Shown here piece after piece: positions 1-64,000 of a DNA stretch of 64,000 bases. The translations under genes and the position numbers were made by a program. Each line of letters starts with the position of its first letter. Positions within the stretch are counted from its first letter, which is position 1. A model generated the notes under the pieces. It worked only from the letters and a program-made list of their open reading frames with translations, made no database searches and was not told the origin of the DNA. Source of the stretch: Flavobacteriaceae bacterium CG2_30_34_30 (GTDB lineage: Bacteria > Bacteroidota > Bacteroidia > Flavobacteriales > Flavobacteriaceae); assembly GCA_001873105.1 (NCBI GenBank), contig MNYN01000051.1:17090-81089 (forward strand), read 5' to 3'.

Positions 1-23
1 TATTGACATATTAAAGATTTTTA

Positions 24-97
24 GGTCCCATAGCTCAGCTGGTTAGAGCACCTGACTCATAATCAGGGGGTCCATGGTTCGAGCCCATGTGGGACCA
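24..97 (+). tRNA. tRNA with CAT anticodon (Met, or Ile2)
   Basis: A complete cloverleaf can be folded. The 7-bp acceptor stem GGTCCCA/TGGGACC is perfect, the D-arm reads TAGCTCAGCTGG, the anticodon stem CCTGA/TCAGG encloses loop CTCATAA with anticodon CAT, and the T-arm contains GGTTCGAGCC. The discriminator base is A97 and CCA is not encoded (the genome reads CAT next). The loop fits elongator tRNA-Met, but tRNA-Ile with a lysidine-modified CAT anticodon has the same loop, so the amino acid is not settled from sequence alone. Confidence 0.93.
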
Positions 98-372
98 CAT
101 TTTATGAAAGATTTTGTTTAACGAGGAACTGCCAGTCGGCTAGCAAGGCTTGTACCGATTATTGCAATTCTTAGTAGATAAATGAAACGGTTTTATTATT
201 AAAAGATTTAACCCCTCAGGCAAACTCTTTTAATAATAGGATTAAGTTGATTTAGGGGAGTCAATAATTTGTAGTTCTTTTAATTGGCATAAAGCAATTA
301 ACCTCACAGTTAATCGTTTAATAATACAGAATTTAAAAAAAAATTATATATTAGCCAAACCCTATATAATGT
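98..372. other. Structured intergenic region after the tRNA, no gene
   Basis: No credible ORF lies here. The stretch contains a perfect 13-bp inverted repeat, TATTATTAAAAGA (194-206) against TCTTTTAATAATA (226-238), with a 19-nt loop holding CCCCTCAGG. An AGGGG further downstream (after 250) could pair with the loop CCCCT. The part at 120-175 is more GC-rich than its surroundings. A transcribed structured RNA, or the scar of an element once inserted at the tRNA 3' end, are both possible; nothing identifies it. Confidence 0.4.
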
Positions 373-570
373 ATGCGACCCCAAATCGTTAAAATATTAG
401 TATCATTTGTGGTTTTTTTTGTTTGTACCGTTACTTGGGGCAAACAAGTACCACCGCCACCGCAGAGAACTCCTCTACCAGGACTCCCTATTGATGGCGG
501 ATTAATCTATTTGGTATTATTAGGTATTGTATTGGGACTGTATTTTTTACTGCGTAAAAAAAGAGTTTAA
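373..570 (+). CDS. PID-CTERM sorting-domain microprotein
   Basis: A 65-residue protein made of an N-terminal signal-type hydrophobic segment (about residues 8-22), a short proline-rich linker (PPPPQRTPLPGLP), the motif PIDGG at about 40-44, one transmembrane helix and a basic C-terminus RKKR. This tripartite motif-helix-basic tail is the PID-CTERM layout known from Bacteroidota, analogous to PEP-CTERM exosortase substrates. The mature part is almost nothing but the linker, so it may be a processed peptide or membrane-anchored signal. No sorting enzyme gene is in the window. The ATG at 373 fits the signal peptide; an ATG at 369 is in another frame. Family call is by motif memory; function is unknown. 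Confidence 0.75.
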   Translation: MRPQIVKILVSFVVFFVCTVTWGKQVPPPPQRTPLPGLPIDGGLIYLVLLGIVLGLYFLLRKKRV

Positions 571-571
571 A

Positions 572-1156
572 TTACTTCATTAAAAAACGTTTCAAGTATT
601 TTCCTACAACATCAAACTCTACATTTACACTATCTCCTACTTTTAATTTGTAAAAATTTGTATGTTTATAGGTAAATGGTATTATTGCAACGGAAAAACG
701 GTCTTGTTTTGAATCAACAACCGTTAAGCTAACCCCATTTACAGTAATGGAACCTTTTTCAATAGTAACATTGCCTTTTTTGGCATCATAAGAAAAGGTA
801 TAATACCAACTTCCGGCTTCTTCTTTTATAGAAGTACAAGTGGCAGTTTGATCTACATGCCCCTGCACCAAATGACCATCTAATCTATCACCAAGTTTCA
901 TTGCGCGTTCTAAATTAATAGCAGAACCAACGTGTACGTTTCCTAAATTTGATTTTTCCAGCGTCTCCTTAATAGCCGTAACGGTGTAAATATTTTCTTG
1001 AATAGCAACAACAGTAAGGCATACACCATTGTGAGAAACGCTTTGGTCGATTTTTAGCTCTTGTGTAAGGTTACTTTTAATAGAAATATTGAGATTTGTT
1101 CCGTTTGTGGAAAGAGAAGCAACTTCACCAATATCTTCAATAATACCTGTAAACAT
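572..1156 (-). CDS. ribE: Riboflavin synthase, alpha chain
   Basis: This enzyme dismutates two 6,7-dimethyl-8-ribityllumazine molecules into riboflavin and the pyrimidine by-product in the cytoplasm. The protein shows the canonical N-terminus MFTGIIEDIG and two tandem lumazine-binding repeats: each has a VSHNGVCLTV or ITVNGVSLTV-type segment, near residues 40-50 and 135-145. At 194 aa it has the normal family length. The ORF track starts at a TTG (1165); the ATG at 1156 gives the standard MFTGIIE start and is preferred. It is transcribed divergently from pdxA across about 110 bp with no room for an FMN riboswitch, so no such regulation is seen. Confidence 0.95.
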   Translation of the reverse strand: MFTGIIEDIGEVASLSTNGTNLNISIKSNLTQELKIDQSVSHNGVCLTVVAIQENIYTVTAIKETLEKSNLGNVHVGSAINLERAMKLGDRLDGHLVQGHVDQTATCTSIKEEAGSWYYTFSYDAKKGNVTIEKGSITVNGVSLTVVDSKQDRFSVAIIPFTYKHTNFYKLKVGDSVNVEFDVVGKYLKRFLMK

Positions 1157-1172
1157 ATTCGGCAAAAAGGAT

Positions 1173-1180
1173 TAAATTTG
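1173..1180 (+). promoter_or_regulatory. Candidate -7 box for pdxA
   Basis: TAAATTTG matches the Bacteroidota -7 consensus TAnnTTTG and lies 86 nt upstream of the pdxA start in the divergent ribE-pdxA spacer. No clear TTG -33 element is visible, so support is moderate. Confidence 0.35.
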
Positions 1181-1265
1181 TATTTTTTATAAGCGTTTGT
1201 AAATTTAATACAATTTAAAAAGTTTACCTAAAGAAAAAGAAAACTTAAAGTAATTATAAAGCACA

Positions 1266-2327
1266 ATGAATAAACATGAAAATATATTTGTAGGAATTTC
1301 AATAGGAGATTTAAATGGCATAGGTAGTGAAGTTGTTTTAAAAACCTTTGAGGACTCCAGAATGCTGGAGTTTTGCACGCCGGTTATTTTTGCTTCGGTA
1401 AAGGCGCTTTCTTTTGTTAAAAAAGCTTTGGAAATGGAAATAAGTTTTCAAGGTATCGACCATATCAATCAAATTATCCCCGGAAAAATAAACGTTTTGA
1501 ATGTTTGGAAAGAATCTGTAGATATAAAATTTGGAGAGGAAGACCCTGTCATAGGAGCTTTTGCAATTAAATCTTTAGAAGCTGCTGTAAAGGCATTAAA
1601 AGAAAAAAAAATAGATGTTTTAGTAACAGCACCTATTAATAAGCATAACATCCAATCAGAAACTTTTAAATTTCCCGGACATACCGATTATTTAGCCCAA
1701 GAACTAGAAGGTGAAAGCCTAATGTTTATGGTTGCCGAAACACTTAAAGTGGGTTTGCTTACAGACCATGTTGCCATAAAAGACATTGCAAAACACATCA
1801 CTAAGCAACGTATAGAAAAAAAAATTGACATTATTTATAACGCTTTAAAACAAGATTTTGGCATTACAGTGCCCAAAATAGCGGTGTTAGGCATCAACCC
1901 GCACTCCGGAGACAATGGCGTAATTGGAGATGAAGATGATAAAGTACTTCGACCCACTTTAGAAAAAATATATAAAGCAGGAAAAATGGTGTACGGACCT
2001 TATGCAGCAGATAGTTTTTTTGGTTCGGGCAATTATAAAAATTTTGATGCCATTGTTGCCGCCTATCACGACCAAGGGTTAATACCCTTTAAAACCCTGT
2101 CTTTTGGTACAGGAGTTAATTACACAGCCGGATTAAATCGAGTACGAACATCGCCAGATCACGGAACCGCGTATGACATTGCCGGAAAAAATTGCGCAGA
2201 TTTTACTTCTTTTAAAGAAGCCGTTTTTACCGCCATTTCTATTTTTAAAAAGCGAAAAGAATATGAACAAATCACGGCAAACGTACTACACGTAACGGTA
2301 AAAAAGTTATCCACAAAAAAGAGTTGA
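1266..2327 (+). CDS. pdxA: 4-hydroxythreonine-4-phosphate dehydrogenase
   Basis: Catalyses the NAD-dependent oxidation of 4-phosphohydroxy-threonine in DXP-dependent pyridoxal phosphate synthesis. The family signature segments are all present in order: GDLNGIGSEV at about residue 13, APINKHNI and FPGHTDYLAQ near 125-145, GINPHSGDNG near 210 and AAYHDQGLIPFK near 265, the last two supplying the metal-binding histidines. The length of 353 aa is normal for Bacteroidota. It is the first gene of a plus-strand cluster with yceD and rpmF, although yceD has its own -7 box in the intervening 80 bp, so the cluster may have two transcription starts. Confidence 0.95.
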   Translation: MNKHENIFVGISIGDLNGIGSEVVLKTFEDSRMLEFCTPVIFASVKALSFVKKALEMEISFQGIDHINQIIPGKINVLNVWKESVDIKFGEEDPVIGAFAIKSLEAAVKALKEKKIDVLVTAPINKHNIQSETFKFPGHTDYLAQELEGESLMFMVAETLKVGLLTDHVAIKDIAKHITKQRIEKKIDIIYNALKQDFGITVPKIAVLGINPHSGDNGVIGDEDDKVLRPTLEKIYKAGKMVYGPYAADSFFGSGNYKNFDAIVAAYHDQGLIPFKTLSFGTGVNYTAGLNRVRTSPDHGTAYDIAGKNCADFTSFKEAVFTAISIFKKRKEYEQITANVLHVTVKKLSTKKS

Positions 2328-2356
2328 TAAATTAGTAATCCATTAAAATAATTTTT

Positions 2357-2364
2357 TATCTTTG
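2357..2364 (+). promoter_or_regulatory. -7 box of the yceD-rpmF promoter
   Basis: TATCTTTG followed by CACC is an exact TAnnTTTG match, 45 nt upstream of the yceD ATG. A TTG at the expected -33 distance is not evident. Confidence 0.5.
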
Positions 2365-2408
2365 CACCCGCCTTTGCCGTAAGGTATGGACGAAAAATTC
2401 GATTGATA

Positions 2409-2948
2409 ATGAAGCAAATGAGAGAGTTTACAATCCCTTTTGCAGGATTGAAACAAGGAGAGCATCATTTTGAGTTCAAAATTGATACTAAGTTCTTTAC
2501 GCATTTTGAATATGAAGAGTTTCACAATGTAGAGGTTCTAGCTAAAGTGCTTCTTCTAAAAAAATCTAATTCTTTAGAGTTTTATTTTGAAATAGATGGA
2601 ATAGTAAATGTAAATTGTGACGTAACAAATGAGCCCTATGATCAAGAACTTCAAGGAATGCATCATTTAGTGGTAAATTTTGGACAGGAATTTAATGAGG
2701 ACGACGATGCTTTAATTATAATTCCTCACAATAGTCACGAAATAAACATTGCACAGTACATTTATGAACTAATTGTTTTATCCTTACCGGCAAAATTAGT
2801 ACATCCCGGAATTGAAGATGGTACGTTAGATTCAGATATATTAAAAAAATTAGAAGAATTGACACCAAAATATTTTGAAGATAAAACTTCAGATGCGAAT
2901 ACAGATTCCCGATGGGAAGAATTAAAAAAACTATTAACGGATAAATAA
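2409..2948 (+). CDS. DUF177 / YceD family protein
   Basis: A 179-residue acidic protein beginning MKQMREFTIPFAGLKQGEHHF, typical of flavobacterial DUF177 proteins. YceD homologues lie immediately upstream of rpmF across most bacteria, and the plant homologue is needed for 23S rRNA accumulation, so a role in large-subunit biogenesis is likely. The usual cysteines are reduced: only one Cys is visible (VNVNCDVT, about residue 75). The ORF track start at 2403 is a TTG; ATG 2409 is chosen, with ATG 2418 as an alternative. Only 9 bp separate its stop from rpmF, implying cotranscription. Confidence 0.88.
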   Translation: MKQMREFTIPFAGLKQGEHHFEFKIDTKFFTHFEYEEFHNVEVLAKVLLLKKSNSLEFYFEIDGIVNVNCDVTNEPYDQELQGMHHLVVNFGQEFNEDDDALIIIPHNSHEINIAQYIYELIVLSLPAKLVHPGIEDGTLDSDILKKLEELTPKYFEDKTSDANTDSRWEELKKLLTDK

Positions 2949-2957
2949 AAGACAACA

Positions 2958-3155
2958 ATGGCACATCCTAAGAGAAAAACCTCAAAGACCAGAAGAGACA
3001 AGAGAAGAACACATTATAAAGCAGTAGCACCTCAAATAGCAACTGACCCTACAACAGGCGAGGCGCATTTATACCACAGAGCACATTGGCATGAAGGCAA
3101 ACTGTATTACAGAGGTCAAATAGTAATTGATGCTCCAGAAGAAGTACAAGCATAA
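2958..3155 (+). CDS. rpmF: 50S ribosomal protein L32
   Basis: The 65-residue protein starts [20 protein letters not shown], the diagnostic basic N-terminus of bacterial L32 that binds 23S rRNA. The zinc-binding cysteine pairs found in many L32 proteins are absent, so this is the cysteine-free (zinc-independent) variant usual in Bacteroidota. It follows yceD by 9 bp and is followed by a strong intrinsic terminator, so yceD-rpmF forms a compact unit separate from fabH. In many phyla plsX lies between rpmF and fabH; it is not here. Confidence 0.97.
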
Positions 3156-3176
3156 GGATTTTCTTATTTGAACCAC

Positions 3177-3207
3177 AAACTCTCACATATTTGCGAGAGT
3201 TTTTTTA
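3177..3207 (+). terminator. Intrinsic terminator after rpmF
   Basis: An 8-bp perfect stem AAACTCTC (3177-3184) with GAGAGTTT (3195-3202), a 10-nt loop, then a T-rich tail. Confidence 0.85.
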
Positions 3208-3327
3208 TTTTTAACTTTTCTATAGTTTAAAAACACCTTATTTTGCATCAGTTTTCGGTTATTTATTCGTATTTTCATCAAATTATACGCGTTTTTAACC
3301 AATTTTAGAGAATTTAATTTTTTATTT

Positions 3328-4323
3328 ATGAGTAAAATCTCAGCAGCAATTACCGCTGTAGGTGCTTATGTGCCAGATTATGTGTTGACCAATAAAATGC
3401 TGGAAAGCATGGTCGATACAAATGATGAATGGATAACCTCTAGAACAGGCATAAAAGAAAGACGTATATTAAAAGACCCTTCTAAAGGAACATCCTATCT
3501 CGCTATTCAAGCCGCAAAAGACCTTCTTCAAAAAACAAATTTAGACCCTAAAGAAATTGATTTGCTTATTATGGCAACGGCCACGCCCGACATGCCTGTT
3601 GCAATAACATCTGCGTATGTTGCTACTGAAATTGGTGCAGTAAATGCTTTTTCTTTTGATTTAGTGGCTGCCTGTTCCAGCTTTCTTTTCGGAATGTCCA
3701 CTGCAGCACGTTATATAGAATCCGGAAAATATAAAAAAGTGCTCTTAATAGGCGCCGATAAAATGTCTTCTATTATTGATTATACTGACAGAACCACCTG
3801 TATTATCTTTGGCGATGGAGGAGGAGCTGTTCTTTTTGAACCCAACCAAGATGGATTTGGGCTACAAGATGAATATTTGCGAACAGACGGCATAGGAAGA
3901 CAATCCTTGAAAATTGAAGCTGGAGGTTCAATACTCCCCGCATCAATTGAGACGGTTTCAAATAAGCAACATTTTGTATATCAGGATGGGCAAACCGTTT
4001 TTAAATTTGCCGTTTCCAATATGGCAGATGTAAGCGAAAAAATAATGCTAAAAAACAACTTAACCAATGACACTGTTCATTGGTTAGTGCCACATCAAGC
4101 CAATAAAAGAATTATAGACGCAACTGCTAAAAGAATGAACCTTTCTGATGCTAAGGTAATGACAAATATTCAGCGATATGGCAATACTACTTCAGCGACA
4201 CTTCCTTTACTTTTAAATGATTATGAAAAACAATTAAAAAAGGGAGATAATCTTATCTTTGCATCTTTTGGGGGGGGATTTACTTGGGGAGCTATTTATT
4301 TAAAATGGGCATATAACATCTAA
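3328..4323 (+). CDS. fabH: 3-oxoacyl-ACP synthase III (KAS III)
   Basis: Condenses acetyl-CoA (or branched starters) with malonyl-ACP to begin each fatty acid. The Cys-His-Asn triad is visible: Cys at about 116 in DLVAACSSFLFG, His in VPHQANKRI near 258 and Asn in RYGNTTSATLPLLL near 288. The N-terminal TNDEWITSRTGIKERR motif and C-terminal FASFGGGFTWG are standard; 331 aa is the family length. An eight-G homopolymer encodes the conserved FGGGF near the 3' end, a potentially slip-prone tract. accB follows after 35 bp, so fabH-accB-accC are probably cotranscribed, linking initiation of fatty acid synthesis to malonyl-CoA supply. Confidence 0.97.
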   Translation: MSKISAAITAVGAYVPDYVLTNKMLESMVDTNDEWITSRTGIKERRILKDPSKGTSYLAIQAAKDLLQKTNLDPKEIDLLIMATATPDMPVAITSAYVATEIGAVNAFSFDLVAACSSFLFGMSTAARYIESGKYKKVLLIGADKMSSIIDYTDRTTCIIFGDGGGAVLFEPNQDGFGLQDEYLRTDGIGRQSLKIEAGGSILPASIETVSNKQHFVYQDGQTVFKFAVSNMADVSEKIMLKNNLTNDTVHWLVPHQANKRIIDATAKRMNLSDAKVMTNIQRYGNTTSATLPLLLNDYEKQLKKGDNLIFASFGGGFTWGAIYLKWAYNI

Positions 4324-4358
4324 TTAAAAATTCAACAACCAAATTTAAATTTGATATT

Positions 4359-4841
4359 ATGGATATTAAAGAAATTCAAAACCTAATTAAGTTCGTTGCA
4401 AAATCGGGTGCAAGCGAAGTTAAACTAGAAATGGGGGATATTAAAATCACCATTAGAACAGGAGGAAGTGAAGAACATCGAGGAGAGATTACCTATATGC
4501 AGCAGCAACCGATGAATACTCCTCAACAAATGGCACCTCAGGCTTCACAAGTAACCCCACAACAAAGAACTGAGGTAAAGGTAGAAAGTGAAGATTCAAA
4601 ATATGTCATTATTAAATCACCCATTATCGGAACTTTTTACAGAAAACCTTCTCCTGACAAACCTTCTTTCGTAGAAGTTGGAAGTATTATTAAACCAGGC
4701 GATCCACTTTGTGTAATTGAAGCAATGAAACTTTTCAATGAAATTGAAAGTGAAATATCCGGAAAAATTGTAAAAGTATTGGTGGACGATTCATCACCTG
4801 TTGAATTTGACCAACCTTTATTTTTAGTTAATCCATCTTAA
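4359..4841 (+). CDS. accB: Biotin carboxyl carrier protein of acetyl-CoA carboxylase
   Basis: Carries the biotin that shuttles carboxyl groups between AccC and the carboxyltransferase. The layout is classic: N-terminal helix region (MDIKEIQNLIKFV), a Gln/Pro-rich flexible linker (about residues 47-75), then a C-terminal biotinyl domain. The biotin-accepting lysine is K124 in VIEAMKLFNEIE. The length of 160 aa is normal. It lies 35 bp after fabH and about 97 bp before accC; that spacer can form two mutually exclusive hairpins (see separate entry). Confidence 0.97.
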   Translation: MDIKEIQNLIKFVAKSGASEVKLEMGDIKITIRTGGSEEHRGEITYMQQQPMNTPQQMAPQASQVTPQQRTEVKVESEDSKYVIIKSPIIGTFYRKPSPDKPSFVEVGSIIKPGDPLCVIEAMKLFNEIESEISGKIVKVLVDDSSPVEFDQPLFLVNPS

Positions 4842-4880
4842 TTCAATTCTATTTATAATCTATTTTTAGCATCCACATTT

Positions 4881-4915
4881 AAGGTGTTGAAAAGCACCTC
4901 CAGTTTTTTTTGGAG
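4881..4915 (+). promoter_or_regulatory. Overlapping hairpins between accB and accC (possible attenuator)
   Basis: AGGTG (4882-4886) can pair with CACCT (4895-4899), which is followed within a few bases by a run of eight T: a weak terminator-like shape. Alternatively CTCCA (4898-4902) pairs with TGGAG (4911-4915), placing the T-run in its loop. The two stems share bases 4898-4899, so only one can form at once. This is what is seen; a regulatory role is inferred. Confidence 0.3.
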
Positions 4916-4938
4916 ACTAATCTTTAACTAACGAAACT

Positions 4939-6294
4939 ATGTTTAAAAAGATTCTAATTGCAAATAGAGGGGAAATTGCTCTTCGAATTATAAGGACTTG
5001 CAAAGAAATGGGCATTAAAACCGTTGCAGTATATTCTACTGCAGATTCAGAAAGCCTTCACGTTAGGTTTGCCGATGAAGCCGTTTGTATTGGACCTCCC
5101 CCAAGTAATTTATCGTATTTAAAAATATCAAACATCATTGCCGCCGCTGAAATTACCAATGCTGATGCTATTCATCCCGGATATGGATTTTTAGCAGAAA
5201 ACTCTAAATTTTCATCTATTTGCAAAGACCATGGGGTAAAATTTATTGGAGCCTCCCCAGAAATGATAGATAAAATGGGAGACAAAGCCTCTGCAAGAGC
5301 AACGATGATGGCAGCAGGAGTGCCTTGTATTCCCGGATCAGATGGGCTTTTAAAAGATTTTGCAGAAGCTGAAAAAGTGGCAAACGGCATGGGATATCCC
5401 GTAATGCTTAAAGCTACCGCCGGAGGAGGGGGAAAAGGAATGCGAGCGGTTCTCAAAAAAGAAAAATTAAAAGAAGCTTGGGATTCTGCCAGACAAGAAG
5501 CCGCTGCCGCATTTGGGAATGATGGCATGTATATGGAAAAACTTATTTTGGAACCAAGACACATTGAAATTCAAATTGTGGGAGATTCCACAGGAAGAGC
5601 CTGTCATTTATCAGAAAGAGATTGTTCTATTCAAAGAAGACATCAAAAACTTACCGAAGAAACCCCGTCCCCATTTATGACGGCAAAACTGAGAAAAGCA
5701 ATGGGAGATGCTGCCGTAAAAGCGGCGGAATCTATCAAATATGAAGGCGCAGGAACCATTGAATTTTTAGTAGATAGTGAAAGAAATTTCTATTTTATGG
5801 AAATGAATACCCGAATACAAGTAGAGCACCCTATAACAGAACAAGTAATTGATTTTGATTTAATTAGAGAACAAATTCTCGTAGCTGCGGGAGTGCCAAT
5901 TTCAGGAAAAAATTATTTGCCTAAATTACATTCCATTGAGTGCCGCATTAATGCAGAAGATCCATATAATGATTTTAGACCTTCACCGGGAAAAATCACC
6001 GTTTTACATGCTCCTGGAGGCCATGGCGTTCGCTTAGATACTCATGTATATGCCGGTTATAGTATTCCTCCTAACTATGACTCCATGATTGCGAAACTAA
6101 TTACAACAGCACAAACTAGAGAGGAAGCCATTAATAAAATGAAAAGGGCATTAGATGAGTTTGTAATAGAAGGGGTAAAAACCACCATTCCTTTTCACCG
6201 ACAATTAATGGATCATCCGGATTATTTAGCAGGAAACTATACCACTAAATTTATGGAAACTTTCAAAATGGAAAAACCTGAAGAAGAAGAATAA
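4939..6294 (+). CDS. accC: Biotin carboxylase subunit of acetyl-CoA carboxylase
   Basis: ATP-grasp enzyme that carboxylates the biotin on AccB. It opens with [20 protein letters not shown], carries the glycine-rich ATP loop [14 protein letters not shown] at about residue 155-170, the lid segment [16 protein letters not shown] near 225, and the active-site segment [17 protein letters not shown] near 285. The length of 451 aa is normal for the stand-alone subunit. An intrinsic terminator follows 7 bp after the stop, ending the fabH-accB-accC unit. Confidence 0.97.
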
Positions 6295-6300
6295 ATCAAA

Positions 6301-6328
6301 AAAAACCCTAATTTTAAGGGTTTTTTTT
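6301..6328 (+). terminator. Intrinsic terminator after accC
   Basis: AAAACCCT (6302-6309) pairs with AGGGTTTT (6317-6324) over a 7-nt loop, followed by a run of T to 6328. It closes the fabH-accB-accC transcript. Confidence 0.85.
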
Positions 6329-6518
6329 GCAATAATAGGTAGCCTTTCCCCAGTAAAATTTGAATGAAAAGAATTAGGAATAGGCAACAATTTAAAAAAA
6401 AAGCCTGTATTTAATTAAATAGATAAAATGAAGCGTAAAACATTTTTTCTTGCCCAAAAAGATAATTTATTAAAAAAAATCCTATCTTGCTACACTAATT
6501 TGCTTAGTACCAATACTT

Positions 6519-7622
6519 ATGAAAAAAACAGCCAGTCCCATACTTGTTTTCATAATCTTTCTTTTTTTCTCTTGTTCTTCCGACAATTATGTGGAGGATC
6601 CTATTGAAGAAATTCCTGAAGTATCCCCCGTAAATTTTGATATAACCGCGGTTCCTTATGCCACCCTTTCAGAATATAACTTTTATCAAGGAGCTATGTC
6701 TAATTTAAATCCTGTTTATGGTGTGGTGCCTTATGATTTAATAACACCTCTTTTTACAGATTATGCACATAAAAAAAGATTTATTTGGATGCCAAATAAT
6801 GTAAAGGCAAATTATGTTTCTGATAGTGAAATTTTTAATTTCCCAATAGGAACTATGATAATTAAGAATTTTTATTATGACAATGTACAACCCAATAATG
6901 AAACAAAAATACTTGAAACAAGAGTTCTTATAAAAAAATCAGACGGATGGGTTTTTGCTGAATATATTTGGAATGAAGACCAAACAGAAGCTGTCCTTGA
7001 CATGACTGGTAGAAACGTTCCAATTGCGTGGACACAAAATGGCGAAACAAAAAGCGTAAATTACAGAATTCCCTCACAGTTTGAATGTTTAACCTGCCAC
7101 AAAAGTGCTGGATTAAAAATTCCTATTGGCCCTAAACCACAAAATATTAATACTAATTTCGACTATACAGAAGGACCTAAAAATCAGCTAACTAAATGGG
7201 AAGAAATGGGCTATTTAGACAGCAACTATCCTTCCTCCATAACCACCACTGTAAAATGGGATGACCCTTCTCAACCTCTCGATTTAAGAATGCGATCTTA
7301 CTTTGACAGTAATTGCGCCCATTGCCATGTAACCAATGGTCATTGCGATTATAGACCTATACGATTGTCTTTTAATGAATCTTCAAACCCAATAAATTTA
7401 GGAATCTGCGTAGAACCTCAAGAGGATATTAGCCTATGGTTAGACGTAAATCCAACGCATATTATAGCACCGGGAGATATTGAAAATTCAGTAATATATC
7501 ACCGAATGAATACCACCGAAGATGCTATAAAAATGCCATTGATGGGACGGTCATTAGTTCACGAAGAAGCTATTAATTTAGTAGTAGAGTGGATTAACTC
7601 TCTGCCAAATACCTGTCAATAA
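6519..7622 (+). CDS. SO2930-type diheme c-type cytochrome lipoprotein
   Basis: A 367-aa lipoprotein: the N-terminal signal ends in a lipobox-like FFSCSS (Cys about 20). Two heme-c motifs are visible, CLTCH near residue 192 and CAHCH near residue 266; a His-Cys segment, GHCDYRP, follows the second motif closely. This layout resembles the SO2930/HNE_0200 family of diheme proteins, often found beside beta-propeller or beta-helix secreted proteins. It is expected in the periplasm or at the outer membrane, in electron transfer or a redox-coupled oxidase-like role; the substrate is unknown. The next gene, 28 bp downstream, encodes an FG-GAP T9SS protein and is probably cotranscribed. Confidence 0.75.
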   Translation: MKKTASPILVFIIFLFFSCSSDNYVEDPIEEIPEVSPVNFDITAVPYATLSEYNFYQGAMSNLNPVYGVVPYDLITPLFTDYAHKKRFIWMPNNVKANYVSDSEIFNFPIGTMIIKNFYYDNVQPNNETKILETRVLIKKSDGWVFAEYIWNEDQTEAVLDMTGRNVPIAWTQNGETKSVNYRIPSQFECLTCHKSAGLKIPIGPKPQNINTNFDYTEGPKNQLTKWEEMGYLDSNYPSSITTTVKWDDPSQPLDLRMRSYFDSNCAHCHVTNGHCDYRPIRLSFNESSNPINLGICVEPQEDISLWLDVNPTHIIAPGDIENSVIYHRMNTTEDAIKMPLMGRSLVHEEAINLVVEWINSLPNTCQ

Positions 7623-7650
7623 AACTTTAATTTAAAACCAAAATCAACCT

Positions 7651-9258
7651 ATGAAAAAAATTACTTTTTGTTTGTTTGCTATACTAGGTATAACAAATTT
7701 TACCCTTGCTCAAGTTAGTTTTACTTCTCAAAGTATTGCCACTACAGGTCAATATAGCATTTGTGCTGTAGATATGAATGGCGATTATCTGGATGATATT
7801 GTTTCTGTATCCGCCACTAATATTCAAATATTCTATCAAAATTTAGATGGAACGTTCGCCGAAACAAATATCACAACAACCCCTGCTGATTATTTGCCTT
7901 CTTGGAGTATTGCCGCCGGCGATTTAACCGGGAACGGACATAATGATTTACTTTATGGCGGAGGTAGCGGTGTAACCTTTATGATAGCAAATGGAGATGG
8001 TACCGCCTATACCGAAGTATCCGGTCCTGAATTTGTTTTTTCGCAACGATCTAACTTTGTAGATATAAATAATGATGGTCATCTGGATGCTTTTGTTTGC
8101 CACGATGTTGCCCCTAATGTATATTATATCAATGATGGATTAGGTAATTTAACCTTCAACCAAGGTGGAATAGGCGATTATCCTTCAGGAGGACATTATG
8201 GGTCTCTTTGGGTAGATTATAATAATGATGGAGATATAGACATGTTTATGGCAAAATGTGGTGGTGAACCCGCAAGAAGAACCAACCAACTCTTTAAAAA
8301 TAATGGCGATGGAACTTTTACTAATGTGGCAGTGGAAGCAGGACTAGATGATTTAATTCAAACTTGGTCTGCTGCAGTAGGGGACTTTGATAACGACGGG
8401 CATATGGACATGCTTGTAGGAGCAAGTTCTTTTGCCGATGGTGGTCACAAATTAATGCGTAATAATGGCGATGGTACTTTTTCTGACGTAACGGCAGGAT
8501 CTGGATTTGATATTTTTAACGGCACAAGCGTTGAGCACGCTACCTATGATTTTAATAATGATGGATATCTTGACATTTTTGGAAATTCAAACTCTGTCTT
8601 TATTAACAATGGCGATTTCACCTTTACACTAGTTGCGGTTCCTTTTTCAGGTGCTGCTGTTGGCGATTTTAATAATGACGGCTCATTAGATACTTTTAGA
8701 AATGGAACTATTTTTTATAATACCGGGAATGCAAACAACTGGATTACAATAAATACACAAGGTGTTCAAAGTAATTTAAATGGTATTGGTGCACGCATAG
8801 AAGTGTATAGTGCATTAGGCACACAAATTAGAGACGTTAGAAGCGGTGAAGGATTCAAATATATGAGTTCCTTAAACACGCATTTTGGTATTGGTTTAGA
8901 CACCCAAATAGATCAAATTATCATAAGATGGCCGTCTGGCATTGTTGATGTGATTGAAAATCCGCAAATAAACGCCTCTTTTTTAGCCATTGAAGGAGAA
9001 CATATATTAGGAACAAATGACCAAACTATTTCTACTGTTTCTTTGTTTCCTAATCCAACTAATGACCAGCTTAATATAAACTATAAAGGAGCTTTAATAG
9101 GTTCTATAGCTACCATATATGATGTTTCCGGAAGAAGTATCCATTCAGAAATAATAGAGGATAATTCTATAAATGTGAAAAATTTAAGTGCAGGCACTTA
9201 TTTTTTAAACTTAAATGTAGAAGGAAAATCAACTACGCTGCGTTTTATTAAAAAATAG
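7651..9258 (+). CDS. FG-GAP/VCBS beta-propeller protein with ASPIC/UnbV and T9SS sorting domain
   Basis: A secreted 535-aa protein. A signal peptide ends near NFTLAQ (about residue 20). Repeated calcium-binding loops of the DxNxDGxxD type follow (DMNGDYLDD, DINNDGHLD, DYNNDGDID, DFDNDGHMD, DFNNDGYLD), forming an FG-GAP propeller. An ASPIC/UnbV-like domain lies near residues 375-430 (RSGEGFKYMSS and IIRWPSGIVD). The last ~75 residues are a type A T9SS sorting domain (LFPNPTNDQLNI, GTYFLNL, ending in KK). It is expected to be secreted or surface-attached. It probably works with the upstream cytochrome; pairing of such genes is known, but the role is not. Confidence 0.88.
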   Translation: MKKITFCLFAILGITNFTLAQVSFTSQSIATTGQYSICAVDMNGDYLDDIVSVSATNIQIFYQNLDGTFAETNITTTPADYLPSWSIAAGDLTGNGHNDLLYGGGSGVTFMIANGDGTAYTEVSGPEFVFSQRSNFVDINNDGHLDAFVCHDVAPNVYYINDGLGNLTFNQGGIGDYPSGGHYGSLWVDYNNDGDIDMFMAKCGGEPARRTNQLFKNNGDGTFTNVAVEAGLDDLIQTWSAAVGDFDNDGHMDMLVGASSFADGGHKLMRNNGDGTFSDVTAGSGFDIFNGTSVEHATYDFNNDGYLDIFGNSNSVFINNGDFTFTLVAVPFSGAAVGDFNNDGSLDTFRNGTIFYNTGNANNWITINTQGVQSNLNGIGARIEVYSALGTQIRDVRSGEGFKYMSSLNTHFGIGLDTQIDQIIIRWPSGIVDVIENPQINASFLAIEGEHILGTNDQTISTVSLFPNPTNDQLNINYKGALIGSIATIYDVSGRSIHSEIIEDNSINVKNLSAGTYFLNLNVEGKSTTLRFIKK

Positions 9259-9274
9259 AATCATTTTGAAAACC

Positions 9275-9309
9275 AAAAAACCCTTTGATGCAAATCAAAG
9301 GGTTTTTTT
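9275..9309. terminator. Bidirectional terminator between convergent genes
   Basis: A 15-bp perfect inverted repeat, AAAAAACCCTTTGAT with ATCAAAGGGTTTTTT, flanks a 4-nt loop. It has A and T runs on both sides and sits between the plus-strand T9SS gene and the minus-strand prolyl oligopeptidase, so it can serve both. Confidence 0.9.
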
Positions 9310-9326
9310 GTACATACAAATACATC

Positions 9327-11456
9327 TTATTTTAAAGGCAACTCTTTATAACCCATATTGTAAAAAATAAATCCAAAAACATCTGCATTAAAATCAATTG
9401 TTTTAGAAACAGGCGTACCAGCTCCGTGTCCCGCATCTACTTCAATGCGAATTAGTTTTGGAGAAATGCCATTATCCTTAGCTTGTAAAGCAGCAGCATA
9501 TTTAAATGAATGTGCAGGCACTACACGATCATCATGGTCGCCTGTGGTTACCATTATGGCAGGGTATGCCACTCCTTCTTTAACATTGTGCACAGGCGAA
9601 TATGCTTTTAAATATTGAAACATCTCTTTACTGTCTGCCGATGTGCCATAATCATAAGCCCATCCAGCTCCTGCTGTAAAAGTGTGGTAACGCAACATGT
9701 CCATAACACCCACTTGAGGAATACCGACTTTAAATAAATCAGGGCGTTGATTCATAACAGCTCCTACTAATAAACCACCATTAGATGCACCGCGAACCGC
9801 TAAATAATTACTGGAAGTATATTTTTTAGCAATTAAATATTCTGCTGCAGCAATAAAGTCATCAAATACATTCTGTTTGTTTAATTGGATGCCTGCATCA
9901 TGCCATTTTCTACCGTATTCACCACCTCCACGAATATTAGGAACAGCATAAACACCTCCTTGTTCCATCCAAACGGCATTGGTGATAGAAAAACTTGGCG
10001 TTAAACTTATGTTGAAACCCCCATAACCATAAAGAATAGTTGGGTTGTTTCCATCTAGGGTCAATCCTTTTTTATGCGTGATAATCATCGGTATTTTTGT
10101 GCCATCTTTAGAAGTATAAAATACTTGATTTGATTCATAATCCTCCGGATTGAAATCTATTTTTGGGTTCCAAAATAGTTCTGAATCACCACTTTTTGGT
10201 TCTAAACTATAAATAGTAGCAGGGGTATTATAATTGGAGAAAGAATAATAAAGTACCTCGTCTTCTTTTTTCCCTCTAAAACCACTGGCAGTTCCAACTC
10301 CCGGAAGTACTATTTCTCTTATTTGATTTCCTTCATAATCATATTGAAATACTTTAGAGATGGCATCTACCATATAGCTGGCAAAAAAGAAACCACTTCC
10401 TTTAGAAGGACTTAAAACATATTCGGTTTCAGGTATAAAATCTTCCCAGTTTTCCATTCCCGGATTTGTCGCATCAACGGTAATAATTCGTTGGTTTGGA
10501 GCATTTAAATTGGTTACCACATAAAGTTTGCTTTTATTGTTTTCAAGCACATAGGAGGAGAAATCAAATCCGGTTATTAAAGGAATAACCTTTCCATCTT
10601 TTTGTTCTAAATCTATCAAGTATAATTCATTACCACTGGTAGAAACCGATCTAGAAATAATTAAATACCGATTGTCTTCGGTAACAGTTCCACCTATATA
10701 ACGTCCTTTTTCTGAATCTTTTTTTCCAAAAACTATTGCATCCTCTTTTTGGGCAGTCCCTATTTTATGAAAATATAATTTATGTTCTGCAGTTTTGGCA
10801 GATAGTTGACTTCCTTTTGGTTTGTCGTATGTGGAATAATAGAACCCCTCATCTCCTTTCCAAGACAAATCGGAAAACTTTAAATCTTTTAAAGAATCTC
10901 CTATAATGTTTTTTGTTTCTACATCTATAACTACCACTTTTCGCCAGTCACTGCCGCCTTCTGAAATGGAATAGGCAGCTAATTTTCCGCTTTTAGAAAA
11001 ACTCAAATCGTCTAATGAGGTAGTGCCATCTTTAGAAAAAGTGTTTGGATCCAGAAAAATTTCCTCTGTATCCCCTTTTTTCTTATATACTACATAATGG
11101 TTTTGAAGGCCGTCGTTTTTGTAATAAAAAGTGTTCTCTCCCTCTACAAATGGGGAACTGATTTTCTCGTAATTCCAAAGTGCAGATAAACGATTTTTCA
11201 ACGCCTCACGATACGAAATTTGGTTTAAGTAACCAAAGGTTACTTCGTTTTGGGCTTTTACCCAAGCTCCGGTTTGTTCAGAGCGATCATCTTCCAGCCA
11301 TCGGTATGGGTCTTTTACTACCTCGCCAAAATAGGTGTCTGTGCTGTCCACTAGCTTTGTTTCAGGATAATCCAATGTAATAACGGTTTCTTTTTTATCC
11401 TCTTTACAACCCAAAAAAAAGGAGGAGGTGAGCACAAGAATTAATATGTTTCTCAT
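9327..11456 (-). CDS. Prolyl oligopeptidase family serine peptidase (S9A), lipoprotein
   Basis: Cleaves peptides after proline. The 709-aa protein has a lipoprotein signal (SSFFLGCKED, Cys about 17), the S9A N-terminal pattern PETKLVDSTDTYFG..DPYRWLED, a seven-bladed propeller region, and a C-terminal alpha/beta hydrolase. The nucleophile serine is in GASNGGLLVG, the acidic residue in TGDHDDRVVPAHS and the catalytic histidine in DAGHGAG. The lipid anchor places it in the periplasm or outer membrane. The family is highly conserved in Flavobacteriaceae. It is downstream of the DoxX-like gene by about 48 bp on the same strand. Confidence 0.93.
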   Translation of the reverse strand: MRNILILVLTSSFFLGCKEDKKETVITLDYPETKLVDSTDTYFGEVVKDPYRWLEDDRSEQTGAWVKAQNEVTFGYLNQISYREALKNRLSALWNYEKISSPFVEGENTFYYKNDGLQNHYVVYKKKGDTEEIFLDPNTFSKDGTTSLDDLSFSKSGKLAAYSISEGGSDWRKVVVIDVETKNIIGDSLKDLKFSDLSWKGDEGFYYSTYDKPKGSQLSAKTAEHKLYFHKIGTAQKEDAIVFGKKDSEKGRYIGGTVTEDNRYLIISRSVSTSGNELYLIDLEQKDGKVIPLITGFDFSSYVLENNKSKLYVVTNLNAPNQRIITVDATNPGMENWEDFIPETEYVLSPSKGSGFFFASYMVDAISKVFQYDYEGNQIREIVLPGVGTASGFRGKKEDEVLYYSFSNYNTPATIYSLEPKSGDSELFWNPKIDFNPEDYESNQVFYTSKDGTKIPMIITHKKGLTLDGNNPTILYGYGGFNISLTPSFSITNAVWMEQGGVYAVPNIRGGGEYGRKWHDAGIQLNKQNVFDDFIAAAEYLIAKKYTSSNYLAVRGASNGGLLVGAVMNQRPDLFKVGIPQVGVMDMLRYHTFTAGAGWAYDYGTSADSKEMFQYLKAYSPVHNVKEGVAYPAIMVTTGDHDDRVVPAHSFKYAAALQAKDNGISPKLIRIEVDAGHGAGTPVSKTIDFNADVFGFIFYNMGYKELPLK

Positions 11457-11504
11457 TTGTAGAATTTTTGATTGCTACAAATTTAGGAAAAAAAAGAAGC
11501 ATAT

Positions 11505-11879
11505 TTAATGAAAAAGCGGGGTATATCGAGGCCAATGTTTATAAATTAGAAGAATATTAAGAATTACAACTAACAAGGCTCCAAATATATTGGGAATATC
11601 TAAAAACATATGAAAGAGCAATATATTAATGGAAATAGGAACCAAGAGTAAAAGGGCAAAGGCAACCCATTTATTCAAGAGCAGAAGAATACTAACCACT
11701 ACTTCAATGACGCCAACAAAAGGAAGAACATAACCGGTTGCGTTTAGTGAGCTCATAAACTCAGCTGCGTGTTCAGGGAGTTCAGGCATTGGCAAAAAAA
11801 ATAAAAACTTATTTAAGCCGAAAACAAATAAAATTAGAGCTAGTAAAAAACGAAGAATCTTGGTGAAATTAGAGTTCAT
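11505..11879 (-). CDS. DoxX-like small membrane protein
   Basis: A 124-aa protein with four predicted transmembrane segments (about residues 8-28, 49-68, 70-87 and 92-112) and the early FGLNKFLFF segment typical of DoxX-like/DUF4870-style proteins. The exact subfamily is uncertain and the physiological function is unknown. It lies alone between asd and the prolyl oligopeptidase gene on the same strand, with about 85 bp to asd, so cotranscription is possible but not shown. Confidence 0.7.
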   Translation of the reverse strand: MNSNFTKILRFLLALILFVFGLNKFLFFLPMPELPEHAAEFMSSLNATGYVLPFVGVIEVVVSILLLLNKWVAFALLLLVPISINILLFHMFLDIPNIFGALLVVILNILLIYKHWPRYTPLFH

Positions 11880-11964
11880 AGGAAGGATGGTTTTTGGTTA
11901 GGAATCTTAATTTTGCTAAAGATAAAATAAAGATAGGAAAACCATTGGAAATAAACAACTTGTA

Positions 11965-12975
11965 CTATAAAGTGACGTCCTTTTTCAAAATTTTATGGTG
12001 AGAAACTAAATATTCTGCTATTTGTATAGCGTTTGTTGCAGCTCCTTTTCTGAGATTATCACTCACAATCCATACATTTAAAGTGTTTGGTTGTGAAGCA
12101 TCTTTTCTAATTCTCCCAACAAAAACATCGTTTTTTCCTTTGGCATAAATAGGCATAGGATAAATGGAAAGCTCCGGATTGTCCTGAACTACAATACCGG
12201 GTGTGTTATGAAGAATAGTCCGGATTTCGGTAACATCAAAATCATTTAAAAATTCAATATTTACAGATTCGCTATGCCCACCAATCACAGGGATTCTTAT
12301 GGCTGTTGCTGTTACTGCAATGGTTTTATCATCAAGTATTTTTTGTGTTTCTCGTACTAACTTCATTTCTTCTTTTGTATATCCGTTTTCTTCAAAAGTA
12401 TCACATTGTGGGATGGCATTTTGGTGTATTGGGTAGGGATATGCCATTTCTCCCTTACAATTTTTATATTCGTTTTCTAATTGATTTACTGCCTTCACCC
12501 CTGTTCCGGTTATAGATTGGTAGGTAGAAACAACGACTCTTTTTATGCCGTATTTTTTATGTAATGGCGCTAATGTCATCACTAACTGTATGGTGGAGCA
12601 GTTAGGGTTTGCTATTATTTTATCGTCAGAAGTTAGTGTGCTTGCATTGATTTCAGGAACAATTAGTTTTTTTGACATATCCATTCGCCATGCAGACGAA
12701 TTGTCTATAACTGTAGTGCCAACTGCTGCAAATTTTGGCGCCCAAGTTAATGAGGTATCACCACCTGCAGAAAATAGTGCAATATCCGGTTTTGCTAATA
12801 CGGCCTCGGCAAGTCCTATAACTTGGTGTTCTTTTCCTAGAAATGAAATTTTCTTTCCAACCGATTTTTCAGAAGCTACCAAAAACAATTCGGAAATCGG
12901 GAAGTTACGTTCTTTTAAAACCTGAAGCATTACCTCACCTACCATACCTGTTGCGCCAACTACTGCTATTTTCAT
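11965..12975 (-). CDS. asd: Aspartate-semialdehyde dehydrogenase
   Basis: Reduces aspartyl phosphate to aspartate semialdehyde for lysine/DAP, threonine and methionine synthesis. The NADP-binding start MKIAVVGATGMVGEVML, the catalytic cysteine in IANPNCSTIQLV (about residue 127) and the active-site histidine region RIPVIGGHSESVNIEF are all present; 336 aa is the family size. The ORF track extends to 13056, but that ATG abuts a -7 box (13058-13065) and would precede the expected +1, so the ATG at 12975 is chosen. DAP supply links it functionally to neighbouring alr (cell wall). Confidence 0.96.
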   Translation of the reverse strand: MKIAVVGATGMVGEVMLQVLKERNFPISELFLVASEKSVGKKISFLGKEHQVIGLAEAVLAKPDIALFSAGGDTSLTWAPKFAAVGTTVIDNSSAWRMDMSKKLIVPEINASTLTSDDKIIANPNCSTIQLVMTLAPLHKKYGIKRVVVSTYQSITGTGVKAVNQLENEYKNCKGEMAYPYPIHQNAIPQCDTFEENGYTKEEMKLVRETQKILDDKTIAVTATAIRIPVIGGHSESVNIEFLNDFDVTEIRTILHNTPGIVVQDNPELSIYPMPIYAKGKNDVFVGRIRKDASQPNTLNVWIVSDNLRKGAATNAIQIAEYLVSHHKILKKDVTL

Positions 12976-13057
12976 AAATTTTCCACCTGCAAACGCGGGG
13001 TGCTCCTTTTTTAAATGGTTTTTTTCTAATCGAAAAGCGTCTTTATAAACATTCAAG

Positions 13058-13065
13058 CAAAGGTA
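13058..13065 (-). promoter_or_regulatory. -7 box upstream of asd
   Basis: On the minus strand TACCTTTG matches TAnnTTTG. It lies about 80 nt upstream of the asd ATG and shows that the longer ORF start in the track is not used. A minus-strand TTG lies 14 nt further upstream, shorter than usual for a -33. Confidence 0.45.
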
Positions 13066-13095
13066 AAAATTACTCCCATCAATTGCTATGAATTT

Positions 13096-13122
13096 AAAAA
13101 AAACCGCTTCTTTTGAAGCGGC
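13096..13122 (-). terminator. Intrinsic terminator after mscL
   Basis: On the minus strand GCCGCTTC, loop AAAA, GAAGCGG and then a long T run form a classic hairpin at the 3' side of mscL, ending the tdk-alr-mscL transcript before asd. Confidence 0.85.
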
Positions 13123-13150
13123 TTTAGGTTAGAATATGTAATGAGCGGTA

Positions 13151-13558
13151 TTATTTTTTTAATAAATCTCTTATTTCTGCTAAAAGTTCTTCTTGCGATG
13201 GACCTTTTGGAGAAGCAGGAGCTTCAACCTTAGGTTTTTTCGTTTTATTATAGGCTTTTACAATAATAAATAAGACAAGACCTACGGTTACTAAATTGAT
13301 AAGTGTATTTATCCAAGAACCATAACGTATGGCATTTTCAGGTATTGTTACAGTTCCATCGCCGGCAACAGAAGCTTCCGTAAGAATTATTTTCAAATCA
13401 GCAAAATCCATGCCCCCTGCAAAATGTCCAACTATTGGCATCATGATGTCGGCTACAAATCCGTTTACCATAAGACCAACTGCACCGGCTAAAATTACCG
13501 CAACAGCAAGATCAATCACGTTGCCGGTCATAATAAAATTCTTAAATTCTTTTAACAT
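13151..13558 (-). CDS. mscL: Large-conductance mechanosensitive channel
   Basis: Homopentameric inner-membrane channel that opens under hypo-osmotic stretch. The 135-aa protein begins MLKEFKNFIMTGNVIDLAVAV with the first transmembrane helix (NVIDLAVAVILAGAVG), a periplasmic loop (about residues 45-78), the second helix (INTLINLVTVGLVLFIIVKA), and a charged C-terminal bundle (EELLAEIRDLLKK). The length and motifs match the family. It lies 59 bp downstream of alr on the same strand and is followed by a terminator. Confidence 0.96.
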   Translation of the reverse strand: MLKEFKNFIMTGNVIDLAVAVILAGAVGLMVNGFVADIMMPIVGHFAGGMDFADLKIILTEASVAGDGTVTIPENAIRYGSWINTLINLVTVGLVLFIIVKAYNKTKKPKVEAPASPKGPSQEELLAEIRDLLKK

Positions 13559-13617
13559 ATAAAAGGGTTTAATGGTTCGTTAGTGAAAAATAAAAATAAA
13601 TTTAAAAATAAAAAAAA

Positions 13618-14727
13618 TTAATACGTAAAAATTCGTTTTACTCTAGGTGAAATCGCTGTAATAATTTCATAAGAAATAGAATGTATTCTAGAAGCAAATT
13701 CTTCGGCGGTTGCATTCTTTTCGCCAAAAACTTGAACTTCATCACCTTCTTCACAGGCTATGTTTGTTATGTCCACCATTAACATATCCATACAAATATT
13801 ACCAATCATTGGCGCTTTTTTTCCGTGAATTGTTACAAACCCATTTCCTTTGCCGTAGGCTCTGTTGATGCCGTCTGCATGCCCCAGAGGAAGAGTAGCG
13901 GTTTTCATTTCTTTTTCTGCAATAAATCCAAAATTATACCCTACACTTTCGCCTTTTCTGATGGTGTGAATTTGTGAAATGATGGTTTTTAAGGTAGCTA
14001 TTGGGCGTAAATTTTTATTTTCTTTCTCGCAGTTGCCAAAACCATAAAGACCAATTCCGCTACGTACCATATTAAATTGTGCATTCGGGAAGTTAAAAAT
14101 TCCGGAAGTGTTTAGCGTATGTCTTAGCGGCGAATAATCAAGTTTACTCATTAAATATTCCGAAGCGGTTTTAAAATCATTAATTTGCTTTTCAGCGAAA
14201 TCTCTATTTTCGATATCCTCACTAGCGGCTAGATGTGAAAAAATGGATTTTATTTTTACCGCTTTTGTTTTAGAAACTGCCTCTAATATAAAGTTAACTT
14301 CATTCGTTGAATACCCAATTCGGTTCATGCCTGTATTTATTTTAAGATGAATAGGATAGTTTTCTAGATTTTCCGACTCCGCAAAAGCAATAAACCGATC
14401 TAACATTAACGGCGAATATATACTGGGCTCTAAGCAATGCTGAACAATTTTATCAAAATTTATCGTTTGTGGATGTAGCACCAAAATAGGGGTTTGCACG
14501 CCGCTTTCACGCAAAATAACACCCTCAGAAGCATAAGCAACTGCAAAATAGTCTATCCCTAATTCTTCTAGTTTTTTGGCGACAACCACACTATCACTTC
14601 CATAAGCGGATGCTTTTACAACCGCCATAAGTTTGGTGCCTTTCTGTAATTTAGAAGTAATGTATTGAAAATTATGTGTCAGAGCACGTAAGTCAATTTC
14701 TAATGTAGTTTCTGTGGCTTTTGGCAT
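13618..14727 (-). CDS. alr: Alanine racemase
   Basis: Converts L- to D-alanine for peptidoglycan. The PLP lysine lies in MAVVKASAYGSD (about residue 38); the motif around it is the fold-III alanine racemase signature. The second catalytic base is the tyrosine in ESVGYNFGF, and GNICMDMLMVD follows near 310. The length of 369 aa is standard. It starts 1 bp after the tdk stop, so it is translated from a tdk-alr transcript that continues to mscL. Confidence 0.96.
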   Translation of the reverse strand: MPKATETTLEIDLRALTHNFQYITSKLQKGTKLMAVVKASAYGSDSVVVAKKLEELGIDYFAVAYASEGVILRESGVQTPILVLHPQTINFDKIVQHCLEPSIYSPLMLDRFIAFAESENLENYPIHLKINTGMNRIGYSTNEVNFILEAVSKTKAVKIKSIFSHLAASEDIENRDFAEKQINDFKTASEYLMSKLDYSPLRHTLNTSGIFNFPNAQFNMVRSGIGLYGFGNCEKENKNLRPIATLKTIISQIHTIRKGESVGYNFGFIAEKEMKTATLPLGHADGINRAYGKGNGFVTIHGKKAPMIGNICMDMLMVDITNIACEEGDEVQVFGEKNATAEEFASRIHSISYEIITAISPRVKRIFTY

Positions 14728-14728
14728 A

Positions 14729-15367
14729 TCAGGTGTGCTTTTTTGAAGAAATTTGTTCCGGGTCGTTCACTTGCATCTTCTTTATTTTTTCATTGAGCAT
14801 GGCTTTGTAGTAGGCGGCTCTGCTTAACGGTTCGTATTCTTCGGTTTCTCCAAGCATCACTAAATTGTCATTAGCAGTTTTCCGAAAACTGTATTGCGCT
14901 AGATTTCCGGTTCTGGTACAAACAGCATGCACTTTAGTAACATATTCGGCTGTTGCCATTAATGCGGGCATCGGACCAAAAGGGTTTCCTTTAAAATCCA
15001 TGTCTAATCCTGCAACAATGACCCGAACGCCCCTGTTAGCAAGATCGTTACAAACTTTAATGATTTCATCATCAAAAAATTGCGCCTCATCAATGCCTAC
15101 GACATCACAATTATCAGCAAGAATAGGAATATTTGCAGCTGCCGGTACAGGAGTAGACCTAATTTCATTACTGTCGTGTGACACAACCATGTCATCATCG
15201 TAACGTTTGTCAATAGCGGGTTTAAAAATTTCTACCCTTTGTTTGGCAAACTGAGCTCGTTTCAGCCTCCGTATCAGCTCTTCTGTCTTCCCGGAAAACA
15301 TAGAGCCACAAATAACTTCAATCCACCCAAATTGCTCTTTCTGATTTACTGTATTTTCGAGAAACAT
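14729..15367 (-). CDS. tdk: Thymidine kinase
   Basis: Phosphorylates thymidine to dTMP in salvage. The P-loop is [15 protein letters not shown] (about residues 20-34), the catalytic glutamate sits in [10 protein letters not shown], and the lasso segment is near 155 ([15 protein letters not shown]). The usual structural-zinc cysteine pairs of type II thymidine kinases are largely missing; only one Cys remains in the lasso region. The length of 212 aa is normal. It heads the minus-strand tdk-alr-mscL run and is divergent from the hypothetical gene at 15469. Confidence 0.95.
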
Positions 15368-15468
15368 TTTGTATTTTTCAATGCGAAAACTAATTCTAGT
15401 TTCGTTATCCTTAAGTAGCGTAAATTTATGAAAAACAAAAGTTGCTACACAAATTAATTAATAAAGTT

Positions 15469-16227
15469 ATGAAGAAGCATCTAGAGGAAAAATTACAGCA
15501 TTTAGCAAAAGAAATTTTAGAAAATCAAAACGTCACTAACTACCAAGCTTTGCGAGAAAAAACCTTGGCTTTATATGATTTATTAACCTTACAATTGTAC
15601 GCAGATAAATACATACAAAGCGAAATGGATGAAGAGACAATGGAAGCTATGGATTCAAAAACTTTTGAGCAACAGGGTCAAATAGACGATCCTTTTCCTA
15701 TGGAAACCACGAGGTATGAAGAAAGTTTGGCAGAACCGTTAATAGAAAAAATAAAGGATATCGTAGCACAAATGCCCGATGAAACCCAAGAAATAGATAA
15801 AATGTTAGAAGAAGTGCTTCCACAAAAAAAAGCCGCAAGTAAAGAATTAGAAGATTTTGCGAAAGACTATCAACAAATGCCCACTTTTGAAAGAAAAGAA
15901 CTTCCAAAATCGGATCAGCCTTTTGTGTCACCAAAGGAAGAAAAAGCAGTTTTTACTAAAGATCCAAACAGACCCAAATCCTTAAATGATCGCTTAAACA
16001 ACACCATTAATATAGGTTTAAATGACCGTTTGGCGTTTATAAAGCATCTTTTCAATAATAATGCAGATGAATACCATCGGGTAATCTCGCAATTAACCAC
16101 AATGGACAGTTTTGAAGAAGCTAAAAACTTTTTAGAAACTCTAGTAAAACCAGATTATAATAATTGGTTAGGAAAAGAAATTTATGCAGAACGTTTTGTT
16201 GTAATTATAGAAAAACGATTTAATTAG
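15469..16227 (+). CDS. Conserved acidic hypothetical protein
   Basis: I do not recognise a named family. The 252-aa soluble protein is rich in Glu, Lys, Asp and Gln, with predicted helices in the N-terminal 130 residues (LEEKLQHLAKEILENQN; IKDIVAQMPDETQEIDKMLEEV). A more conserved-looking C-terminal portion contains LNDRLNNTINIGLNDRLAFIKHLF. There is no signal peptide and there are no membrane segments. The track start at 15442 is TTG; ATG 15469 (MKKHLEEK) is chosen. It sits 67 bp upstream of rsmI on the same strand and is divergent from tdk. A cytosolic structural or regulatory role is a guess only. Confidence 0.75.
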   Translation: MKKHLEEKLQHLAKEILENQNVTNYQALREKTLALYDLLTLQLYADKYIQSEMDEETMEAMDSKTFEQQGQIDDPFPMETTRYEESLAEPLIEKIKDIVAQMPDETQEIDKMLEEVLPQKKAASKELEDFAKDYQQMPTFERKELPKSDQPFVSPKEEKAVFTKDPNRPKSLNDRLNNTINIGLNDRLAFIKHLFNNNADEYHRVISQLTTMDSFEEAKNFLETLVKPDYNNWLGKEIYAERFVVIIEKRFN

Positions 16228-16294
16228 CCGGAGTTATGGAGCTATATAGTTTCCATTTAGTTTTATAAACATCATTTTTAAATAAAAATAATAT

Positions 16295-16963
16295 ATGGGT
16301 AAACTTTATTTAGTTCCAACACCAATAGGAAATTTAGAAGACATAACCTTACGCGCCATACGAATTCTTAAAGAAGTGGATGTCATTCTTGCAGAAGACA
16401 CAAGAACCAGCGGGAAACTTTTAAAACAGTATGACATTAGCACTCCCATGCATTCGCACCATATGCATAATGAACACAAAACGGTTGAAAACATAGTAAA
16501 AAGAATGCAAGGAGGTGAAATAGTGGCGCTAATCACCGATGCAGGCACGCCAGCTATAAGCGACCCGGGATTTCTGTTAACACGCGCTTGCGTAGCTGCA
16601 GGAGTTGAAGTAGATTGTCTTCCCGGAGCTACAGCTTTTGTTCCGGCTTTAGTGAACAGTGGATTGCCAAATGATAAATTTGTTTTTGAAGGCTTTTTAC
16701 CGGTAAAAAAAGGACGACAATCTCGTTTGCAAATTTTGGCAGAAGAAACCCGAACCATGATTTTTTATGAATCGCCACACAAACTGGTTAAATCCTTAGC
16801 GCAGTTTGTAGAAATTTTTGGAGAAGAAAGAAAGATATCTGTTTCCAGAGAAATAAGTAAACTTCACGAAGAAACTGTTCGAGGTAGCCTTGCCGAAGTT
16901 TTATTGCATTTTGAAAATAAACCCCCAAAAGGAGAATTAGTAGTGGTTTTGGCAGGAAAATAA
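16295..16963 (+). CDS. rsmI: 16S rRNA (cytidine-1402-2'-O)-methyltransferase
   Basis: SAM-dependent enzyme that 2'-O-methylates C1402 in the ribosomal decoding centre. The N-terminal LYLVPTPIGNLEDITLRA, the LAEDTRTSGKLLKQY segment and ITDAGTPAISDPGFLLTRA (about residues 85-102) are hallmark motifs of the tetrapyrrole-methylase-like RsmI fold. At 222 aa it is the short form without the C-terminal extension of the E. coli protein, as usual in Bacteroidota. It follows the hypothetical gene at 15469 on the same strand. Confidence 0.95.
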   Translation: MGKLYLVPTPIGNLEDITLRAIRILKEVDVILAEDTRTSGKLLKQYDISTPMHSHHMHNEHKTVENIVKRMQGGEIVALITDAGTPAISDPGFLLTRACVAAGVEVDCLPGATAFVPALVNSGLPNDKFVFEGFLPVKKGRQSRLQILAEETRTMIFYESPHKLVKSLAQFVEIFGEERKISVSREISKLHEETVRGSLAEVLLHFENKPPKGELVVVLAGK

Positions 16964-17215
16964 ATAGAAAGTTTTCTTGTTGAATGATTTTCTTGTGTGT
17001 TTATCAAACATTTTACAACATAAATCTCCATTATTATTTAATAATCAAGTAACTTATTTCAAACTCACGTTAAATAGCATTAAAAAAAGCCTTTGATAGT
17101 AGATATTTCGTAAATTGTTATGGTTTTTTAAAAACGGCTACTCCCTGTAACTTTTATTCTAAAATAACCCGGAAAACTTTTTCTTTTTTTATTAAATAAA
17201 ATTCGATTATCAATT

Positions 17216-19153
17216 ATGAAAACACTGTTATTTTTCCCCATTTTTTTTACCACTTTGCTTGGGTTTAGCCAAGATTTTAATAAAGATTTAGACGCCATTA
17301 GTGAATTAGAGGCAAAGTCGGCTCTTTCTATACTAACGAATAAAGTAAATTTAAACACAGGCAATTACGATTTAAAATACCATCGGTTAGAATTTAATGT
17401 TAATCCATCGCAAGCATTTATCTCTGGTGATGTGACTTCCTATTTTATCGCCAAAGAAAACATGAATGAAATCACCTTTGATCTTTCCGACAATATGGTG
17501 GTTTCGCAAGTATCTCAACGAGGTAATTTGCTTTCCTTTGTTCAAAACAGCAATGATGAACTCGTTATTACCTTCCCACAAGTTCAAAACCTAGGAGTTT
17601 TAGATTCCTTAACGATAAGTTATTCCGGCAATCCCATAAGCTCCGGGTTTGGTTCGTTTGAACAAAGCACTCATAATGGTGCACCAATTATTTGGACACT
17701 TTCTGAGCCCTATGGCGCAAAAGGTTGGTGGCCTTGCAAACAGGATTTAAATGATAAAATTGACAGTATAGATGTGTTCATAACCTCACCAAGATTTAAT
17801 GCATTTAACGATGAAAACATAGCAGTTTCTAATGGATTGGAGCAAGGTCAGGTCATTCAAGGAGCCAATAAAACAACACATTTTAAACATCAATATCCTA
17901 TTCCTGCTTATTTAATTGCTATTGCCGTTACAAATTATGCTGTTTATTCTCATCTTGTTGCAAACAACGGAAATCCATTTGATGTGGTAAACTATGTGTA
18001 CCCAGAAAATTTAGCATCTGCACAATCTAGTACACCGGTTACTGTAAATCTTATTAATCTTTATGCCAGTTTGTTTGAACCTTATCCGTATGCAGATGAA
18101 AAATATGGGCATGCCCAATTTGGTTGGGGTGGAGGTATGGAGCACACAACAGTTTCTTTTATGGGAGGATTTAGCCGAGGTTTAATTGCCCATGAGTTAG
18201 CACACCAATGGTTTGGAGATAAAGTAACTTGTGGCAGTTGGAAAGATATTTGGCTAAACGAAGGATTTGCCACGTATTTATCCGGAATGGTAATAGAAAA
18301 TTTTGACGGCAATATACCATTTAGAACATGGAAACAAGACCGAACTGCTTCTATAACCTCAGCGACAGATGGCGCTGTTTATCTTACCGATCAGGACACT
18401 ACTGATGTGAATAGAATATTTAATAGTAGATTGACCTATAATAAAGGAGCTATGGTGCTTCATATGCTTCGAAAAAAACTTGGAGACATCCCCTTTTTTC
18501 AAGGACTAAAAAATTATTTAGCTCACCCCGACCTTTCTTATGGCTATGCAAAAACCGAAGATTTAATCACCATCATGGAAGCAGAATCCGGATTGGATTT
18601 AACCGAGTTTTTTAACGACTGGATTTACAACCAAGGATATCCTACCTATTCTATTTCTTGGAATCAGCCCAATAGCAATTTTATAAACATACAAATAGCT
18701 CAAACGCAAAGCCATCCTTCGGTGGCATTTTTTGAAGCACCGGTTCCCTTGCGACTTTTTGGAACACAAGGAGAGATTTTAAACATAGTGCTCGATAACA
18801 CGGTTAATATGGAAGAGTTTTCAACGGCTATAAATTTTACTGTTCAAGCCATTTTGTTTGACCCCGAAGCCGATTTAATTTCAAAAAACAACCAAGTGAT
18901 TTTAGGCACAAATGATTTTCAACTTGCTCAAAATGTGATAGTTTATCCTAATCCTTCCACAGAAGTGATACATATTCAGCATCCTGAAAACATTTCTTTT
19001 AGCGAAATTCAAATTTTTAATGTTGTAGGGCAAAAGGTCTATCAAAATATGTTTTCTGAAACGGTGGATATTTCCTCTCTGCCTACTGGAGTCCTTTTTG
19101 TTCGGCTTAATTCTGACCAAGGAATAGTTACTAAATTGGTGGTAAAAAAATAA
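17216..19153 (+). CDS. M1-family zinc aminopeptidase with T9SS sorting domain
   Basis: A secreted 645-aa metallopeptidase that removes N-terminal residues from peptides. After a signal peptide (MKTLLFFPIFFTTLLGFSQ) come the M1 beta domain, the substrate motif GGGMEHTTV (GAMEN-like, about residue 305), the zinc motif HELAHQ near 324 and the third ligand in WLNEGFATYLSG. The last ~75 residues form a type A T9SS sorting domain (VIVYPNPSTEVIHI, LPTGVLFVRL, VVKK). It is monocistronic, with 250 bp upstream. It probably feeds peptide utilisation outside the cell. Confidence 0.95.
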   Translation: MKTLLFFPIFFTTLLGFSQDFNKDLDAISELEAKSALSILTNKVNLNTGNYDLKYHRLEFNVNPSQAFISGDVTSYFIAKENMNEITFDLSDNMVVSQVSQRGNLLSFVQNSNDELVITFPQVQNLGVLDSLTISYSGNPISSGFGSFEQSTHNGAPIIWTLSEPYGAKGWWPCKQDLNDKIDSIDVFITSPRFNAFNDENIAVSNGLEQGQVIQGANKTTHFKHQYPIPAYLIAIAVTNYAVYSHLVANNGNPFDVVNYVYPENLASAQSSTPVTVNLINLYASLFEPYPYADEKYGHAQFGWGGGMEHTTVSFMGGFSRGLIAHELAHQWFGDKVTCGSWKDIWLNEGFATYLSGMVIENFDGNIPFRTWKQDRTASITSATDGAVYLTDQDTTDVNRIFNSRLTYNKGAMVLHMLRKKLGDIPFFQGLKNYLAHPDLSYGYAKTEDLITIMEAESGLDLTEFFNDWIYNQGYPTYSISWNQPNSNFINIQIAQTQSHPSVAFFEAPVPLRLFGTQGEILNIVLDNTVNMEEFSTAINFTVQAILFDPEADLISKNNQVILGTNDFQLAQNVIVYPNPSTEVIHIQHPENISFSEIQIFNVVGQKVYQNMFSETVDISSLPTGVLFVRLNSDQGIVTKLVVKK

Positions 19154-19244
19154 GAATCTCTTTATATACATTTACTTACCTAATACTCTTGAGAAAAGAA
19201 AGCGTTTTTGCTCCTTAGTAAGGATTATTTTCCCGGAGTTTTCT

Positions 19245-19276
19245 TTGGCTATGCTATTTTTAATTGCGTATTTTTG
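19245..19276 (+). promoter_or_regulatory. Promoter of the OsmC-family gene
   Basis: TTG (19245-19247), a 21-bp spacer and TATTTTTG (19269-19276) fit the Bacteroidota sigma-A consensus; the start codon is 28 nt downstream. Confidence 0.55.
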
Positions 19277-19303
19277 AGAAAACAAGCCCTAAAAGCCTAA
19301 AAT

Positions 19304-19720
19304 ATGGATCACATAGTCACCACCCAATGGAAACAAAATTTACAATTTGAATCAGACAACCCTTCTGGGCACTCTGTTATTTTGGATACTTCTGCCGAAA
19401 ATGGGGGGAATGGCAGCGGACTTTCTCCGAAAGCGATGATGTTATCCTCCTTAGCAGGTTGCTCCGGATTAGATGTTATTTCTGTTTTAAACAAAATGAA
19501 AGTCACTCTTGACGACTTTAAAATAATTGTCACAGGCAAACTCACCGAGGAACATCCTAAATATTACCATAGTGTTACCGTAGCGTATCATTTTTATGGA
19601 AGCAATTTAGAGAAAGAAAAAATAAAAAAAGCAGTAGATTTATCTATAGAAAAATATTGTGGCGTCATGGAAATGTTTAGAAAATTTGCAACAGTAAACA
19701 TCGAAATGCATTATAATTAA
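19304..19720 (+). CDS. OsmC/Ohr-family protein (YhfA-like)
   Basis: A 138-aa member of the OsmC thiol-peroxidase-like fold. The two conserved cysteines are visible in LAGCSGLDVISVL (about residue 54) and EKYCGVMEMF (about 121), positioned as in OsmC and Ohr, which reduce organic hydroperoxides through a Cys pair. The sequence resembles the YhfA-like subgroup, whose substrate is not well defined. The gene has its own promoter and is followed by recJ about 138 bp downstream. Confidence 0.85.
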   Translation: MDHIVTTQWKQNLQFESDNPSGHSVILDTSAENGGNGSGLSPKAMMLSSLAGCSGLDVISVLNKMKVTLDDFKIIVTGKLTEEHPKYYHSVTVAYHFYGSNLEKEKIKKAVDLSIEKYCGVMEMFRKFATVNIEMHYN

Positions 19721-19857
19721 AATAAAAAAACTTTGAAAAGCGCTACTAGAAATCTATTTTGACATTGAATTTTAAAAACGTACTTTAATTTTCCTAAAAA
19801 CCAATAAAACGAATATTTAATAAATCCAAAATCTAACATCTGACATCAAAAATCATT

Positions 19858-21549
19858 ATGCGTTGGACTCTAAAACCAAAACCGGAAGAAAATAAAGTGA
19901 TCCAACTCGCTAAAGACCTTGGCGTGGAGGAATCCATTGCATTTCTATTAGTTCAAAGAGGAATTGAAACTTATGAAGATGCAAAACTGTTTTTTCGTCC
20001 TTCCTTGGACCAACTTCATGACCCTTTTTTGATGAAAGATATGGATTTAGCAGTTGCACGCATTGTAAAGGCGATTGCTAACGAGGAAAACATCTTAGTA
20101 TTTGGCGATTATGATGTAGATGGCACCTCAGCCGTAGCACTTATGTCCTCTTTTTTACTTTCCTATTACCCTAATATAGCAACCTACATTCCTGACCGGT
20201 ATGACGAAGGATATGGCATTTCCTTTAAAGGAATAGATTTTGCCCAAGACAATAATTTTTCCTTAATCATTGCCTTAGATTGTGGTATCAAAGCCATTGA
20301 AAAAGTAGCCTACGCTAATGAAAAAGACATTGATTTTATTATCTGCGATCACCACCGACCCGGCGACCAGCTCCCAAAAGCCGTTGCCGTTTTAGACCCA
20401 AAAAGAGACGATTGCAACTATCCGTATGATGAACTTTGCGGCTGTGGCGTTGGGTTTAAGCTCATTCAGGCACTGGCTGGCAAAAGAGGGTTGCATATAG
20501 AAGATTTGCTATTGTATTTAGATTTGGTGGCTACAGCCATAGGAGCAGATATAGTTCCGATTACTGGCGAAAACAGGGTGTTAGCCTATTTTGGGTTGCA
20601 GGTAATTAATTCTAATCCTAGAGCCGGGTTTCAAGCCATCATTCAAAACCTGAAAAAGGAAAAACTGTGTATAAACGATGTAGTTTTTATCATAGCTCCC
20701 CGCATCAATGCCGCCGGAAGAATGAAACACGGGCAACATGCGGTAGATTTAATGACAGAAATTAATGTAGAACAAGCTGTTTTATATGCAAAAGAAATAG
20801 AAGAATTTAATACAGATCGAAGGAGCGCCGATCAAGATATAACGCTTCAAGCACTTGAATTAATAAAAACCAATGGAGAGGAAAACCGATTTACTACCGT
20901 TGTTTATCAAGAAGACTGGCACAAAGGAGTTATAGGAATAGTAGCCTCCAGACTTACGGAAACCTACTATCGGCCAACCTTAGTGTTTACAAAAAGCGGT
21001 GAAAAACTTGCCGCAAGTGCCCGTTCCGTAAAACATTTTGATGTGTATAACGCCATTGAAGCCTGTGAAGATTGTCTGGAACAATTTGGCGGGCATAAAT
21101 ATGCGGCGGGATTAACTTTACTGCCAGAACAATTTGAAGCGTTTAAACAAAAATTTGAAGAAGTAGTTGCCGCAACAATCGACAAAAAACTTTTAACGCC
21201 TGAGATTTCTATAGACATGGAAATTGATTTACACCAAATTACACCCAAATTTTATCGCGTTTTAAAACAATTTGGCCCCTTTGGTCCCGGAAACATGACC
21301 CCGGTATTTTTAACCCAAAACCTAAAAGATACCGGTTGGGGAAAACAAGTAGGCACAGAAAGCAACCATCTTAGAGTTACATTGCAACAAAACAACACCA
21401 ATACATTTGTGGGTATTGGTTTTGGAATGGGCGATAAATTTGAACTAATCCAAGACAAAAAACTCTTTAAAGCGGTATATTCACTTGATGAAAACGAATG
21501 GAATGGAACTACAACGATACAGTTGCGGTTAAGGGATTTGAAGGAGTGA
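19858..21549 (+). CDS. recJ: Single-stranded-DNA-specific 5'-3' exonuclease RecJ
   Basis: Degrades 5' single-stranded DNA in recombination and mismatch repair. DHH-superfamily motifs are in order: VFGDYDVDGTSAVALM (about residue 82), LDCGIKA, IICDHHRPGDQLP (about 162), and the DHHA1 part with APRINAAGRMKHG and FGGHKYAAGLTL (about 410). The length of 563 aa is normal. The start ATG at 19858 is preceded by an AT-rich leader without a Shine-Dalgarno. With the AddAB-like genes in this window, it forms part of the recombination set. Confidence 0.96.
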   Translation: MRWTLKPKPEENKVIQLAKDLGVEESIAFLLVQRGIETYEDAKLFFRPSLDQLHDPFLMKDMDLAVARIVKAIANEENILVFGDYDVDGTSAVALMSSFLLSYYPNIATYIPDRYDEGYGISFKGIDFAQDNNFSLIIALDCGIKAIEKVAYANEKDIDFIICDHHRPGDQLPKAVAVLDPKRDDCNYPYDELCGCGVGFKLIQALAGKRGLHIEDLLLYLDLVATAIGADIVPITGENRVLAYFGLQVINSNPRAGFQAIIQNLKKEKLCINDVVFIIAPRINAAGRMKHGQHAVDLMTEINVEQAVLYAKEIEEFNTDRRSADQDITLQALELIKTNGEENRFTTVVYQEDWHKGVIGIVASRLTETYYRPTLVFTKSGEKLAASARSVKHFDVYNAIEACEDCLEQFGGHKYAAGLTLLPEQFEAFKQKFEEVVAATIDKKLLTPEISIDMEIDLHQITPKFYRVLKQFGPFGPGNMTPVFLTQNLKDTGWGKQVGTESNHLRVTLQQNNTNTFVGIGFGMGDKFELIQDKKLFKAVYSLDENEWNGTTTIQLRLRDLKE

Positions 21550-21744
21550 AAATATATAGCCTATTAAAGTATGGAATAGTTTTAATTGGCGTAAAGAGCT
21601 ATTGAAAGGAAGGATTGCGAACCGTCGAATACGAGGTTTGTATCCCGAGGCTTCGGGAGTGTCGTGAGACCTGCCTGCCAATAGTTAGAAGCGAACTCCG
21701 CACCTAATCAGGGGCGGAGTCATCCACTTGATGTGTGCAACCAT
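21550..21744. other. GC-enriched, hairpin-rich block downstream of recJ
   Basis: No ORF. The 21600-21735 stretch is clearly richer in GC than its flanks. It contains two tight stems: TCCCGA (21643-21648) with TCGGGA (21653-21658), loop GGCT; and ACTCCGC (21695-21701) with GCGGAGT (21714-21720). A TTTAATTGGC-[AG]TAAAG string near 21580 also appears near 280 after the first tRNA. It looks like a structured RNA or a remnant of a repeat element; I cannot name it. Confidence 0.4.
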
Positions 21745-22509
21745 TTATTTATTTAATATTAATTTTTTAGTTATTACTCTTCCATCCTCAAACTGAATTT
21801 GCAAAAAATACAATCCGTTTTTTTTGTTTAACAAACTTAGGGTTTGCTGCTGTTTTGCTTCAGTTAAGTTTTCAATATAAACGGTGCGCCCGTTTATGTC
21901 AACTAAAGTTATATTAATCATTTTTTTACCAATAGAGTTTAGTTCCACAGACCCTGTTGATGGATTTGGAAGCATAATGAAATTTAATTTTACATAATCC
22001 CTAACGGATAAAATAACATTGTTGTAATATGCTTGATTTCCTTCTGAATTTGTAAATATGAGAGACGTTGTGTTATTTGTTTGATTAACTATGGAATAAA
22101 TATACGGGTTGAAAGGTAAATCCGATATAGGTTCATTCAATACAAAAAAATACAAATCTTGATATATACTATTTTCATTTAAACTACAACCGCCTAAAGT
22201 AAATCCAGCCGGACTCATTTCAAATTGGTCTGAACCAATAAACATAACTGTTGAATTCATTTGATCGCAAACGGTGGTTACCAATTGGTTAGGTTCAAAA
22301 AAATCCAGAGCGATGTAGTTCACCTCATCGTTTGAAGGAGGAAAGTGCTCGACACTATCTATCACAAGTTTTTCAAGATACCATGTATTTTCAAAAAGTT
22401 GCGGGTCTTGTGCGTAAAGGCTGGATGATTGCGGATTTAGGATTGTATATTGCAGATTAAGAGTAAATAGCAACACCAGTACCAATTTTATATTTAAAAA
22501 AGTTTTCAT
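21745..22509 (-). CDS. Secreted lipocalin-like protein with T9SS sorting domain
   Basis: A 254-aa protein with an N-terminal signal segment, a beta-rich middle beginning LFENTWYLEKLVIDS (the W-L start typical of flavobacterial lipocalin-like/META-type secreted proteins), two cysteines (TTVCDQM and LGGCSLN) that could form a disulfide, and a C-terminal type A T9SS sorting domain (MLPNPSTGSVEL, NGLYFLQI, KKLILNK). No enzymatic residues stand out. A paralogue, interrupted by a stop codon, lies at 40936-41649. Function unknown. Confidence 0.8.
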   Translation of the reverse strand: MKTFLNIKLVLVLLFTLNLQYTILNPQSSSLYAQDPQLFENTWYLEKLVIDSVEHFPPSNDEVNYIALDFFEPNQLVTTVCDQMNSTVMFIGSDQFEMSPAGFTLGGCSLNENSIYQDLYFFVLNEPISDLPFNPYIYSIVNQTNNTTSLIFTNSEGNQAYYNNVILSVRDYVKLNFIMLPNPSTGSVELNSIGKKMINITLVDINGRTVYIENLTEAKQQQTLSLLNKKNGLYFLQIQFEDGRVITKKLILNK

Positions 22510-22523
22510 AATTAAATGTTTTT

Positions 22524-22759
22524 TTAGGAAGCAAACTCTTTTTCATTACTGTTGGAGATGTTATTTTCTTTCCAGTTTGGATGCATCATTACAAAAGCCT
22601 TAACGGCATTATTAAATTCTTTCATCACCTCAACGGTGATATTTTTTTAGTAACATCATTTTGTACCGTTCTTTGTAACTTATGGGGATACTCTTTTATA
22701 GTTTTATCATTTAACTTAGGGTTTATAACTGACTTTAATTTTATACAAAATTTTTGAAT
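22524..22759 (-). pseudogene. Decayed coding fragment in two frames
   Basis: On the minus strand one open segment (22625-22759, no start codon) reads NPKLNDKTIKEYPHKLQR-type sequence. It ends at a stop exactly where another frame opens with ATG (22625) and reads MKEFNNAVKAFVMMHPNWKE to a stop at 22524. Both halves look like real coding sequence, so a short gene broken by a frameshift is likely. The family is not recognised. Confidence 0.35.
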
Positions 22760-22795
22760 TTAGCACTTATTTCGATATTGTGGTTATGTTCACTG

Positions 22796-23197
22796 TTACT
22801 TTCCTTTAAACCGTTTGTATTTACCTATACACGCTTCAACGCAACCTTCGGCCCAAAGCAATAAATAATCACCATCATATTCTATTTTATGATATCCTTG
22901 AAATTGATTGTTTTCACAATTGAATGAGATTAATAAATTATACTCTAAATTGTCTTCAACAGAATAACTGCCATTACAATTAAATAGATTACTTTCTAGG
23001 GTGTTATCCTCATTGAATTGATAAAAATAACCATTATCAATAATTTCCCATGTTCCTTCAGCACCCTCACTACTATACCATTCAATCAGTTGCCATTTGC
23101 CTATAAGTGTATTTTCTGAATTTTCATTGACATCAGAGGTAGTACAGGATAGTTGCATTCCAATAAAAGTGATTAAGATAAAATAAACTGTTTTCAT
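22796..23197 (-). CDS. Lipocalin-like lipoprotein
   Basis: A 133-aa lipoprotein: the signal ends in MQLSCTTS with the lipobox Cys at about 18. The mature part starts LIGKWQLIEWYSSEG, the GxW-type opening of the lipocalin-like (DUF4923-like) beta-barrels common in Bacteroidota. Four later cysteines (NCNGSY, SFNCEN, EGCVEACIG) suggest disulfides. It is expected to be anchored in the outer membrane or periplasm. The remnant gene at 23210 lies 12 bp upstream on the same strand. Ligand unknown. Confidence 0.72.
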   Translation of the reverse strand: MKTVYFILITFIGMQLSCTTSDVNENSENTLIGKWQLIEWYSSEGAEGTWEIIDNGYFYQFNEDNTLESNLFNCNGSYSVEDNLEYNLLISFNCENNQFQGYHKIEYDGDYLLLWAEGCVEACIGKYKRFKGK

Positions 23198-23209
23198 AAT
23201 TATACGTTT

Positions 23210-23644
23210 TTAGTGTTGAACAAGTAATTGCATTTGAATGATTTCTGTGCCATTATAAAAGTGCAGAAAATAAATACCGTTTGGCAAATCTATGGTGCTT
23301 ATTGTTTTTTCAGCATTTTGTGATTCTCCATAATACATAAGATTAGAACACATATCATAAATATAGATATAATAGGTGCCTTCAGGATATTGACTAAAGT
23401 CTAGTGAAAATTTATCATCCGCTGCATTTGGATAGGGTACAACAATAGGCAATGGTCCTGAACCACCGCCATTAGTATCGTGACTCACGGGGATGTATTG
23501 AACGCCACCAACTCCACATTTATTAACCCCCATCACTTGCACATAACCACTATGTTCTCCATAACCTGTAAATACGTGAGAGTTAAAGCGAGTGTTGTTG
23601 GGTCACAATTGCGCTTGGATGCGCTTGGATGCTTGATATTTCAT
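23210..23644 (-). pseudogene. 5'-truncated T9SS-substrate gene with in-frame TGA
   Basis: The ORF track shows 110 aa from a GTG at 23542, but the same frame stays open upstream to a TGA at 23603-23605, and beyond that to an ATG at 23642-23644. The continuous reading is MKYQASKRIQAQL, stop, PNNTRFNSHVFTGYGEHSG and so on. The N-terminus is not a signal peptide, whereas the C-terminal ~70 residues are a T9SS-type sorting domain (PYPNAADDKFSL, LPNGIYFLHF). A 10-bp tandem duplication, GCGCTTGGAT twice (23611-23630), lies in the start region. The 3' end of a larger secreted protein gene, cut and joined to foreign 5' sequence, is the best reading. Confidence 0.6.
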
Positions 23645-23803
23645 AATCTTTAAATAAATTGTATTTAAACTTAAAAAAAATAGTATAAATAACATTATTT
23701 TAACATAAAATTTTACTTAACTAAGTTCAAACAATAAGGGCAACAGATAACAAATATCGGAAAGCTAATATGACTCTATAGCGTAGGTATAAAAATTATA
23801 ATT

Positions 23804-23811
23804 TATATTTG
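23804..23811 (+). promoter_or_regulatory. -7 box of the toxin-antitoxin pair
   Basis: TATATTTG matches TAnnTTTG, 16-25 nt upstream of the two possible antitoxin starts. No clear TTG is visible at -33. Confidence 0.4.
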
Positions 23812-23835
23812 TTATTATAAAATGCAATGATTATG

Positions 23836-24069
23836 AACTTAGAAGCAGATTTAAAGTGGATACATCAGGAATTGGATAAGGTAAAAGACCCTGCGTTTAT
23901 TGAAGCGATAAAAAACATGTTCAAATACCGAAGCCATGTGTCAACAGAACGCATCAGTTTGGAGCAATACAATGATGAGATAGATGCCTCTATTGCACAA
24001 ATAGAAACCGGGAAGACTTACACACATCAGGAAATGGATGACCGCATCAAACAATGGGCAAAACAATAA
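23836..24069 (+). CDS. Antitoxin of a ParE-type toxin-antitoxin module
   Basis: A 77-aa protein (from ATG 23836; the track uses ATG 23827, three codons earlier) with the character of small type II antitoxins: charged, helical, with an N-terminal region FIEAIKNMFKYR and a C-terminal toxin-binding part ISLEQYNDEIDASIAQIETGKTYTHQEM. The ISLEQYNxEI..A..xIxxGxxxxHxEM pattern is common in antitoxins paired with RelE/ParE toxins in Bacteroidota. Its 3' end overlaps the toxin gene by 16 bp, the usual coupling. Autoregulation is expected from the family, not shown here. Confidence 0.82.
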   Translation, partial: NLEADLKWIHQELDKVKDPAFIEAIKNMFKYRSHVSTERISLEQYNDEIDASIAQIETGKTYTHQEMDDRIKQWAKQ

Positions 24070-24356
24070 TCTGGACACACCAAGCAGACGCAGATCTCAA
24101 TGAAGCTTTTTTAGATTTATTAGACCAAAGCCAGTCTATTAAAACAACCATCCGAATTATTGCAGAAATCTTCCAATCCACGGCTATTTTAGCAACCAAT
24201 TCTGAAATCTATAAGTTAGACACACTTAAGAATAACAACAAGGGTAATATAAGAACTTACGAAAAACACACTTACAGAATATCCTACCTTGTCGACGAAA
24301 AACACGTTTATATCATTCGTGTACGTTATGCAAGAAAAGAACCCTTAGAATATTGA
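24054..24356 (+). CDS. RelE/ParE-family toxin
   Basis: A 100-aa basic protein with the RelE/ParE-fold pattern: N-terminal IIWTHQADADLNEAF (WT..A..DL), a central helix pair, and the C-terminal strands RTYEKHTYRISYLVDEKHVYIIRVRYARKEP. ParE types poison gyrase and RelE types cleave mRNA; the sequence is nearer ParE-like plasmid-stabilisation proteins, but the target cannot be decided. It overlaps its antitoxin gene by 16 bp and lies in the accessory patch between recJ and lpxH, consistent with horizontal transfer. Confidence 0.85.
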   Translation: MGKTIIWTHQADADLNEAFLDLLDQSQSIKTTIRIIAEIFQSTAILATNSEIYKLDTLKNNNKGNIRTYEKHTYRISYLVDEKHVYIIRVRYARKEPLEY

Positions 24357-24388
24357 TTAAACAACATTGTTCTCACTCCCCTGAGTTT

Positions 24389-24799
24389 ATGAAAAGAACC
24401 CTATTTTTTGCAGTTTTAATTTTTTTGATTTCCTGCAACAATAATTTTGTTTATTACTCAGATACTTTTCACAAAGAAAGTTATCAAATTATTGAGATAG
24501 CTTTATTGGAATCAAGATCTTTAGAATATGACAATAGGCCTATTGAAGTTAGTGGTTATTTACACATGGATATTGAAAATTTGTATATTTACATAAACGA
24601 TAAAAATAAAATATGGTTAGATTTTAATTTTTTTGAACCACTCAAAAACGATAAAAATGATGTTTTAAATGGGAAAAAATTAATGTCTTTAAAAGGAAGA
24701 GAAATTAAAGTTAGGGGTATTTATAAACAAAATAAAAAAGGTCATTTAGCAGTTTATAAAGGCGGCATTACCAATATTACTTTACTTGAAAGTCTGTAA
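24389..24799 (+). CDS. Small lipoprotein of unknown function
   Basis: A 136-aa protein with a lipoprotein signal (LIFLISCNNN, Cys about 16). The mature part is beta-rich and contains IEVSGYLHMDIENLYIYIN and LKGREIKVRGIY, an arrangement that resembles small OB-fold-like domains, though I do not assign a family. The track start at 24353 is replaced by ATG 24389, which directly opens the signal peptide. It follows the toxin gene by 32 bp on the same strand and may be cotranscribed with it. Confidence 0.65.
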   Translation: MKRTLFFAVLIFLISCNNNFVYYSDTFHKESYQIIEIALLESRSLEYDNRPIEVSGYLHMDIENLYIYINDKNKIWLDFNFFEPLKNDKNDVLNGKKLMSLKGREIKVRGIYKQNKKGHLAVYKGGITNITLLESL

Positions 24800-24861
24800 T
24801 AAATATTTTTTTCTTTACTGCAGAATTTTATTGAATTTTGAAGGGGTTTTTGGAGAAAAAA

Positions 24862-25641
24862 TTAATTAATTTTCTTTAGAACAGCCGGCTCGAAAGTTTT
24901 CAGTTCAAACGTATTTCCATCAAACACCCCATAAGTAAAATGGGTAATCCAATCGCCTAGGTTGATATAACTGGAGTTTTCACTCACCTTGATTTCCATC
25001 GGAAAGTGGCGATGACCAAAGATAAAGTAGTCGTAATGCTTTGTTTCTAATTTTCGCTTGGCATACATGGCTAGCCATTCATTTTCTTCTCCTAGAAATT
25101 CTTTGTCTTCTTCTCCGGAGATTAACTTATTTTTTACCGATAGGTGTTTTGCAATTGCCACGGCAATATCAGGATGTGTCCATTTAAAAAGCCACTGAAA
25201 AACAGGATTTTTAAACACTTTTTTCATTCGTTTAAACCCTTTGTCGTTGGGTCCTAATCCATCGCCATGCCCTATAAAAAAGGTTTTTCCGTGAAGTACA
25301 AATTCTTTAGGCTCATGAAACACCTGAATTTGGAGTTCTTTTTCAAAATAATCACGCATCCACAAATCGTGGTTTCCCACAAAAAAATAAATGGGAATAC
25401 CGCTGTCACTTAGCTCAGCAAGTTTGCCAAGCACCCTTACAAATCCCTTAGGCACAACATGCTTGTATTCAAACCAAAAATCAAATAAATCGCCCAATAA
25501 AAAAACCGCCGCGGCATCTTCTTTAATAGTATCCAGCCATTGCACAAAAAGTTTTTCACGAGGAAGACTTTCTGACGCGTTTGGCGCGCCTAGATGGTTG
25601 TCACTTGAAAAATATATTTTTTTGTCTTTGGGAATGTTCAT
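24862..25641 (-). CDS. lpxH: UDP-2,3-diacylglucosamine diphosphatase (LpxH-type)
   Basis: Hydrolyses UDP-2,3-diacylglucosamine to lipid X in lipid A synthesis, at the inner face of the inner membrane. Calcineurin-type metal motifs are visible: SSDNHLGAP (start), GDLFDFWFEY (about residue 50), FVGNHDLWMRDYF (about 88), IGHGDGLG (about 123) and FGHRHFPM (about 208). The 259 aa fits the longer Bacteroidota form. It follows queD on the same strand by about 45 bp. Confidence 0.9.
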   Translation of the reverse strand: MNIPKDKKIYFSSDNHLGAPNASESLPREKLFVQWLDTIKEDAAAVFLLGDLFDFWFEYKHVVPKGFVRVLGKLAELSDSGIPIYFFVGNHDLWMRDYFEKELQIQVFHEPKEFVLHGKTFFIGHGDGLGPNDKGFKRMKKVFKNPVFQWLFKWTHPDIAVAIAKHLSVKNKLISGEEDKEFLGEENEWLAMYAKRKLETKHYDYFIFGHRHFPMEIKVSENSSYINLGDWITHFTYGVFDGNTFELKTFEPAVLKKIN

Positions 25642-25686
25642 TAATTTTCAATAATGTGTAAATATAAAGAAAAGTTTGTCGTTGTG

Positions 25687-26139
25687 CTATGCATTATCAG
25701 AAGCATACCACTCAGCAAACGAGGTTTCGGTTTCTTGTAATTTTAAGGAATGCAATAGAATGTTTTCAGGCAATCGGGCTTTAATTTTACTTGCAAAATC
25801 GACAACCATATTTTCACTGGTGGGTTGGTAATTTACTAAAATTACGTTGTGATTTCTCTTCGATAGTTCGTTAGCAAGTTCAATGTGTGGGGTATTTTTA
25901 TTAAAAACAGTGGCGTGGTCAAATTTATCTACAATTTCTTCTTTCACTATTTTTTTTAAATCGCCAAAATCAATTACCATTCCTAATTTTACATTTTTTG
26001 TGTCTGTTATTGGTTTGCCAATTACGGTTACCGAAAATTTATAGCTATGCCCATGCACATTTTGGCATTTGCCGTCATAGCCATATAATGCGTGGCCGGT
26101 TTCAAAAGTGAATAGTTTGGTGATGCGAACGTTACTCAT
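25687..26139 (-). CDS. queD: 6-carboxytetrahydropterin synthase (6-pyruvoyl-tetrahydropterin synthase family)
   Basis: Converts dihydroneopterin triphosphate to 6-carboxytetrahydropterin for queuosine synthesis. The zinc histidines and catalytic cysteine appear in FETGHALYGYDGKCQNVHGHSYKF (quoted here with H ligands and Cys about 29), with VIDFGDLKKIV and FDHATVFN following. At 150 aa it is family-sized. ATG 26139 (MSNVRITK) is preferred to the track start at 26160. It sits between the MATE exporter and lpxH in a minus-strand run. Confidence 0.88.
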   Translation of the reverse strand: MSNVRITKLFTFETGHALYGYDGKCQNVHGHSYKFSVTVIGKPITDTKNVKLGMVIDFGDLKKIVKEEIVDKFDHATVFNKNTPHIELANELSKRNHNVILVNYQPTSENMVVDFASKIKARLPENILLHSLKLQETETSFAEWYASDNA

Positions 26140-26213
26140 TACAATGGATTTCAGTGGCAAAGATAAACCATTTTTTCTCTAGGGATGTTTTCTTTGCACT
26201 TAGATTTGTGACA

Positions 26214-27551
26214 TTAAAACGGAAGTAAAATTTTAGGTTTTATCATTTTGCGAAACTTATATACCAAAGCCCCACCCCGAATGCTTGCCCAAACTGCAAA
26301 AGCAATCCAGATGCCATAAAGCTCTAAACCAAAATAATCGCAAAGAAAAAGCACCGGCAAAAACCCTAAAAAGGTAGCTGATAAAAGTACATTTCTTAAG
26401 TATTTCATTTCTCCCAAACCTTTAAAAATACCGTCAAAAATAAAGGCGATGGCGTTAATGGGCTGAACTAAAAGTACTATGAAAAATATTTCTTTAAACT
26501 TATAAAGCACCTCTTGGTCTTTAGTAAAAATCAAACCTAAAGGTTCATAAAACAACCAGCCCACAAACATTAAAAATAAAGAAACTACAAGACCATAGAC
26601 GACTACTTTTTTACTCAATAACCAAAGTTGGTCATACTTTTTCGCACCAAGCAGTTTCCCGGAAATAATATTCCCAGAACTGGCATAGCCATCAATAAAA
26701 AAGGCGGAAAACATCCATAGATTTAAAGCGATGGTTTGTGCCGCTATGTAAGTGGTGCCATAATCGGTTGCGAAAGCATTGGAGAAATAAATAGCGGTGT
26801 TTAAAGCCACCGATCGAACAAACAAATTTAGAGCCATACCAACCAACCGATACAATTCAGGATGAAGAGGAAATCGTAATTTTAGGCTAACTTCTGTTTT
26901 CCAAAGAAGTAAAACAAGAGATACAACCGCCATAAGTGCTTGCGAAATTAAACTAGCCCAAGCAGCTCCTTGAATATGCATAGGTTCTATCCATCCGGAA
27001 ACGCCATAAACCAAAGTAAAATCTAAGCCTACATTGGTAACCGCGCCTATAAGCGCCACAATCATTGGCCAAAAAGTATTTTGAAGCCCTCTAAAAATGC
27101 CAAAGATAGCAAAGGTAAAAAGGGTAAAAGGAAACCCCCAAACGCGAATATTGTAATAGGCAATACTATATTCTAATACCAATCCGGAGGCATTGTAAAG
27201 TTTAAAAATACCATCAACAAAAAAGATGGTACTTAGCAGAATAACAATACTTAACCCCACATTAAGATAGATAGCTTGTGCCGGAAGGTTTTTTAATTCC
27301 TCCAGTTTTCCTGCACCTAAATACTGTGAAATGATAGCAGAAATAGCACTACGGGTTTGTCCTAAGATCCAAATAAGAGCGGAAAGAAAGGAACCAACAA
27401 TACCCACTGCGGCTAATGCTTCGGTGCCGTTTAAGGATAAATTTCCCACAATAGCTGCATCGGTTGCAGAAATTACAGGCTCCGCAATTCCGGCGAGTAT
27501 GGCTGGAATTGCGAGTCTATTAATGTTTTTAAAGGACAAACTTGTTTTCAT
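26214..27551 (-). CDS. MATE-family efflux transporter
   Basis: A 445-aa inner-membrane protein with about twelve transmembrane segments and the MATE pattern: N-terminal LAIPAILAGIAEPVISATDAAIVG (about residues 10-33), the GQTRSAISAIISQYLGAG segment, and a second half repeating the fold (ALNLWMFSAFFIDGYASSGNI). MATE proteins export cationic compounds using sodium or proton gradients; the DinF-like subgroup is closest. The ATG at 27551 starts right before the first helix; the track start at 27587 would run into the tRNA-Ala terminator region and is rejected. Confidence 0.9.
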   Translation of the reverse strand: MKTSLSFKNINRLAIPAILAGIAEPVISATDAAIVGNLSLNGTEALAAVGIVGSFLSALIWILGQTRSAISAIISQYLGAGKLEELKNLPAQAIYLNVGLSIVILLSTIFFVDGIFKLYNASGLVLEYSIAYYNIRVWGFPFTLFTFAIFGIFRGLQNTFWPMIVALIGAVTNVGLDFTLVYGVSGWIEPMHIQGAAWASLISQALMAVVSLVLLLWKTEVSLKLRFPLHPELYRLVGMALNLFVRSVALNTAIYFSNAFATDYGTTYIAAQTIALNLWMFSAFFIDGYASSGNIISGKLLGAKKYDQLWLLSKKVVVYGLVVSLFLMFVGWLFYEPLGLIFTKDQEVLYKFKEIFFIVLLVQPINAIAFIFDGIFKGLGEMKYLRNVLLSATFLGFLPVLFLCDYFGLELYGIWIAFAVWASIRGGALVYKFRKMIKPKILLPF

Positions 27552-27573
27552 TAGTTTGAAGCAATAAAATTCG

Positions 27574-27613
27574 CTTAAAAACAACAAACCACAAACGGTA
27601 TAGCTTGTGGTTT
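27574..27613 (-). terminator. Terminator downstream of tRNA-Ala
   Basis: On the minus strand AAACCACAA (27605-27613) pairs with TTGTGGTTT (27586-27594) across a 10-nt loop, followed by a T-rich stretch toward 27574. Confidence 0.7.
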
Positions 27614-27640
27614 AAAAATTTAATACTACATAGTATTTTG

Positions 27641-27714
27641 TGGAGAAGATGGGATTCGAACCCACGACCTCTTGGCTGCCAGCCAAGCGCTCTAGCCAAC
27701 TGAGCTACATCCCC
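27641..27714 (-). tRNA. tRNA-Ala (GGC)
   Basis: On the minus strand the gene starts GGGGATGTAGCTCAG, has anticodon stem CTTGG/CCAAG with loop CTGGCAG (anticodon GGC), T-arm GTGGGTTCGAATCCCAT and discriminator A. The acceptor stem contains the G3-U70 wobble pair, the alanine identity element. Pair 6-67 is a T-T mismatch. CCA is not encoded. The 114-aa track ORF 27529-27873 covers this tRNA and is spurious. Confidence 0.94.
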
Positions 27715-27725
27715 ATAAAGTGGGT

Positions 27726-27733
27726 CAAAAGTA
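27726..27733 (-). promoter_or_regulatory. -7 box of tRNA-Ala
   Basis: On the minus strand TACTTTTG matches TAnnTTTG, 11 nt upstream of the mature tRNA 5' end. Confidence 0.5.
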
Positions 27734-27862
27734 CATAAAATATTTGGAAAATTAAATTTAACTTGCATGCGGGGGAAAAGAAAATAAAAGGTTTTTTTAA
27801 AAATAGAAACATCTAATACTATGAGCTTGCTGTTATTTGTATTAATTACAATGTTTTGAATT

Positions 27863-30598
27863 TTAATAAGCATTATCTTCTATTTCTTTTTGGGTGAAAG
27901 GAATTTTTGGATTACAAATTTCCAGTATTATTTTTTTTAATTCTAAGGTGAAATTTTCTAGAGTTTCCTGAGAAATACTCGTGTTTTTTCCTTCCTTTAA
28001 GGTAAATGGTAAAAAGCCACTTTTTAAATTTTTAAAGGAGATAATTCCGGCTTGTGCATTTTGAATAGGAACATTAGAGTTAGACATTAATGCATAAGCC
28101 AATACCTGAAAGCTTTTACTGTATTTGTAGTCTGTAGTTAAATCTTCCCAAGAGGATAAATTTAATTCCTTCTGTTCTACTTTTCCAGTTTTATAATCTA
28201 TAATTCGTAACGTACCGTTTAAAGTATCCATACGATCCACTTTTCCTTGAATTTTTACAGGAAAATCTAATTCACGAAAATCAATGGTAGCATGAAGTTT
28301 TTCTTCAACTTGCAGGATAACAATTTCGTTTCCTGTTTCTACCAATTTTATTTCTTCAACTAAGAAATTTTGCACATAGCGTTTTGCCATTTCAAAAATG
28401 ATGAGGTTTTTGCCAAAATGTATATTTCCTTCTTTAAATGTGGCAGAAAATTGTTTAATTACTTCAGCATTGGCTAAAGTTTGTAGTTTTGAAAGTATTT
28501 CTGAGGTTAGAATCTGGTTTAGATAAGGCTCCAATAAATTTTGTAAGGTGTCGTGAACAATTGTTCCAAGTGTATTAGCGGCAACGGTTTCTTCAACTTC
28601 CTCTACCTCTTTAATTTTTAAAATATATTGGGTATAAAAATCCATTGGGTTTTTAATGTAGGTGGTTAAAGAGGATGGGGAAAACCCTTTAGCAGCAATG
28701 GTTTTTATTCTTTCCAGTATTTCAGGAGTTTTATTTATTTGTTTTAGAGAAATAGACTTTATGGTAATTTCAGGGGTGATAATTTTTTCAATAATGGCGT
28801 GGCTTATTGGACTTTTTTGTTGAATTTGCATCAAAAATCTACTTTTTTCTCCAATTTGAATACCAGATGTGTGGTTGTTGTACAGTACATGTATTTTTGA
28901 AGCTCGATGTAATAACCTATAAAAATGGTAGGTATAAATGGCGTCTTTTTCACTATGGGTGGGTAGTTTATATTGGGTTTTTAAATCGAATGTAATAAAT
29001 GATCGATTGGTTTTTCCTGCGGGCAAAATCCCTTCATTTACTGAAACAAGAATTATGTTTTCAAAATCCAACCCCCTAGTTTCTAATATGCCTAAAATTT
29101 GTAAGCCTTTGTATGGTTCGCCTTTGAAATCTAAAGTAGTGGTTGCTGTAAGTTCTTTAAAAATTTGTAAAAGTGCTTTAGAGGTTTTAATGTGTTTGTA
29201 TTTTTGATTTAAGGAATCTATTTTATTCCAAACCTCATGAATTTTATATAGAGTTTCTAAAAGGATAGGATCTTTTTTTACATTATTCACTTCCCTTAAG
29301 TGGAGTATTACTTCTTTTGCATGCAAAATGCTTTTAGAAATTTCATTGTATTGAGGTTGAAAGAGTAAGATAACGGTTTTTTTTTCCTCATCTACAGAAG
29401 CCTCTAAAATTTGTTTAAAACGGATTTGTGTGAGGTTTTTTTCATTAATAATTTTTTGAAGCAAATTACTTGTTTTAGGAAGCAACATCTTACCTAAAGG
29501 ATGATTCAACACTTGAAAAATATCTTTGTAGTAATAACTTTCATTAGCATCTATATGAAGATGAAGCATATCTTCAAAGAAATATAATGCTGGTATATCT
29601 TTAAGCGGTAGCCCCATTGTTATATTAACACTTTCTACATTTTCAGGCAAGGAATTTAGGATGGGCAACAAGAGCTTTTCATCGGCAAGAACAAGAGCTG
29701 TGTTTTCTAGTTCTTCATTGGAAAGGGTTTTTAGTAATTCACCCACATATTTTGTTTGCCCCACACTTTTTGAACACCCTATAATGTTTATTTCTTTTGG
29801 TTTTTCATAGTTTTTGGAAATATATTTAAATTCATGTGTTTTATAGTATTTCCATTGGTTTTTATAGGTTCTTTGAAATAAGGAAGCGCTGTGATGCTCT
29901 TGATCCATAAAATAGGCGTCACTGTCCCAAAAGACCTCCGCATTGCCATTTTCTAAAAGTTCTTTTATAATTCGTTGTTCGGCATTATTAAGGGCATTAA
30001 AACCTACGAAAATGTGTTTTCTGTCATGGTTTGCTTTGATGTAGTGTTCTAGGTTATTAGCAGCTTCTCGATAAACAAGACCTTGGTGGGCGCTTCCGGT
30101 TTTTGTGGTTCTTTCTGTGAAGGCAAGATATAATTCTGAAAGGCTATTCCAAAAGGCGAGATAGTTTTCCATGAGTTCTGTTTGTTCAGAATTTAGAGAC
30201 CAATGCTCTAAATCTTTAATACTTTTTAAATAGTTAAAAATGGATGTGGCATCAATCAAATTTCTATCTATTTCATTAAAATCATCTAACAGAACCTTTG
30301 CCCAGGAAGAAAAATATTCAAAGCTTTCTTTTTCTAAGGAAGGGTTAGTCGTTAGATAGGCTTCATAAAACTCAAATAGGAGTTGGATGGGTTCGCCGAT
30401 TTTAAGATCAGCAATATTCTCTATAAATTCTTCAATACTAACAATTTTTGGAGAAAATATGTTTTGAGTATTTTGGTGTACGATTTCTTTTTTTAGAAAA
30501 AACCCGGCTCTTTTACTTGGAAAAATAAAGATAGAGGTGGATAGGTTTATTTTGCTATGAAGTAATTCCGATACAATTTCTGCTATATAGGTAGTCAT
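27863..30598 (-). CDS. AddB-like PD-(D/E)XK nuclease of a double-strand-break repair complex
   Basis: A 911-aa protein with an inactive-helicase-like N-terminal region (STSIFIFPSKRAGFFLKKEI), a UvrD C-terminal-like middle (ILGILETRGLDFENIILVSVNEG) and a C-terminal nuclease: GTIVHDTLQNLLEPYL near residue 680, GKVDRMDTLNGTLRIIDYKTGKV near 790. It matches AddB/RexB-like proteins that pair with AddA helicase-nuclease. The [4Fe-4S] cysteines of Bacillus AddB are not seen: the SPSSLTTYIKNPMDFY segment has Asn where a Cys is usual. The AddA-like partner lies upstream on the same strand (33433-36582), separated by kbl and ompA. Confidence 0.85.
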   Translation of the reverse strand: MTTYIAEIVSELLHSKINLSTSIFIFPSKRAGFFLKKEIVHQNTQNIFSPKIVSIEEFIENIADLKIGEPIQLLFEFYEAYLTTNPSLEKESFEYFSSWAKVLLDDFNEIDRNLIDATSIFNYLKSIKDLEHWSLNSEQTELMENYLAFWNSLSELYLAFTERTTKTGSAHQGLVYREAANNLEHYIKANHDRKHIFVGFNALNNAEQRIIKELLENGNAEVFWDSDAYFMDQEHHSASLFQRTYKNQWKYYKTHEFKYISKNYEKPKEINIIGCSKSVGQTKYVGELLKTLSNEELENTALVLADEKLLLPILNSLPENVESVNITMGLPLKDIPALYFFEDMLHLHIDANESYYYKDIFQVLNHPLGKMLLPKTSNLLQKIINEKNLTQIRFKQILEASVDEEKKTVILLFQPQYNEISKSILHAKEVILHLREVNNVKKDPILLETLYKIHEVWNKIDSLNQKYKHIKTSKALLQIFKELTATTTLDFKGEPYKGLQILGILETRGLDFENIILVSVNEGILPAGKTNRSFITFDLKTQYKLPTHSEKDAIYTYHFYRLLHRASKIHVLYNNHTSGIQIGEKSRFLMQIQQKSPISHAIIEKIITPEITIKSISLKQINKTPEILERIKTIAAKGFSPSSLTTYIKNPMDFYTQYILKIKEVEEVEETVAANTLGTIVHDTLQNLLEPYLNQILTSEILSKLQTLANAEVIKQFSATFKEGNIHFGKNLIIFEMAKRYVQNFLVEEIKLVETGNEIVILQVEEKLHATIDFRELDFPVKIQGKVDRMDTLNGTLRIIDYKTGKVEQKELNLSSWEDLTTDYKYSKSFQVLAYALMSNSNVPIQNAQAGIISFKNLKSGFLPFTLKEGKNTSISQETLENFTLELKKIILEICNPKIPFTQKEIEDNAY

Positions 30599-30601
30599 TG
30601 G

Positions 30602-30640
30602 ATAAAAATAAGAAACGCCTCTGAATATTCAGAGGCGTTT
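30602..30640 (-). terminator. Terminator after the OmpA gene (28-bp palindrome)
   Basis: AAACGCCTCTGAATATTCAGAGGCGTTT (bases 30613-30640) is a perfect 28-bp palindrome directly after the OmpA stop on the minus strand, followed there by CTTATTTTT. Confidence 0.8.
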
Positions 30641-30669
30641 GCTATTTATTTATGAGGTGTTTTTAAATC

Positions 30670-32076
30670 TTATTTTTGTAAAGAAATTTCAACACGTCTG
30701 TTTTGTTGTCTTCCGGCAGCTGTTTTGTTAGTAGCAATTGGTCTGTCGAATGCATAACCTTCAGAGGTTAATCTGTTTGAAGATAACCCAATAGTGGTTA
30801 AGTAGTTCATAACAGATGCAGCTCTCTCTCTAGAAAGTCTTTCGTTAAGCGCTCTACTACCTGTGTTGTCAGTATGTCCTTCAATATGGAATTTACTGTT
30901 AGGATATTCATTCATCACATTAGCAATACTTTGAAGAGCAGCATAAGATTCTGGACGAATCGTAGATTTACCTAAATCAAATAAGATTGTTTTAGAGAAA
31001 TCGTTTAATTGTTTGATAACTTCGGTGGTAACTTCAGGACAACCTTTGTTAGCAACAGTTCCAGGAACGTCTGGACATTGGTCATCTTTGTCTAAAACTC
31101 CGTCACCGTCTCTATCAGGCCAAGGACATCCATTATTAGCTTTAGGTCCTGCTTCAGTAGGACATTCATCTAAATGATCAGGAATACCATCACCGTCAGT
31201 ATCAGGACAACCTTTTAGAGATTTTAGACCAGCTACAGTAGGACATTCGTCATCTTTATCTGGAACACCATCGCCGTCAGTATCAGGACATCCGTTAAAT
31301 TCAGCTAAGCCAGCTTCAAATGGACATTCGTCTAAGTGGTCAGGAATACCATCACCATCGGTGTCAGGACAGCCGTTAAATTCAGCTAAACCAGCAACAG
31401 TAGGACATTCGTCATCTTTATCGTAAATACCATCACCGTCAGTATCTTTTCCTCCAAATTGGAAGACAATACCAGCAGAGTGTTGGAAATGTTTGATGCC
31501 ATAATCTTTTTCAAAAGCGTGTTTGTAAGTAGATTGAAGATTTAAAGCTAATGATTCAGTAAACCAGATTTTCAAACCTGCTAAACCATTTGCAGTTCCA
31601 AAACCAATTTCATCAACCCAAGTATAACCTCCACCAATACCTAAATAAGGGTCAAGTACACTACTGTTTAGAGCTTGTTTAAAGCTATATTTAATTTCTC
31701 CATCTGCAGCATAATAAGTAAAATCATCTTGAAGACCAAGACCTAAATCTCTTACGTTAACGTCACCAAGTTTTTTGATTCTATTTACAGAACCTGCAGC
31801 GGTAAATACAAAACCACTTCCTATGTATCTGGAAACAGTTAGTCTTGAAACAGAAGGTAAGATGTTCCAATGATCGTTTGCATTAAAATATTCATCGAAG
31901 ATGTCTCCTCTTAATGCTCCTGGTACTCTACCGTCATTGTCGGTACCCACAGGATAAACGTCCACCGCGTTCATGCCAATTTCAAAGGCCCACGGGTTAT
32001 TTTCGTCTTGCGCAACAGCATTGCTAATTCCGAAGAAAAGCATACCTGCAACTAAAAATCTGCTAAGATGTTTCAT
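30670..32076 (-). CDS. OmpA-family outer membrane protein with thrombospondin type 3 repeats
   Basis: A 468-aa major outer-membrane protein. After a signal peptide ([11 protein letters not shown]) comes an N-terminal beta-barrel (about residues 20-220), then five calcium-binding TSP3-type repeats ([15 protein letters not shown] and variants, about 225-345), then the OmpA peptidoglycan-binding domain with [30 protein letters not shown] and [12 protein letters not shown] 32076 is chosen because it opens the signal peptide and because the promoter (32111-32140) lies just upstream, inside the longer track ORF. The terminator follows at once, so the gene is monocistronic. It tethers the outer membrane to peptidoglycan. 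Confidence 0.95.
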
Positions 32077-32110
32077 ATTTAATAATTTAATTTTAAGTGT
32101 TAATTGCAGC

Positions 32111-32140
32111 AAAAGTAAGTTGTTAAAATTTATTAACAAA
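32111..32140 (-). promoter_or_regulatory. Promoter of the OmpA gene
   Basis: On the minus strand TTG (32138-32140), a 19-bp spacer and TACTTTTG (32111-32118) form a near-ideal Bacteroidota housekeeping promoter about 35 nt upstream of the ATG, fitting high expression. Confidence 0.75.
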
Positions 32141-32193
32141 ACCAAATCTATTAAATTTTTCAAAAAATACGGTAATAATGTTTATACAAGTAC

Positions 32194-33393
32194 TTATTTG
32201 CCTATTATTCCAAGCTCTTTTCCTATTTTTTTAAACGCATTTAATGCTTTGTCTAAGTGTTCTTTAGTATGAGCCGCCGATAGCTGAACTCGTATTCGCG
32301 CTTTATCTTTGGGCACAACCGGGAAAAAGAAACCTATAACGTAAATACCCTCGTGTAATAATTTATCAGCCATTGTTTGCGATAATTTAGCGTCATATAG
32401 CATTACAGGGACAATTGCTGAGTCGCCATCTATTATGTCAAAACCTGCTTCTTTCATTCCTTTTTTGAAATAAGAGGTGTTTTCTGCAAGTTTATCTCTT
32501 AGTGATGTATCGTTTTCAAGCAATTCAAAAACTTTAATAGAGGCTCCCACGATGGCTGGCGCTAATGAATTGGAAAACAAATACGGTCTTGAACGTTGTC
32601 GTAATAGTTCTATAATTTCTTTTTTCCCTGTAGTATAACCACCCATTGCACCGCCAAGAGCTTTTCCTAATGTTCCGGTAATGATGTCTATGCGACCCAT
32701 TACATCTTTTTCTTCTAGGGTTCCTCGCCCTGTTTTTCCAATAAAACCTGCAGCGTGGCATTCGTCAATCATAACCATTGCGTCATATTTGTCAGCTAAA
32801 TCACAAATTTTATCTAAAGAAGCAACGATTCCATCCATTGAAAACACACCATCAGTAACGATAAGCTTGTATCGTGTTCCGTTTTCATCGGCTTTTTTTA
32901 ATTGGTTTTCTAAATCTTCCATGTTGTTGTTCTCATAGCGATATCTGGCGGCTTTTGAAAGTCTAACGCCATCTATAATGGAGGCATGGTTTAAGGAGTC
33001 AGAAATAATGGCATCTTCGGCACCTAATAAAGGTTCAAAGACACCGCCATTGGCGTCAAATGCTGCGGCATATAATATGGTGTCTTCTGTATGATAAAAA
33101 GAGGCAATTTTTTGCTCTAATTTTTTGTGAATATCTTGGGTGCCACAAATGAAACGCACAGACGACATGCCAAAACCGTGAGTGTCCATGGCATCTTTTG
33201 CCGCTTGTATTACTTCTTTGTTTGAAGAAAGTCCTAAATAGTTGTTTGCACAAAAATTAATTACTTCTTCACCGGTGGAAATTTTGATGATGGCATCCTG
33301 AGGGGAAGTTATGATGCGTTCCTTTTTGTAAAGGCCGTTATTTTTTATTTCTTCTAATTCCTTTTCGAGGTGTTGTTTAATTTTTCCGTACAT
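32194..33393 (-). CDS. kbl: Glycine C-acetyltransferase (2-amino-3-ketobutyrate CoA ligase)
   Basis: PLP enzyme of threonine breakdown that cleaves 2-amino-3-ketobutyrate with CoA to glycine and acetyl-CoA. The alpha-oxoamine synthase features are clear: [16 protein letters not shown] near residue 46, [29 protein letters not shown] (Asp contacting the PLP ring, about 205-220) and the PLP lysine in [15 protein letters not shown] near 244. The length of 399 aa is family standard. It sits between ompA and the AddA-like gene with its own -7 box. The partner threonine dehydrogenase is not in the window. Confidence 0.93.
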
Positions 33394-33406
33394 GATTAAT
33401 TTTTTA

Positions 33407-33414
33407 CAAAGATA
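33407..33414 (-). promoter_or_regulatory. -7 box upstream of kbl
   Basis: Minus-strand TATCTTTG matches TAnnTTTG exactly, 14 nt before the kbl ATG and after the stop of the upstream addA-like gene. Confidence 0.5.
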
Positions 33415-33432
33415 TTTAATTTTAAAAGCATT

Positions 33433-36400
33433 TTATACTTTAACAACTTCCATGTTTTCATTCATATAAACTAATATTTTTTCTTTTACTTGAAATCCCA
33501 TTTCTTGTAATGCATTTTCATAATCGGCCAATTGGTTTTTGTGTTTTATAGAAACAGCACCGGTTTTATAATCTATTAAAGTAACATTATTTGTATCAAA
33601 AAAATTCAAACGGTCCGGGCGTAAAATAGTCCCTTCTTTTGTAAAAATTTCTCTTTCTAATTCTACCTGGCATTCCGGATGGAAATACATATTTAAATCT
33701 GGATGGGTCATAAGTTGTTTTATGGCATCATTTATCCGTTTGCTTTGTGAGTCGTTTAAAATACCAGTATCTATGTATTTTTTAATTGCAACCTCCACAT
33801 CGGTATACGATTTTATTTCAGATAGAATTAAGTGAATTAAATTTCCTTTTTCTATAGCTTTTTCTTGATTTGTATTCCAAAGAAGACCGGAGTTTGTGGC
33901 TATAAAAATATTATTTTTACTTTTGTCTGATTGTATAAGATGGTTTAAAACTATAATTTCTAAACCCTCCTTTTTCTTTGGAGGAGAGATGCTTTTCTCA
34001 GGCTTACCGAAAGCAAATTCTTTTTTGTTTTCGTCATAAACCCCGCATTTGTTTAAGTAATCATAAAACAAATTGGCAATATTTCCGGCTTTGTTTTTAT
34101 AGGTTTCATTTGAAATTACAAAAAGTTGTTCCACAACTCTTGTCAAGGCTACATAAACTACATTCATGGTGTCTAGTTGTCCTTGTTCTTTTTGTTCGTT
34201 ATAAAGCAGGTTACCTATTTCACCATAGTTTTCTACATTCTTATTTAATGGGATTAAAATTTCAGAAAAGCCATTAAATTCTTTTTTCTGAAGTGGGAAC
34301 CATATTTTTTTTCTCTTAACATCAAACAATTCGTCGTCAGCAAAAGGATAAATAACTACCTGAAATTCTAATCCTTTCGCTTTATGGATGGTCATTATCT
34401 TTACGGCATTAACGCCTTCGGAAACTTCAATACTAATGGATTTCTTTTTTTGTTTCCAATGGTCTAAAAAGGAAGAAATAGTTACCTGTTTTTTAGCAGA
34501 AAATTCTAATACAACATCCAAAAAACATTGTATGTAAGCCGCGGCTTTATCTGTAAGGTGGAATGAAGCACTTATGTACTCACAAATTTCATAAAGGGGT
34601 TTGGAGGAAAGAGCCTCAAAATCAAAAAAGACGAAATACTCTTTTAATTTTTCTGAAAAGTCTTTAGGCGAAGCTTGAAAAAATGTGTTTATAAAGGTGT
34701 GTTTTTCTTCCTTAATATTAAGGTGCGAGTGAAGAAGGTATAAAACTTCAGCTTTTGAGGCTTTATCTTCAAAATTATTTAGTAAAGCCAATATGCCAAT
34801 CACTATTTGAATATATAACGAATTATCTAGAAGAAGCACTTCTGAGGATAAAATAGGAATACCATGTTCAGAAAGTTTAGCACCAATGGCAACTCCTTGT
34901 TTATTTTTTCTGGTTAGTATACAAATATCTTTGGCTTCAAATCCTTTAATTAACTGCAGTTGCACGATTTCCAAAACCTTTTCAGGATACACTTTCAAGG
35001 CCTCTGATTGTTTTTCAGCTTCTATAAAATGTATAGAAACAAAGCCTCCTTTTTTTGTATTTACTTCTTGGTTATTACCTATTTTATAAAGCTCTTTATG
35101 TCGTTCAGATTGAAAGTAATTAGAGCTAAAACAAAAGAAATTGTTGTTAAAAGTGACAATCTGATCAAAACTTCTGTAGTTTTTATCTAGAGTTAGCTTC
35201 ATTTTTGCCTGATTTGCAAATGGATTTTCTTGGTTGTTCAAGGCAATAAATTGTTCTGGAAAACCACCGCGCCACCTATATATAGATTGTTTAGCATCGC
35301 CCACAATTAAAAGACTTCCCGTTTCACCTTCTCGGTTTTCTTGTGAAATTGAATTATCAATTAAAGGCACTAAATTTTGCCATTGAAGTAATGAGGTGTC
35401 TTGAAATTCATCAATAAAAAAATGGTCGTATTTATCGCCTAATCTTTCATAAATAAATGGAGCGTGCTGTTCTTTTATTTCATTATAAATAAGAGAATTA
35501 AATTCAGAAATGGGAACAACATTTTTTTCTTCTTGCAAGGCTTTAAATTCTTTGTAAATGGTATTCAAAAGAGACAAAGAGTTAATGTTGCTTTGAATGG
35601 TTTTTAAAAATTGGTAGTGAAGCACTAATTTTTTTGATTCGAGAAACAATACAGTTAATTGTTGTGTACAATTTTCAAAAGCAGTAATTACTGCTTTTTT
35701 TTCTTTAGCGCGATAAAGAGGTTTTTCTCCAAAATACTTTTGCCATATAGTGTCGTATTTTATATTATTAAAATCGTTTGATAGTAGTTTGTTTATGTAA
35801 TTTTCAACATAATTTCCAGAAAAGTTAGAAAAATGTAAGCCATTATTTTCCATTTCAGCAATAAAATAATTTGCAACAGAAATAATACTAGCTTTTGTAA
35901 TGTTTAATTTTCGCAAAACAGTATTCTTAAATTCTAAGAAATCGAAAATGCTTTTGTTTCTAATTTTTTCAACATGAACCAAGTCGTTTTCATTTTTTAA
36001 AAGATTACTTATTTCTTTCAGGTCAAAAGTAATATCCCAACTTTTATCCTCGTCTGCTTTTTCAAAAGTAAAATCCAGAATTACCGATGTTAAAACCACA
36101 TCTCTTCCCACAAGGTTAATTACACGATCTACAGATTCATTTAATAGTGCATCTACATCAAGATCTACTTCAAAGTTTGCAGCTAAAGTTAAGTCTTTAG
36201 CAAAAGTACGGAGGAGTCTATGGTTAAAACGATCAATGGTTTCTACATCAAAAGACCCGTAGTTGTGTAAAATATAATTGATTGCTTTTTTGGCTCTTTT
36301 ATGAATTTCTAAAACAGATAATCCAACATCAAAAGATACGGCATTAGCCATATCTGATGGTTCGGTTAAAATTTTTTCTGTTGAAAAATCTTTCAAATTA

Positions 36401-36582
36401 GACATAATACGCTCTTTCATTTCGCCCACCGCTTTGTTTGTAAAAGTGATTGCTAAAATGGTTTTAAATGAATCAGGCTTATCGGATAGGAGTAGTGTAC
36501 TTAGGTATGCTTTTACTAAAGTAAATGTTTTACCTGAACCAGCAGAGGCATTATAAATGGAAAATGAAGAGGCGTTTTGCAA
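33433..36582 (-). CDS. AddA-like UvrD helicase/PD-(D/E)XK nuclease
   Basis: A 1049-aa SF1 helicase-nuclease for double-strand-break end resection. Motifs in order: Walker A YNASAGSGKTFTLVKAY (about residue 9), ITFTNKAVGEMKERI, DEFQDTS (motif II, about 390), VGDAKQSIYRWRGG, LDKNYRS, VKIMTIHKAKGLEFQVVIYP and YVALTRVVEQLFVI. The C-terminal nuclease has LRPDRLNFF..VTLIDYKTG. The start is a TTG at 36582 (reading MQNASSFSIYNASAGSGK); no ATG exists in frame between an upstream stop and the Walker motif, and the N-terminus matches the family, so a TTG start is real. It partners the AddB-like protein at 27863. Confidence 0.88.
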   Translation of the reverse strand: MQNASSFSIYNASAGSGKTFTLVKAYLSTLLLSDKPDSFKTILAITFTNKAVGEMKERIMSNLKDFSTEKILTEPSDMANAVSFDVGLSVLEIHKRAKKAINYILHNYGSFDVETIDRFNHRLLRTFAKDLTLAANFEVDLDVDALLNESVDRVINLVGRDVVLTSVILDFTFEKADEDKSWDITFDLKEISNLLKNENDLVHVEKIRNKSIFDFLEFKNTVLRKLNITKASIISVANYFIAEMENNGLHFSNFSGNYVENYINKLLSNDFNNIKYDTIWQKYFGEKPLYRAKEKKAVITAFENCTQQLTVLFLESKKLVLHYQFLKTIQSNINSLSLLNTIYKEFKALQEEKNVVPISEFNSLIYNEIKEQHAPFIYERLGDKYDHFFIDEFQDTSLLQWQNLVPLIDNSISQENREGETGSLLIVGDAKQSIYRWRGGFPEQFIALNNQENPFANQAKMKLTLDKNYRSFDQIVTFNNNFFCFSSNYFQSERHKELYKIGNNQEVNTKKGGFVSIHFIEAEKQSEALKVYPEKVLEIVQLQLIKGFEAKDICILTRKNKQGVAIGAKLSEHGIPILSSEVLLLDNSLYIQIVIGILALLNNFEDKASKAEVLYLLHSHLNIKEEKHTFINTFFQASPKDFSEKLKEYFVFFDFEALSSKPLYEICEYISASFHLTDKAAAYIQCFLDVVLEFSAKKQVTISSFLDHWKQKKKSISIEVSEGVNAVKIMTIHKAKGLEFQVVIYPFADDELFDVKRKKIWFPLQKKEFNGFSEILIPLNKNVENYGEIGNLLYNEQKEQGQLDTMNVVYVALTRVVEQLFVISNETYKNKAGNIANLFYDYLNKCGVYDENKKEFAFGKPEKSISPPKKKEGLEIIVLNHLIQSDKSKNNIFIATNSGLLWNTNQEKAIEKGNLIHLILSEIKSYTDVEVAIKKYIDTGILNDSQSKRINDAIKQLMTHPDLNMYFHPECQVELEREIFTKEGTILRPDRLNFFDTNNVTLIDYKTGAVSIKHKNQLADYENALQEMGFQVKEKILVYMNENMEVVKV

Positions 36583-36708
36583 AAGTTTATTTTTTCACTA
36601 ATATAGTAACATTCAGGTTTATTTGTATTTATATTGAAATATAATGTATTTATTTTTAATAATTAATTCTTTAAGGTATCTATAACATAAACTTAAAGTA
36701 AGAATTTG

Positions 36709-36716
36709 TAACTTTG
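36709..36716 (+). promoter_or_regulatory. -7 box of sodA
   Basis: TAACTTTG matches TAnnTTTG, 30 nt before the superoxide dismutase ATG, in the spacer divergent from the AddA-like gene. Confidence 0.55.
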
Positions 36717-36745
36717 AGTTTAATATTAACTTCAAAATACAAATT

Positions 36746-37369
36746 ATGTCATTTACACTGCCAAAACTTAAATATGCATTTAATGCACTAGAACCATATA
36801 TAGACGCAAAAACCATGGAGATACACCACGGGAAACACCATGCGGCATATACAGCAAATCTTAACAAAGCCATTGATGGAACTGATTTGGAGGGGAAAAG
36901 TATTGAAAACTTATTAATTAATTTAGACAAAGACAATAAGCCTGTTAGAAACAATGGAGGAGGGTTTTATAACCACACTTTGTTTTGGGAAATTATGTCT
37001 CCCAAAGGTGGAGGAAAACCAAACGGTAATCTAGCAAGTGCAATAGATTCTGCCTTTGGAAGTTTTGAGGGCTTTAAAGAAAGATTTACTCTTGCTGCGT
37101 CTACTCAATTTGGTTCCGGATGGGCATGGTTAGTGGTTCATAAAGGAGGAAGTGTAGAAGTATGTGCTACTGCTAATCAAGACAATCCTTTAATGCCAGG
37201 TATAGGCTGTGGTGGAACACCGATTTTAGGGTTGGATGTTTGGGAGCACGCTTATTATTTAAATTACCAAAACCGAAGACCAGATTATATAAACGCGTTT
37301 TTTAATGTAATTAATTGGAATGAGGTTTCTTCCAGATATGCTATAGGCAAAGAAGAAGTAAAAGAATAA
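36746..37369 (+). CDS. Superoxide dismutase (Fe/Mn family)
   Basis: Dismutates superoxide to oxygen and peroxide. Metal ligands are visible: His in [12 protein letters not shown] (about residue 27), His in [11 protein letters not shown] (about 76), and Asp/His in [20 protein letters not shown] (about 162-166). The [13 protein letters not shown] segment with Gln near 145 is typical of Mn-preferring members, but many Bacteroidota enzymes accept either metal. The length is 207 aa. There is no signal peptide, so it acts in the cytoplasm. A palindromic terminator lies 26 bp after the stop. Confidence 0.94.
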
Positions 37370-37394
37370 AGAGAATTAAATATAGATATTTAAT

Positions 37395-37425
37395 AAAAAA
37401 AGGGAAACAATTGTTTCCCTTTTTT
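37395..37425. terminator. Palindromic terminator shared by sodA and candidate sRNA A
   Basis: A perfect palindrome, A-run + GGGAAACAA + TTGTTTCCC + T-run, works in both directions. It ends sodA on the plus strand and the element at 37467 on the minus strand. Confidence 0.85.
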
Positions 37426-37467
37426 GGCCCCAAATTTACCATAAACTTAACCTACTTATGCTATGGT
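37395..37467 (-). ncRNA. Candidate small RNA A (tandem element, copy 1)
   Basis: On the minus strand the element reads ACCATAGCATAAGTAGGTTA.. with a 5' hairpin ACCATA/TATGGT closing an 18-nt loop, then an AAATTTGGGGCC single-stranded stretch, then the GGGAAACAATTGTTTCCC terminator with a U tail: about 72 nt in all. A -7 box TATATTTG lies 4 nt upstream (37472-37479). Copy 2 lies 215 bp away in the same orientation. The loop ATAAGTAGGTTAAGTTT is complementary to the CAP-lipoprotein leader at 52780-52796. The RNA is inferred; it could instead be a duplicated leader motif. Confidence 0.5.
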
Positions 37468-37471
37468 GAAA

Positions 37472-37479
37472 CAAATATA
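37472..37479 (-). promoter_or_regulatory. -7 box of candidate sRNA A
   Basis: Minus-strand TATATTTG, an exact TAnnTTTG match, ends 4 nt before the first base of the conserved hairpin, the spacing expected for a transcription start at the hairpin. No convincing TTG at -33. Confidence 0.45.
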
Positions 37480-37609
37480 TTATAAAAATTATCAGTACAT
37501 CTATGTTTTTAGATGAAGCACATTTTTCTTCGTTCAAATACATAAAACAGTAAGAATAAAAGGGGTTTTTAAAGAGAGAAAAATCTGAAAAGATAGGTTG
37601 GTTTAAAAT

Positions 37610-37682
37610 AAAAAAAGGCGAACGAGAGTTCACCTTTTTTTGCCCCAAATCTACCATGAACTTAACCTACTTATGCTATGGT
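37610..37682 (-). ncRNA. Candidate small RNA B (tandem element, copy 2)
   Basis: Same architecture as copy 1: minus-strand ACCATAGCATAAGTAGGTTA.., hairpin ACCAT/ATGGT, then AGATTTGGGGCAAAA and a terminator GGTGAAC-TCTC-GTTCGCC with a seven-T tail. The terminator stem has changed at several positions relative to copy 1, yet still pairs on the minus strand (one U-G wobble); read on the plus strand the same position is a C-A mismatch. This favours minus-strand transcription. Upstream, TACCTTAG is a near-match to the -7 box 5 nt before the hairpin. Also downstream of purF, so it may end that transcript. Confidence 0.5.
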
Positions 37683-37797
37683 AAGCGCTAAGGTAATTTA
37701 AATTGTTGTATTGTAGGACAATAAATACTAATTTTAGATAAAGAACAATAAATATCGATTAAAAGCAAAGATTAATAGGATTTTAACAAGAAAATTA

Positions 37798-39696
37798 TTA
37801 ATAAGCTCGATCAGGATTTCCCTCAAAAAAGTTAATGTAGGCTTTATTTACTACTCGATTGCCTCCAGGAGTTGGATAATTGCCTGTAAAATACCAATCG
37901 CCTAAATTTTTTGGACAAGCAATATGAAGATTATCAACAGATTGAAAGATGATTTTAACCTTTGCTTTGGTGTCTTCGGGCTTAAGTAATTCAGCTATTT
38001 CATCAGATAATTCTTCATCAGTGAATGGTATATAAATTTCTTTCACATGATTTATTACCTCCTTATCCAGAAACTTTTCTTGTTGTTTACACTTGTGATA
38101 TACTTCTTCAATTAGTGCTTGTTTCCCACTTTTTTTAAGAAGACTTAATCCTGCCTGAAAGGCAACTAAGCCTTCCAGCCTTGCCATATCAATACCGTAG
38201 CAATCCGGATATCTGATTTGTGGCGCCGAAGAAACCACCACTATTTGTTTAGGATGTAAACGATCTAGAATTTTTAAAATACTTTTTTTTAAGGTTGTGC
38301 CTCTTACAATACTGTCATCAATTATTACTAAATTATCTTCCGGCTTAATAACACCGTAAGTAATGTCATATACATGTCCCACTAAATCATCTCTACTACT
38401 ATCTTCAGTAATAAAAGTGCGAAGTTTTACATCTTTAATTGCTATTTTTTCGGTGCGTAATTTATGAGATTGAATTTTTTGTAGCAATTCTTCTGTAAGA
38501 CTGTCTTTTAGATCAAGAATGGCTTTGTTTTTTTGTTTGTTAAGTTCGTCTTGTGCCGCTTCTACAAGTCCATAAAACGAAGTTTCCGCTGTGTTTGGAA
38601 TATAAGAAAATACAGTATTTCTAGTGTCATATTGAATTGCTTCTAGTACTTTAGGCATTAATAGCCTGCCGAGTTCTTTTCTTTCTTGATAAATTTCAGC
38701 ATCGCTTCCTCGGGAAAAATAGATGCGCTCAAAAGAGCAAGATTTTCGTTCCACAGGGGCAATAATTTGCTCCATAGTAACTTCTCCCGATTTTTTAATA
38801 ATTAAAGCACATCCCGGGTCTAATTCTTTGACTTCTTCAAACGGGGCATTAAAAACGGTTTGTATTACAGGTCTTTCTGAAGCTACTACCACGACCTCAT
38901 CATCTTGATAAAAATAGGTTGGTCTAATTCCTGCAGGATCCCTAAAAACAAAGGAGTCGCCATGACCTAATAATCCTGCCATAGCATAACCACCATCCCA
39001 TTGTCGAGAGGATTTTTTTAGAATTTTAGCAATATTCAATTTTTTAATAATGTATGGAGAGGCTTCAATTTTTGATAATCCTTTTGCTTTTGCTTTTTTA
39101 TAATGCTTGGAAACAGCATCGTCTAGAAAATGGCCGATTTTTTCCATTACCGTTACGGTATCTGCTTTTTCTTTTGGATGCATCCCTAGTTGGATGAGGT
39201 TCTCAAAAAGTTCCGTTGTATTGGTCATATTGAAATTTCCTGCAATAATTAAATTGCGATGCATCCAATTGTTTTGTCTTAAAAAAGGGTGTACATTTTC
39301 CACGCTATTTTTTCCAAAAGTGCCATAACGCACGTGTCCCAAATATAATTCACCTATAAAAGGGAGGTGTTTTTTTTGCGCAGCTACATCGTTTTTATAT
39401 TCGGGATGCTCTGTAAGATATTCGTTGATTTGAGAATTGATATGGGTAAAAATTTCTTGTATTGGTTGTGCAGCATTCGAGCGCTTCCTGCTTATGTATC
39501 TGTCGCCAGGGTCAACATCTAGTTTTATACTGGCAAAGCCAGCACCATCTTGCCCGCGGTTATGTTGCTTTTCCATCATCAAATACATTTTATTGATGCC
39601 ATAAAATGCTGTGCCATATTTTTCATGGTAGTATTCTAAAGGCTTTAAAAGTCGAATAAGGGCAATTCCGCATTCATGTTTAATAGCGTCACTCAT
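37798..39696 (-). CDS. purF: Amidophosphoribosyltransferase-like class II glutamine amidotransferase
   Basis: Catalyses the first committed purine step, glutamine-dependent formation of phosphoribosylamine from PRPP. The nucleophile Cys9 follows a short propeptide (MSDAIKHECGIALIR), QHNRGQDGAGFAS is the amidotransferase signature, and the PRPP-binding loop is LVIIDDSIVRGTTLKKSI near residue 450. At 632 aa it is about 130 residues longer than E. coli PurF, with an insertion around 385-430 and a C-terminal tail; this long form exists in Bacteroidota. purN lies 3 kb away on the same strand. Whether this long form is the main PurF or a paralogue cannot be told. Confidence 0.85.
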   Translation of the reverse strand: MSDAIKHECGIALIRLLKPLEYYHEKYGTAFYGINKMYLMMEKQHNRGQDGAGFASIKLDVDPGDRYISRKRSNAAQPIQEIFTHINSQINEYLTEHPEYKNDVAAQKKHLPFIGELYLGHVRYGTFGKNSVENVHPFLRQNNWMHRNLIIAGNFNMTNTTELFENLIQLGMHPKEKADTVTVMEKIGHFLDDAVSKHYKKAKAKGLSKIEASPYIIKKLNIAKILKKSSRQWDGGYAMAGLLGHGDSFVFRDPAGIRPTYFYQDDEVVVVASERPVIQTVFNAPFEEVKELDPGCALIIKKSGEVTMEQIIAPVERKSCSFERIYFSRGSDAEIYQERKELGRLLMPKVLEAIQYDTRNTVFSYIPNTAETSFYGLVEAAQDELNKQKNKAILDLKDSLTEELLQKIQSHKLRTEKIAIKDVKLRTFITEDSSRDDLVGHVYDITYGVIKPEDNLVIIDDSIVRGTTLKKSILKILDRLHPKQIVVVSSAPQIRYPDCYGIDMARLEGLVAFQAGLSLLKKSGKQALIEEVYHKCKQQEKFLDKEVINHVKEIYIPFTDEELSDEIAELLKPEDTKAKVKIIFQSVDNLHIACPKNLGDWYFTGNYPTPGGNRVVNKAYINFFEGNPDRAY

Positions 39697-39761
39697 GGAA
39701 AATGGAAAAAAGGTATTGGTTAATAATTAATTGTTATTTGGTATACTATTTTTTACACACA

Positions 39762-40688
39762 TTATGTCAATTCTATTTCAAATTGCGTCAAACTTTTGAA
39801 TTGTTGTAAACGCATATTTAATTCTTTAAAAGTTAAGGTCTGCATTCTTTCCGTTCCAAATTTTTCCACACAAAATGATGCCAGTGTAGAGCCGTAAATC
39901 ACTGCGTTTTTCATATTCTCAAAACTTAAATTGTTGGTTTTTGATAAAAATCCTGCAAATCCACCCGCAAAGGTATCTCCAGCACCGGTTGGGTCAAAAA
40001 CAGATTCTAATGGCAATGCCGGCGCAAAGAAAATTTGCTCCTTGTGAAAAAGTAAAGCACCATGTTCTCCTTTTTTAATAACCACGTATTTTGGTCCCAT
40101 CGCTTGAATTTTTCTTGCTGCTACTACTAGGGAATATTCACCGGTAAGTTGGCGCGCTTCTTCGTCATTAATAGTGATGACATCTACTTTTGCAATTACT
40201 TTTTTTAGTTCTTCTAACGTATTATCCATCCAGAAATTCATGGTGTCGAGAATAATAAGCTCCGGTTCGGTGGTCATTTGATCAATCACACTGTTTTGAA
40301 CAGCAGGATGCAAGTTGCCAAGCATGACGATTCCGGCATTTTTAAAACTTTCCGGCACTTTGGGGTTGAAGTCAGCTAAAACATTAAGTTGGGTGTCTAA
40401 GGTATCCCGGGAGTTAAGGTCATTTTTATATTTACCGCTCCAAAAAAAGGTTTTTCCGTTTTCTACTACTTCTAGCGCAGATATATCTATATTTCTTTGC
40501 ACCAACAAATCCAAATATTTTTTTGGAAAGTCGCCACCCACCACAGAAACTATTGCAGCATCTGCTTTAAATTGTGAGGCCGCTAAGCCTATATAGGTAG
40601 CGGCACCGCCTAAAATTTTATCGGTTTTGCCAAAAGGTGTTTCAATGGCATCAAAAGCTACCGTCCCGACAATAAGTAATTTGTGCAT
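39762..40688 (-). CDS. PfkB-family carbohydrate/nucleoside kinase
   Basis: A 308-aa kinase with the PfkB fold: N-terminal LLIVGTVAFDAIETPFG, the KILGGAATYIGLAASQF glycine motif (about residue 25) and the C-terminal catalytic signature FDPTGAGDTFAGGFAGFL (about 225-243, Asp base in GAGD). Substrates of the family include ribose, adenosine and fructose phosphates; position next to purF hints at a nucleoside or ribose substrate, but that is inference. A -7 box is present upstream. It is followed by purF after 65 bp on the same strand. Confidence 0.88.
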   Translation of the reverse strand: MHKLLIVGTVAFDAIETPFGKTDKILGGAATYIGLAASQFKADAAIVSVVGGDFPKKYLDLLVQRNIDISALEVVENGKTFFWSGKYKNDLNSRDTLDTQLNVLADFNPKVPESFKNAGIVMLGNLHPAVQNSVIDQMTTEPELIILDTMNFWMDNTLEELKKVIAKVDVITINDEEARQLTGEYSLVVAARKIQAMGPKYVVIKKGEHGALLFHKEQIFFAPALPLESVFDPTGAGDTFAGGFAGFLSKTNNLSFENMKNAVIYGSTLASFCVEKFGTERMQTLTFKELNMRLQQFKSLTQFEIELT

Positions 40689-40711
40689 TATTTGCTTGTT
40701 AAATTAAGGTG

Positions 40712-40719
40712 CAAATATA
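40712..40719 (-). promoter_or_regulatory. -7 box of the PfkB kinase gene
   Basis: Minus-strand TATATTTG followed by CACC, 23 nt before the ATG; an exact TAnnTTTG match without clear -33. Confidence 0.45.
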
Positions 40720-40935
40720 CGGCTTAGATTTAAGAGTGTAAAGGGCTTTTGTAAAGAATTATATCAAGCTCTTGAGGTTTAATTCAGTGTTCCGTTAAAC
40801 ATCTGAGATATTGCGTTTAATTTTGGGAAGTACTCTTGAATTGTTGGGAATTAGGGTCGTTGCCTTGGCACTTTTTTTTACAAGATTTGTAAAAAAATAA
40901 GAAGAGAAAGTTCTAAGGATGGATAATCCTATTTT

Positions 40936-41649
40936 TTAATTTTTTACCACCTTTTTAGTTACCTTTCCTCCTCTATCGTCTTCCAGCGTAATAAAATACA
41001 GCCCTGCAGGGAAACGGCTAAGGTCAATCTGTTGAAGGTTTGAACTTGTTTTAAAAACAACCCTTCCGGAAATAGCATATAGCGATATGGACGTTAAACT
41101 GTTGCCGCCATTTTCAATATGCAAGAAATCCTGTACCGGATTGGGATATAGCACAACAGCATTCAGGGGGTTTTCGCCCAGTCCTAGAGCAGCGTTGCCA
41201 TATATTGCTACATCGCCTTCTATGTTGGTAATGGTGAGCATTTGCGTATTATTAGCACCGGAATCTATGACATAATCAAAAGTAGGGGTATTACCCGTTG
41301 AAAGGGTTGATATACGGAAAAACTCAAACATATAACTTTCTTCAAAAAGGTGTGTCGAGGGGAGATCACAATCATCTTAAAAATCTATAGAGCTAATAAT
41401 GGTAAAAGAAGTATCTGAAAAATTAGCCGTTTCACAATTGTAACCATTACAGGCAATGTTGTAAAATAATGCCACATTAACAAAGTCTAAAGTAACCTCA
41501 TCTATTTCTCCGTTATTCGGAATAGGTATTAGTTCTCCATCTACTGTAAGTTCCATTAAAAACCAGTCAGTTTCAAAAAGCAGGGGGTCTTGTGCATAGC
41601 CTGATAGCGAGACACATAAAGCTATGGTTAAAATTTTAATTGTTCTCAT
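40936..41649 (-). pseudogene. Secreted lipocalin-like T9SS protein interrupted by one in-frame TAA
   Basis: The track shows two ORFs (41377-41649 and 40936-41331), but both are in the same frame. Between them the reading is ..FTIISSIDF, TAA, DDCDLPSTHLFEESY, MFEFF... Bridging the single stop (41377-41379) gives about 237 aa with signal peptide (CVSLSGYAQ), a lipocalin-like start LFETDWFLMELTVDG, cysteine pair and a complete T9SS sorting domain (LYPNPVQDFLHI, PAGLYFITL, KKVVKN). This is the same architecture as the intact gene at 21745-22509. One point mutation, or a sequencing error, explains it. Nothing else is frameshifted. Confidence 0.75.
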
Positions 41650-41920
41650 AATTTATTTTTTTATAAGTATCTTTTAGTATTGGACATCTCCATCGCATAT
41701 CAAAATAAGTATAATTCCCTCCCAATCTTTGGACAGAAATAATTAAAAATTAAATGATATGATGATGTTGAAAGAGGGGGGGGTTGGGGGTAAAGATAGC
41801 TTTCATAATATAATAGTTTTTAAAGAGTTAAAACGATTACGGAGAAGTTATATTGAGCCATTATAGGTTAAAAGAACATAAAAAACATATAAAAATTTAA
41901 AAACGACTTATATATTTAAT

Positions 41921-42550
41921 TCACTTCCTCCCAAAATCAGCCGGAATTTCCCCCCAAGCTTTAGTTTCCCATTTTACTATTTTAGTAGTATAGGTATTAG
42001 ATTTTAGCCAATCTTCTGCGCGGTCAACCAGTTCAAACAACGTTTTATTTTTAGTATTTCGCTCCATCTTTGTGCGGCAGGTTTTGGCTTTTACCCAGCC
42101 CATGGCAATTCTGGAGTCGGTGTAGATTATGCGATTGCTATTGTTTTTTTTCAAATAAGCAAGACCATGAACTAATGCTAAAAACTCACCAATATTGTTG
42201 GTGCCCTGCGCAAAAGGGCCCCGATGGAATAATTGTTTTCCGGTTTGGGTATCCACGCCGCGGTATTCCATTTTTCCGGGGTTGCCGCTAGATGCTGCGT
42301 CCACGGCTATGGAAAAAAGATTTGGTTCCCCAAATTTTTCTTTTTCGGTTTTGGATAGGGTTTTCTTTTTAGTGTTTACTCCTTTATAATCCTTATATTC
42401 CCTGCCGTATGCTTTTTGTGCTTCCTCGAGGGTTAAAAACGACTTGTATTCTGCTCCTGCAACACCTGTAATGGCTTTTTTACATTTATCCCATGAGTCA
42501 AAAATTCCTGTGGGATTGCCAAACCAAACGACATAGTATTTTTTTTTCAT
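41921..42550 (-). CDS. rnhA: Ribonuclease H with N-terminal caulimovirus viroplasmin domain
   Basis: Degrades the RNA of RNA-DNA hybrids. The N-terminal ~50 residues (KYYVVWFGNPTGIFDSWDKC..FLTLEEAQKAY) are the viroplasmin/RNase H N-domain that binds hybrids. The RNase HI domain has Asp in FSIAVDAASSGNPG, Glu in NNIGEFLALVHGL, Asp in IIYTDSRIAMGW, and a late acidic residue in GEIPADFGRK. At 209 aa this matches the Bacteroidota form. Its ATG overlaps the purN stop (ATGA, 42547-42550), so it is translationally coupled to purN, and a GGGGGAGGA stretch immediately upstream resembles a Shine-Dalgarno, unusual here. Confidence 0.92.
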   Translation of the reverse strand: MKKKYYVVWFGNPTGIFDSWDKCKKAITGVAGAEYKSFLTLEEAQKAYGREYKDYKGVNTKKKTLSKTEKEKFGEPNLFSIAVDAASSGNPGKMEYRGVDTQTGKQLFHRGPFAQGTNNIGEFLALVHGLAYLKKNNSNRIIYTDSRIAMGWVKAKTCRTKMERNTKNKTLFELVDRAEDWLKSNTYTTKIVKWETKAWGEIPADFGRK

Positions 42551-43158
42551 TCCTCCCCCTGGCCCCCTCCGAAGGAGGGGATATTTTTATTATTTATAAT
42601 AAGATTTTCAATCACTTTTGGAAAATGGTGTTGTTCTAATATATGAATTTTTTCTGCGATTATTTCCGGAGTGTCTGTTCCTAAAACTTCGGTTTTTGCC
42701 TGAAAAATTATTTTACCTTCATCATAGTTTTCATTGACATAGTGAATAGTAATTCCTGTTTCAGATTCTTTATTTTCTACTACAGCTTTGTGAATGTGCA
42801 TGCCATACATACCTTTTCCTCCAAATTTTGGCAATAATGCTGGGTGGATATTAATCACCTTATTTTTATAATGTTGTAAAATAGGTTCCGGAAACTTCAA
42901 AAGAAATCCAGCTAATATAATCCAGTCTATTTTTTCCTTTAGAAGTCTCTTTAAAATAGCTTCAGACATATAAAAATCTTCTTTTGAAAAAGTAGCAACA
43001 GAAATATTTAAAGACCTTGCACGCTCTAAAACTTTTGCCTTTGGCGAATTGGAAAGCACCAAAACAACCTCTACAGTGTCACTTTCAAGAAAGTAACGAA
43101 TAATATTTTCAGCATTGCTTCCATTTCCGGAAGCAAAAATTGCTAAGCGATTTTTCAT
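42547..43158 (-). CDS. purN: Phosphoribosylglycinamide formyltransferase
   Basis: Transfers formyl from 10-formyl-THF to GAR in purine synthesis. The substrate-binding start RLAIFASGNGSNAENII, the catalytic stretch INIHPALLPKFGGKGMYG (Asn and His, about residue 104-108), and ETGITIHYVNENYDEGKII with the catalytic Asp near 142 are canonical. The last ~12 residues (NIPSFGGGQGEE) look unlike PurN and are encoded by a GC-rich palindromic repeat (42548-42590) that also supplies the rnhA ribosome-binding stretch. Confidence 0.94.
   Translation of the reverse strand: MKNRLAIFASGNGSNAENIIRYFLESDTVEVVLVLSNSPKAKVLERARSLNISVATFSKEDFYMSEAILKRLLKEKIDWIILAGFLLKFPEPILQHYKNKVINIHPALLPKFGGKGMYGMHIHKAVVENKESETGITIHYVNENYDEGKIIFQAKTEVLGTDTPEIIAEKIHILEQHHFPKVIENLIINNKNIPSFGGGQGEE
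42551..42590. repeat. GC-rich palindromic repeat at the purN/rnhA junction
   Basis: CCCCTCC (42564-42570) and GGAGGGG (42574-42580) form a hairpin with loop GAA, preceded by TCCTCCCCCTGG. Short C/G-run palindromes of this kind recur between genes in Flavobacteriaceae. Here it lies inside the coding end of purN. Confidence 0.55.
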
Positions 43159-43276
43159 AGTCTAATCGGTTGGTTTTATGCGAACATACCATTAATAAGA
43201 AACAAAAGTAATGGAAATAAGAGAGAGTTAATCTAAAAATTACTAAATTAGACCCACATTATTCCAACTAATAAGG

Positions 43277-43305
43277 TTGTTTTAAATTAAAATATTTTAT
43301 TTTTG
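43277..43305 (+). promoter_or_regulatory. Promoter of the acpP-fabF-rnc operon
   Basis: TTG (43277-43279), an 18-bp spacer and TATTTTTG (43298-43305) match the Bacteroidota consensus; the acpP ATG is 31 nt downstream. Confidence 0.65.
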
Positions 43306-43335
43306 CCACTTAATAAAAATTAAAATTAAAAAATT

Positions 43336-43569
43336 ATGTCAGACATTGCATCAAGAGTAAAGGCGATTATCGTAGACAAATTAGGTGTAGACGAAAACGA
43401 AGTTGTAAATGAAGCTAGCTTCACCAATGATTTAGGAGCAGATTCATTAGACACTGTAGAACTAATAATGGAATTTGAAAAAGAATTTGATATTCAGATA
43501 CCAGACGATCAAGCAGAGAACATTGCTACAGTAGGTCAAGCAATTTCTTATATTGAAAAAGCAAAATAA
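43336..43569 (+). CDS. acpP: Acyl carrier protein
   Basis: A 77-aa acidic helical protein carrying growing acyl chains on phosphopantetheine. The attachment serine is in the invariant [16 protein letters not shown] at about residue 38. It heads the operon with fabF (12 bp downstream) and rnc, the conserved flavobacterial order, under a well-formed promoter. Confidence 0.98.
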
Positions 43570-43581
43570 GAAAAAATACAT

Positions 43582-44835
43582 ATGGAATTAAAGCGAGTTG
43601 TAGTTACCGGTCTTGGTGCTCTTACTCCAATCGGTAATAATATTGCAGAATATTGGGACGGATTGAAGAATGGTAAGAGTGGCTCTGCGCCAATTACGTA
43701 TTTTGACACAGAAAAGTTCAAAACAAAATTCGCTTGCGAGCTTAAAAATTTTGAAGCCACAAACTATTTTGACAGGAAAGAAGCCCGAAAATTAGATCGA
43801 TTTGCACAATATGCTTTAATAGCCTCAGATGAAGCTATTAAAGATGCAAATTTGCAGGTTGAAAAAATGGATAAATTCCGTATTGGGGTAATTTGGGGAG
43901 CCGGAATAGGGGGCTTAGAGACATTTCAAGAAGAAGTATTAAATTTTGCTGCCGGTGATGGCACCCCAAGATTTAACCCCTTTTTTATTCCTAAAATGAT
44001 TGCTGATATAGCTCCGGGTCATATTTCCATTAAACATGGTTTTATGGGGCCTAACTATACTACTGTTTCTGCTTGTGCTTCCTCTGCAAATGCAATGATT
44101 GATGCACTAACTTATCTTAGGTTAGGATATTGTGATGTCATCGTTACGGGCGGATCAGAAGCTGCAGTTACTAAAGCAGGTATGGGAGGATTTAATGCCA
44201 TGCACGCACTTTCCACTCTAAATGATACACCACTTACTGCATCAAGACCTTTTGATGCCACTCGTGATGGTTTTGTTTTAGGAGAAGGGTCTGGAGCACT
44301 TATATTAGAAGAATATGAGCACGCAAAAGCACGTGGGGCTAAAATATATGCCGAGGTTGTAGGAGGTGGCATGACAAGTGATGCTTACCACGTAACTGCA
44401 CCACATCCTGAAGGAATAGGCGTGGAACGTGTAATGATTAATTGTTTAAAAGACGCAGGAGTTAAACCGGAAGAAGTAGATGCTATTAATACCCATGGTA
44501 CTTCCACACCCCTAGGAGATGTAGCGGAACTGAAAGCCATAACTAAAGTGTTTGGAGCTCATACGAAAGATATTAATATCAATTCAACAAAATCAATGAC
44601 AGGGCATTTATTGGGTGCTGCCGGAGCCATTGAAGCAATTGCCTCTATTCTTGCTATGAAACATAACCTTGTACCACCTACTATAAATCACAGTGTTGTT
44701 GATGTAAATATTGACCCTTCTCTCAATCTTACGCTAAATAAGGCGCAAAAAAGAGAAGTTAATATTGCTTTAAGTAACACCTTTGGTTTTGGAGGACACA
44801 ACGCTTGTGTGCTATTCAGAAAAATACATCAATAG
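43582..44835 (+). CDS. fabF: 3-oxoacyl-ACP synthase II
   Basis: Elongating condensing enzyme of fatty acid synthesis. The Cys-His-His triad is visible: Cys in TVSACASSANAMID (about residue 165), His in NTHGTSTPLGD (about 304) and His in FGFGGHNACVLF (about 404). The length of 417 aa is standard. It lies 12 bp after acpP and 6 bp before rnc, so the three are translated from one transcript. Confidence 0.97.
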   Translation: MELKRVVVTGLGALTPIGNNIAEYWDGLKNGKSGSAPITYFDTEKFKTKFACELKNFEATNYFDRKEARKLDRFAQYALIASDEAIKDANLQVEKMDKFRIGVIWGAGIGGLETFQEEVLNFAAGDGTPRFNPFFIPKMIADIAPGHISIKHGFMGPNYTTVSACASSANAMIDALTYLRLGYCDVIVTGGSEAAVTKAGMGGFNAMHALSTLNDTPLTASRPFDATRDGFVLGEGSGALILEEYEHAKARGAKIYAEVVGGGMTSDAYHVTAPHPEGIGVERVMINCLKDAGVKPEEVDAINTHGTSTPLGDVAELKAITKVFGAHTKDININSTKSMTGHLLGAAGAIEAIASILAMKHNLVPPTINHSVVDVNIDPSLNLTLNKAQKREVNIALSNTFGFGGHNACVLFRKIHQ

Positions 44836-44841
44836 TCTTTA

Positions 44842-45591
44842 ATGGCTTCACTAAGAAACATATTTAATTCCCGGACCCAAAAGGACGGGAATTTTTTAGG
44901 TGGTTTGAAAATTATATTGGGGTTTAAACCAGGCAACATTTCTATTTATGAAAAAGCGTTTACCCATCGTTCCACTAACATAAAAAACGATCACGGAGAA
45001 CCCTTAAATTATGAACGACTCGAGTTTTTAGGAGATGCGATGCTTGGAGCAGTTATTGCTGCACACTTGCATAAAAAAGTGCCTTCCGGTAATGAAGGCT
45101 ATCTTACTAAAATGCGATCTAAAGTAGTAAGTCGGGAACATTTAAATGAATTGGGAAGAGATCTAAATCTAATTCAATTTGTAAAAACTTCCATTCCAAT
45201 TGAAAATTTCGGATTGAATATTCACGGAAACATTTTTGAAGCTTTAGTAGGCGCAATCTATTTAGATAAAGGATTTAACTATTGCGAAAAATTTATCCAA
45301 AAAAGAGTAATTAAACCTTATGTGGATATAAAAAAACTAGAAGGTAAAATAACCAGTTACAAAAGCCTCATTATTGAATGGTGTCAAAAACACAAAAAAC
45401 ACTTTCAATATCTTGTTTATGACGATACAGGAAATGATACTGTAAAACATTTTGCCGTTAAGTTACTAATTGATGATGTTGTAATTTCAAAGGCAAGAGC
45501 AACTTCAAAGAAAAAGGCAGAAGAAAGCGCCTCTAAAAGAGCATATTACAAGCTTCAATACAAAATAGAAAAGGACATTCATAAAGTGTAA
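44842..45591 (+). CDS. rnc: Ribonuclease III
   Basis: Cleaves double-stranded RNA in rRNA and mRNA processing. The catalytic motif is NYERLEFLGDAMLGAVI (about residue 57-73), with the second acidic site in GNIFEALVGAIYLDKG near 135. The C-terminal dsRNA-binding domain spans about 175-245 (YKSLIIEWCQKHKKHF..SKKKAEESASKRAYYKL). At 249 aa it is the usual Bacteroidota length. It follows fabF by 6 bp. Confidence 0.96.
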   Translation: MASLRNIFNSRTQKDGNFLGGLKIILGFKPGNISIYEKAFTHRSTNIKNDHGEPLNYERLEFLGDAMLGAVIAAHLHKKVPSGNEGYLTKMRSKVVSREHLNELGRDLNLIQFVKTSIPIENFGLNIHGNIFEALVGAIYLDKGFNYCEKFIQKRVIKPYVDIKKLEGKITSYKSLIIEWCQKHKKHFQYLVYDDTGNDTVKHFAVKLLIDDVVISKARATSKKKAEESASKRAYYKLQYKIEKDIHKV

Positions 45592-45688
45592 TAGACACTT
45601 CTTTAATAATGGAAGTCATATAATTTTACATAACAATAATATGACTTACCAAAAGTAAATTTTACCTTTACCTTAATTTTAAAAAACG

Positions 45689-46174
45689 ATGACAACGCAA
45701 CGACACGTTCTGGAAAGTTTTTTAGAGGATGATTATAGTCTCATTGCTATTCACTGTCAGGAGGAAGATTACAATTTAGCTTTTCTTTTAAATAAATATT
45801 TAAATCTAAACTTAAAGAAAAAGGCAAATAATCTGGATATCAATCATAAGGGCGCGCCAATTTCCTTCCCTTTATTTGAGTATGTTGACGAAAAATCACA
45901 TAGCACCATTTATTTGTTAGGGAATACTTATAAATCTAAAAACCAGAAAATAACAAGTGCGGGGAGTTTGTTTGAGGAACACTATGAAGAAAAAACATAT
46001 TTTTTAATTCCTGAGTTTAAAAAAATAAATTTTCTGATAAAAATTTGCTCAGACAACCCAAAATATATAGAAAAAAAATTACTTGCAGAAATACTTAAAT
46101 TACCCCTTGTAATAACAGCTTACGCTTTAGATTATACTACTTTAAAATCAAATCAAAATTTAAATTTTAACTAA
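45689..46174 (+). CDS. IPExxxVDY-family protein
   Basis: A 161-aa protein of a small Bacteroidota-specific family recognised by an IPE-x3-VDY motif; here the motif reads LIPEFKKINFLIKI, so the VDY part is changed to INF. The protein starts HVLESFLEDDYSLIAIHCQEEDYNLAFLLN and has no signal or membrane segment. Family members lie immediately before pyk, as here, where the stop and the pyk ATG overlap by one base (TAATG). Function unknown; a link to pyruvate kinase or to the rnc-pyk transcript is inferred from context. Confidence 0.82.
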   Translation: MTTQRHVLESFLEDDYSLIAIHCQEEDYNLAFLLNKYLNLNLKKKANNLDINHKGAPISFPLFEYVDEKSHSTIYLLGNTYKSKNQKITSAGSLFEEHYEEKTYFLIPEFKKINFLIKICSDNPKYIEKKLLAEILKLPLVITAYALDYTTLKSNQNLNFN

Positions 46175-47601
46175 TGCCAATAAGAAAAAAAACAAAAATT
46201 GTGGCCACTTTAGGCCCTGCAACCCAAAGTGAAGAAACCCTAAGAGATATGATTCTTGCCGGTGTGGATGTCTTTAGGGTGAACTTTTCACATGCTAATT
46301 ATACGGATGTTAGGGAAAGAATTACTACCATTAGAAAAATAGGAGACGAGCTCGAAATGCCTCCCGCTATTTTAGCAGATCTACAAGGGCCAAAATTGCG
46401 TGTAGGCGTTATGAAAGAAGAAGTAGTAGTTAATCCGGGGGATGAAATTTTATTTTGTACCGGCAAGGAATTTGAAGGCACAGCCAAGAAAGTATATATG
46501 AACTATGCCCTTTTTCCAAAAGATGTAAAAGCAGGCGAAAGAATATTATTAGACGATGGAAAACTGCATTTTGAGGTTATTTCAACCAACAACAAAGATG
46601 AAGTAAAAGCACGCGTTATTCAAGGCGGACCTCTTCGGTCTAAAAAAGGGGTAAACCTGCCAAACACTAAAATTTCTCTTCCTGCTATGACCAAAAAAGA
46701 CATAGAGGATGCCATTTTTGCCATTAGTTTAGAGGTAGATTGGATTGCGTTATCCTTTGTTAGAGATGCAGATGACTTAAAAATATTAAATGATTTAATT
46801 AAGGAGCACTCAAGCTATAAAATACCCGTTATTGCAAAAATTGAAAAACCGGAAGCTGTTAAAAACATTAAAAGAATTATAGCTCATTGTGATGGATTGA
46901 TGGTTGCCCGTGGTGATTTAGGCGTAGAAGTTCCCGCAGAAGAAGTACCATTAATTCAAAAGGAATTAGTGCTGGTAGCAAAATTAGCCCGGATTCCTGT
47001 AATAATTGCCACACAAATGATGGAAACGATGATTACTTCTTTAACACCCACGAGAGCTGAAGTAAATGATGTTGCAAACTCTGTAATGGATGGTGCTGAT
47101 GCTGTGATGCTCTCAGGAGAAACTTCCATTGGAAATTATCCGGTGCAGGTTATAGAAACCATGGCAAAAATTATTAGAAGTGTTGAACATTCTGCATTAA
47201 TAAGGGTTCCGCAAGAACCACCACAAATTAAAACAAACAGATACGTTACAAAATCTGTTTGTTATCATGCAGCCTTGATGGCAAATGAAATTGAGGCTAA
47301 AGCTATTTGCACATTAACCAATAGTGGCTACACCGCTTTCCAAATTTCAGCCTGGAGGCCTAATGCACATATCCTTGTGTTTACTTCCAATAAAAATATC
47401 CTGACCCGCATGAGCTTGCTTTGGGGGGTTCGTGCTTTTCATTATGATAAATTTGTAAGCACTGACACTACAGTCGATGATGTCAATAAAATTGCATTAG
47501 AAAAAGGATTCGTGGAAAAGGGAGATTACCTTATAAACCTGGCGGCAATGCCTATTAAAAATAAAGGTATGGTGAACACCTTGCGGGTTTCACAAGTATA
47601 A
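46174..47601 (+). CDS. pyk: Pyruvate kinase
   Basis: Converts phosphoenolpyruvate and ADP to pyruvate and ATP. It begins KTKIVATLGPATQSEETLRD with DVFRVNFSHANYTDV (the substrate loop), the active-site signature IPVIAKIEKPEAVKNI near residue 210, GLMVARGDLGVEVP near 240, and DAVMLSGETSIGNYP near 310. The 475-aa size is typical. Its start overlaps the IPExxxVDY gene stop by one base, so the two are coupled. A 580-bp AT-rich intergenic islet follows. Confidence 0.97.
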   Translation: MPIRKKTKIVATLGPATQSEETLRDMILAGVDVFRVNFSHANYTDVRERITTIRKIGDELEMPPAILADLQGPKLRVGVMKEEVVVNPGDEILFCTGKEFEGTAKKVYMNYALFPKDVKAGERILLDDGKLHFEVISTNNKDEVKARVIQGGPLRSKKGVNLPNTKISLPAMTKKDIEDAIFAISLEVDWIALSFVRDADDLKILNDLIKEHSSYKIPVIAKIEKPEAVKNIKRIIAHCDGLMVARGDLGVEVPAEEVPLIQKELVLVAKLARIPVIIATQMMETMITSLTPTRAEVNDVANSVMDGADAVMLSGETSIGNYPVQVIETMAKIIRSVEHSALIRVPQEPPQIKTNRYVTKSVCYHAALMANEIEAKAICTLTNSGYTAFQISAWRPNAHILVFTSNKNILTRMSLLWGVRAFHYDKFVSTDTTVDDVNKIALEKGFVEKGDYLINLAAMPIKNKGMVNTLRVSQV

Positions 47602-47625
47602 GTTTAAAAGTCAAACTTCACCTAT

Positions 47626-47683
47626 ACGGCAACTGCTTTTTGTTTAAGGGCGGTTGTTGTTTTCTTGATTTAATGAATATGTC
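47626..47683 (-). repeat. Direct-repeat copy of the dinB 3' end (left)
   Basis: 58 bp that align without gaps to the 3' end of dinB at 48861-48918, with 52 of 58 identical by eye. Read on the minus strand it would encode ..KQKxVAV, stop, VKFDF: the dinB C-terminus with one internal stop. It lies 25 bp after pyk, in the same orientation as dinB. Either an att-like target duplication bounding the 1.2-kb islet or a remnant of an older dinB copy. Confidence 0.65.
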
Positions 47684-47723
47684 AATTCATTCTTTTTTAT
47701 TTGTTCAATTTCTGAAGAAAAGT

Positions 47724-47958
47724 CTAATATTTTTTACTCTGGTTTTTTGAATGTTTTTTAAAGATTTTAAAAGTAATGTGATCGAACATTTTAGTCATTG
47801 TGGCAGCTAAGATTACCAAAGACTTTTCATTTTTAATTACACAAAGATTTATATTGAATTGTCCCATGGTATCTATTGCTAATCTCAAGTAACCTAATCC
47901 CTATACGGAAAACTAAATCGTCTTGAGTTTTGCTTTTTTCTTTACTTTTATCATCCAT
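47724..47958 (-). pseudogene. Two small overlapping ORFs, possible frameshifted gene
   Basis: Both are below the ORF-track cutoff. On the minus strand 47833-47958 encodes 41 aa (MDDKSKEKSKTQDDLVFRIG..) and 47724-47867, in another frame, encodes 47 aa (MGQFNINLCVIKNEKSLVIL..) and overlaps it by 35 bp. Each looks coding-like, and together they could be one ~85-aa protein broken by a frameshift, or a translationally coupled pair. No family recognised. Located inside the islet between the dinB repeats. Confidence 0.35.
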
Positions 47959-48076
47959 TTTTTTTAATCTTAACATGTTTTCAATAGTTATTTAAAAAAA
48001 TGCGTATGTAAACAAATTTTATGGTAAACTTTTAACAAAAAAAATAATTATTTAAAAAATAAACTTAAAAAAACAA

Positions 48077-48084
48077 TATATTTG
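48077..48084 (+). promoter_or_regulatory. -7 box of the cupredoxin gene
   Basis: TATATTTG, an exact TAnnTTTG match, about 98 nt upstream of the ATG. The palindrome ATGAATTCAT lies just downstream and could be an operator or leader element. Confidence 0.4.
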
Positions 48085-48181
48085 AATATGAATTCATGAA
48101 TCGAAAATTATTTGGTATTACGATTTTTTGAATTAAAAAAATAAATTTCGAATTCACATTAATTAACTTAAAAAATTCATT

Positions 48182-48772
48182 ATGAAAACAAAATTATTAT
48201 TACTGACTTTTTTAGGTTTCTTTGCTTTAAACGCACAGACAACCCATAATCTAGACTGGTTTATGAATATTGGCGCCAATGTAGATTTAACGATTAACCA
48301 AGGTGATACAGTTATATGGACTTGGGGAGATGCAGCTCCGCATACCGTTGAAAACGAAGTTGGCAACTCTGTAGAGACCTTCAATAGTGGGATTATTACC
48401 GGAATAGGAGAAACCTATTCCTATACTTTTACGGTAGTGGGGGACAATAGTTATTTTTGTGGTATACACGGAGCAGCAAGCATGTCAGGCACCATAACTG
48501 TAAATGAAATATTGGGTATTGAAGAAAACAAGTTCAATTCAATCACTATTTACCCAAATCCTTCCTCCTCTAAAATAAATTTTGAATTACCCAAAAATAT
48601 GCAAACGGGTCAAATATTAGTATTTGATATTTTGGGAAAACAGATTTATACCCATGAATTTGAATTAGAGAAAACCATTACAATAGATATATTGAATTGG
48701 AATTCTGGAAGCTATTTCTTGAAAATTATTTCGGGCGAAAACGAACAAACCGAAAGATTTATTAAAAACTGA
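48182..48772 (+). CDS. Secreted cupredoxin (plastocyanin-like) with T9SS sorting domain
   Basis: A 196-aa protein: signal peptide (MKTKLLLLTFLGFFALNAQ), a single cupredoxin domain (about residues 20-110) and a type A T9SS sorting domain (ITIYPNPSSSKINF, GSYFLKI). The type 1 copper ligands are all visible: His in AAPHTVENE, then Cys-x2-His-x4-Met in YFCGIHGAASM. Small blue copper proteins transfer electrons; T9SS targeting would put this one outside the cell or on the surface. It sits inside the islet flanked by dinB 3'-end repeats. Confidence 0.88.
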   Translation: MKTKLLLLTFLGFFALNAQTTHNLDWFMNIGANVDLTINQGDTVIWTWGDAAPHTVENEVGNSVETFNSGIITGIGETYSYTFTVVGDNSYFCGIHGAASMSGTITVNEILGIEENKFNSITIYPNPSSSKINFELPKNMQTGQILVFDILGKQIYTHEFELEKTITIDILNWNSGSYFLKIISGENEQTERFIKN

Positions 48773-48858
48773 TTAAAAATGGAAGGATTAAATTTTATTT
48801 AATTGAGGTTCAACATGAAAATAATCAATCCAAAACATTAAAAATAAACAAGGAATAT

Positions 48859-49962
48859 CTAAAAGTCAAACTTCAACTGTACGGCAACCGCTTTTTGTTT
48901 AGATGCGGTTGTTGTTTTTTTATCTGTATTAAGATTTGATAGTGAAATGCCTAACAATCGCACTGAGTTAAGTGTTTTTTCTTGAAACAAAAGCTCCTTG
49001 ACGGTTTCCAAAATCAACGCTTTATCGGCAATATAGTACGGGAGAGTTTTGCAGCGTGTTTGTAGTGTAAAATCGCTGTATTTAATTTTTAAAGTTACGG
49101 TTTTTCCTGCCACTTTCGATTTGGTTAAACGGCGCTCTAATTCGTCAGCAATATCTTTTAAGCGTTCCATCATAAATATTTCTGAAGAGATGTTTTTTGA
49201 AAACGTGCGCTCTGCACCAAGTGATTTTCTAATGCGATTTGGCTTCACTTCACTCGTATGTATTCCTCTTACTACATTATAGTAATGCGAGCCACTTTTT
49301 CCAAAGGTTTCTACAAGGTAATCCAACGATTTTTCTTTTAGATCTTTCCCAGTGAAAATACCTAAATTATACATCTTTTCTTGCGTGACTTTCCCAACAC
49401 CAAAAAATTTACGAATGCTTAGGGTTTCTAGAAAAGAAATTACTTCTTCTGGATTTATCGTTTTTTGACCATTAGGTTTGTTGATGTCACTGGCTATTTT
49501 TGCAATGAATTTATTAATGGAGATTCCTGCGGATGCATGTAAGCCTGTTTCTTCAAGAATTCGTTTCCTAATTTCTTTTGCAATTAATGTAGCACTAGGG
49601 TTGCCTTTTTTGTTTTCTGTTACGTCTAAATAGGCCTCATCAAGCGAAAGCGGCTCTACAAGGTCTGTATATTCTAGAAAAATTTTCCTTATTTTCTGTG
49701 ATATTTCTTTATATCGTTCAAAATGTGGTTGCACAAAAATCAACTCAGGGCATAACTTTTTAGCCAGGACACTGGACATAGCACTACGCACACCAAATTT
49801 ACGTGCTTCATAACTCGCGGCCGACACCACTCCGCGGTCAGAACTTCCGCCTACAGCAATGGGTCTTCCTCTCAAATCAGGATTGTCCAGTTGCGCTACA
49901 GAAGCAAAAAATGCATCCATATCCACGTGAATTATTTTTCTGATGGGAAAGTCACTTTCCAT
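48859..49962 (-). CDS. dinB: DNA polymerase IV (Y family)
   Basis: Error-prone translesion polymerase. Palm-domain catalytic motifs are clear: IIHVDMDAFFASVAQLDNP at the start and PLSLDEAYLDVTENKKG near residue 105; YEARKFGVRSAMS and the helix-hairpin-helix region KFFGVGKVTQEKMYNLGI follow. The C-terminal tail KQKAVAVQLKFDF resembles a sliding-clamp-binding end (QLKFDF). At 367 aa from ATG 49962 it is family-sized; the track start at 50067 runs into the divergent gene. A degraded copy of its 3' end lies 1.2 kb away. Confidence 0.95.
   Translation of the reverse strand: MESDFPIRKIIHVDMDAFFASVAQLDNPDLRGRPIAVGGSSDRGVVSAASYEARKFGVRSAMSSVLAKKLCPELIFVQPHFERYKEISQKIRKIFLEYTDLVEPLSLDEAYLDVTENKKGNPSATLIAKEIRKRILEETGLHASAGISINKFIAKIASDINKPNGQKTINPEEVISFLETLSIRKFFGVGKVTQEKMYNLGIFTGKDLKEKSLDYLVETFGKSGSHYYNVVRGIHTSEVKPNRIRKSLGAERTFSKNISSEIFMMERLKDIADELERRLTKSKVAGKTVTLKIKYSDFTLQTRCKTLPYYIADKALILETVKELLFQEKTLNSVRLLGISLSNLNTDKKTTTASKQKAVAVQLKFDF
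48861..48918 (-). repeat. Direct-repeat copy of the dinB 3' end (right, coding)
   Basis: The functional dinB 3' end, matching 47626-47683 at about 90% over 58 bp. The two copies face the same way and bracket the cupredoxin islet. Confidence 0.65.
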
Positions 49963-49984
49963 AAAACAAAAATAGTGTAATTTT

Positions 49985-50665
49985 ATGCTCATGAAAAAAA
50001 CTGCCATCCTTTTAGGGGCAACCGGATTAACAGGAGGTCCTTTGCTCAATTTATTATTGAAAGACAATTATTATGGGAAAATTAAATTGTTTTCCAGAAG
50101 AAGTGTAGGAATTACACATCCTAAATTAGAAGAACATTTGGTAGATGTCTTGCAATTAGAAAATCAAAAAGAAATTTTTCGAGCAGACGAAGTTTTTTGT
50201 TGTATAGGCACTACAAAAGCCAAAACACCTGATGCCGAAACCTACAAAAAGATAGATTACGGAATTCCCTTTACTGCTGCTAAATTGTGTAAGGAAAACA
50301 ATATCAAAACATTTCTTGTTATTTCAGCTATGGGAGCTAACCCTAAAAGCAAGGTGTTTTACAACAAAACCAAAGGCGAAATGGAACGGGATGTTTTGGC
50401 ACAACAAATTAAAAACACCTTTATTTTACGCCCTTCATTAATAGCGGGCAATAGAAAAGAAAAGCGATTTGGAGAAACCATTGCAACATTTATTTTTGGC
50501 ATAATAAATCCACTATTGCCAAAAAAATACAATTCTATCTCGCCTGAGGATATTGCTAAAGCGATGGTTTATGTTGCAAATAATGGCAATATCCAAAACA
50601 CAATTGAAAGTAATCAAATCAAAGAAATTGCAATACAATGCAGGAAATTGAACGAAAATTTTTAG
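49985..50665 (+). CDS. NAD(P)H-binding protein, atypical SDR family
   Basis: A 226-aa Rossmann-fold protein with the nucleotide-binding start KKTAILLGATGLTGGPLLNLLL, a FCCIGTTKAKTPDAETYKKIDY segment (CxG-TT-xA-S/T-like pattern of HTATIP2/YbjT-like oxidoreductases), and FLVISAMGANPKSKVFYNKTKGEME with a Tyr-x3-Lys pair (YNKTK, about residue 123). Substrate unknown. The CYTH gene begins inside its 3' end (28-bp overlap), so the two are coupled. Start ATG 49985; ATG 49991 is equally possible. Confidence 0.82.
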   Translation: MLMKKTAILLGATGLTGGPLLNLLLKDNYYGKIKLFSRRSVGITHPKLEEHLVDVLQLENQKEIFRADEVFCCIGTTKAKTPDAETYKKIDYGIPFTAAKLCKENNIKTFLVISAMGANPKSKVFYNKTKGEMERDVLAQQIKNTFILRPSLIAGNRKEKRFGETIATFIFGIINPLLPKKYNSISPEDIAKAMVYVANNGNIQNTIESNQIKEIAIQCRKLNENF

Positions 50666-51108
50666 TCACTTCTGAAGCTTTTAAAAAGGAAGCTTTTCAA
50701 AAAACACAAATTGTACAAGGATTTCTTAATTCGCATCCTGAGCGTACGGTACGAGTTCGAATAAAAGGAGAAAAAGGATTTGTAACTGTAAAAGGAATTT
50801 CAAATAAAGCGGGCACCATAAGAACCGAATGGGAAAAGGAAATACCAGTATTAGAGGCTGAAGCACTTTTAGTTTTATGTGAACCCGGTGTGATTTATAA
50901 AATTCGCTATGAGGTAAAAGTAGGAAATCATATTTTTGAAGTAGATGAATTTTTAGGGGAAAATGAAGGACTTACCATAGCTGAAATTGAATTAAAAGAG
51001 GAAAATGAAACGTATCAAAAGCCCTCTTGGCTGGGTTTGGAAGTTACAGGGGAATTAAAGTATTACAATTCGCAATTGAGTAAAAATCCTTTTAAAAATT
51101 GGAAATAA
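50638..51108 (+). CDS. CYTH-domain protein (triphosphate tunnel metalloenzyme)
   Basis: A 156-aa enzyme of the CYTH fold. The N-terminal EIERKFLV signature (residues 3-10) is exact. Charged tunnel residues follow in RTVRVRIKGEKGFVTVKG, IRTEWEKEIP, KIRYEVKVG and IFEVDEFLGENEGLTIAEIELK. Bacterial members of this type hydrolyse inorganic triphosphate. It overlaps the upstream NAD(P)H-binding gene by 28 bp. A CAAACCC-type C/G-run hairpin lies 25 bp after the stop. Confidence 0.9.
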   Translation: MQEIERKFLVTSEAFKKEAFQKTQIVQGFLNSHPERTVRVRIKGEKGFVTVKGISNKAGTIRTEWEKEIPVLEAEALLVLCEPGVIYKIRYEVKVGNHIFEVDEFLGENEGLTIAEIELKEENETYQKPSWLGLEVTGELKYYNSQLSKNPFKNWK

Positions 51109-51187
51109 ATAGGCAACCCCCCTCCATGTTCAAACCCCTGCGAGGGTTGAAAAATAAATATAATTTTACTTTGAATCGTTTAGAAAA

Positions 51188-51502
51188 TTATAATTTATTA
51201 TAAGAATAGGCTCGTTCTACTTTACAAATTTTTACATCATACCATACATACCAATTATCCTTCCCTTTTTGTTGTGCAATTAGGTGTTTGGCTTGGTTTT
51301 TCCAGTTTTTAATAGCTTCTAAATCTTTCCAATAACTTACAGTAAGGCCTATCTCGTTTCTGACGCTATCCATACTTAAAAAGCCCGGTTGTTCTTTTGC
51401 CAGAGTTTCCATTAAAGAAGCTGTTTCATCATATCCAGAATCGTTTTCGCTTTTTTTGGAAGTGAAAATTACGGCATAAAAGGGGTTAAAATCTGGCTGC
51501 AT
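51188..51502 (-). CDS. Antibiotic biosynthesis monooxygenase (ABM)-fold protein
   Basis: A 104-aa protein of the dimeric ferredoxin-like ABM fold: FYAVIFTSKKSENDSGYDETASLMETLAKEQPGFLSMDSVRN.. then LTVSYWKDLEAIKNWKNQAKHLIAQQKGKDNWYVWYDVKICKV. The pattern xGFLSMDSVR..G..VSYW..LEAI..W..Q..H is typical for ABM proteins of general metabolism rather than antibiotic pathways. Its ATG overlaps the isoaspartyl peptidase stop by one base, so they are coupled. Confidence 0.82.
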   Translation of the reverse strand: MQPDFNPFYAVIFTSKKSENDSGYDETASLMETLAKEQPGFLSMDSVRNEIGLTVSYWKDLEAIKNWKNQAKHLIAQQKGKDNWYVWYDVKICKVERAYSYNKL

Positions 51503-52569
51503 TAGTCTTTATAAATAGCTATTACTAGTTCTCCTTTTGCATTCATGGAAGCACGATACATGCCTTCAGTATTAAACTCCATTACCATGTTTCCGTCTTT
51601 GTCGATGGCAATAATGCCGCCATCACCTCCTAAAGCAGGTACTTTTTTCTGAATAACTTCCTTAGCTGCATCTTTAAGTGATAATCCTTTGTATTCCATA
51701 AGTGCAGAAATATCGTGTGCTACTACAGCCCGAATAAAAAATTCACCCCAACCGGTGCTTGAAACAGCACAGGTAGCATTGTTAGCATAAGTACCTGCAC
51801 CTATAATTGGAGCATCGCCAATTCTGTTCCATTTTTTATTGGTCATTCCTCCTGTAGAAGTACCGGCCGCAAGATTGCCGTGTTTATCTAAAGCTGCGGC
51901 ACCTACTGTACCAAATTTGTAATCTTTTATGTAAGGATCTACAAAAGCAGATTTGGCATCTAGGGTTGATGTGTTTTTCTCGGCATCTTTTATTTTTTGA
52001 AGGGACTGAAAACGACTTTCGGTATAGAAATATGAAGGATCCATAAATTCAAACCCTTGTTCTAAAGCAAATTGTTCTGCTCCTTTACCACTTAACATAA
52101 CATGGGGTGAATTTGTCATTACTTTAATAGCCAAATCAATAGGATTTTTAATTTTTTTCACTCCAGAAACGGCACCGGCATCTAAATTGGAACCATCCAT
52201 AACAGAGGCGTCTAATTCATTTGTACCCTCATGGGTAAAGACAGCTCCTTTTCCTGCATTAAAGAGAGGAGAGTTTTCCATTACATTTATTGTTTTTGCA
52301 ATTGCTTCCAAACTGGTGCCACCATTTTCTAATATTTCATAGCCTTTTTTGATAGCTATTTCAAGAATTTGCTTGTAAGCCGCTTCTAATGAGTCGCTCA
52401 TATTTTCTTTTAATATAGTTCCGGCACCTCCATGAATTACGATACCAAAATTTTCAATCTGCTCCTTTTTAGCTTTTTTATGAGAAAATTCGGTTGGATT
52501 TGGCTCTTTTTTAATGTTACAAGCATAAAAAAAGAAGCTGATTAATGTTAAAATTACAATTTTTTTCAT
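51502..52569 (-). CDS. Isoaspartyl peptidase / L-asparaginase (Ntn hydrolase), lipoprotein
   Basis: A 355-aa threonine-type Ntn hydrolase that self-cleaves to expose Thr. The cleavage site is YKFGTVGAAALDKHGNLAAG (catalytic Thr about 220), followed by STGGMTNKKWNRIGDAPIIGAGTYA. The alpha subunit has GIVIHGGAGTI and NAGKGAVFTHEGTNELDASVMDG. It has a lipoprotein-like signal (ISFFFYACNIKK, Cys about 17), placing it in the periplasm. Substrates are isoaspartyl dipeptides or asparagine; the plant-type family does not decide between them. Confidence 0.92.
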   Translation of the reverse strand: MKKIVILTLISFFFYACNIKKEPNPTEFSHKKAKKEQIENFGIVIHGGAGTILKENMSDSLEAAYKQILEIAIKKGYEILENGGTSLEAIAKTINVMENSPLFNAGKGAVFTHEGTNELDASVMDGSNLDAGAVSGVKKIKNPIDLAIKVMTNSPHVMLSGKGAEQFALEQGFEFMDPSYFYTESRFQSLQKIKDAEKNTSTLDAKSAFVDPYIKDYKFGTVGAAALDKHGNLAAGTSTGGMTNKKWNRIGDAPIIGAGTYANNATCAVSSTGWGEFFIRAVVAHDISALMEYKGLSLKDAAKEVIQKKVPALGGDGGIIAIDKDGNMVMEFNTEGMYRASMNAKGELVIAIYKD

Positions 52570-52779
52570 AATGGTTTATTTATAAGTAATTAGGCTAAAA
52601 TACATCTTTATCCCTTGTCATTATAGGGTTTTTATATTTTATTATGTAAGAATTATTTTTATAAATATATAAAATAATCGATAAAATGCTTAAATAGTAC
52701 GATAAAGTGTAATTTGTATTCTTTTTTTTCTTACATTCGTTTTGTATTAATTCCCAAAGTTAATACAAAATTAAGTCCC

Positions 52780-52797
52780 AAACTTAACCTACTTATT
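52780..52797 (+). promoter_or_regulatory. Leader segment complementary to the candidate sRNAs
   Basis: AAACTTAACCTACTTAT (52780-52796) ends one base before the ATG at 52798. It is the exact reverse complement of the loop of candidate sRNA A (17 nt) and of sRNA B (16 nt). Two near-copies of TTAAxTCCCAAAxTTAA (52748-52763 and 52771-52786) lie around it. Confidence 0.45.
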
Positions 52798-53304
52798 ATG
52801 AAAAACATTTACAATGGGCTGATAGCCATGACATTACTTATCGCTTTTTCTTCTTGCTCCAAAGACGAATTAACCGATGCCTCTGAAGACCTTTCCTACA
52901 CTGTAGATTTAAACATCGTTATTAAAAATGATGTGACAATGTCCAGAGAAATTTTAGATCTAATTAATGCCCATAGAGCATCAATAGGGTTAAACACTCT
53001 TGCACTAGATCAACAATATGCTTCTGCTTATGCAGTAGATCATACAGATTATATGATAGAAACCGGCAAAATTAATCATGACAATTTTAATTTACGCTCA
53101 CAGGCTTTAAAAGACAAAGGAGCCATACGTGTTGGTGAAAATGTTGCCTTTGGTTATACCGATGCCGCATCGGTTGTAAACGGCTGGTTAAACAGTCCTG
53201 CTCACCGAAATATTATTGAAGGCGATTATTCCCACAGTGGTTTCGGCGTTTTCAAAAATAATGAAGGCAATTACTATTTCACTCAAATATTTTATATGAA
53301 ATAA
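52798..53304 (+). CDS. CAP-domain (SCP/PR1-like) lipoprotein
   Basis: A 168-aa lipoprotein: signal MKNIYNGLIAMTLLIAFSSCSK with lipobox Cys about 20, then a CAP domain: ILDLINAHRASIGLNTLALDQQYASAYAVDHTDYMIETGKINHDNF, with the conserved VGENVAFGYTDAASVVNGWLNSPAHRNIIEG (His-rich signature near 135-150). CAP proteins bind ligands or have peptidase-like function; the bacterial role is mostly unknown. The track start at 52714 lies in the leader and is rejected. The leader carries 17 nt complementary to the candidate sRNAs, so post-transcriptional control at the start region is possible. Confidence 0.87.
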   Translation: MKNIYNGLIAMTLLIAFSSCSKDELTDASEDLSYTVDLNIVIKNDVTMSREILDLINAHRASIGLNTLALDQQYASAYAVDHTDYMIETGKINHDNFNLRSQALKDKGAIRVGENVAFGYTDAASVVNGWLNSPAHRNIIEGDYSHSGFGVFKNNEGNYYFTQIFYMK

Positions 53305-53334
53305 ATATATTTCTCTTTTCTTTCCATAAATTTT

Positions 53335-53384
53335 TTGAATAGCAACATTTCCTGTATTTTTACGTAAATCTAAAAGTACAGGAA
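53335..53384 (+). promoter_or_regulatory. Promoter with spanning inverted repeat before the 3-HAA dioxygenase gene
   Basis: TTG (53335-53337), a 17-bp spacer and TATTTTTA (53355-53362, one off consensus). A perfect 8-bp inverted repeat TTCCTGTA (53349-53356) / TACAGGAA (53377-53384) spans the -7 box and ends directly before the ATG: an operator shape, or less likely an mRNA hairpin, since its left arm would lie upstream of the transcription start. Confidence 0.5.
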
Positions 53385-53924
53385 ATGGCTATTCAAAAAC
53401 CTTTTAATTTAAACAAGTGGATTGAAGAAAATAGAAATCTTCTAAAACCTCCCGTAGGCAACAAAAATCTTTATAAAGATGCCGGCGATTATATAGTTAT
53501 GATTGTTGCCGGACCTAATGCTAGAAAAGACTACCACTATAATGAAACTGAAGAATTATTTTACCAACTAGAAGGTTCCATAAAAGTTATTATTCAAGAA
53601 AATGGAGAACGCAAGGTGATGGAACTTCATCCCGGCGATATGTATTTACATCCAGCAAAAGTGCCTCATTCTCCAGTTAGAGAAGAAGGATCTATTGGTC
53701 TTGTTATTGAAAGAAAAAGAGCCGGAGAAGGATTTACAGATGGTTTGCTTTGGTTTTGTGACAATTGCAACCATAAAATACATGAAACCTATTTTGAACT
53801 TCATGATGTAGAAAGAGATTTTCTTCCTCATTTTAAAACATTTTACAACTCTATAAATTTACGTACTTGTAAAAATTGTGGTGCCATAATGGAAACTGAC
53901 CCAAGATTTACAGAAAGTGAGTAG
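53385..53924 (+). CDS. 3-hydroxyanthranilate 3,4-dioxygenase
   Basis: Opens 3-hydroxyanthranilate to 2-amino-3-carboxymuconate semialdehyde in tryptophan/kynurenine breakdown and NAD synthesis. The cupin metal site is DYHYNETEELFYQLEGSIKV (His, Glu) and HPGDMYLHPAKVPHSPVR (His, about residue 91). A C-terminal rubredoxin-like knuckle, FCDNCNH..TCKNCGAI, matches the bacterial dimeric form. The length of 179 aa is typical. The aldehyde dehydrogenase 122 bp downstream might act later in the same pathway. Confidence 0.93.
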   Translation: MAIQKPFNLNKWIEENRNLLKPPVGNKNLYKDAGDYIVMIVAGPNARKDYHYNETEELFYQLEGSIKVIIQENGERKVMELHPGDMYLHPAKVPHSPVREEGSIGLVIERKRAGEGFTDGLLWFCDNCNHKIHETYFELHDVERDFLPHFKTFYNSINLRTCKNCGAIMETDPRFTESE

Positions 53925-54004
53925 AAAGGCACTTCAAGTGCTTTTCCATAGATTTCAAAAAAGAGAACTTCACTAATTTTCTTTCCATTGGTTTTCGAAA
54001 AATG

Positions 54005-54012
54005 TATCTTTG
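54005..54012 (+). promoter_or_regulatory. -7 box of the aldehyde dehydrogenase gene
   Basis: TATCTTTG followed by CA is an exact TAnnTTTG match, 35 nt before the ATG. The palindrome TTTTCGAAAA (53992-54001) lies immediately upstream and is a possible operator. Confidence 0.5.
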
Positions 54013-54046
54013 CAAAAATATTTTTTTAGAATTAAACACCTGAGGT

Positions 54047-55600
54047 ATGTTAAAAACTGCAACCGCATTTGGAATAGAAGATGCGCTAGATCAATTAGGA
54101 ATTAAAAAAACAAATAATGGAACTTCCACAGGATCAGAATGGTTTTCTTCTAAGGAAGAAATCGCTTCTTATTCACCGGTGGACGGGCAACTTATTGCCA
54201 AAGTAAATGTTACTACAAAAGATGATTATGAAAAAGTAATCACTACCGCAAGAAAAGCATTTATGTCTTGGCGATTAACACCGGCACCACAACGTGGAGA
54301 AATTGTAAGACAGTTTGGAGACGAATTGCGTCGTTTGAAAGAACCCCTTGGAAAATTAGTTTCCTATGAAATGGGAAAATCCTATCAGGAAGGTTTGGGC
54401 GAAGTACAAGAAATGATAGATATCTGTGATTTTGCAGTTGGGCTTTCTCGCCAACTTCACGGGTTGACCATGCACAGCGAACGTCCTGGACATAGAATGT
54501 ATGAACAATACCACCCATTGGGAGTTGTGGGAATTATTTCGGCATTTAATTTCCCGGTTGCCGTTTGGGCTTGGAATACAGCTTTAGCTTGGATAAGTGG
54601 CGATGTATGTATATGGAAACCAAGCGAAAAAGTGCCACTTTGTGGGGTAGCTTGTCAGCATATTGCCGCTCGAATTTTTAAAATGAACAACCTTCCGGAA
54701 GGCATTTCTTGTTTAATCAATGGCGATTATAAAGTAGGTGAAATGATGACTACCGATAAACGAGTTCCTCTAATTTCGGCTACCGGATCCACCAGAATGG
54801 GAAAAGTAGTTGGAAGAACGGTGGCTGAACGATTAGGAAAATCCTTATTGGAATTAGGTGGAAACAATGCCATCATTGTAACTCCCGATGCCGATATTAA
54901 GATGACCGTAATTGGCGCCGTATTTGGCGCTGTAGGCACCGCAGGGCAACGATGTACTTCCACCAGAAGACTCATTATTCATGAATCTATTTATGACAAA
55001 GTAAAAGATGCCGTAACTGCCGCCTATAAACAATTGCGCATTGGAAACCCTTTAGACCAACACAACCATGTAGGTCCTTTAATTGATACCGATGCAGTAA
55101 AAATGTATCAAGAAGCTTTAGAAAGAGTGGTTAAAGAAGGGGGAAAAATACTTGTGGAAGGTGGCGTATTATCCGGCGAAGGCTATGAAAGCGGCTGCTA
55201 TGTAAAACCTGCAATTGCCGAAGCAAAAAACGAATTTGAAATCGTTCAGCATGAAACATTTGCTCCGGTTTTATATCTAATCAAATATAGTGGTGATGTC
55301 TATAACGCTATTACACTTCAAAATGGGGTAAATCAAGGACTTTCCTCTGCAATTATGACAAACAATCTTAGAGAAGCAGAAGCATTTCTTTCACAAGTAG
55401 GTAGTGATTGTGGCATTGCAAACGTAAATATTGGTACTTCCGGAGCTGAAATTGGCGGGGCTTTTGGCGGAGAAAAAGAAACCGGCGGCGGTCGTGAAAG
55501 CGGAAGTGATGCCTGGAAAGTATATATGCGCCGGCAAACAAATACTATAAATTATACTACTGAGCTACCTTTAGCGCAAGGGATTAAGTTTGATTTGTAA
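54047..55600 (+). CDS. Aldehyde dehydrogenase (ALDH7/aminoadipate-semialdehyde type)
   Basis: A 517-aa NAD-dependent aldehyde dehydrogenase. The catalytic Glu is in LLELGGNNAIIVTPDAD (about residue 268), the nucleophile Cys in GTAGQRCTSTRRL (about 303), and GNPLDQHNHVGPLID and the C-terminal GGAFGGEKETGGGRESGSDAWKVYMRRQTNT agree with the ALDH7 (antiquitin) group, whose known substrate is aminoadipate semialdehyde from lysine. Its position after the 3-hydroxyanthranilate dioxygenase may mean another semialdehyde; context only. It has its own promoter. Confidence 0.9.
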   Translation: MLKTATAFGIEDALDQLGIKKTNNGTSTGSEWFSSKEEIASYSPVDGQLIAKVNVTTKDDYEKVITTARKAFMSWRLTPAPQRGEIVRQFGDELRRLKEPLGKLVSYEMGKSYQEGLGEVQEMIDICDFAVGLSRQLHGLTMHSERPGHRMYEQYHPLGVVGIISAFNFPVAVWAWNTALAWISGDVCIWKPSEKVPLCGVACQHIAARIFKMNNLPEGISCLINGDYKVGEMMTTDKRVPLISATGSTRMGKVVGRTVAERLGKSLLELGGNNAIIVTPDADIKMTVIGAVFGAVGTAGQRCTSTRRLIIHESIYDKVKDAVTAAYKQLRIGNPLDQHNHVGPLIDTDAVKMYQEALERVVKEGGKILVEGGVLSGEGYESGCYVKPAIAEAKNEFEIVQHETFAPVLYLIKYSGDVYNAITLQNGVNQGLSSAIMTNNLREAEAFLSQVGSDCGIANVNIGTSGAEIGGAFGGEKETGGGRESGSDAWKVYMRRQTNTINYTTELPLAQGIKFDL

Positions 55601-55630
55601 AAATCTTTTTTAAAAAGAAGATAAGATATA

Positions 55631-55683
55631 AAAAACCGCTTTTTATTACTAAAAAATTCACGGTAATAGGGGTCGGTTTTTTT
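55631..55683 (+). terminator. Terminator after the aldehyde dehydrogenase gene
   Basis: AAAAACCG (55631-55638) pairs with CGGTTTTT (55674-55681), with an inner ATTAC/GTAAT stem inside the loop and a T tail to 55683. It is longer and looser than the others. Confidence 0.55.
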
Positions 55684-55826
55684 ATGATTAATGACGAGAA
55701 TGATAAAAAAGAATTTCAATTAGAAAGACAAAGTCCCAAACGCATTTAAAAACTTAACAAATACTTGGCTTGATAGAGAGACAAAACCAACTACTTTTAT
55801 GCTGTAAATAGTAAAAACGTTTCCAA

Positions 55827-56192
55827 ATGAAAAACCTACTCCTATTTTGCGTCCTACTACTTTTTGTTAGCTGTAATTCAGATACTAATGGCATTCCTTG
55901 TACCGAAGAAGCAAGAGCCGGTCTTAATGTTACCGTGCGCGATGCACAAACCACCAATTATTTAGGTATTGGCACTACAATTGTTGCAACAGATGGAACG
56001 TATTCAGAAACATTACAATTTATTGAAGGAATAATTCCCAGTTTTGCCGGTGCTTGGGAAAGAGAAGGAAATTATACCTTAACCGTTTCCGCCCAAGGAT
56101 TTACCACTTTTGTTTCTGAAACAATTACAGTAGCTTCCGATGAATGCCACGTCATACCGCAACAAGTAGAAATAAGCTTACAACCTGAATAG
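55827..56192 (+). CDS. Small lipoprotein with carboxypeptidase-regulatory-like fold
   Basis: A 121-aa lipoprotein: LLLFVSCNSDT gives the lipobox Cys at about 16. The mature part is an Ig-like beta sandwich: ARAGLNVTVRDAQTTNYLGIGTTIVATDGTYSE.. then GNYTLTVSAQGFTTFVSETITVASDECHVIPQQVEISLQP, the CarboxypepD_reg-like pattern seen in many Bacteroidota surface proteins. Two cysteines (IPCTEE and DECHVI) may form a disulfide. Monocistronic; convergent with the beta-barrel gene 4 bp downstream. Ligand unknown. Confidence 0.72.
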   Translation: MKNLLLFCVLLLFVSCNSDTNGIPCTEEARAGLNVTVRDAQTTNYLGIGTTIVATDGTYSETLQFIEGIIPSFAGAWEREGNYTLTVSAQGFTTFVSETITVASDECHVIPQQVEISLQPE

Positions 56193-56196
56193 TGTA

Positions 56197-56763
56197 TTAA
56201 AATCGGTAGCCTATGCCTAGACCTGCATGAATTTCTATGGCTTCAAAGCGTTCTTTAACTTCATCGCTGAAGTTTCTTCCGACGCTTCCATAAAGTGCAA
56301 TAATAAAGGAGTTGCTGAAATTCCATTTGTATCCGGAGCCTATACCAATGATGAAAGTGTTCATGTCCGTTTTGACTTTTCGGATGGGTTGCCCGGGCAT
56401 AAGATCAATAAGCGCTAAATCAGGGTCTTCTTCAAAATCACCAAATCGGTATTTCACAAACGGATTAAAGTACAATCCGGAACCAGGGTTTTCAGTTCCA
56501 AAATAGAAATTATAGCCCAATTTCGCACTAGTGGTATGAAACTGTTGGGAACCTTCTTCCGAATGAAAATTGATTCTGTCGTTTATGAGTACTTCAACAT
56601 CTACAGATTGGTTATAATCAAACAGATATTCATAGCCTACTTCAATGGAGGCAAAAATAATAGTGTTTGCTATATTGAATTTAATTTCGTTATTGGGATA
56701 TTCCTGAGCAGAAACAGGGACTGTCAAAAAAAAGGATGTCAGAATTAGGAGGACATTTTTCAT
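56197..56763 (-). CDS. Outer-membrane beta-barrel protein
   Basis: A 188-aa protein with signal peptide (LTSFFLTVPVSAQ) and alternating hydrophobic beta strands ending in the aromatic terminal residue (HAGLGIGYRF), as required for outer-membrane insertion. Strands such as SIEVGYEYLF, AKLGYNFYFG and FIIALYGSVGRNF resemble the small 8-stranded porin-like barrels (DUF3575-like). No specific substrate can be assigned. It lies convergent with the small lipoprotein gene and 47 bp after the phosphoesterase gene. Confidence 0.75.
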   Translation of the reverse strand: MKNVLLILTSFFLTVPVSAQEYPNNEIKFNIANTIIFASIEVGYEYLFDYNQSVDVEVLINDRINFHSEEGSQQFHTTSAKLGYNFYFGTENPGSGLYFNPFVKYRFGDFEEDPDLALIDLMPGQPIRKVKTDMNTFIIGIGSGYKWNFSNSFIIALYGSVGRNFSDEVKERFEAIEIHAGLGIGYRF

Positions 56764-56810
56764 ATAACAAAAAGTTAGTTGTTGCAGCTAATTTAGTAAT
56801 TTTTCCGATA

Positions 56811-57539
56811 TCAATTTCTTCCTTCCTCTTCAGGATATAATTGAAAAACAAGATCGCTTTGCCAAAATTCTTTTGTGTCTATATCCAAGATGCTGATGGG
56901 TCCTTTAAATGCGGCACCTGTGTCCATGTTCCATACGTTTTGTGCTTGTGTTGGGGTTGATTTTCCAATTCGAGTAACAGGGGTATGCCCAATATATATT
57001 TCTTTAAATAACCGTAATCGTTTAGGATACCGAATGTCTTGGGGCGAAAGACTTTTATCAATTGCAACAGCCATTTCCCAAAGGGTTCTGTCCCAGAAAA
57101 AAGTGGTTTTATGAAGCTCATATTCCGGCCCATTCAGGTTTTGAAAGCCGGCGTGAACAAACAATCTGTTTTTTTTGTCTAGGTGAAAATTCACCATATT
57201 TTCAAAAAAATCACTATGCAACATTTTCTCTTTTTTTGTAATTTTTTCATAACTTTCGATAGCGCTTTGTCCACCGTTTAATAGCCATTGTTCCGGTTTT
57301 TCGTTATACATTAGCCAGCGATGACACAAATCATCGTGATTTCCTCTTAAAAATATACAGGGGTTTGTTTTGGAAATAGCAATTAAAAAAGACACAACTT
57401 CCACACTTTCACTCCAACCATCTACAAAATCACCTAAAAAAATGAGGGAGTCTTGCGGGGTTACCTTCGCCTTCCTTATAACTTGTTTTAAAGCTTTAAA
57501 ACCACCGTGTATATCTCCTACGACTAGTGTTCTACTCAT
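56811..57539 (-). CDS. Serine/threonine-phosphatase-like metallophosphoesterase
   Basis: A 242-aa calcineurin-fold enzyme with the PPP-family metal motifs: VVGDIHGGFKAL (residue 8-12), FLGDFVDGWSESVEV (GDxVDxG form, about 36) and FLRGNHDDLCHRWL (about 68), followed by FVHAGF and IGHTPVTRIG histidines. The arrangement resembles bacterial PrpA/PrpB protein phosphatases and ApaH-like enzymes; the substrate cannot be chosen. It follows the AlbA_2 gene by 2 bp, a tight operon. Confidence 0.85.
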   Translation of the reverse strand: MSRTLVVGDIHGGFKALKQVIRKAKVTPQDSLIFLGDFVDGWSESVEVVSFLIAISKTNPCIFLRGNHDDLCHRWLMYNEKPEQWLLNGGQSAIESYEKITKKEKMLHSDFFENMVNFHLDKKNRLFVHAGFQNLNGPEYELHKTTFFWDRTLWEMAVAIDKSLSPQDIRYPKRLRLFKEIYIGHTPVTRIGKSTPTQAQNVWNMDTGAAFKGPISILDIDTKEFWQSDLVFQLYPEEEGRN

Positions 57540-57541
57540 TT

Positions 57542-58678
57542 CTAATTATAATTTACTTTTCTTAAGATGCGCATGGTTTCTTTATAAGATTGATACACCA
57601 CACCATTTATATCTTTTAAATAGGATCTTGCATTAATTAGTTTTTCTTTTGCTTCTGAAAAATCATTAAAATAGCACAACAAATAACTAGCTGGCAGATT
57701 TTTTAAATCCACCTCCTCTCTTGGGTTTAAGGTTATGTTTTTTTTAATTTTCTCCATCAATATATTGTTGGTGTTATAAATGTGAAATAAGGTTTTTTTG
57801 TCAAATTTTGGCGGCTCAAATAATAATTTGGTTTCAATGGAATAAAAACCATTTTCCTGAAAATGAATTTGAAGCTCTTCTAGGGGGTAGTAGGTATGCT
57901 TTTTTTGCAAACCCAATTGTACATATTCCACAATCCTAAAATGATCTTCCGTAAAGCTAATGGAAACCTCGTCTAATGCCGAATAAAATAATCGCACTTG
58001 TTCGTTGATTAATTCAATATCCACTCTGGAATAAAACACCTTGTCTCCCGCTTTTTTCTTAATTCCAGCCCAACATACCACAAAAATTTCTTTAAACACT
58101 TTGTAAGAGGCCTCTAGGTCTTTGTGCCGGTGGTTAACAAAATCTATCACACCGTCTAAGGTCAATTGAATGTTGTTTTTTGCATGGGTTTCAATGCTTT
58201 CTACAATTTTTGAATTCACATCTTTAATTTCAATATCAAAAACTTTTGGCATAGAAATACTTCCATCTCTAAAAAAGACGGTTCCACCCCAATATTTCCA
58301 TATATTTTTTTTAAGTGCCGTAAGTTGGTTTATGGGCCTAATGGTTACAAGTCCAACAACTTTACCTTCGGGCAAATTCGGAAATGGGATATTTTCATAA
58401 GCAATTAACGGAGCATTAGTTAGATAAGCGTTCACTAAATTTTGAATTTTGCTGTCGTCAAAAAAGTCCACACCCACAATTTCATTGGTACTATCTTCAA
58501 TACCTACAACTATGTAGGAATTGTTTTTGGGATTGGAATTGCTCAATGCACAAATATGCTTTAAAAATTTTGCTTTACCTTCTTTGTTGCTTAAATCAAA
58601 CCGCAACTTTTTATCATAAAAACTGCACTCATCGTTGTGAGCTAATAGGTTTTTGATAAGAAGGCGTTTGTTAATCAT
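57542..58678 (-). CDS. AlbA_2/Schlafen-type nucleic-acid-binding protein
   Basis: A 378-aa protein with the N-terminal AlbA_2 (Schlafen AAA-4) domain: ECSFYDKKLRFDLSNKEGKAKFLKHICALSNSNPKNNSYIVVGIED (the E..FK..L..x..KxxFLK..xAxxNxxP..xSYIVxGIxD pattern), then VDFFDDSKIQNLVNAYLTNAP. The remainder (about residues 200-378) is not recognised. Such proteins are often annotated as ATP-binding or transcriptional regulators; the real role is unclear. It forms a 2-bp spaced operon with the phosphoesterase. Confidence 0.75.
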   Translation of the reverse strand: MINKRLLIKNLLAHNDECSFYDKKLRFDLSNKEGKAKFLKHICALSNSNPKNNSYIVVGIEDSTNEIVGVDFFDDSKIQNLVNAYLTNAPLIAYENIPFPNLPEGKVVGLVTIRPINQLTALKKNIWKYWGGTVFFRDGSISMPKVFDIEIKDVNSKIVESIETHAKNNIQLTLDGVIDFVNHRHKDLEASYKVFKEIFVVCWAGIKKKAGDKVFYSRVDIELINEQVRLFYSALDEVSISFTEDHFRIVEYVQLGLQKKHTYYPLEELQIHFQENGFYSIETKLLFEPPKFDKKTLFHIYNTNNILMEKIKKNITLNPREEVDLKNLPASYLLCYFNDFSEAKEKLINARSYLKDINGVVYQSYKETMRILRKVNYN

Positions 58679-58727
58679 TTTTATTTTTTCTTTAAAGTGA
58701 GCATTTTGTTGCTCTATATTCTAAATT

Positions 58728-59489
58728 TTAAATACGTGTTTTGTTTACTATGGTACTACTTGCTTGATCCACACTCATTACCATCAAGTCTGCTATGTTT
58801 ACATGACTTGGGCGCGTAACCGTAAACCAAATAATATCGGCAATATCTTCAGGTAATAGAGGTTGAAAACCTTGATATACCTTATCTGCACGTTCTTTAT
58901 CTCCCTTAAAGCGCACTTCGCTGAAATTGGTTTTTACCATTCCGGGATGGATTGCGCCAACGCGAATTCCATTTCCGTTGAGGTCTATTCGCATGGCTTG
59001 ATTGATGGCGTCAACGGCATATTTACTTGCGCAATATACATTACCGTTAGGATATACTTCCTTTGCAGCAGTAGAACCTATATTTATAATATGTCCTGAT
59101 TTTTGAGCTATCATTTTCGGAATAATCGCCTTACTTACATAAAGTAGTCCTTTTATATTGATGTCCAACATGGCGTCCCAATCGTCTAAATTTCCGTTTT
59201 GGATGGAATCTAAACCGTGGGCGTTTCCGGCATTGTTAATTAAGATGTCAATTTTTGAAAAGGCTTCCGGTACAGTATTAATTTTTTTCAAAACCTCCTT
59301 TTTATCTCTAACGTCAAACAAAAGCGAATGCACTTCCGTCATACCTTGAAGTTCATTTACAAGTTTTTTCATACGTTCTTCATTTCTTCCACAAAGAATT
59401 AAACGAATTCCGTTTTTAGCAAAAACCCTTGCTGTTGCTTTTCCAATACCTGATGTTGCGCCTGTAATAAGGGCTGTTTTTGTGCTCAT
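58728..59489 (-). CDS. Short-chain dehydrogenase/reductase (YdfG-like)
   Basis: A 253-aa classical SDR: cofactor motif TGATSGIGKATARVF (residues 8-22), ILINNAGNAHG (about 83), catalytic Ser in INIGSTAA and YCASKYAVDAINQAMR (Tyr-x3-Lys, about 152). The sequence pattern is like YdfG-type NADP-dependent 3-hydroxy acid dehydrogenases (L-allo-threonine, serine). The precise substrate is uncertain. It is upstream of the AlbA_2 gene on the same strand with a 49-bp gap. Confidence 0.88.
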   Translation of the reverse strand: MSTKTALITGATSGIGKATARVFAKNGIRLILCGRNEERMKKLVNELQGMTEVHSLLFDVRDKKEVLKKINTVPEAFSKIDILINNAGNAHGLDSIQNGNLDDWDAMLDINIKGLLYVSKAIIPKMIAQKSGHIINIGSTAAKEVYPNGNVYCASKYAVDAINQAMRIDLNGNGIRVGAIHPGMVKTNFSEVRFKGDKERADKVYQGFQPLLPEDIADIIWFTVTRPSHVNIADLMVMSVDQASSTIVNKTRI

Positions 59490-59642
59490 TATTTTTATAA
59501 TTTATTGCCTTAAAAGTAATATAATTATAAATGAAATGGAAGTTAAAACTTAGTTAAGCGCCTAGTTAAACCTTGTTAAATGTAAATTTGTGAGGCAGAT
59601 AGTGGGTTACTATTGTACCTATTAATATTTAAAAACCTAACT

Positions 59643-60422
59643 ATGAAAAATTTATGGAAATTTAGTTTAGCAATTGCAGTTCTTATTTTTGCGGTTGCTT
59701 GTAGTAATGATGACTCCTCAGAAGCGGGAAAGGCGAGAGTAGCTGTTAGTTTGACAGATGCTCCCGGCGACTATGATGCTGTTTATGTTGACGTACAGGA
59801 TGTGGTTATTAAATATAGCGATAGTGAAGGGGACGTTTCAATAGGCGCAATAAACGCAGGAATTTATAACCTATTAGAGCTAACAGGAGGCGTAAGCGTT
59901 TTATTGGTTAATGATGAAATTCCTTCCGGTCACATTAGTCAAATGCGATTAATTTTAGGATCGGAAAACAGTGTAGTGGTTGATGGTGTTTCATATCCAC
60001 TTGCAACACCAAGCGCAGAACAATCCGGTTTAAAATTGCAAATTAATGAAACATTAGAACCAGGAATATTCTACGAGTTTATTTTAGATTTTGATGTAGA
60101 AGAATCTATTGTTGTTCAAGGTAACGGAAGTTATGTATTGAAACCGGTAATTCGAGCAAGTACGGTAGCTGAAAGCGGAGCTATAACAGGATTTGTACTT
60201 CCACTGAACACGCAAACCCTGGTAACAGCTACTAATGCAAACACTACTATTTCTGCATATACTAATCTGCAAGGAAAATTCTTTTTACACGGAGTTCCTG
60301 ATGGAATTTATACTGTAACTATACAGCCGGAAATCATTTCCGGATTAGAAACTGTTGTACTTACTAATGTTGAAGTTTCCAATGGATTGGTTACAGATCT
60401 TGGTACAACAACATTGCTATAG
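59643..60422 (+). CDS. DUF4382-domain lipoprotein
   Basis: A 259-aa lipoprotein: LIFAVACSNDDS places the lipobox Cys at about 20. The DUF4382 domain spans about residues 30-165 (VAVSLTDAPGDYDAVYVDVQDVVIKY..GHISQMRLILG..LKLQINETLEPGIFYEFILDFDV), followed by a carboxypeptidase-regulatory-like repeat (AGAITGFVLPLN.. GKFFLHGVPDGIYTVTIQP). Such proteins are surface or periplasmic with unknown ligand. The track start at 59613 lies upstream of the signal peptide and is rejected in favour of ATG 59643. A strong terminator follows. Confidence 0.85.
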   Translation: MKNLWKFSLAIAVLIFAVACSNDDSSEAGKARVAVSLTDAPGDYDAVYVDVQDVVIKYSDSEGDVSIGAINAGIYNLLELTGGVSVLLVNDEIPSGHISQMRLILGSENSVVVDGVSYPLATPSAEQSGLKLQINETLEPGIFYEFILDFDVEESIVVQGNGSYVLKPVIRASTVAESGAITGFVLPLNTQTLVTATNANTTISAYTNLQGKFFLHGVPDGIYTVTIQPEIISGLETVVLTNVEVSNGLVTDLGTTTLL

Positions 60423-60446
60423 TCTTTTATTCACATATAAAATGGG

Positions 60447-60476
60447 AAGCAGCACAATTTTGTGCTGCTTTTTATT
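60447..60476 (+). terminator. Intrinsic terminator after the DUF4382 gene
   Basis: AAGCAGCACAA (60447-60457) pairs with TTGTGCTGCTT (60460-60470), followed by TTTATTTTTA. Confidence 0.85.
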
Positions 60477-60560
60477 TTTAACCAATTGTTAACAGGATAA
60501 CTGCAGATAATTTTCCAATTTGCAGCATCAAAAAATACAACCCTATAAAATGATTAAATT

Positions 60561-61565
60561 ATGGAAGAAACTAGCGCATCTATTGATATTGGAGTACTTA
60601 ATGAAAAAATAGAAAAAGAGAGTGCTTTTGTAGATATTTTGACGATGGAGATGAATAAAGTCATCATTGGTCAAAAACATATGATAGAACGGCTTTTAAT
60701 TGGCTTGTTAGGACAAGGACATATATTACTGGAAGGGGTTCCGGGACTTGCAAAAACACTTGCTATCAATACACTTTCGCAAGCGGTTCATGGGTCGTTT
60801 AGCAGAATTCAATTTACACCAGATTTATTGCCGGCTGATGTTATAGGAACCTTAATTTATAACATGAAACTCAATGATTTTAGTATTAAAAAAGGACCTA
60901 TTTTTGCCAATTTTGTTTTAGCTGATGAAATTAATAGAGCTCCCGCTAAAGTGCAATCTGCTCTTTTGGAAGCAATGCAGGAAAAACAAGTTACCATTGG
61001 CGAAGTGACCTATAAATTAGACCAGCCTTTTTTAGTAATGGCCACCATGAATCCTATTGAGCAAGAAGGAACCTATCCGCTTCCTGAAGCACAAATGGAT
61101 CGTTTTATGCTAAAAACTGTCATCAAATATCCTCAGATGCAGGATGAGCAACTTATCATAAGACAAAACTTAAAAGGTGCTTTTGATACCATTAATCCTG
61201 TAGTTACCTTAGATCAAATTTACCGGGCACAAGCAGCTGTGCGTGAAGTGTATATGGATGAGAAAATAGAAAAATATATTTTAGATATTGTTTTTGCTAC
61301 CCGGAATCCGGAAATATATAACCTTGCTGACCTTAAACCTTTGATTAATTACGGCGCCTCACCTCGTGGAAGTATCAACCTGGCAATTGCCGCAAAATGC
61401 TATGCTTTTATTAAAAGAAGAGGATACGTCATTCCTGAAGACGTTAGAGCAGTTGTTCATGATGTCCTTCGTCATAGAATAGGCATCACCTACGAAGCTG
61501 AAGCTGAAAATATAACTTCAGAAGATCTTATCAATAAAATTGTAAACCAAATTGAAGTGCCTTAG
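60561..61565 (+). CDS. MoxR-family AAA+ ATPase
   Basis: A 334-aa chaperone-like ATPase. Walker A is LLEGVPGLAKTLAINTL (about residue 52), Walker B is FVLADEINRAPAKVQSALLEAMQ (about 117-122), and the sensor region MATMNPIEQEGTYPLPEAQMDRF is the MoxR hallmark. In the conserved Bacteroidota Bat operon, MoxR is followed by a DUF58 protein, an aerotolerance-related membrane protein, BatA, BatB and TPR proteins; the first three are visible here. The ATPase probably loads or remodels VWA-domain partners at the membrane. Confidence 0.94.
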   Translation: MEETSASIDIGVLNEKIEKESAFVDILTMEMNKVIIGQKHMIERLLIGLLGQGHILLEGVPGLAKTLAINTLSQAVHGSFSRIQFTPDLLPADVIGTLIYNMKLNDFSIKKGPIFANFVLADEINRAPAKVQSALLEAMQEKQVTIGEVTYKLDQPFLVMATMNPIEQEGTYPLPEAQMDRFMLKTVIKYPQMQDEQLIIRQNLKGAFDTINPVVTLDQIYRAQAAVREVYMDEKIEKYILDIVFATRNPEIYNLADLKPLINYGASPRGSINLAIAAKCYAFIKRRGYVIPEDVRAVVHDVLRHRIGITYEAEAENITSEDLINKIVNQIEVP

Positions 61566-61651
61566 AGAATGGTTTTTGGCTATTTGAAAAAAGTTACCGT
61601 CGTTTTATCAACGAAACTGGCTTAAAATTTTCAAAATCATTACAAACAGAA

Positions 61652-62521
61652 ATGGACACAAAGGAATTACTAAAAAAAGTTAGAAAAATTGAAATTAAGA
61701 CCCGCCGTCTTAGTGACAATCTTTTTGGTGGCGAATACCACACCACATTTAAAGGTCGTGGTATGACTTTTAGTGAAGTACGTCAGTATCAATTTGGCGA
61801 TGATGTTAGAAATATTGATTGGAATGTTACCGCTAGATATAACGAACCCTTTATAAAAGTTTTTGAAGAAGAACGCGAACTTACTTTGATGCTGTTAGTA
61901 GATGTCAGTGGCTCTGAATATTTTGGCTCTACCCTACAATTTAAAAATGAAATAGTAACCGAAATCGCCGCAACACTTGCCTTTTCTGCCTTACAGAATA
62001 ACGACAAGATAGGGTTAGTGCTTTTTACCGATGAAATGGAATTGTACATTCCACCTAAAAAAGGTAAATCACACGTACTTCGCATCATAAGAGATTTGAT
62101 TGAGTTTGAACCTAAAAGCAAAAAAACCAATATAGAAAAAGCATTACAATTTCTGTCAAATGTGATGAAAAAGAAAGCCATTGTTTTTGTTATTTCCGAC
62201 TTTATAACTGATGAGGATTACAAAAATGCCTTGCGGATTGCTTCCAAAAAACATGACCTTACCGGAATAAGAATATACGATGAATTAGAACTTAGCATCC
62301 CAAATTTAGGAGTGGTTCAAATGGATGATGAAGAAAGTGGCGAAACCATGTTAGTTGATACCACCTCAAAAACAGTTAGAAATAACTATGCGAAATACTA
62401 TCGCGAGAAAGTAAATTTTTTCCAAGAAACCTTTAGCAGAAGTGGTGCCGGCACAATGGATTGCAGAGTGGATGAAAGTTATGTGAAAAAATTATTGGGT
62501 TATTTTAAAAGAAGAGCATGA
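61652..62521 (+). CDS. DUF58-domain protein (Bat operon)
   Basis: A 289-aa protein with the DUF58 core: FKGRGMTFSEVRQYQFGDDVRNIDWNVTARYNEPFIKVFEEERELT (residues 33-75), then a VWA-like fold with a degenerate MIDAS start LMLLVDVSGSEYFG and LVLFTDEMELYIPPKKG. No membrane segment. It follows moxR by 86 bp and overlaps the next gene by 4 bp (ATGA), implying coupling. Bat operons contribute to oxygen and stress tolerance in Bacteroidota; the biochemical role is not known. Confidence 0.92.
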   Translation: MDTKELLKKVRKIEIKTRRLSDNLFGGEYHTTFKGRGMTFSEVRQYQFGDDVRNIDWNVTARYNEPFIKVFEEERELTLMLLVDVSGSEYFGSTLQFKNEIVTEIAATLAFSALQNNDKIGLVLFTDEMELYIPPKKGKSHVLRIIRDLIEFEPKSKKTNIEKALQFLSNVMKKKAIVFVISDFITDEDYKNALRIASKKHDLTGIRIYDELELSIPNLGVVQMDDEESGETMLVDTTSKTVRNNYAKYYREKVNFFQETFSRSGAGTMDCRVDESYVKKLLGYFKRRA

Positions 62522-64000
62522 GTAATAACGAGTTAGGATTTAATATGTTTAAACCGCAATGGACTTTTGTGCTATTTGCCTGTTTACTAGGTTTTTTCTC
62601 AGGATTCTCTCAAGTAAAATCCAGTATTGATACAACATCCATACGTATAGGCGAAGAAATAAAATTCAGCATCTCTATCGAGGCAGATTCTTCAGCAAGA
62701 GTAACATTCCCCGAAGGGCAAACCTTTTTACCCTTAGAAGTCATCGAATTTTATAGCATAGACACCACTTTTGAACAAGCAAAAATCCGGCTTATTAAAA
62801 AATATGGACTTACTCAGTTTGACTCCGGAAAGTATGTCCTTCCTCGTCAAGCAATAAAAATTAACGAAACTGTTTTCTATACAGACTCTCTTTTAGTAGA
62901 AGTTGCTGATGTCGTTGTGGATACCACGAAACAAAAAATGTTTGATATTAAAGCGCTTATAGACGTGCCTCCTGTAAAAGGAGATTGGTTGCGTTATTTG
63001 CTTTGGATTGTACTGGCATTGCTAGTTATAAGTGGAATTATTTATTTACTTATTCAAAGAAAAAAGAAAATAGAAGAAGCCAAAAGACAATTGCCGCCTT
63101 ATGAAGAAGCTTTAGTTGCACTACAAACCCTTGACAATTCAGAATATCTAAAAAACAATCAAGTAAAAGATTACTATTCTACTCTTACCGAAATCGTAAA
63201 ACGATATTTAGATAGAGAAGTAGATGAAGCAGCTTTAGAAAGCACTACCGAGGAACTAATTGACCGACTAAAATTACACAAGGATTCCGGACACTTAGAT
63301 TTTGACCAAGAAACCATCGCCAAATTAAATCTAATTCTAAAAAGAGCCGATTTAATAAAATTTGCTAAAATGCAAATGGAGTCTGGTCAAGCTCAATTAG
63401 ATAGAAAAGACATAGAAAACATCATCAATGAAACCCATGAAGTCATTCCGGAACCCACAGAAGAGGAGTTATTACAAGATGCCCTATATCAAGAACAGCT
63501 TTTAAAGAAAAAGAAAAAGAAAAAACAAACAATAATTATCGGCTCGATGGTTTCTCTACTCCTCGTTGCATATGTTGTCCTGTCGTTAGTATTTGGACTT
63601 CAAACGGTAAAAGATACCATCTTTGGAAACTATACGAAAAGTCTGGCAGAAGCAACCTGGATAAAAAGTGAGTATGGAAGTCCTGCGGTAATTTTAGAAA
63701 CCCCAGATGTTTTATTTAGAGAAATAGATACTATCTCCCACGCCATTCTTTCAAAAGGTTTAGAGGATGTATTTACCTTTGGAGACATTCAAAACAAAGT
63801 ATTTATACTTGTGGGATCTACAAAAATTTCAGATGGACAACAAGTAAATCTAGAAACTGTTTTAGAAGAAAAATTAATGCTTTTAGAAACCAATGGTGCC
63901 ACAAACCTGATTGTTAAAAACGAACCATTTTCAACGGAAAAAGGAGTTTCGGGAATACGTGCCTATGGTGAATTTAATATTCGGGTTGCCGATAATAAAT
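62518..64000 (+). CDS. Bat-operon membrane protein, partial (cut by window end)
   Basis: Missing from the ORF track because no stop lies inside the window. It starts at ATG 62518, overlapping the DUF58 stop by 4 bp, and is open for 494 codons to the window end. It has an N-terminal signal/anchor (WTFVLFACLLGFFSGFSQ), an extracytoplasmic part with BatD-like strands, a transmembrane helix (YLLWIVLALLVISGIIYLL, about residue 165), a cytoplasmic helical stretch, a lysine run KKKKKKK, and a second helix (IIIGSMVSLLLVAYVVLSLVFG, about 340). Resembles the DUF4381/BatD-like proteins of this position. The 3' end is not seen. Confidence 0.82.
   Translation, partial: MSNNELGFNMFKPQWTFVLFACLLGFFSGFSQVKSSIDTTSIRIGEEIKFSISIEADSSARVTFPEGQTFLPLEVIEFYSIDTTFEQAKIRLIKKYGLTQFDSGKYVLPRQAIKINETVFYTDSLLVEVADVVVDTTKQKMFDIKALIDVPPVKGDWLRYLLWIVLALLVISGIIYLLIQRKKKIEEAKRQLPPYEEALVALQTLDNSEYLKNNQVKDYYSTLTEIVKRYLDREVDEAALESTTEELIDRLKLHKDSGHLDFDQETIAKLNLILKRADLIKFAKMQMESGQAQLDRKDIENIINETHEVIPEPTEEELLQDALYQEQLLKKKKKKKQTIIIGSMVSLLLVAYVVLSLVFGLQTVKDTIFGNYTKSLAEATWIKSEYGSPAVILETPDVLFREIDTISHAILSKGLEDVFTFGDIQNKVFILVGSTKISDGQQVNLETVLEEKLMLLETNGATNLIVKNEPFSTEKGVSGIRAYGEFNIRVADNK

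Follow-up and report, generated by a model that had tools for sequence, protein, structure and literature searches.

The window (the whole stretch of 64 000 nucleotides that was analysed, from Flavobacteriaceae bacterium CG2_30_34_30) contains two similar elements between purF and the convergent gene sodA (Table 1). They were returned by a repeat search of the window as an ungapped 76-nt direct repeat (37392-37467 and 37607-37682), with copies 215 bp apart and 87% identical. On the minus strand each element comprises a 40-nt core (37428-37467 in copy 1, 37643-37682 in copy 2), followed on its 3′ side by a hairpin and a T-run. A first-pass annotation of this DNA had described twin elements in the same orientation, each with a 40-nt block and an intrinsic terminator; the coordinates and the repeat were reproduced, and the U-G wobble that it had reported on the minus strand of the copy 2 terminator was seen as claimed. 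The box said to end 4 nt before the block of copy 1 was located as TATATTTG. The gap between box and core is 5 nt in copy 2, where the box reads TACCTTAG. The predicted folds of both copies were better than those of 200 out of 200 shuffled sequences (z = -2.9 for copy 1 and -3.7 for copy 2).

Table 1. Features predicted in the purF-sodA region and at the distant target gene (positions in the window).
Feature	Position	Strand	Remark
sodA (Fe/Mn superoxide dismutase), conserved convergent downstream neighbour	36746..37369	+	
sRNA copy 1, nearest sodA	37395..37467	-	predicted 5′ end 37467, ~73 nt; core and family model match
Copy 1 terminator stem-loop GGGAAACAATTGTTTCCC, then T-run	37402..37419	-	
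Copy 1 -7 promoter box TATATTTG	37472..37479	-	same box position conserved across copies
Copy 1 direct-repeat pair TTGAACGAAGA (37527-37537) and TTCATCTAAAA (37507-37517), 20 bp apart	37507..37537	-	probable activator site
sRNA copy 2, nearest purF	37610..37682	-	predicted 5′ end 37682, ~73 nt; core and family model match
Copy 2 terminator stem-loop GGTGAACTCTCGTTCGCC, U-G wobble, then T-run	37617..37634	-	
Copy 2 -7 promoter box TACCTTAG	37688..37695	-	same box position conserved across copies
Copy 2 direct-repeat pair TTATCTAAAAT (37731-37741) and TTGTCCTACAA (37711-37721), 20 bp apart	37711..37741	-	tentative, by eye
purF, conserved upstream neighbour	37798..39696	-	glutamine amidotransferase domains
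Predicted target site AACTTAACCTACTTAT, CAP lipoprotein leader	52781..52796	+	16 contiguous pairs with sRNA
Predicted target gene, CAP (PF00188) domain lipoprotein, 168 aa	52798..53304	+	domain E 1.3e-15

The searches of Rfam and of Flavobacteriaceae genomes that the first-pass annotation had proposed were both carried out. In Rfam, no family reached its gathering score at the element, either in the window or in eight relatives. An exact-pattern search matched at least 118 contig stretches; among the matches listed, those with a genus name belonged to Flavobacteriaceae (Maribacter, Zobellia, Winogradskyella, Lacinutrix, Muricauda and others). As the exact pattern forces the core, a covariance model of the core was built and searched without it. 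The model matched 240 of the 301 Flavobacteriaceae genomes sampled (214 of the 251 good genomes), and this recurrence excludes a chance origin of the core. Its strict search filters may miss diverged copies, and the genomes without the sRNA in this count were not all checked for incompleteness. In a sample of the phylum, 34 of 396 genomes were matched by the model, all 34 within Flavobacteriaceae. Genus g147, probably Flavobacterium, carries a variant core, mostly with CATTAGTAGG in place of CATAAGTAGG.

The location of the elements is also conserved. In 130 of 203 clusters, purF lies on one side in the same orientation and sodA on the other in the opposite orientation; nearly all the remaining ones keep at least one of these genes, and their other flank is mostly an unassigned ORF or the edge of a contig or locus. 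One, two, three, four, five and six copies were counted in 55, 85, 35, 16, 9 and 3 clusters, respectively; truncated loci are undercounted and some genomes appear twice. Repetition and palindromic terminators would also suit a DNA element (a binding site, a REP-like or a mobile repeat) instead of an RNA gene. This is hardly tenable for a block fixed between purF and sodA, of which no further copies were found elsewhere in the source genome, for which searches of plasmids and phages gave no matches, and whose terminators show a base-pairing bias in favour of one RNA strand.

The terminator stems had been said to differ in sequence and still to pair: among 225 unique copies, 204 fold, and 95 different stem arms retain their pairing. 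Terminator G-U pairs numbered 118 on the sRNA strand vs 14 on the other. Upstream of the core, the box TAnnTT(T)G was found at a fixed distance in 295 copies, with a T at -8 in all of them and TA at -12/-11 in 90-92%. Promoter and G-U bias together support the minus-strand transcription proposed previously, the RNA itself not having been observed. In the predicted fold, an open linker joins a 5′ hairpin to the terminator hairpin. The stem of the 5′ hairpin (ACCAU/AUGGU) displays AAGUAGGUUAAGUU; the apical GUAGG and GAUUUGGGG in the linker are unpaired, and the seed is 17 nt long and near-invariant. Of the 225 unique copies, 101 have the linker GGTAGATTTGGG and 114 the linker GGTAAGATTTGGG, which is a shift of 1 nt. 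Since 1-nt linker indels affect about half of the copies, there is no conserved reading frame. One criterion for a trans-acting sRNA, namely its own promoter and terminator without a conserved ORF, is met as far as sequence can tell.

The elements immediately follow purF in its direction of transcription, and the duplex energy of purF leaders is slightly below the background mean, so that a role in cis, as leaders or attenuators of a gene further downstream, and a role in regulating purF or sodA by read-through were also considered. However, every copy comes with a promoter box and a terminator of its own, copies form arrays of one to six, and the next gene is the convergent sodA, without any same-strand gene before it; either role is very improbable. 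The finding that would have refuted the original proposal, a block that in other genomes merely forms the 5′ leader of protein genes, did not materialize: copies there lie between convergent purF and sodA and have their own terminators.

When the copies were aligned on the box, two direct repeats TT(C/T)(A/G)TC(T)AAAA were found 20 bp apart (19-21), with the nearer repeat at a distance of 37 bp from the box. At a spacing of 20, the second repeat scored +2.5 on average; for most other spacings the mean was about -4 to -6. The repeat pair of copy 1 fits this arrangement; that of copy 2 lies ~10 bp nearer to the -7 box than in typical copies. The sharing of this repeat pair among copies suggests that a response regulator is in control. 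The sites bound by LytTR regulators are direct repeats separated by 11-13 bp and situated upstream of promoters (PMC6193735). The activator is possibly a LytTR-type response regulator, which is an inference; four LytTR proteins are encoded in the source genome, without a demonstrated link between any of them and the sRNA repeat site. A promoter-like site with direct repeats also precedes a gene for a NarL-type response regulator that follows a nadE-like gene (G000:C85:23747-23811 and L219). The NarL-type regulator gene (G000:C85:23747) was rejected as a co-regulated gene, most orthologues being without the site and the reversed control pattern being commoner than the pattern itself. At loci L032, L034, L036 and L196-L200, the last copy of the array has a deviant core (GCCATAGC...GGGACG), and TTATTTCCCACAATACCAGTA replaces the usual repeats upstream. 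Judging from these sequences, such copies may be differently regulated. Tandem copies with separate promoters represent a natural case of sRNA dosage.

The target search covered 1.9 of the 2.5 Mb of the source genome. Because CTTATG occurs in the reverse complement of the loop, a start codon can lie within the pairing. Outside the sRNA genes, the sole match with at most one mismatch in the source genome was CTTAACCTACTTATT, which immediately precedes the start codon of the CAP lipoprotein gene (ATG at 52798), 15 kb from the sRNA genes. The leader of this gene ranked first among 1618 start regions (-29.4 kcal/mol, z = -4.85), and its duplex with copy 1 has 16 contiguous pairs and an energy of -30.7 kcal/mol. 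No complementarity was seen by eye for the second CAP paralogue of the source genome. The second-best predicted target was the start region of gldK (TIGR03525; -26.7 kcal/mol), in one genome only. This gldK gene (type 9 secretion/gliding lipoprotein) lies at L357:11229-12602 on the plus strand. In a number of genomes, the coordinates place a CAP lipoprotein gene within ~13-114 kb of the array, which is perhaps an old neighbourhood.

Elsewhere, CAP homologues mostly retain complementarity to the same two RNA segments, with sites such as CCAAATCTAAATTTACCTACTTATG (L323, L328), CCAAATCAAATTTAACCTACTTATG (L342), CCCAAAATAAACTTAACCTACTATG (L327) and GCCCCAAATTTGATG (L315, L316). CCAAATC pairs with the linker and ACCTACTT with the loop, in collinear antiparallel order, and the sequence between the two pairing segments varies among leaders. 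For 30 CAP leaders, the mean energy was -22.0 kcal/mol vs -14.7 for shuffled sRNA (z = -6.1; 0 of 300 as low) and vs -15.0 for shuffled leaders (z = -13.9). Against a background of start regions from 850 further genes of sRNA loci, the CAP leaders gave p = 9e-14. These leaders are related by descent, and the cross-species tests are therefore not independent. Complementarity is weak or absent in about 10 of the 30. A bipartite leader, CCAAATC.. with an exact ACCTACTTATGA, occurs in 26 of the 301 genomes, all 26 of which carry the sRNA (Fisher p = 0.002); in G007 and G074, which have no model match, the CAP homologues show little complementarity. A TAnnTT(T/A)(A/G) box ends ~5 nt before CCAAA in many leaders, which would then consist of little more than the pairing site. 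Another criterion for a trans-acting sRNA is that complementarity to the mRNA of a gene at a different locus be conserved, and the CAP lipoprotein leader satisfies it.

Compensatory change was looked for in g147, in which most sRNAs read CATTAG, not CATAAG. In 22 g147 genomes, a search with a composite, partly made-up CAP sequence as query did not reveal the predicted compensated site ACCTACTAATGA next to the CAP gene. The compensatory-change test gives the CAP target no support in this genus, and outside it the test cannot be made because the conservation of the seed is so high.

A core that is near-invariant throughout the family, multiple copies and short conserved unpaired motifs could also belong to a real RNA that mainly binds or titrates a protein (as 6S or CsrB-type RNAs), with the CAP complementarity being secondary, and no Rfam family is available as a guide to function. 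Start-codon complementarity to one orthologous leader in many genera, collinear for both unpaired segments, would be unexpected for such a sponge, and a mainly protein-binding role is considered improbable. The elements are best interpreted as tandem genes of a family of trans-acting base-pairing sRNAs that repress translation of a CAP lipoprotein, with a probability of roughly 0.8. Their presence, conservation, strand, architecture and complementarity were established by computation. A short, probably trans-acting RNA of ~72 nt, as inferred in the first-pass annotation, remains the best reading in view of the promoter box, the terminator, the G-U bias, the lack of a conserved ORF and the comparatively supported target.

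According to the base-pairing model, a separate TAnnTTTG promoter would drive minus-strand transcription of each copy, probably under activation by a regulator bound to the direct repeats 20 bp apart, and the transcript would stop at its own terminator after ~72 nt. Loop and linker would pair antiparallel with the short leader of the CAP lipoprotein mRNA (CCAAAUC...UUAACCUACUU-AUG). By covering the start region, this pairing would block translation of the lipoprotein. All steps of this model, from transcription and activation to pairing in vivo and repression, are inferred, no expression data being available. That the RNA controls the envelope across Flavobacteriaceae, with a LytTR-type regulator firing the one to six copies and thereby silencing a regulon of surface lipoproteins that includes CAP and GldK, is doubtful. 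To our knowledge, sRNAs with known targets are few in Bacteroidota and fewer in Flavobacteriaceae. Family-wide conservation at one locus, together with a near-invariant seed and a named target, makes sRNA action in flavobacteria directly testable.

The core sequence was not found in the literature searched. LhrC RNAs have a CU-rich seed that pairs with Shine-Dalgarno sequences, which Bacteroidota hardly use; in contrast, the flavobacterial RNA is predicted to cover one CAP lipoprotein leader by its loop and linker. LhrC1-5 of Listeria monocytogenes are multicopy sibling sRNAs with their own promoters, are activated by the response regulator LisR and repress proteins exposed on the cell surface, pairing with their mRNAs where translation starts (PMC5880928). 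The flavobacterial RNA is likewise multicopy with own promoters, whereas activation by a regulator and repression of a surface protein are only inferred for it, and the two are unrelated in sequence. The RNA was filed as a new, previously unnamed sRNA family of an already known kind. FopS sRNAs of Bacteroides (RF04319) are multicopy and act on the susC translation initiation region (PMC11697453). They resemble the flavobacterial RNA in belonging to Bacteroidota, in copy number and in having the translation initiation region as target (a predicted one for the latter), but they occupy separate loci, use a single-stranded 5′ seed (R1′) and lack a 5′ hairpin. Searched with the RF04319 model, the flavobacterial RNA scored 19.2 bits (E 1.7), below the gathering score of 56.

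The Rfp sRNAs of Flavobacterium psychrophilum (e.g. Rfp18) are flavobacterial sRNAs, as is the purF-sodA RNA, and some are conserved in the genus (PMC9723704). Rfp18 is described as pairing via a third stem-loop, whereas the purF-sodA RNA has two. Another Rfp RNA of F. psychrophilum may belong to the same family as the purF-sodA RNA. Flavo-1 RNA (RF01705) is likewise a conserved flavobacterial RNA in Rfam and gave no match to the element. A Flavo-1 RNA was seen at L148:3395-3467 on the minus strand, apart from the sRNA element.
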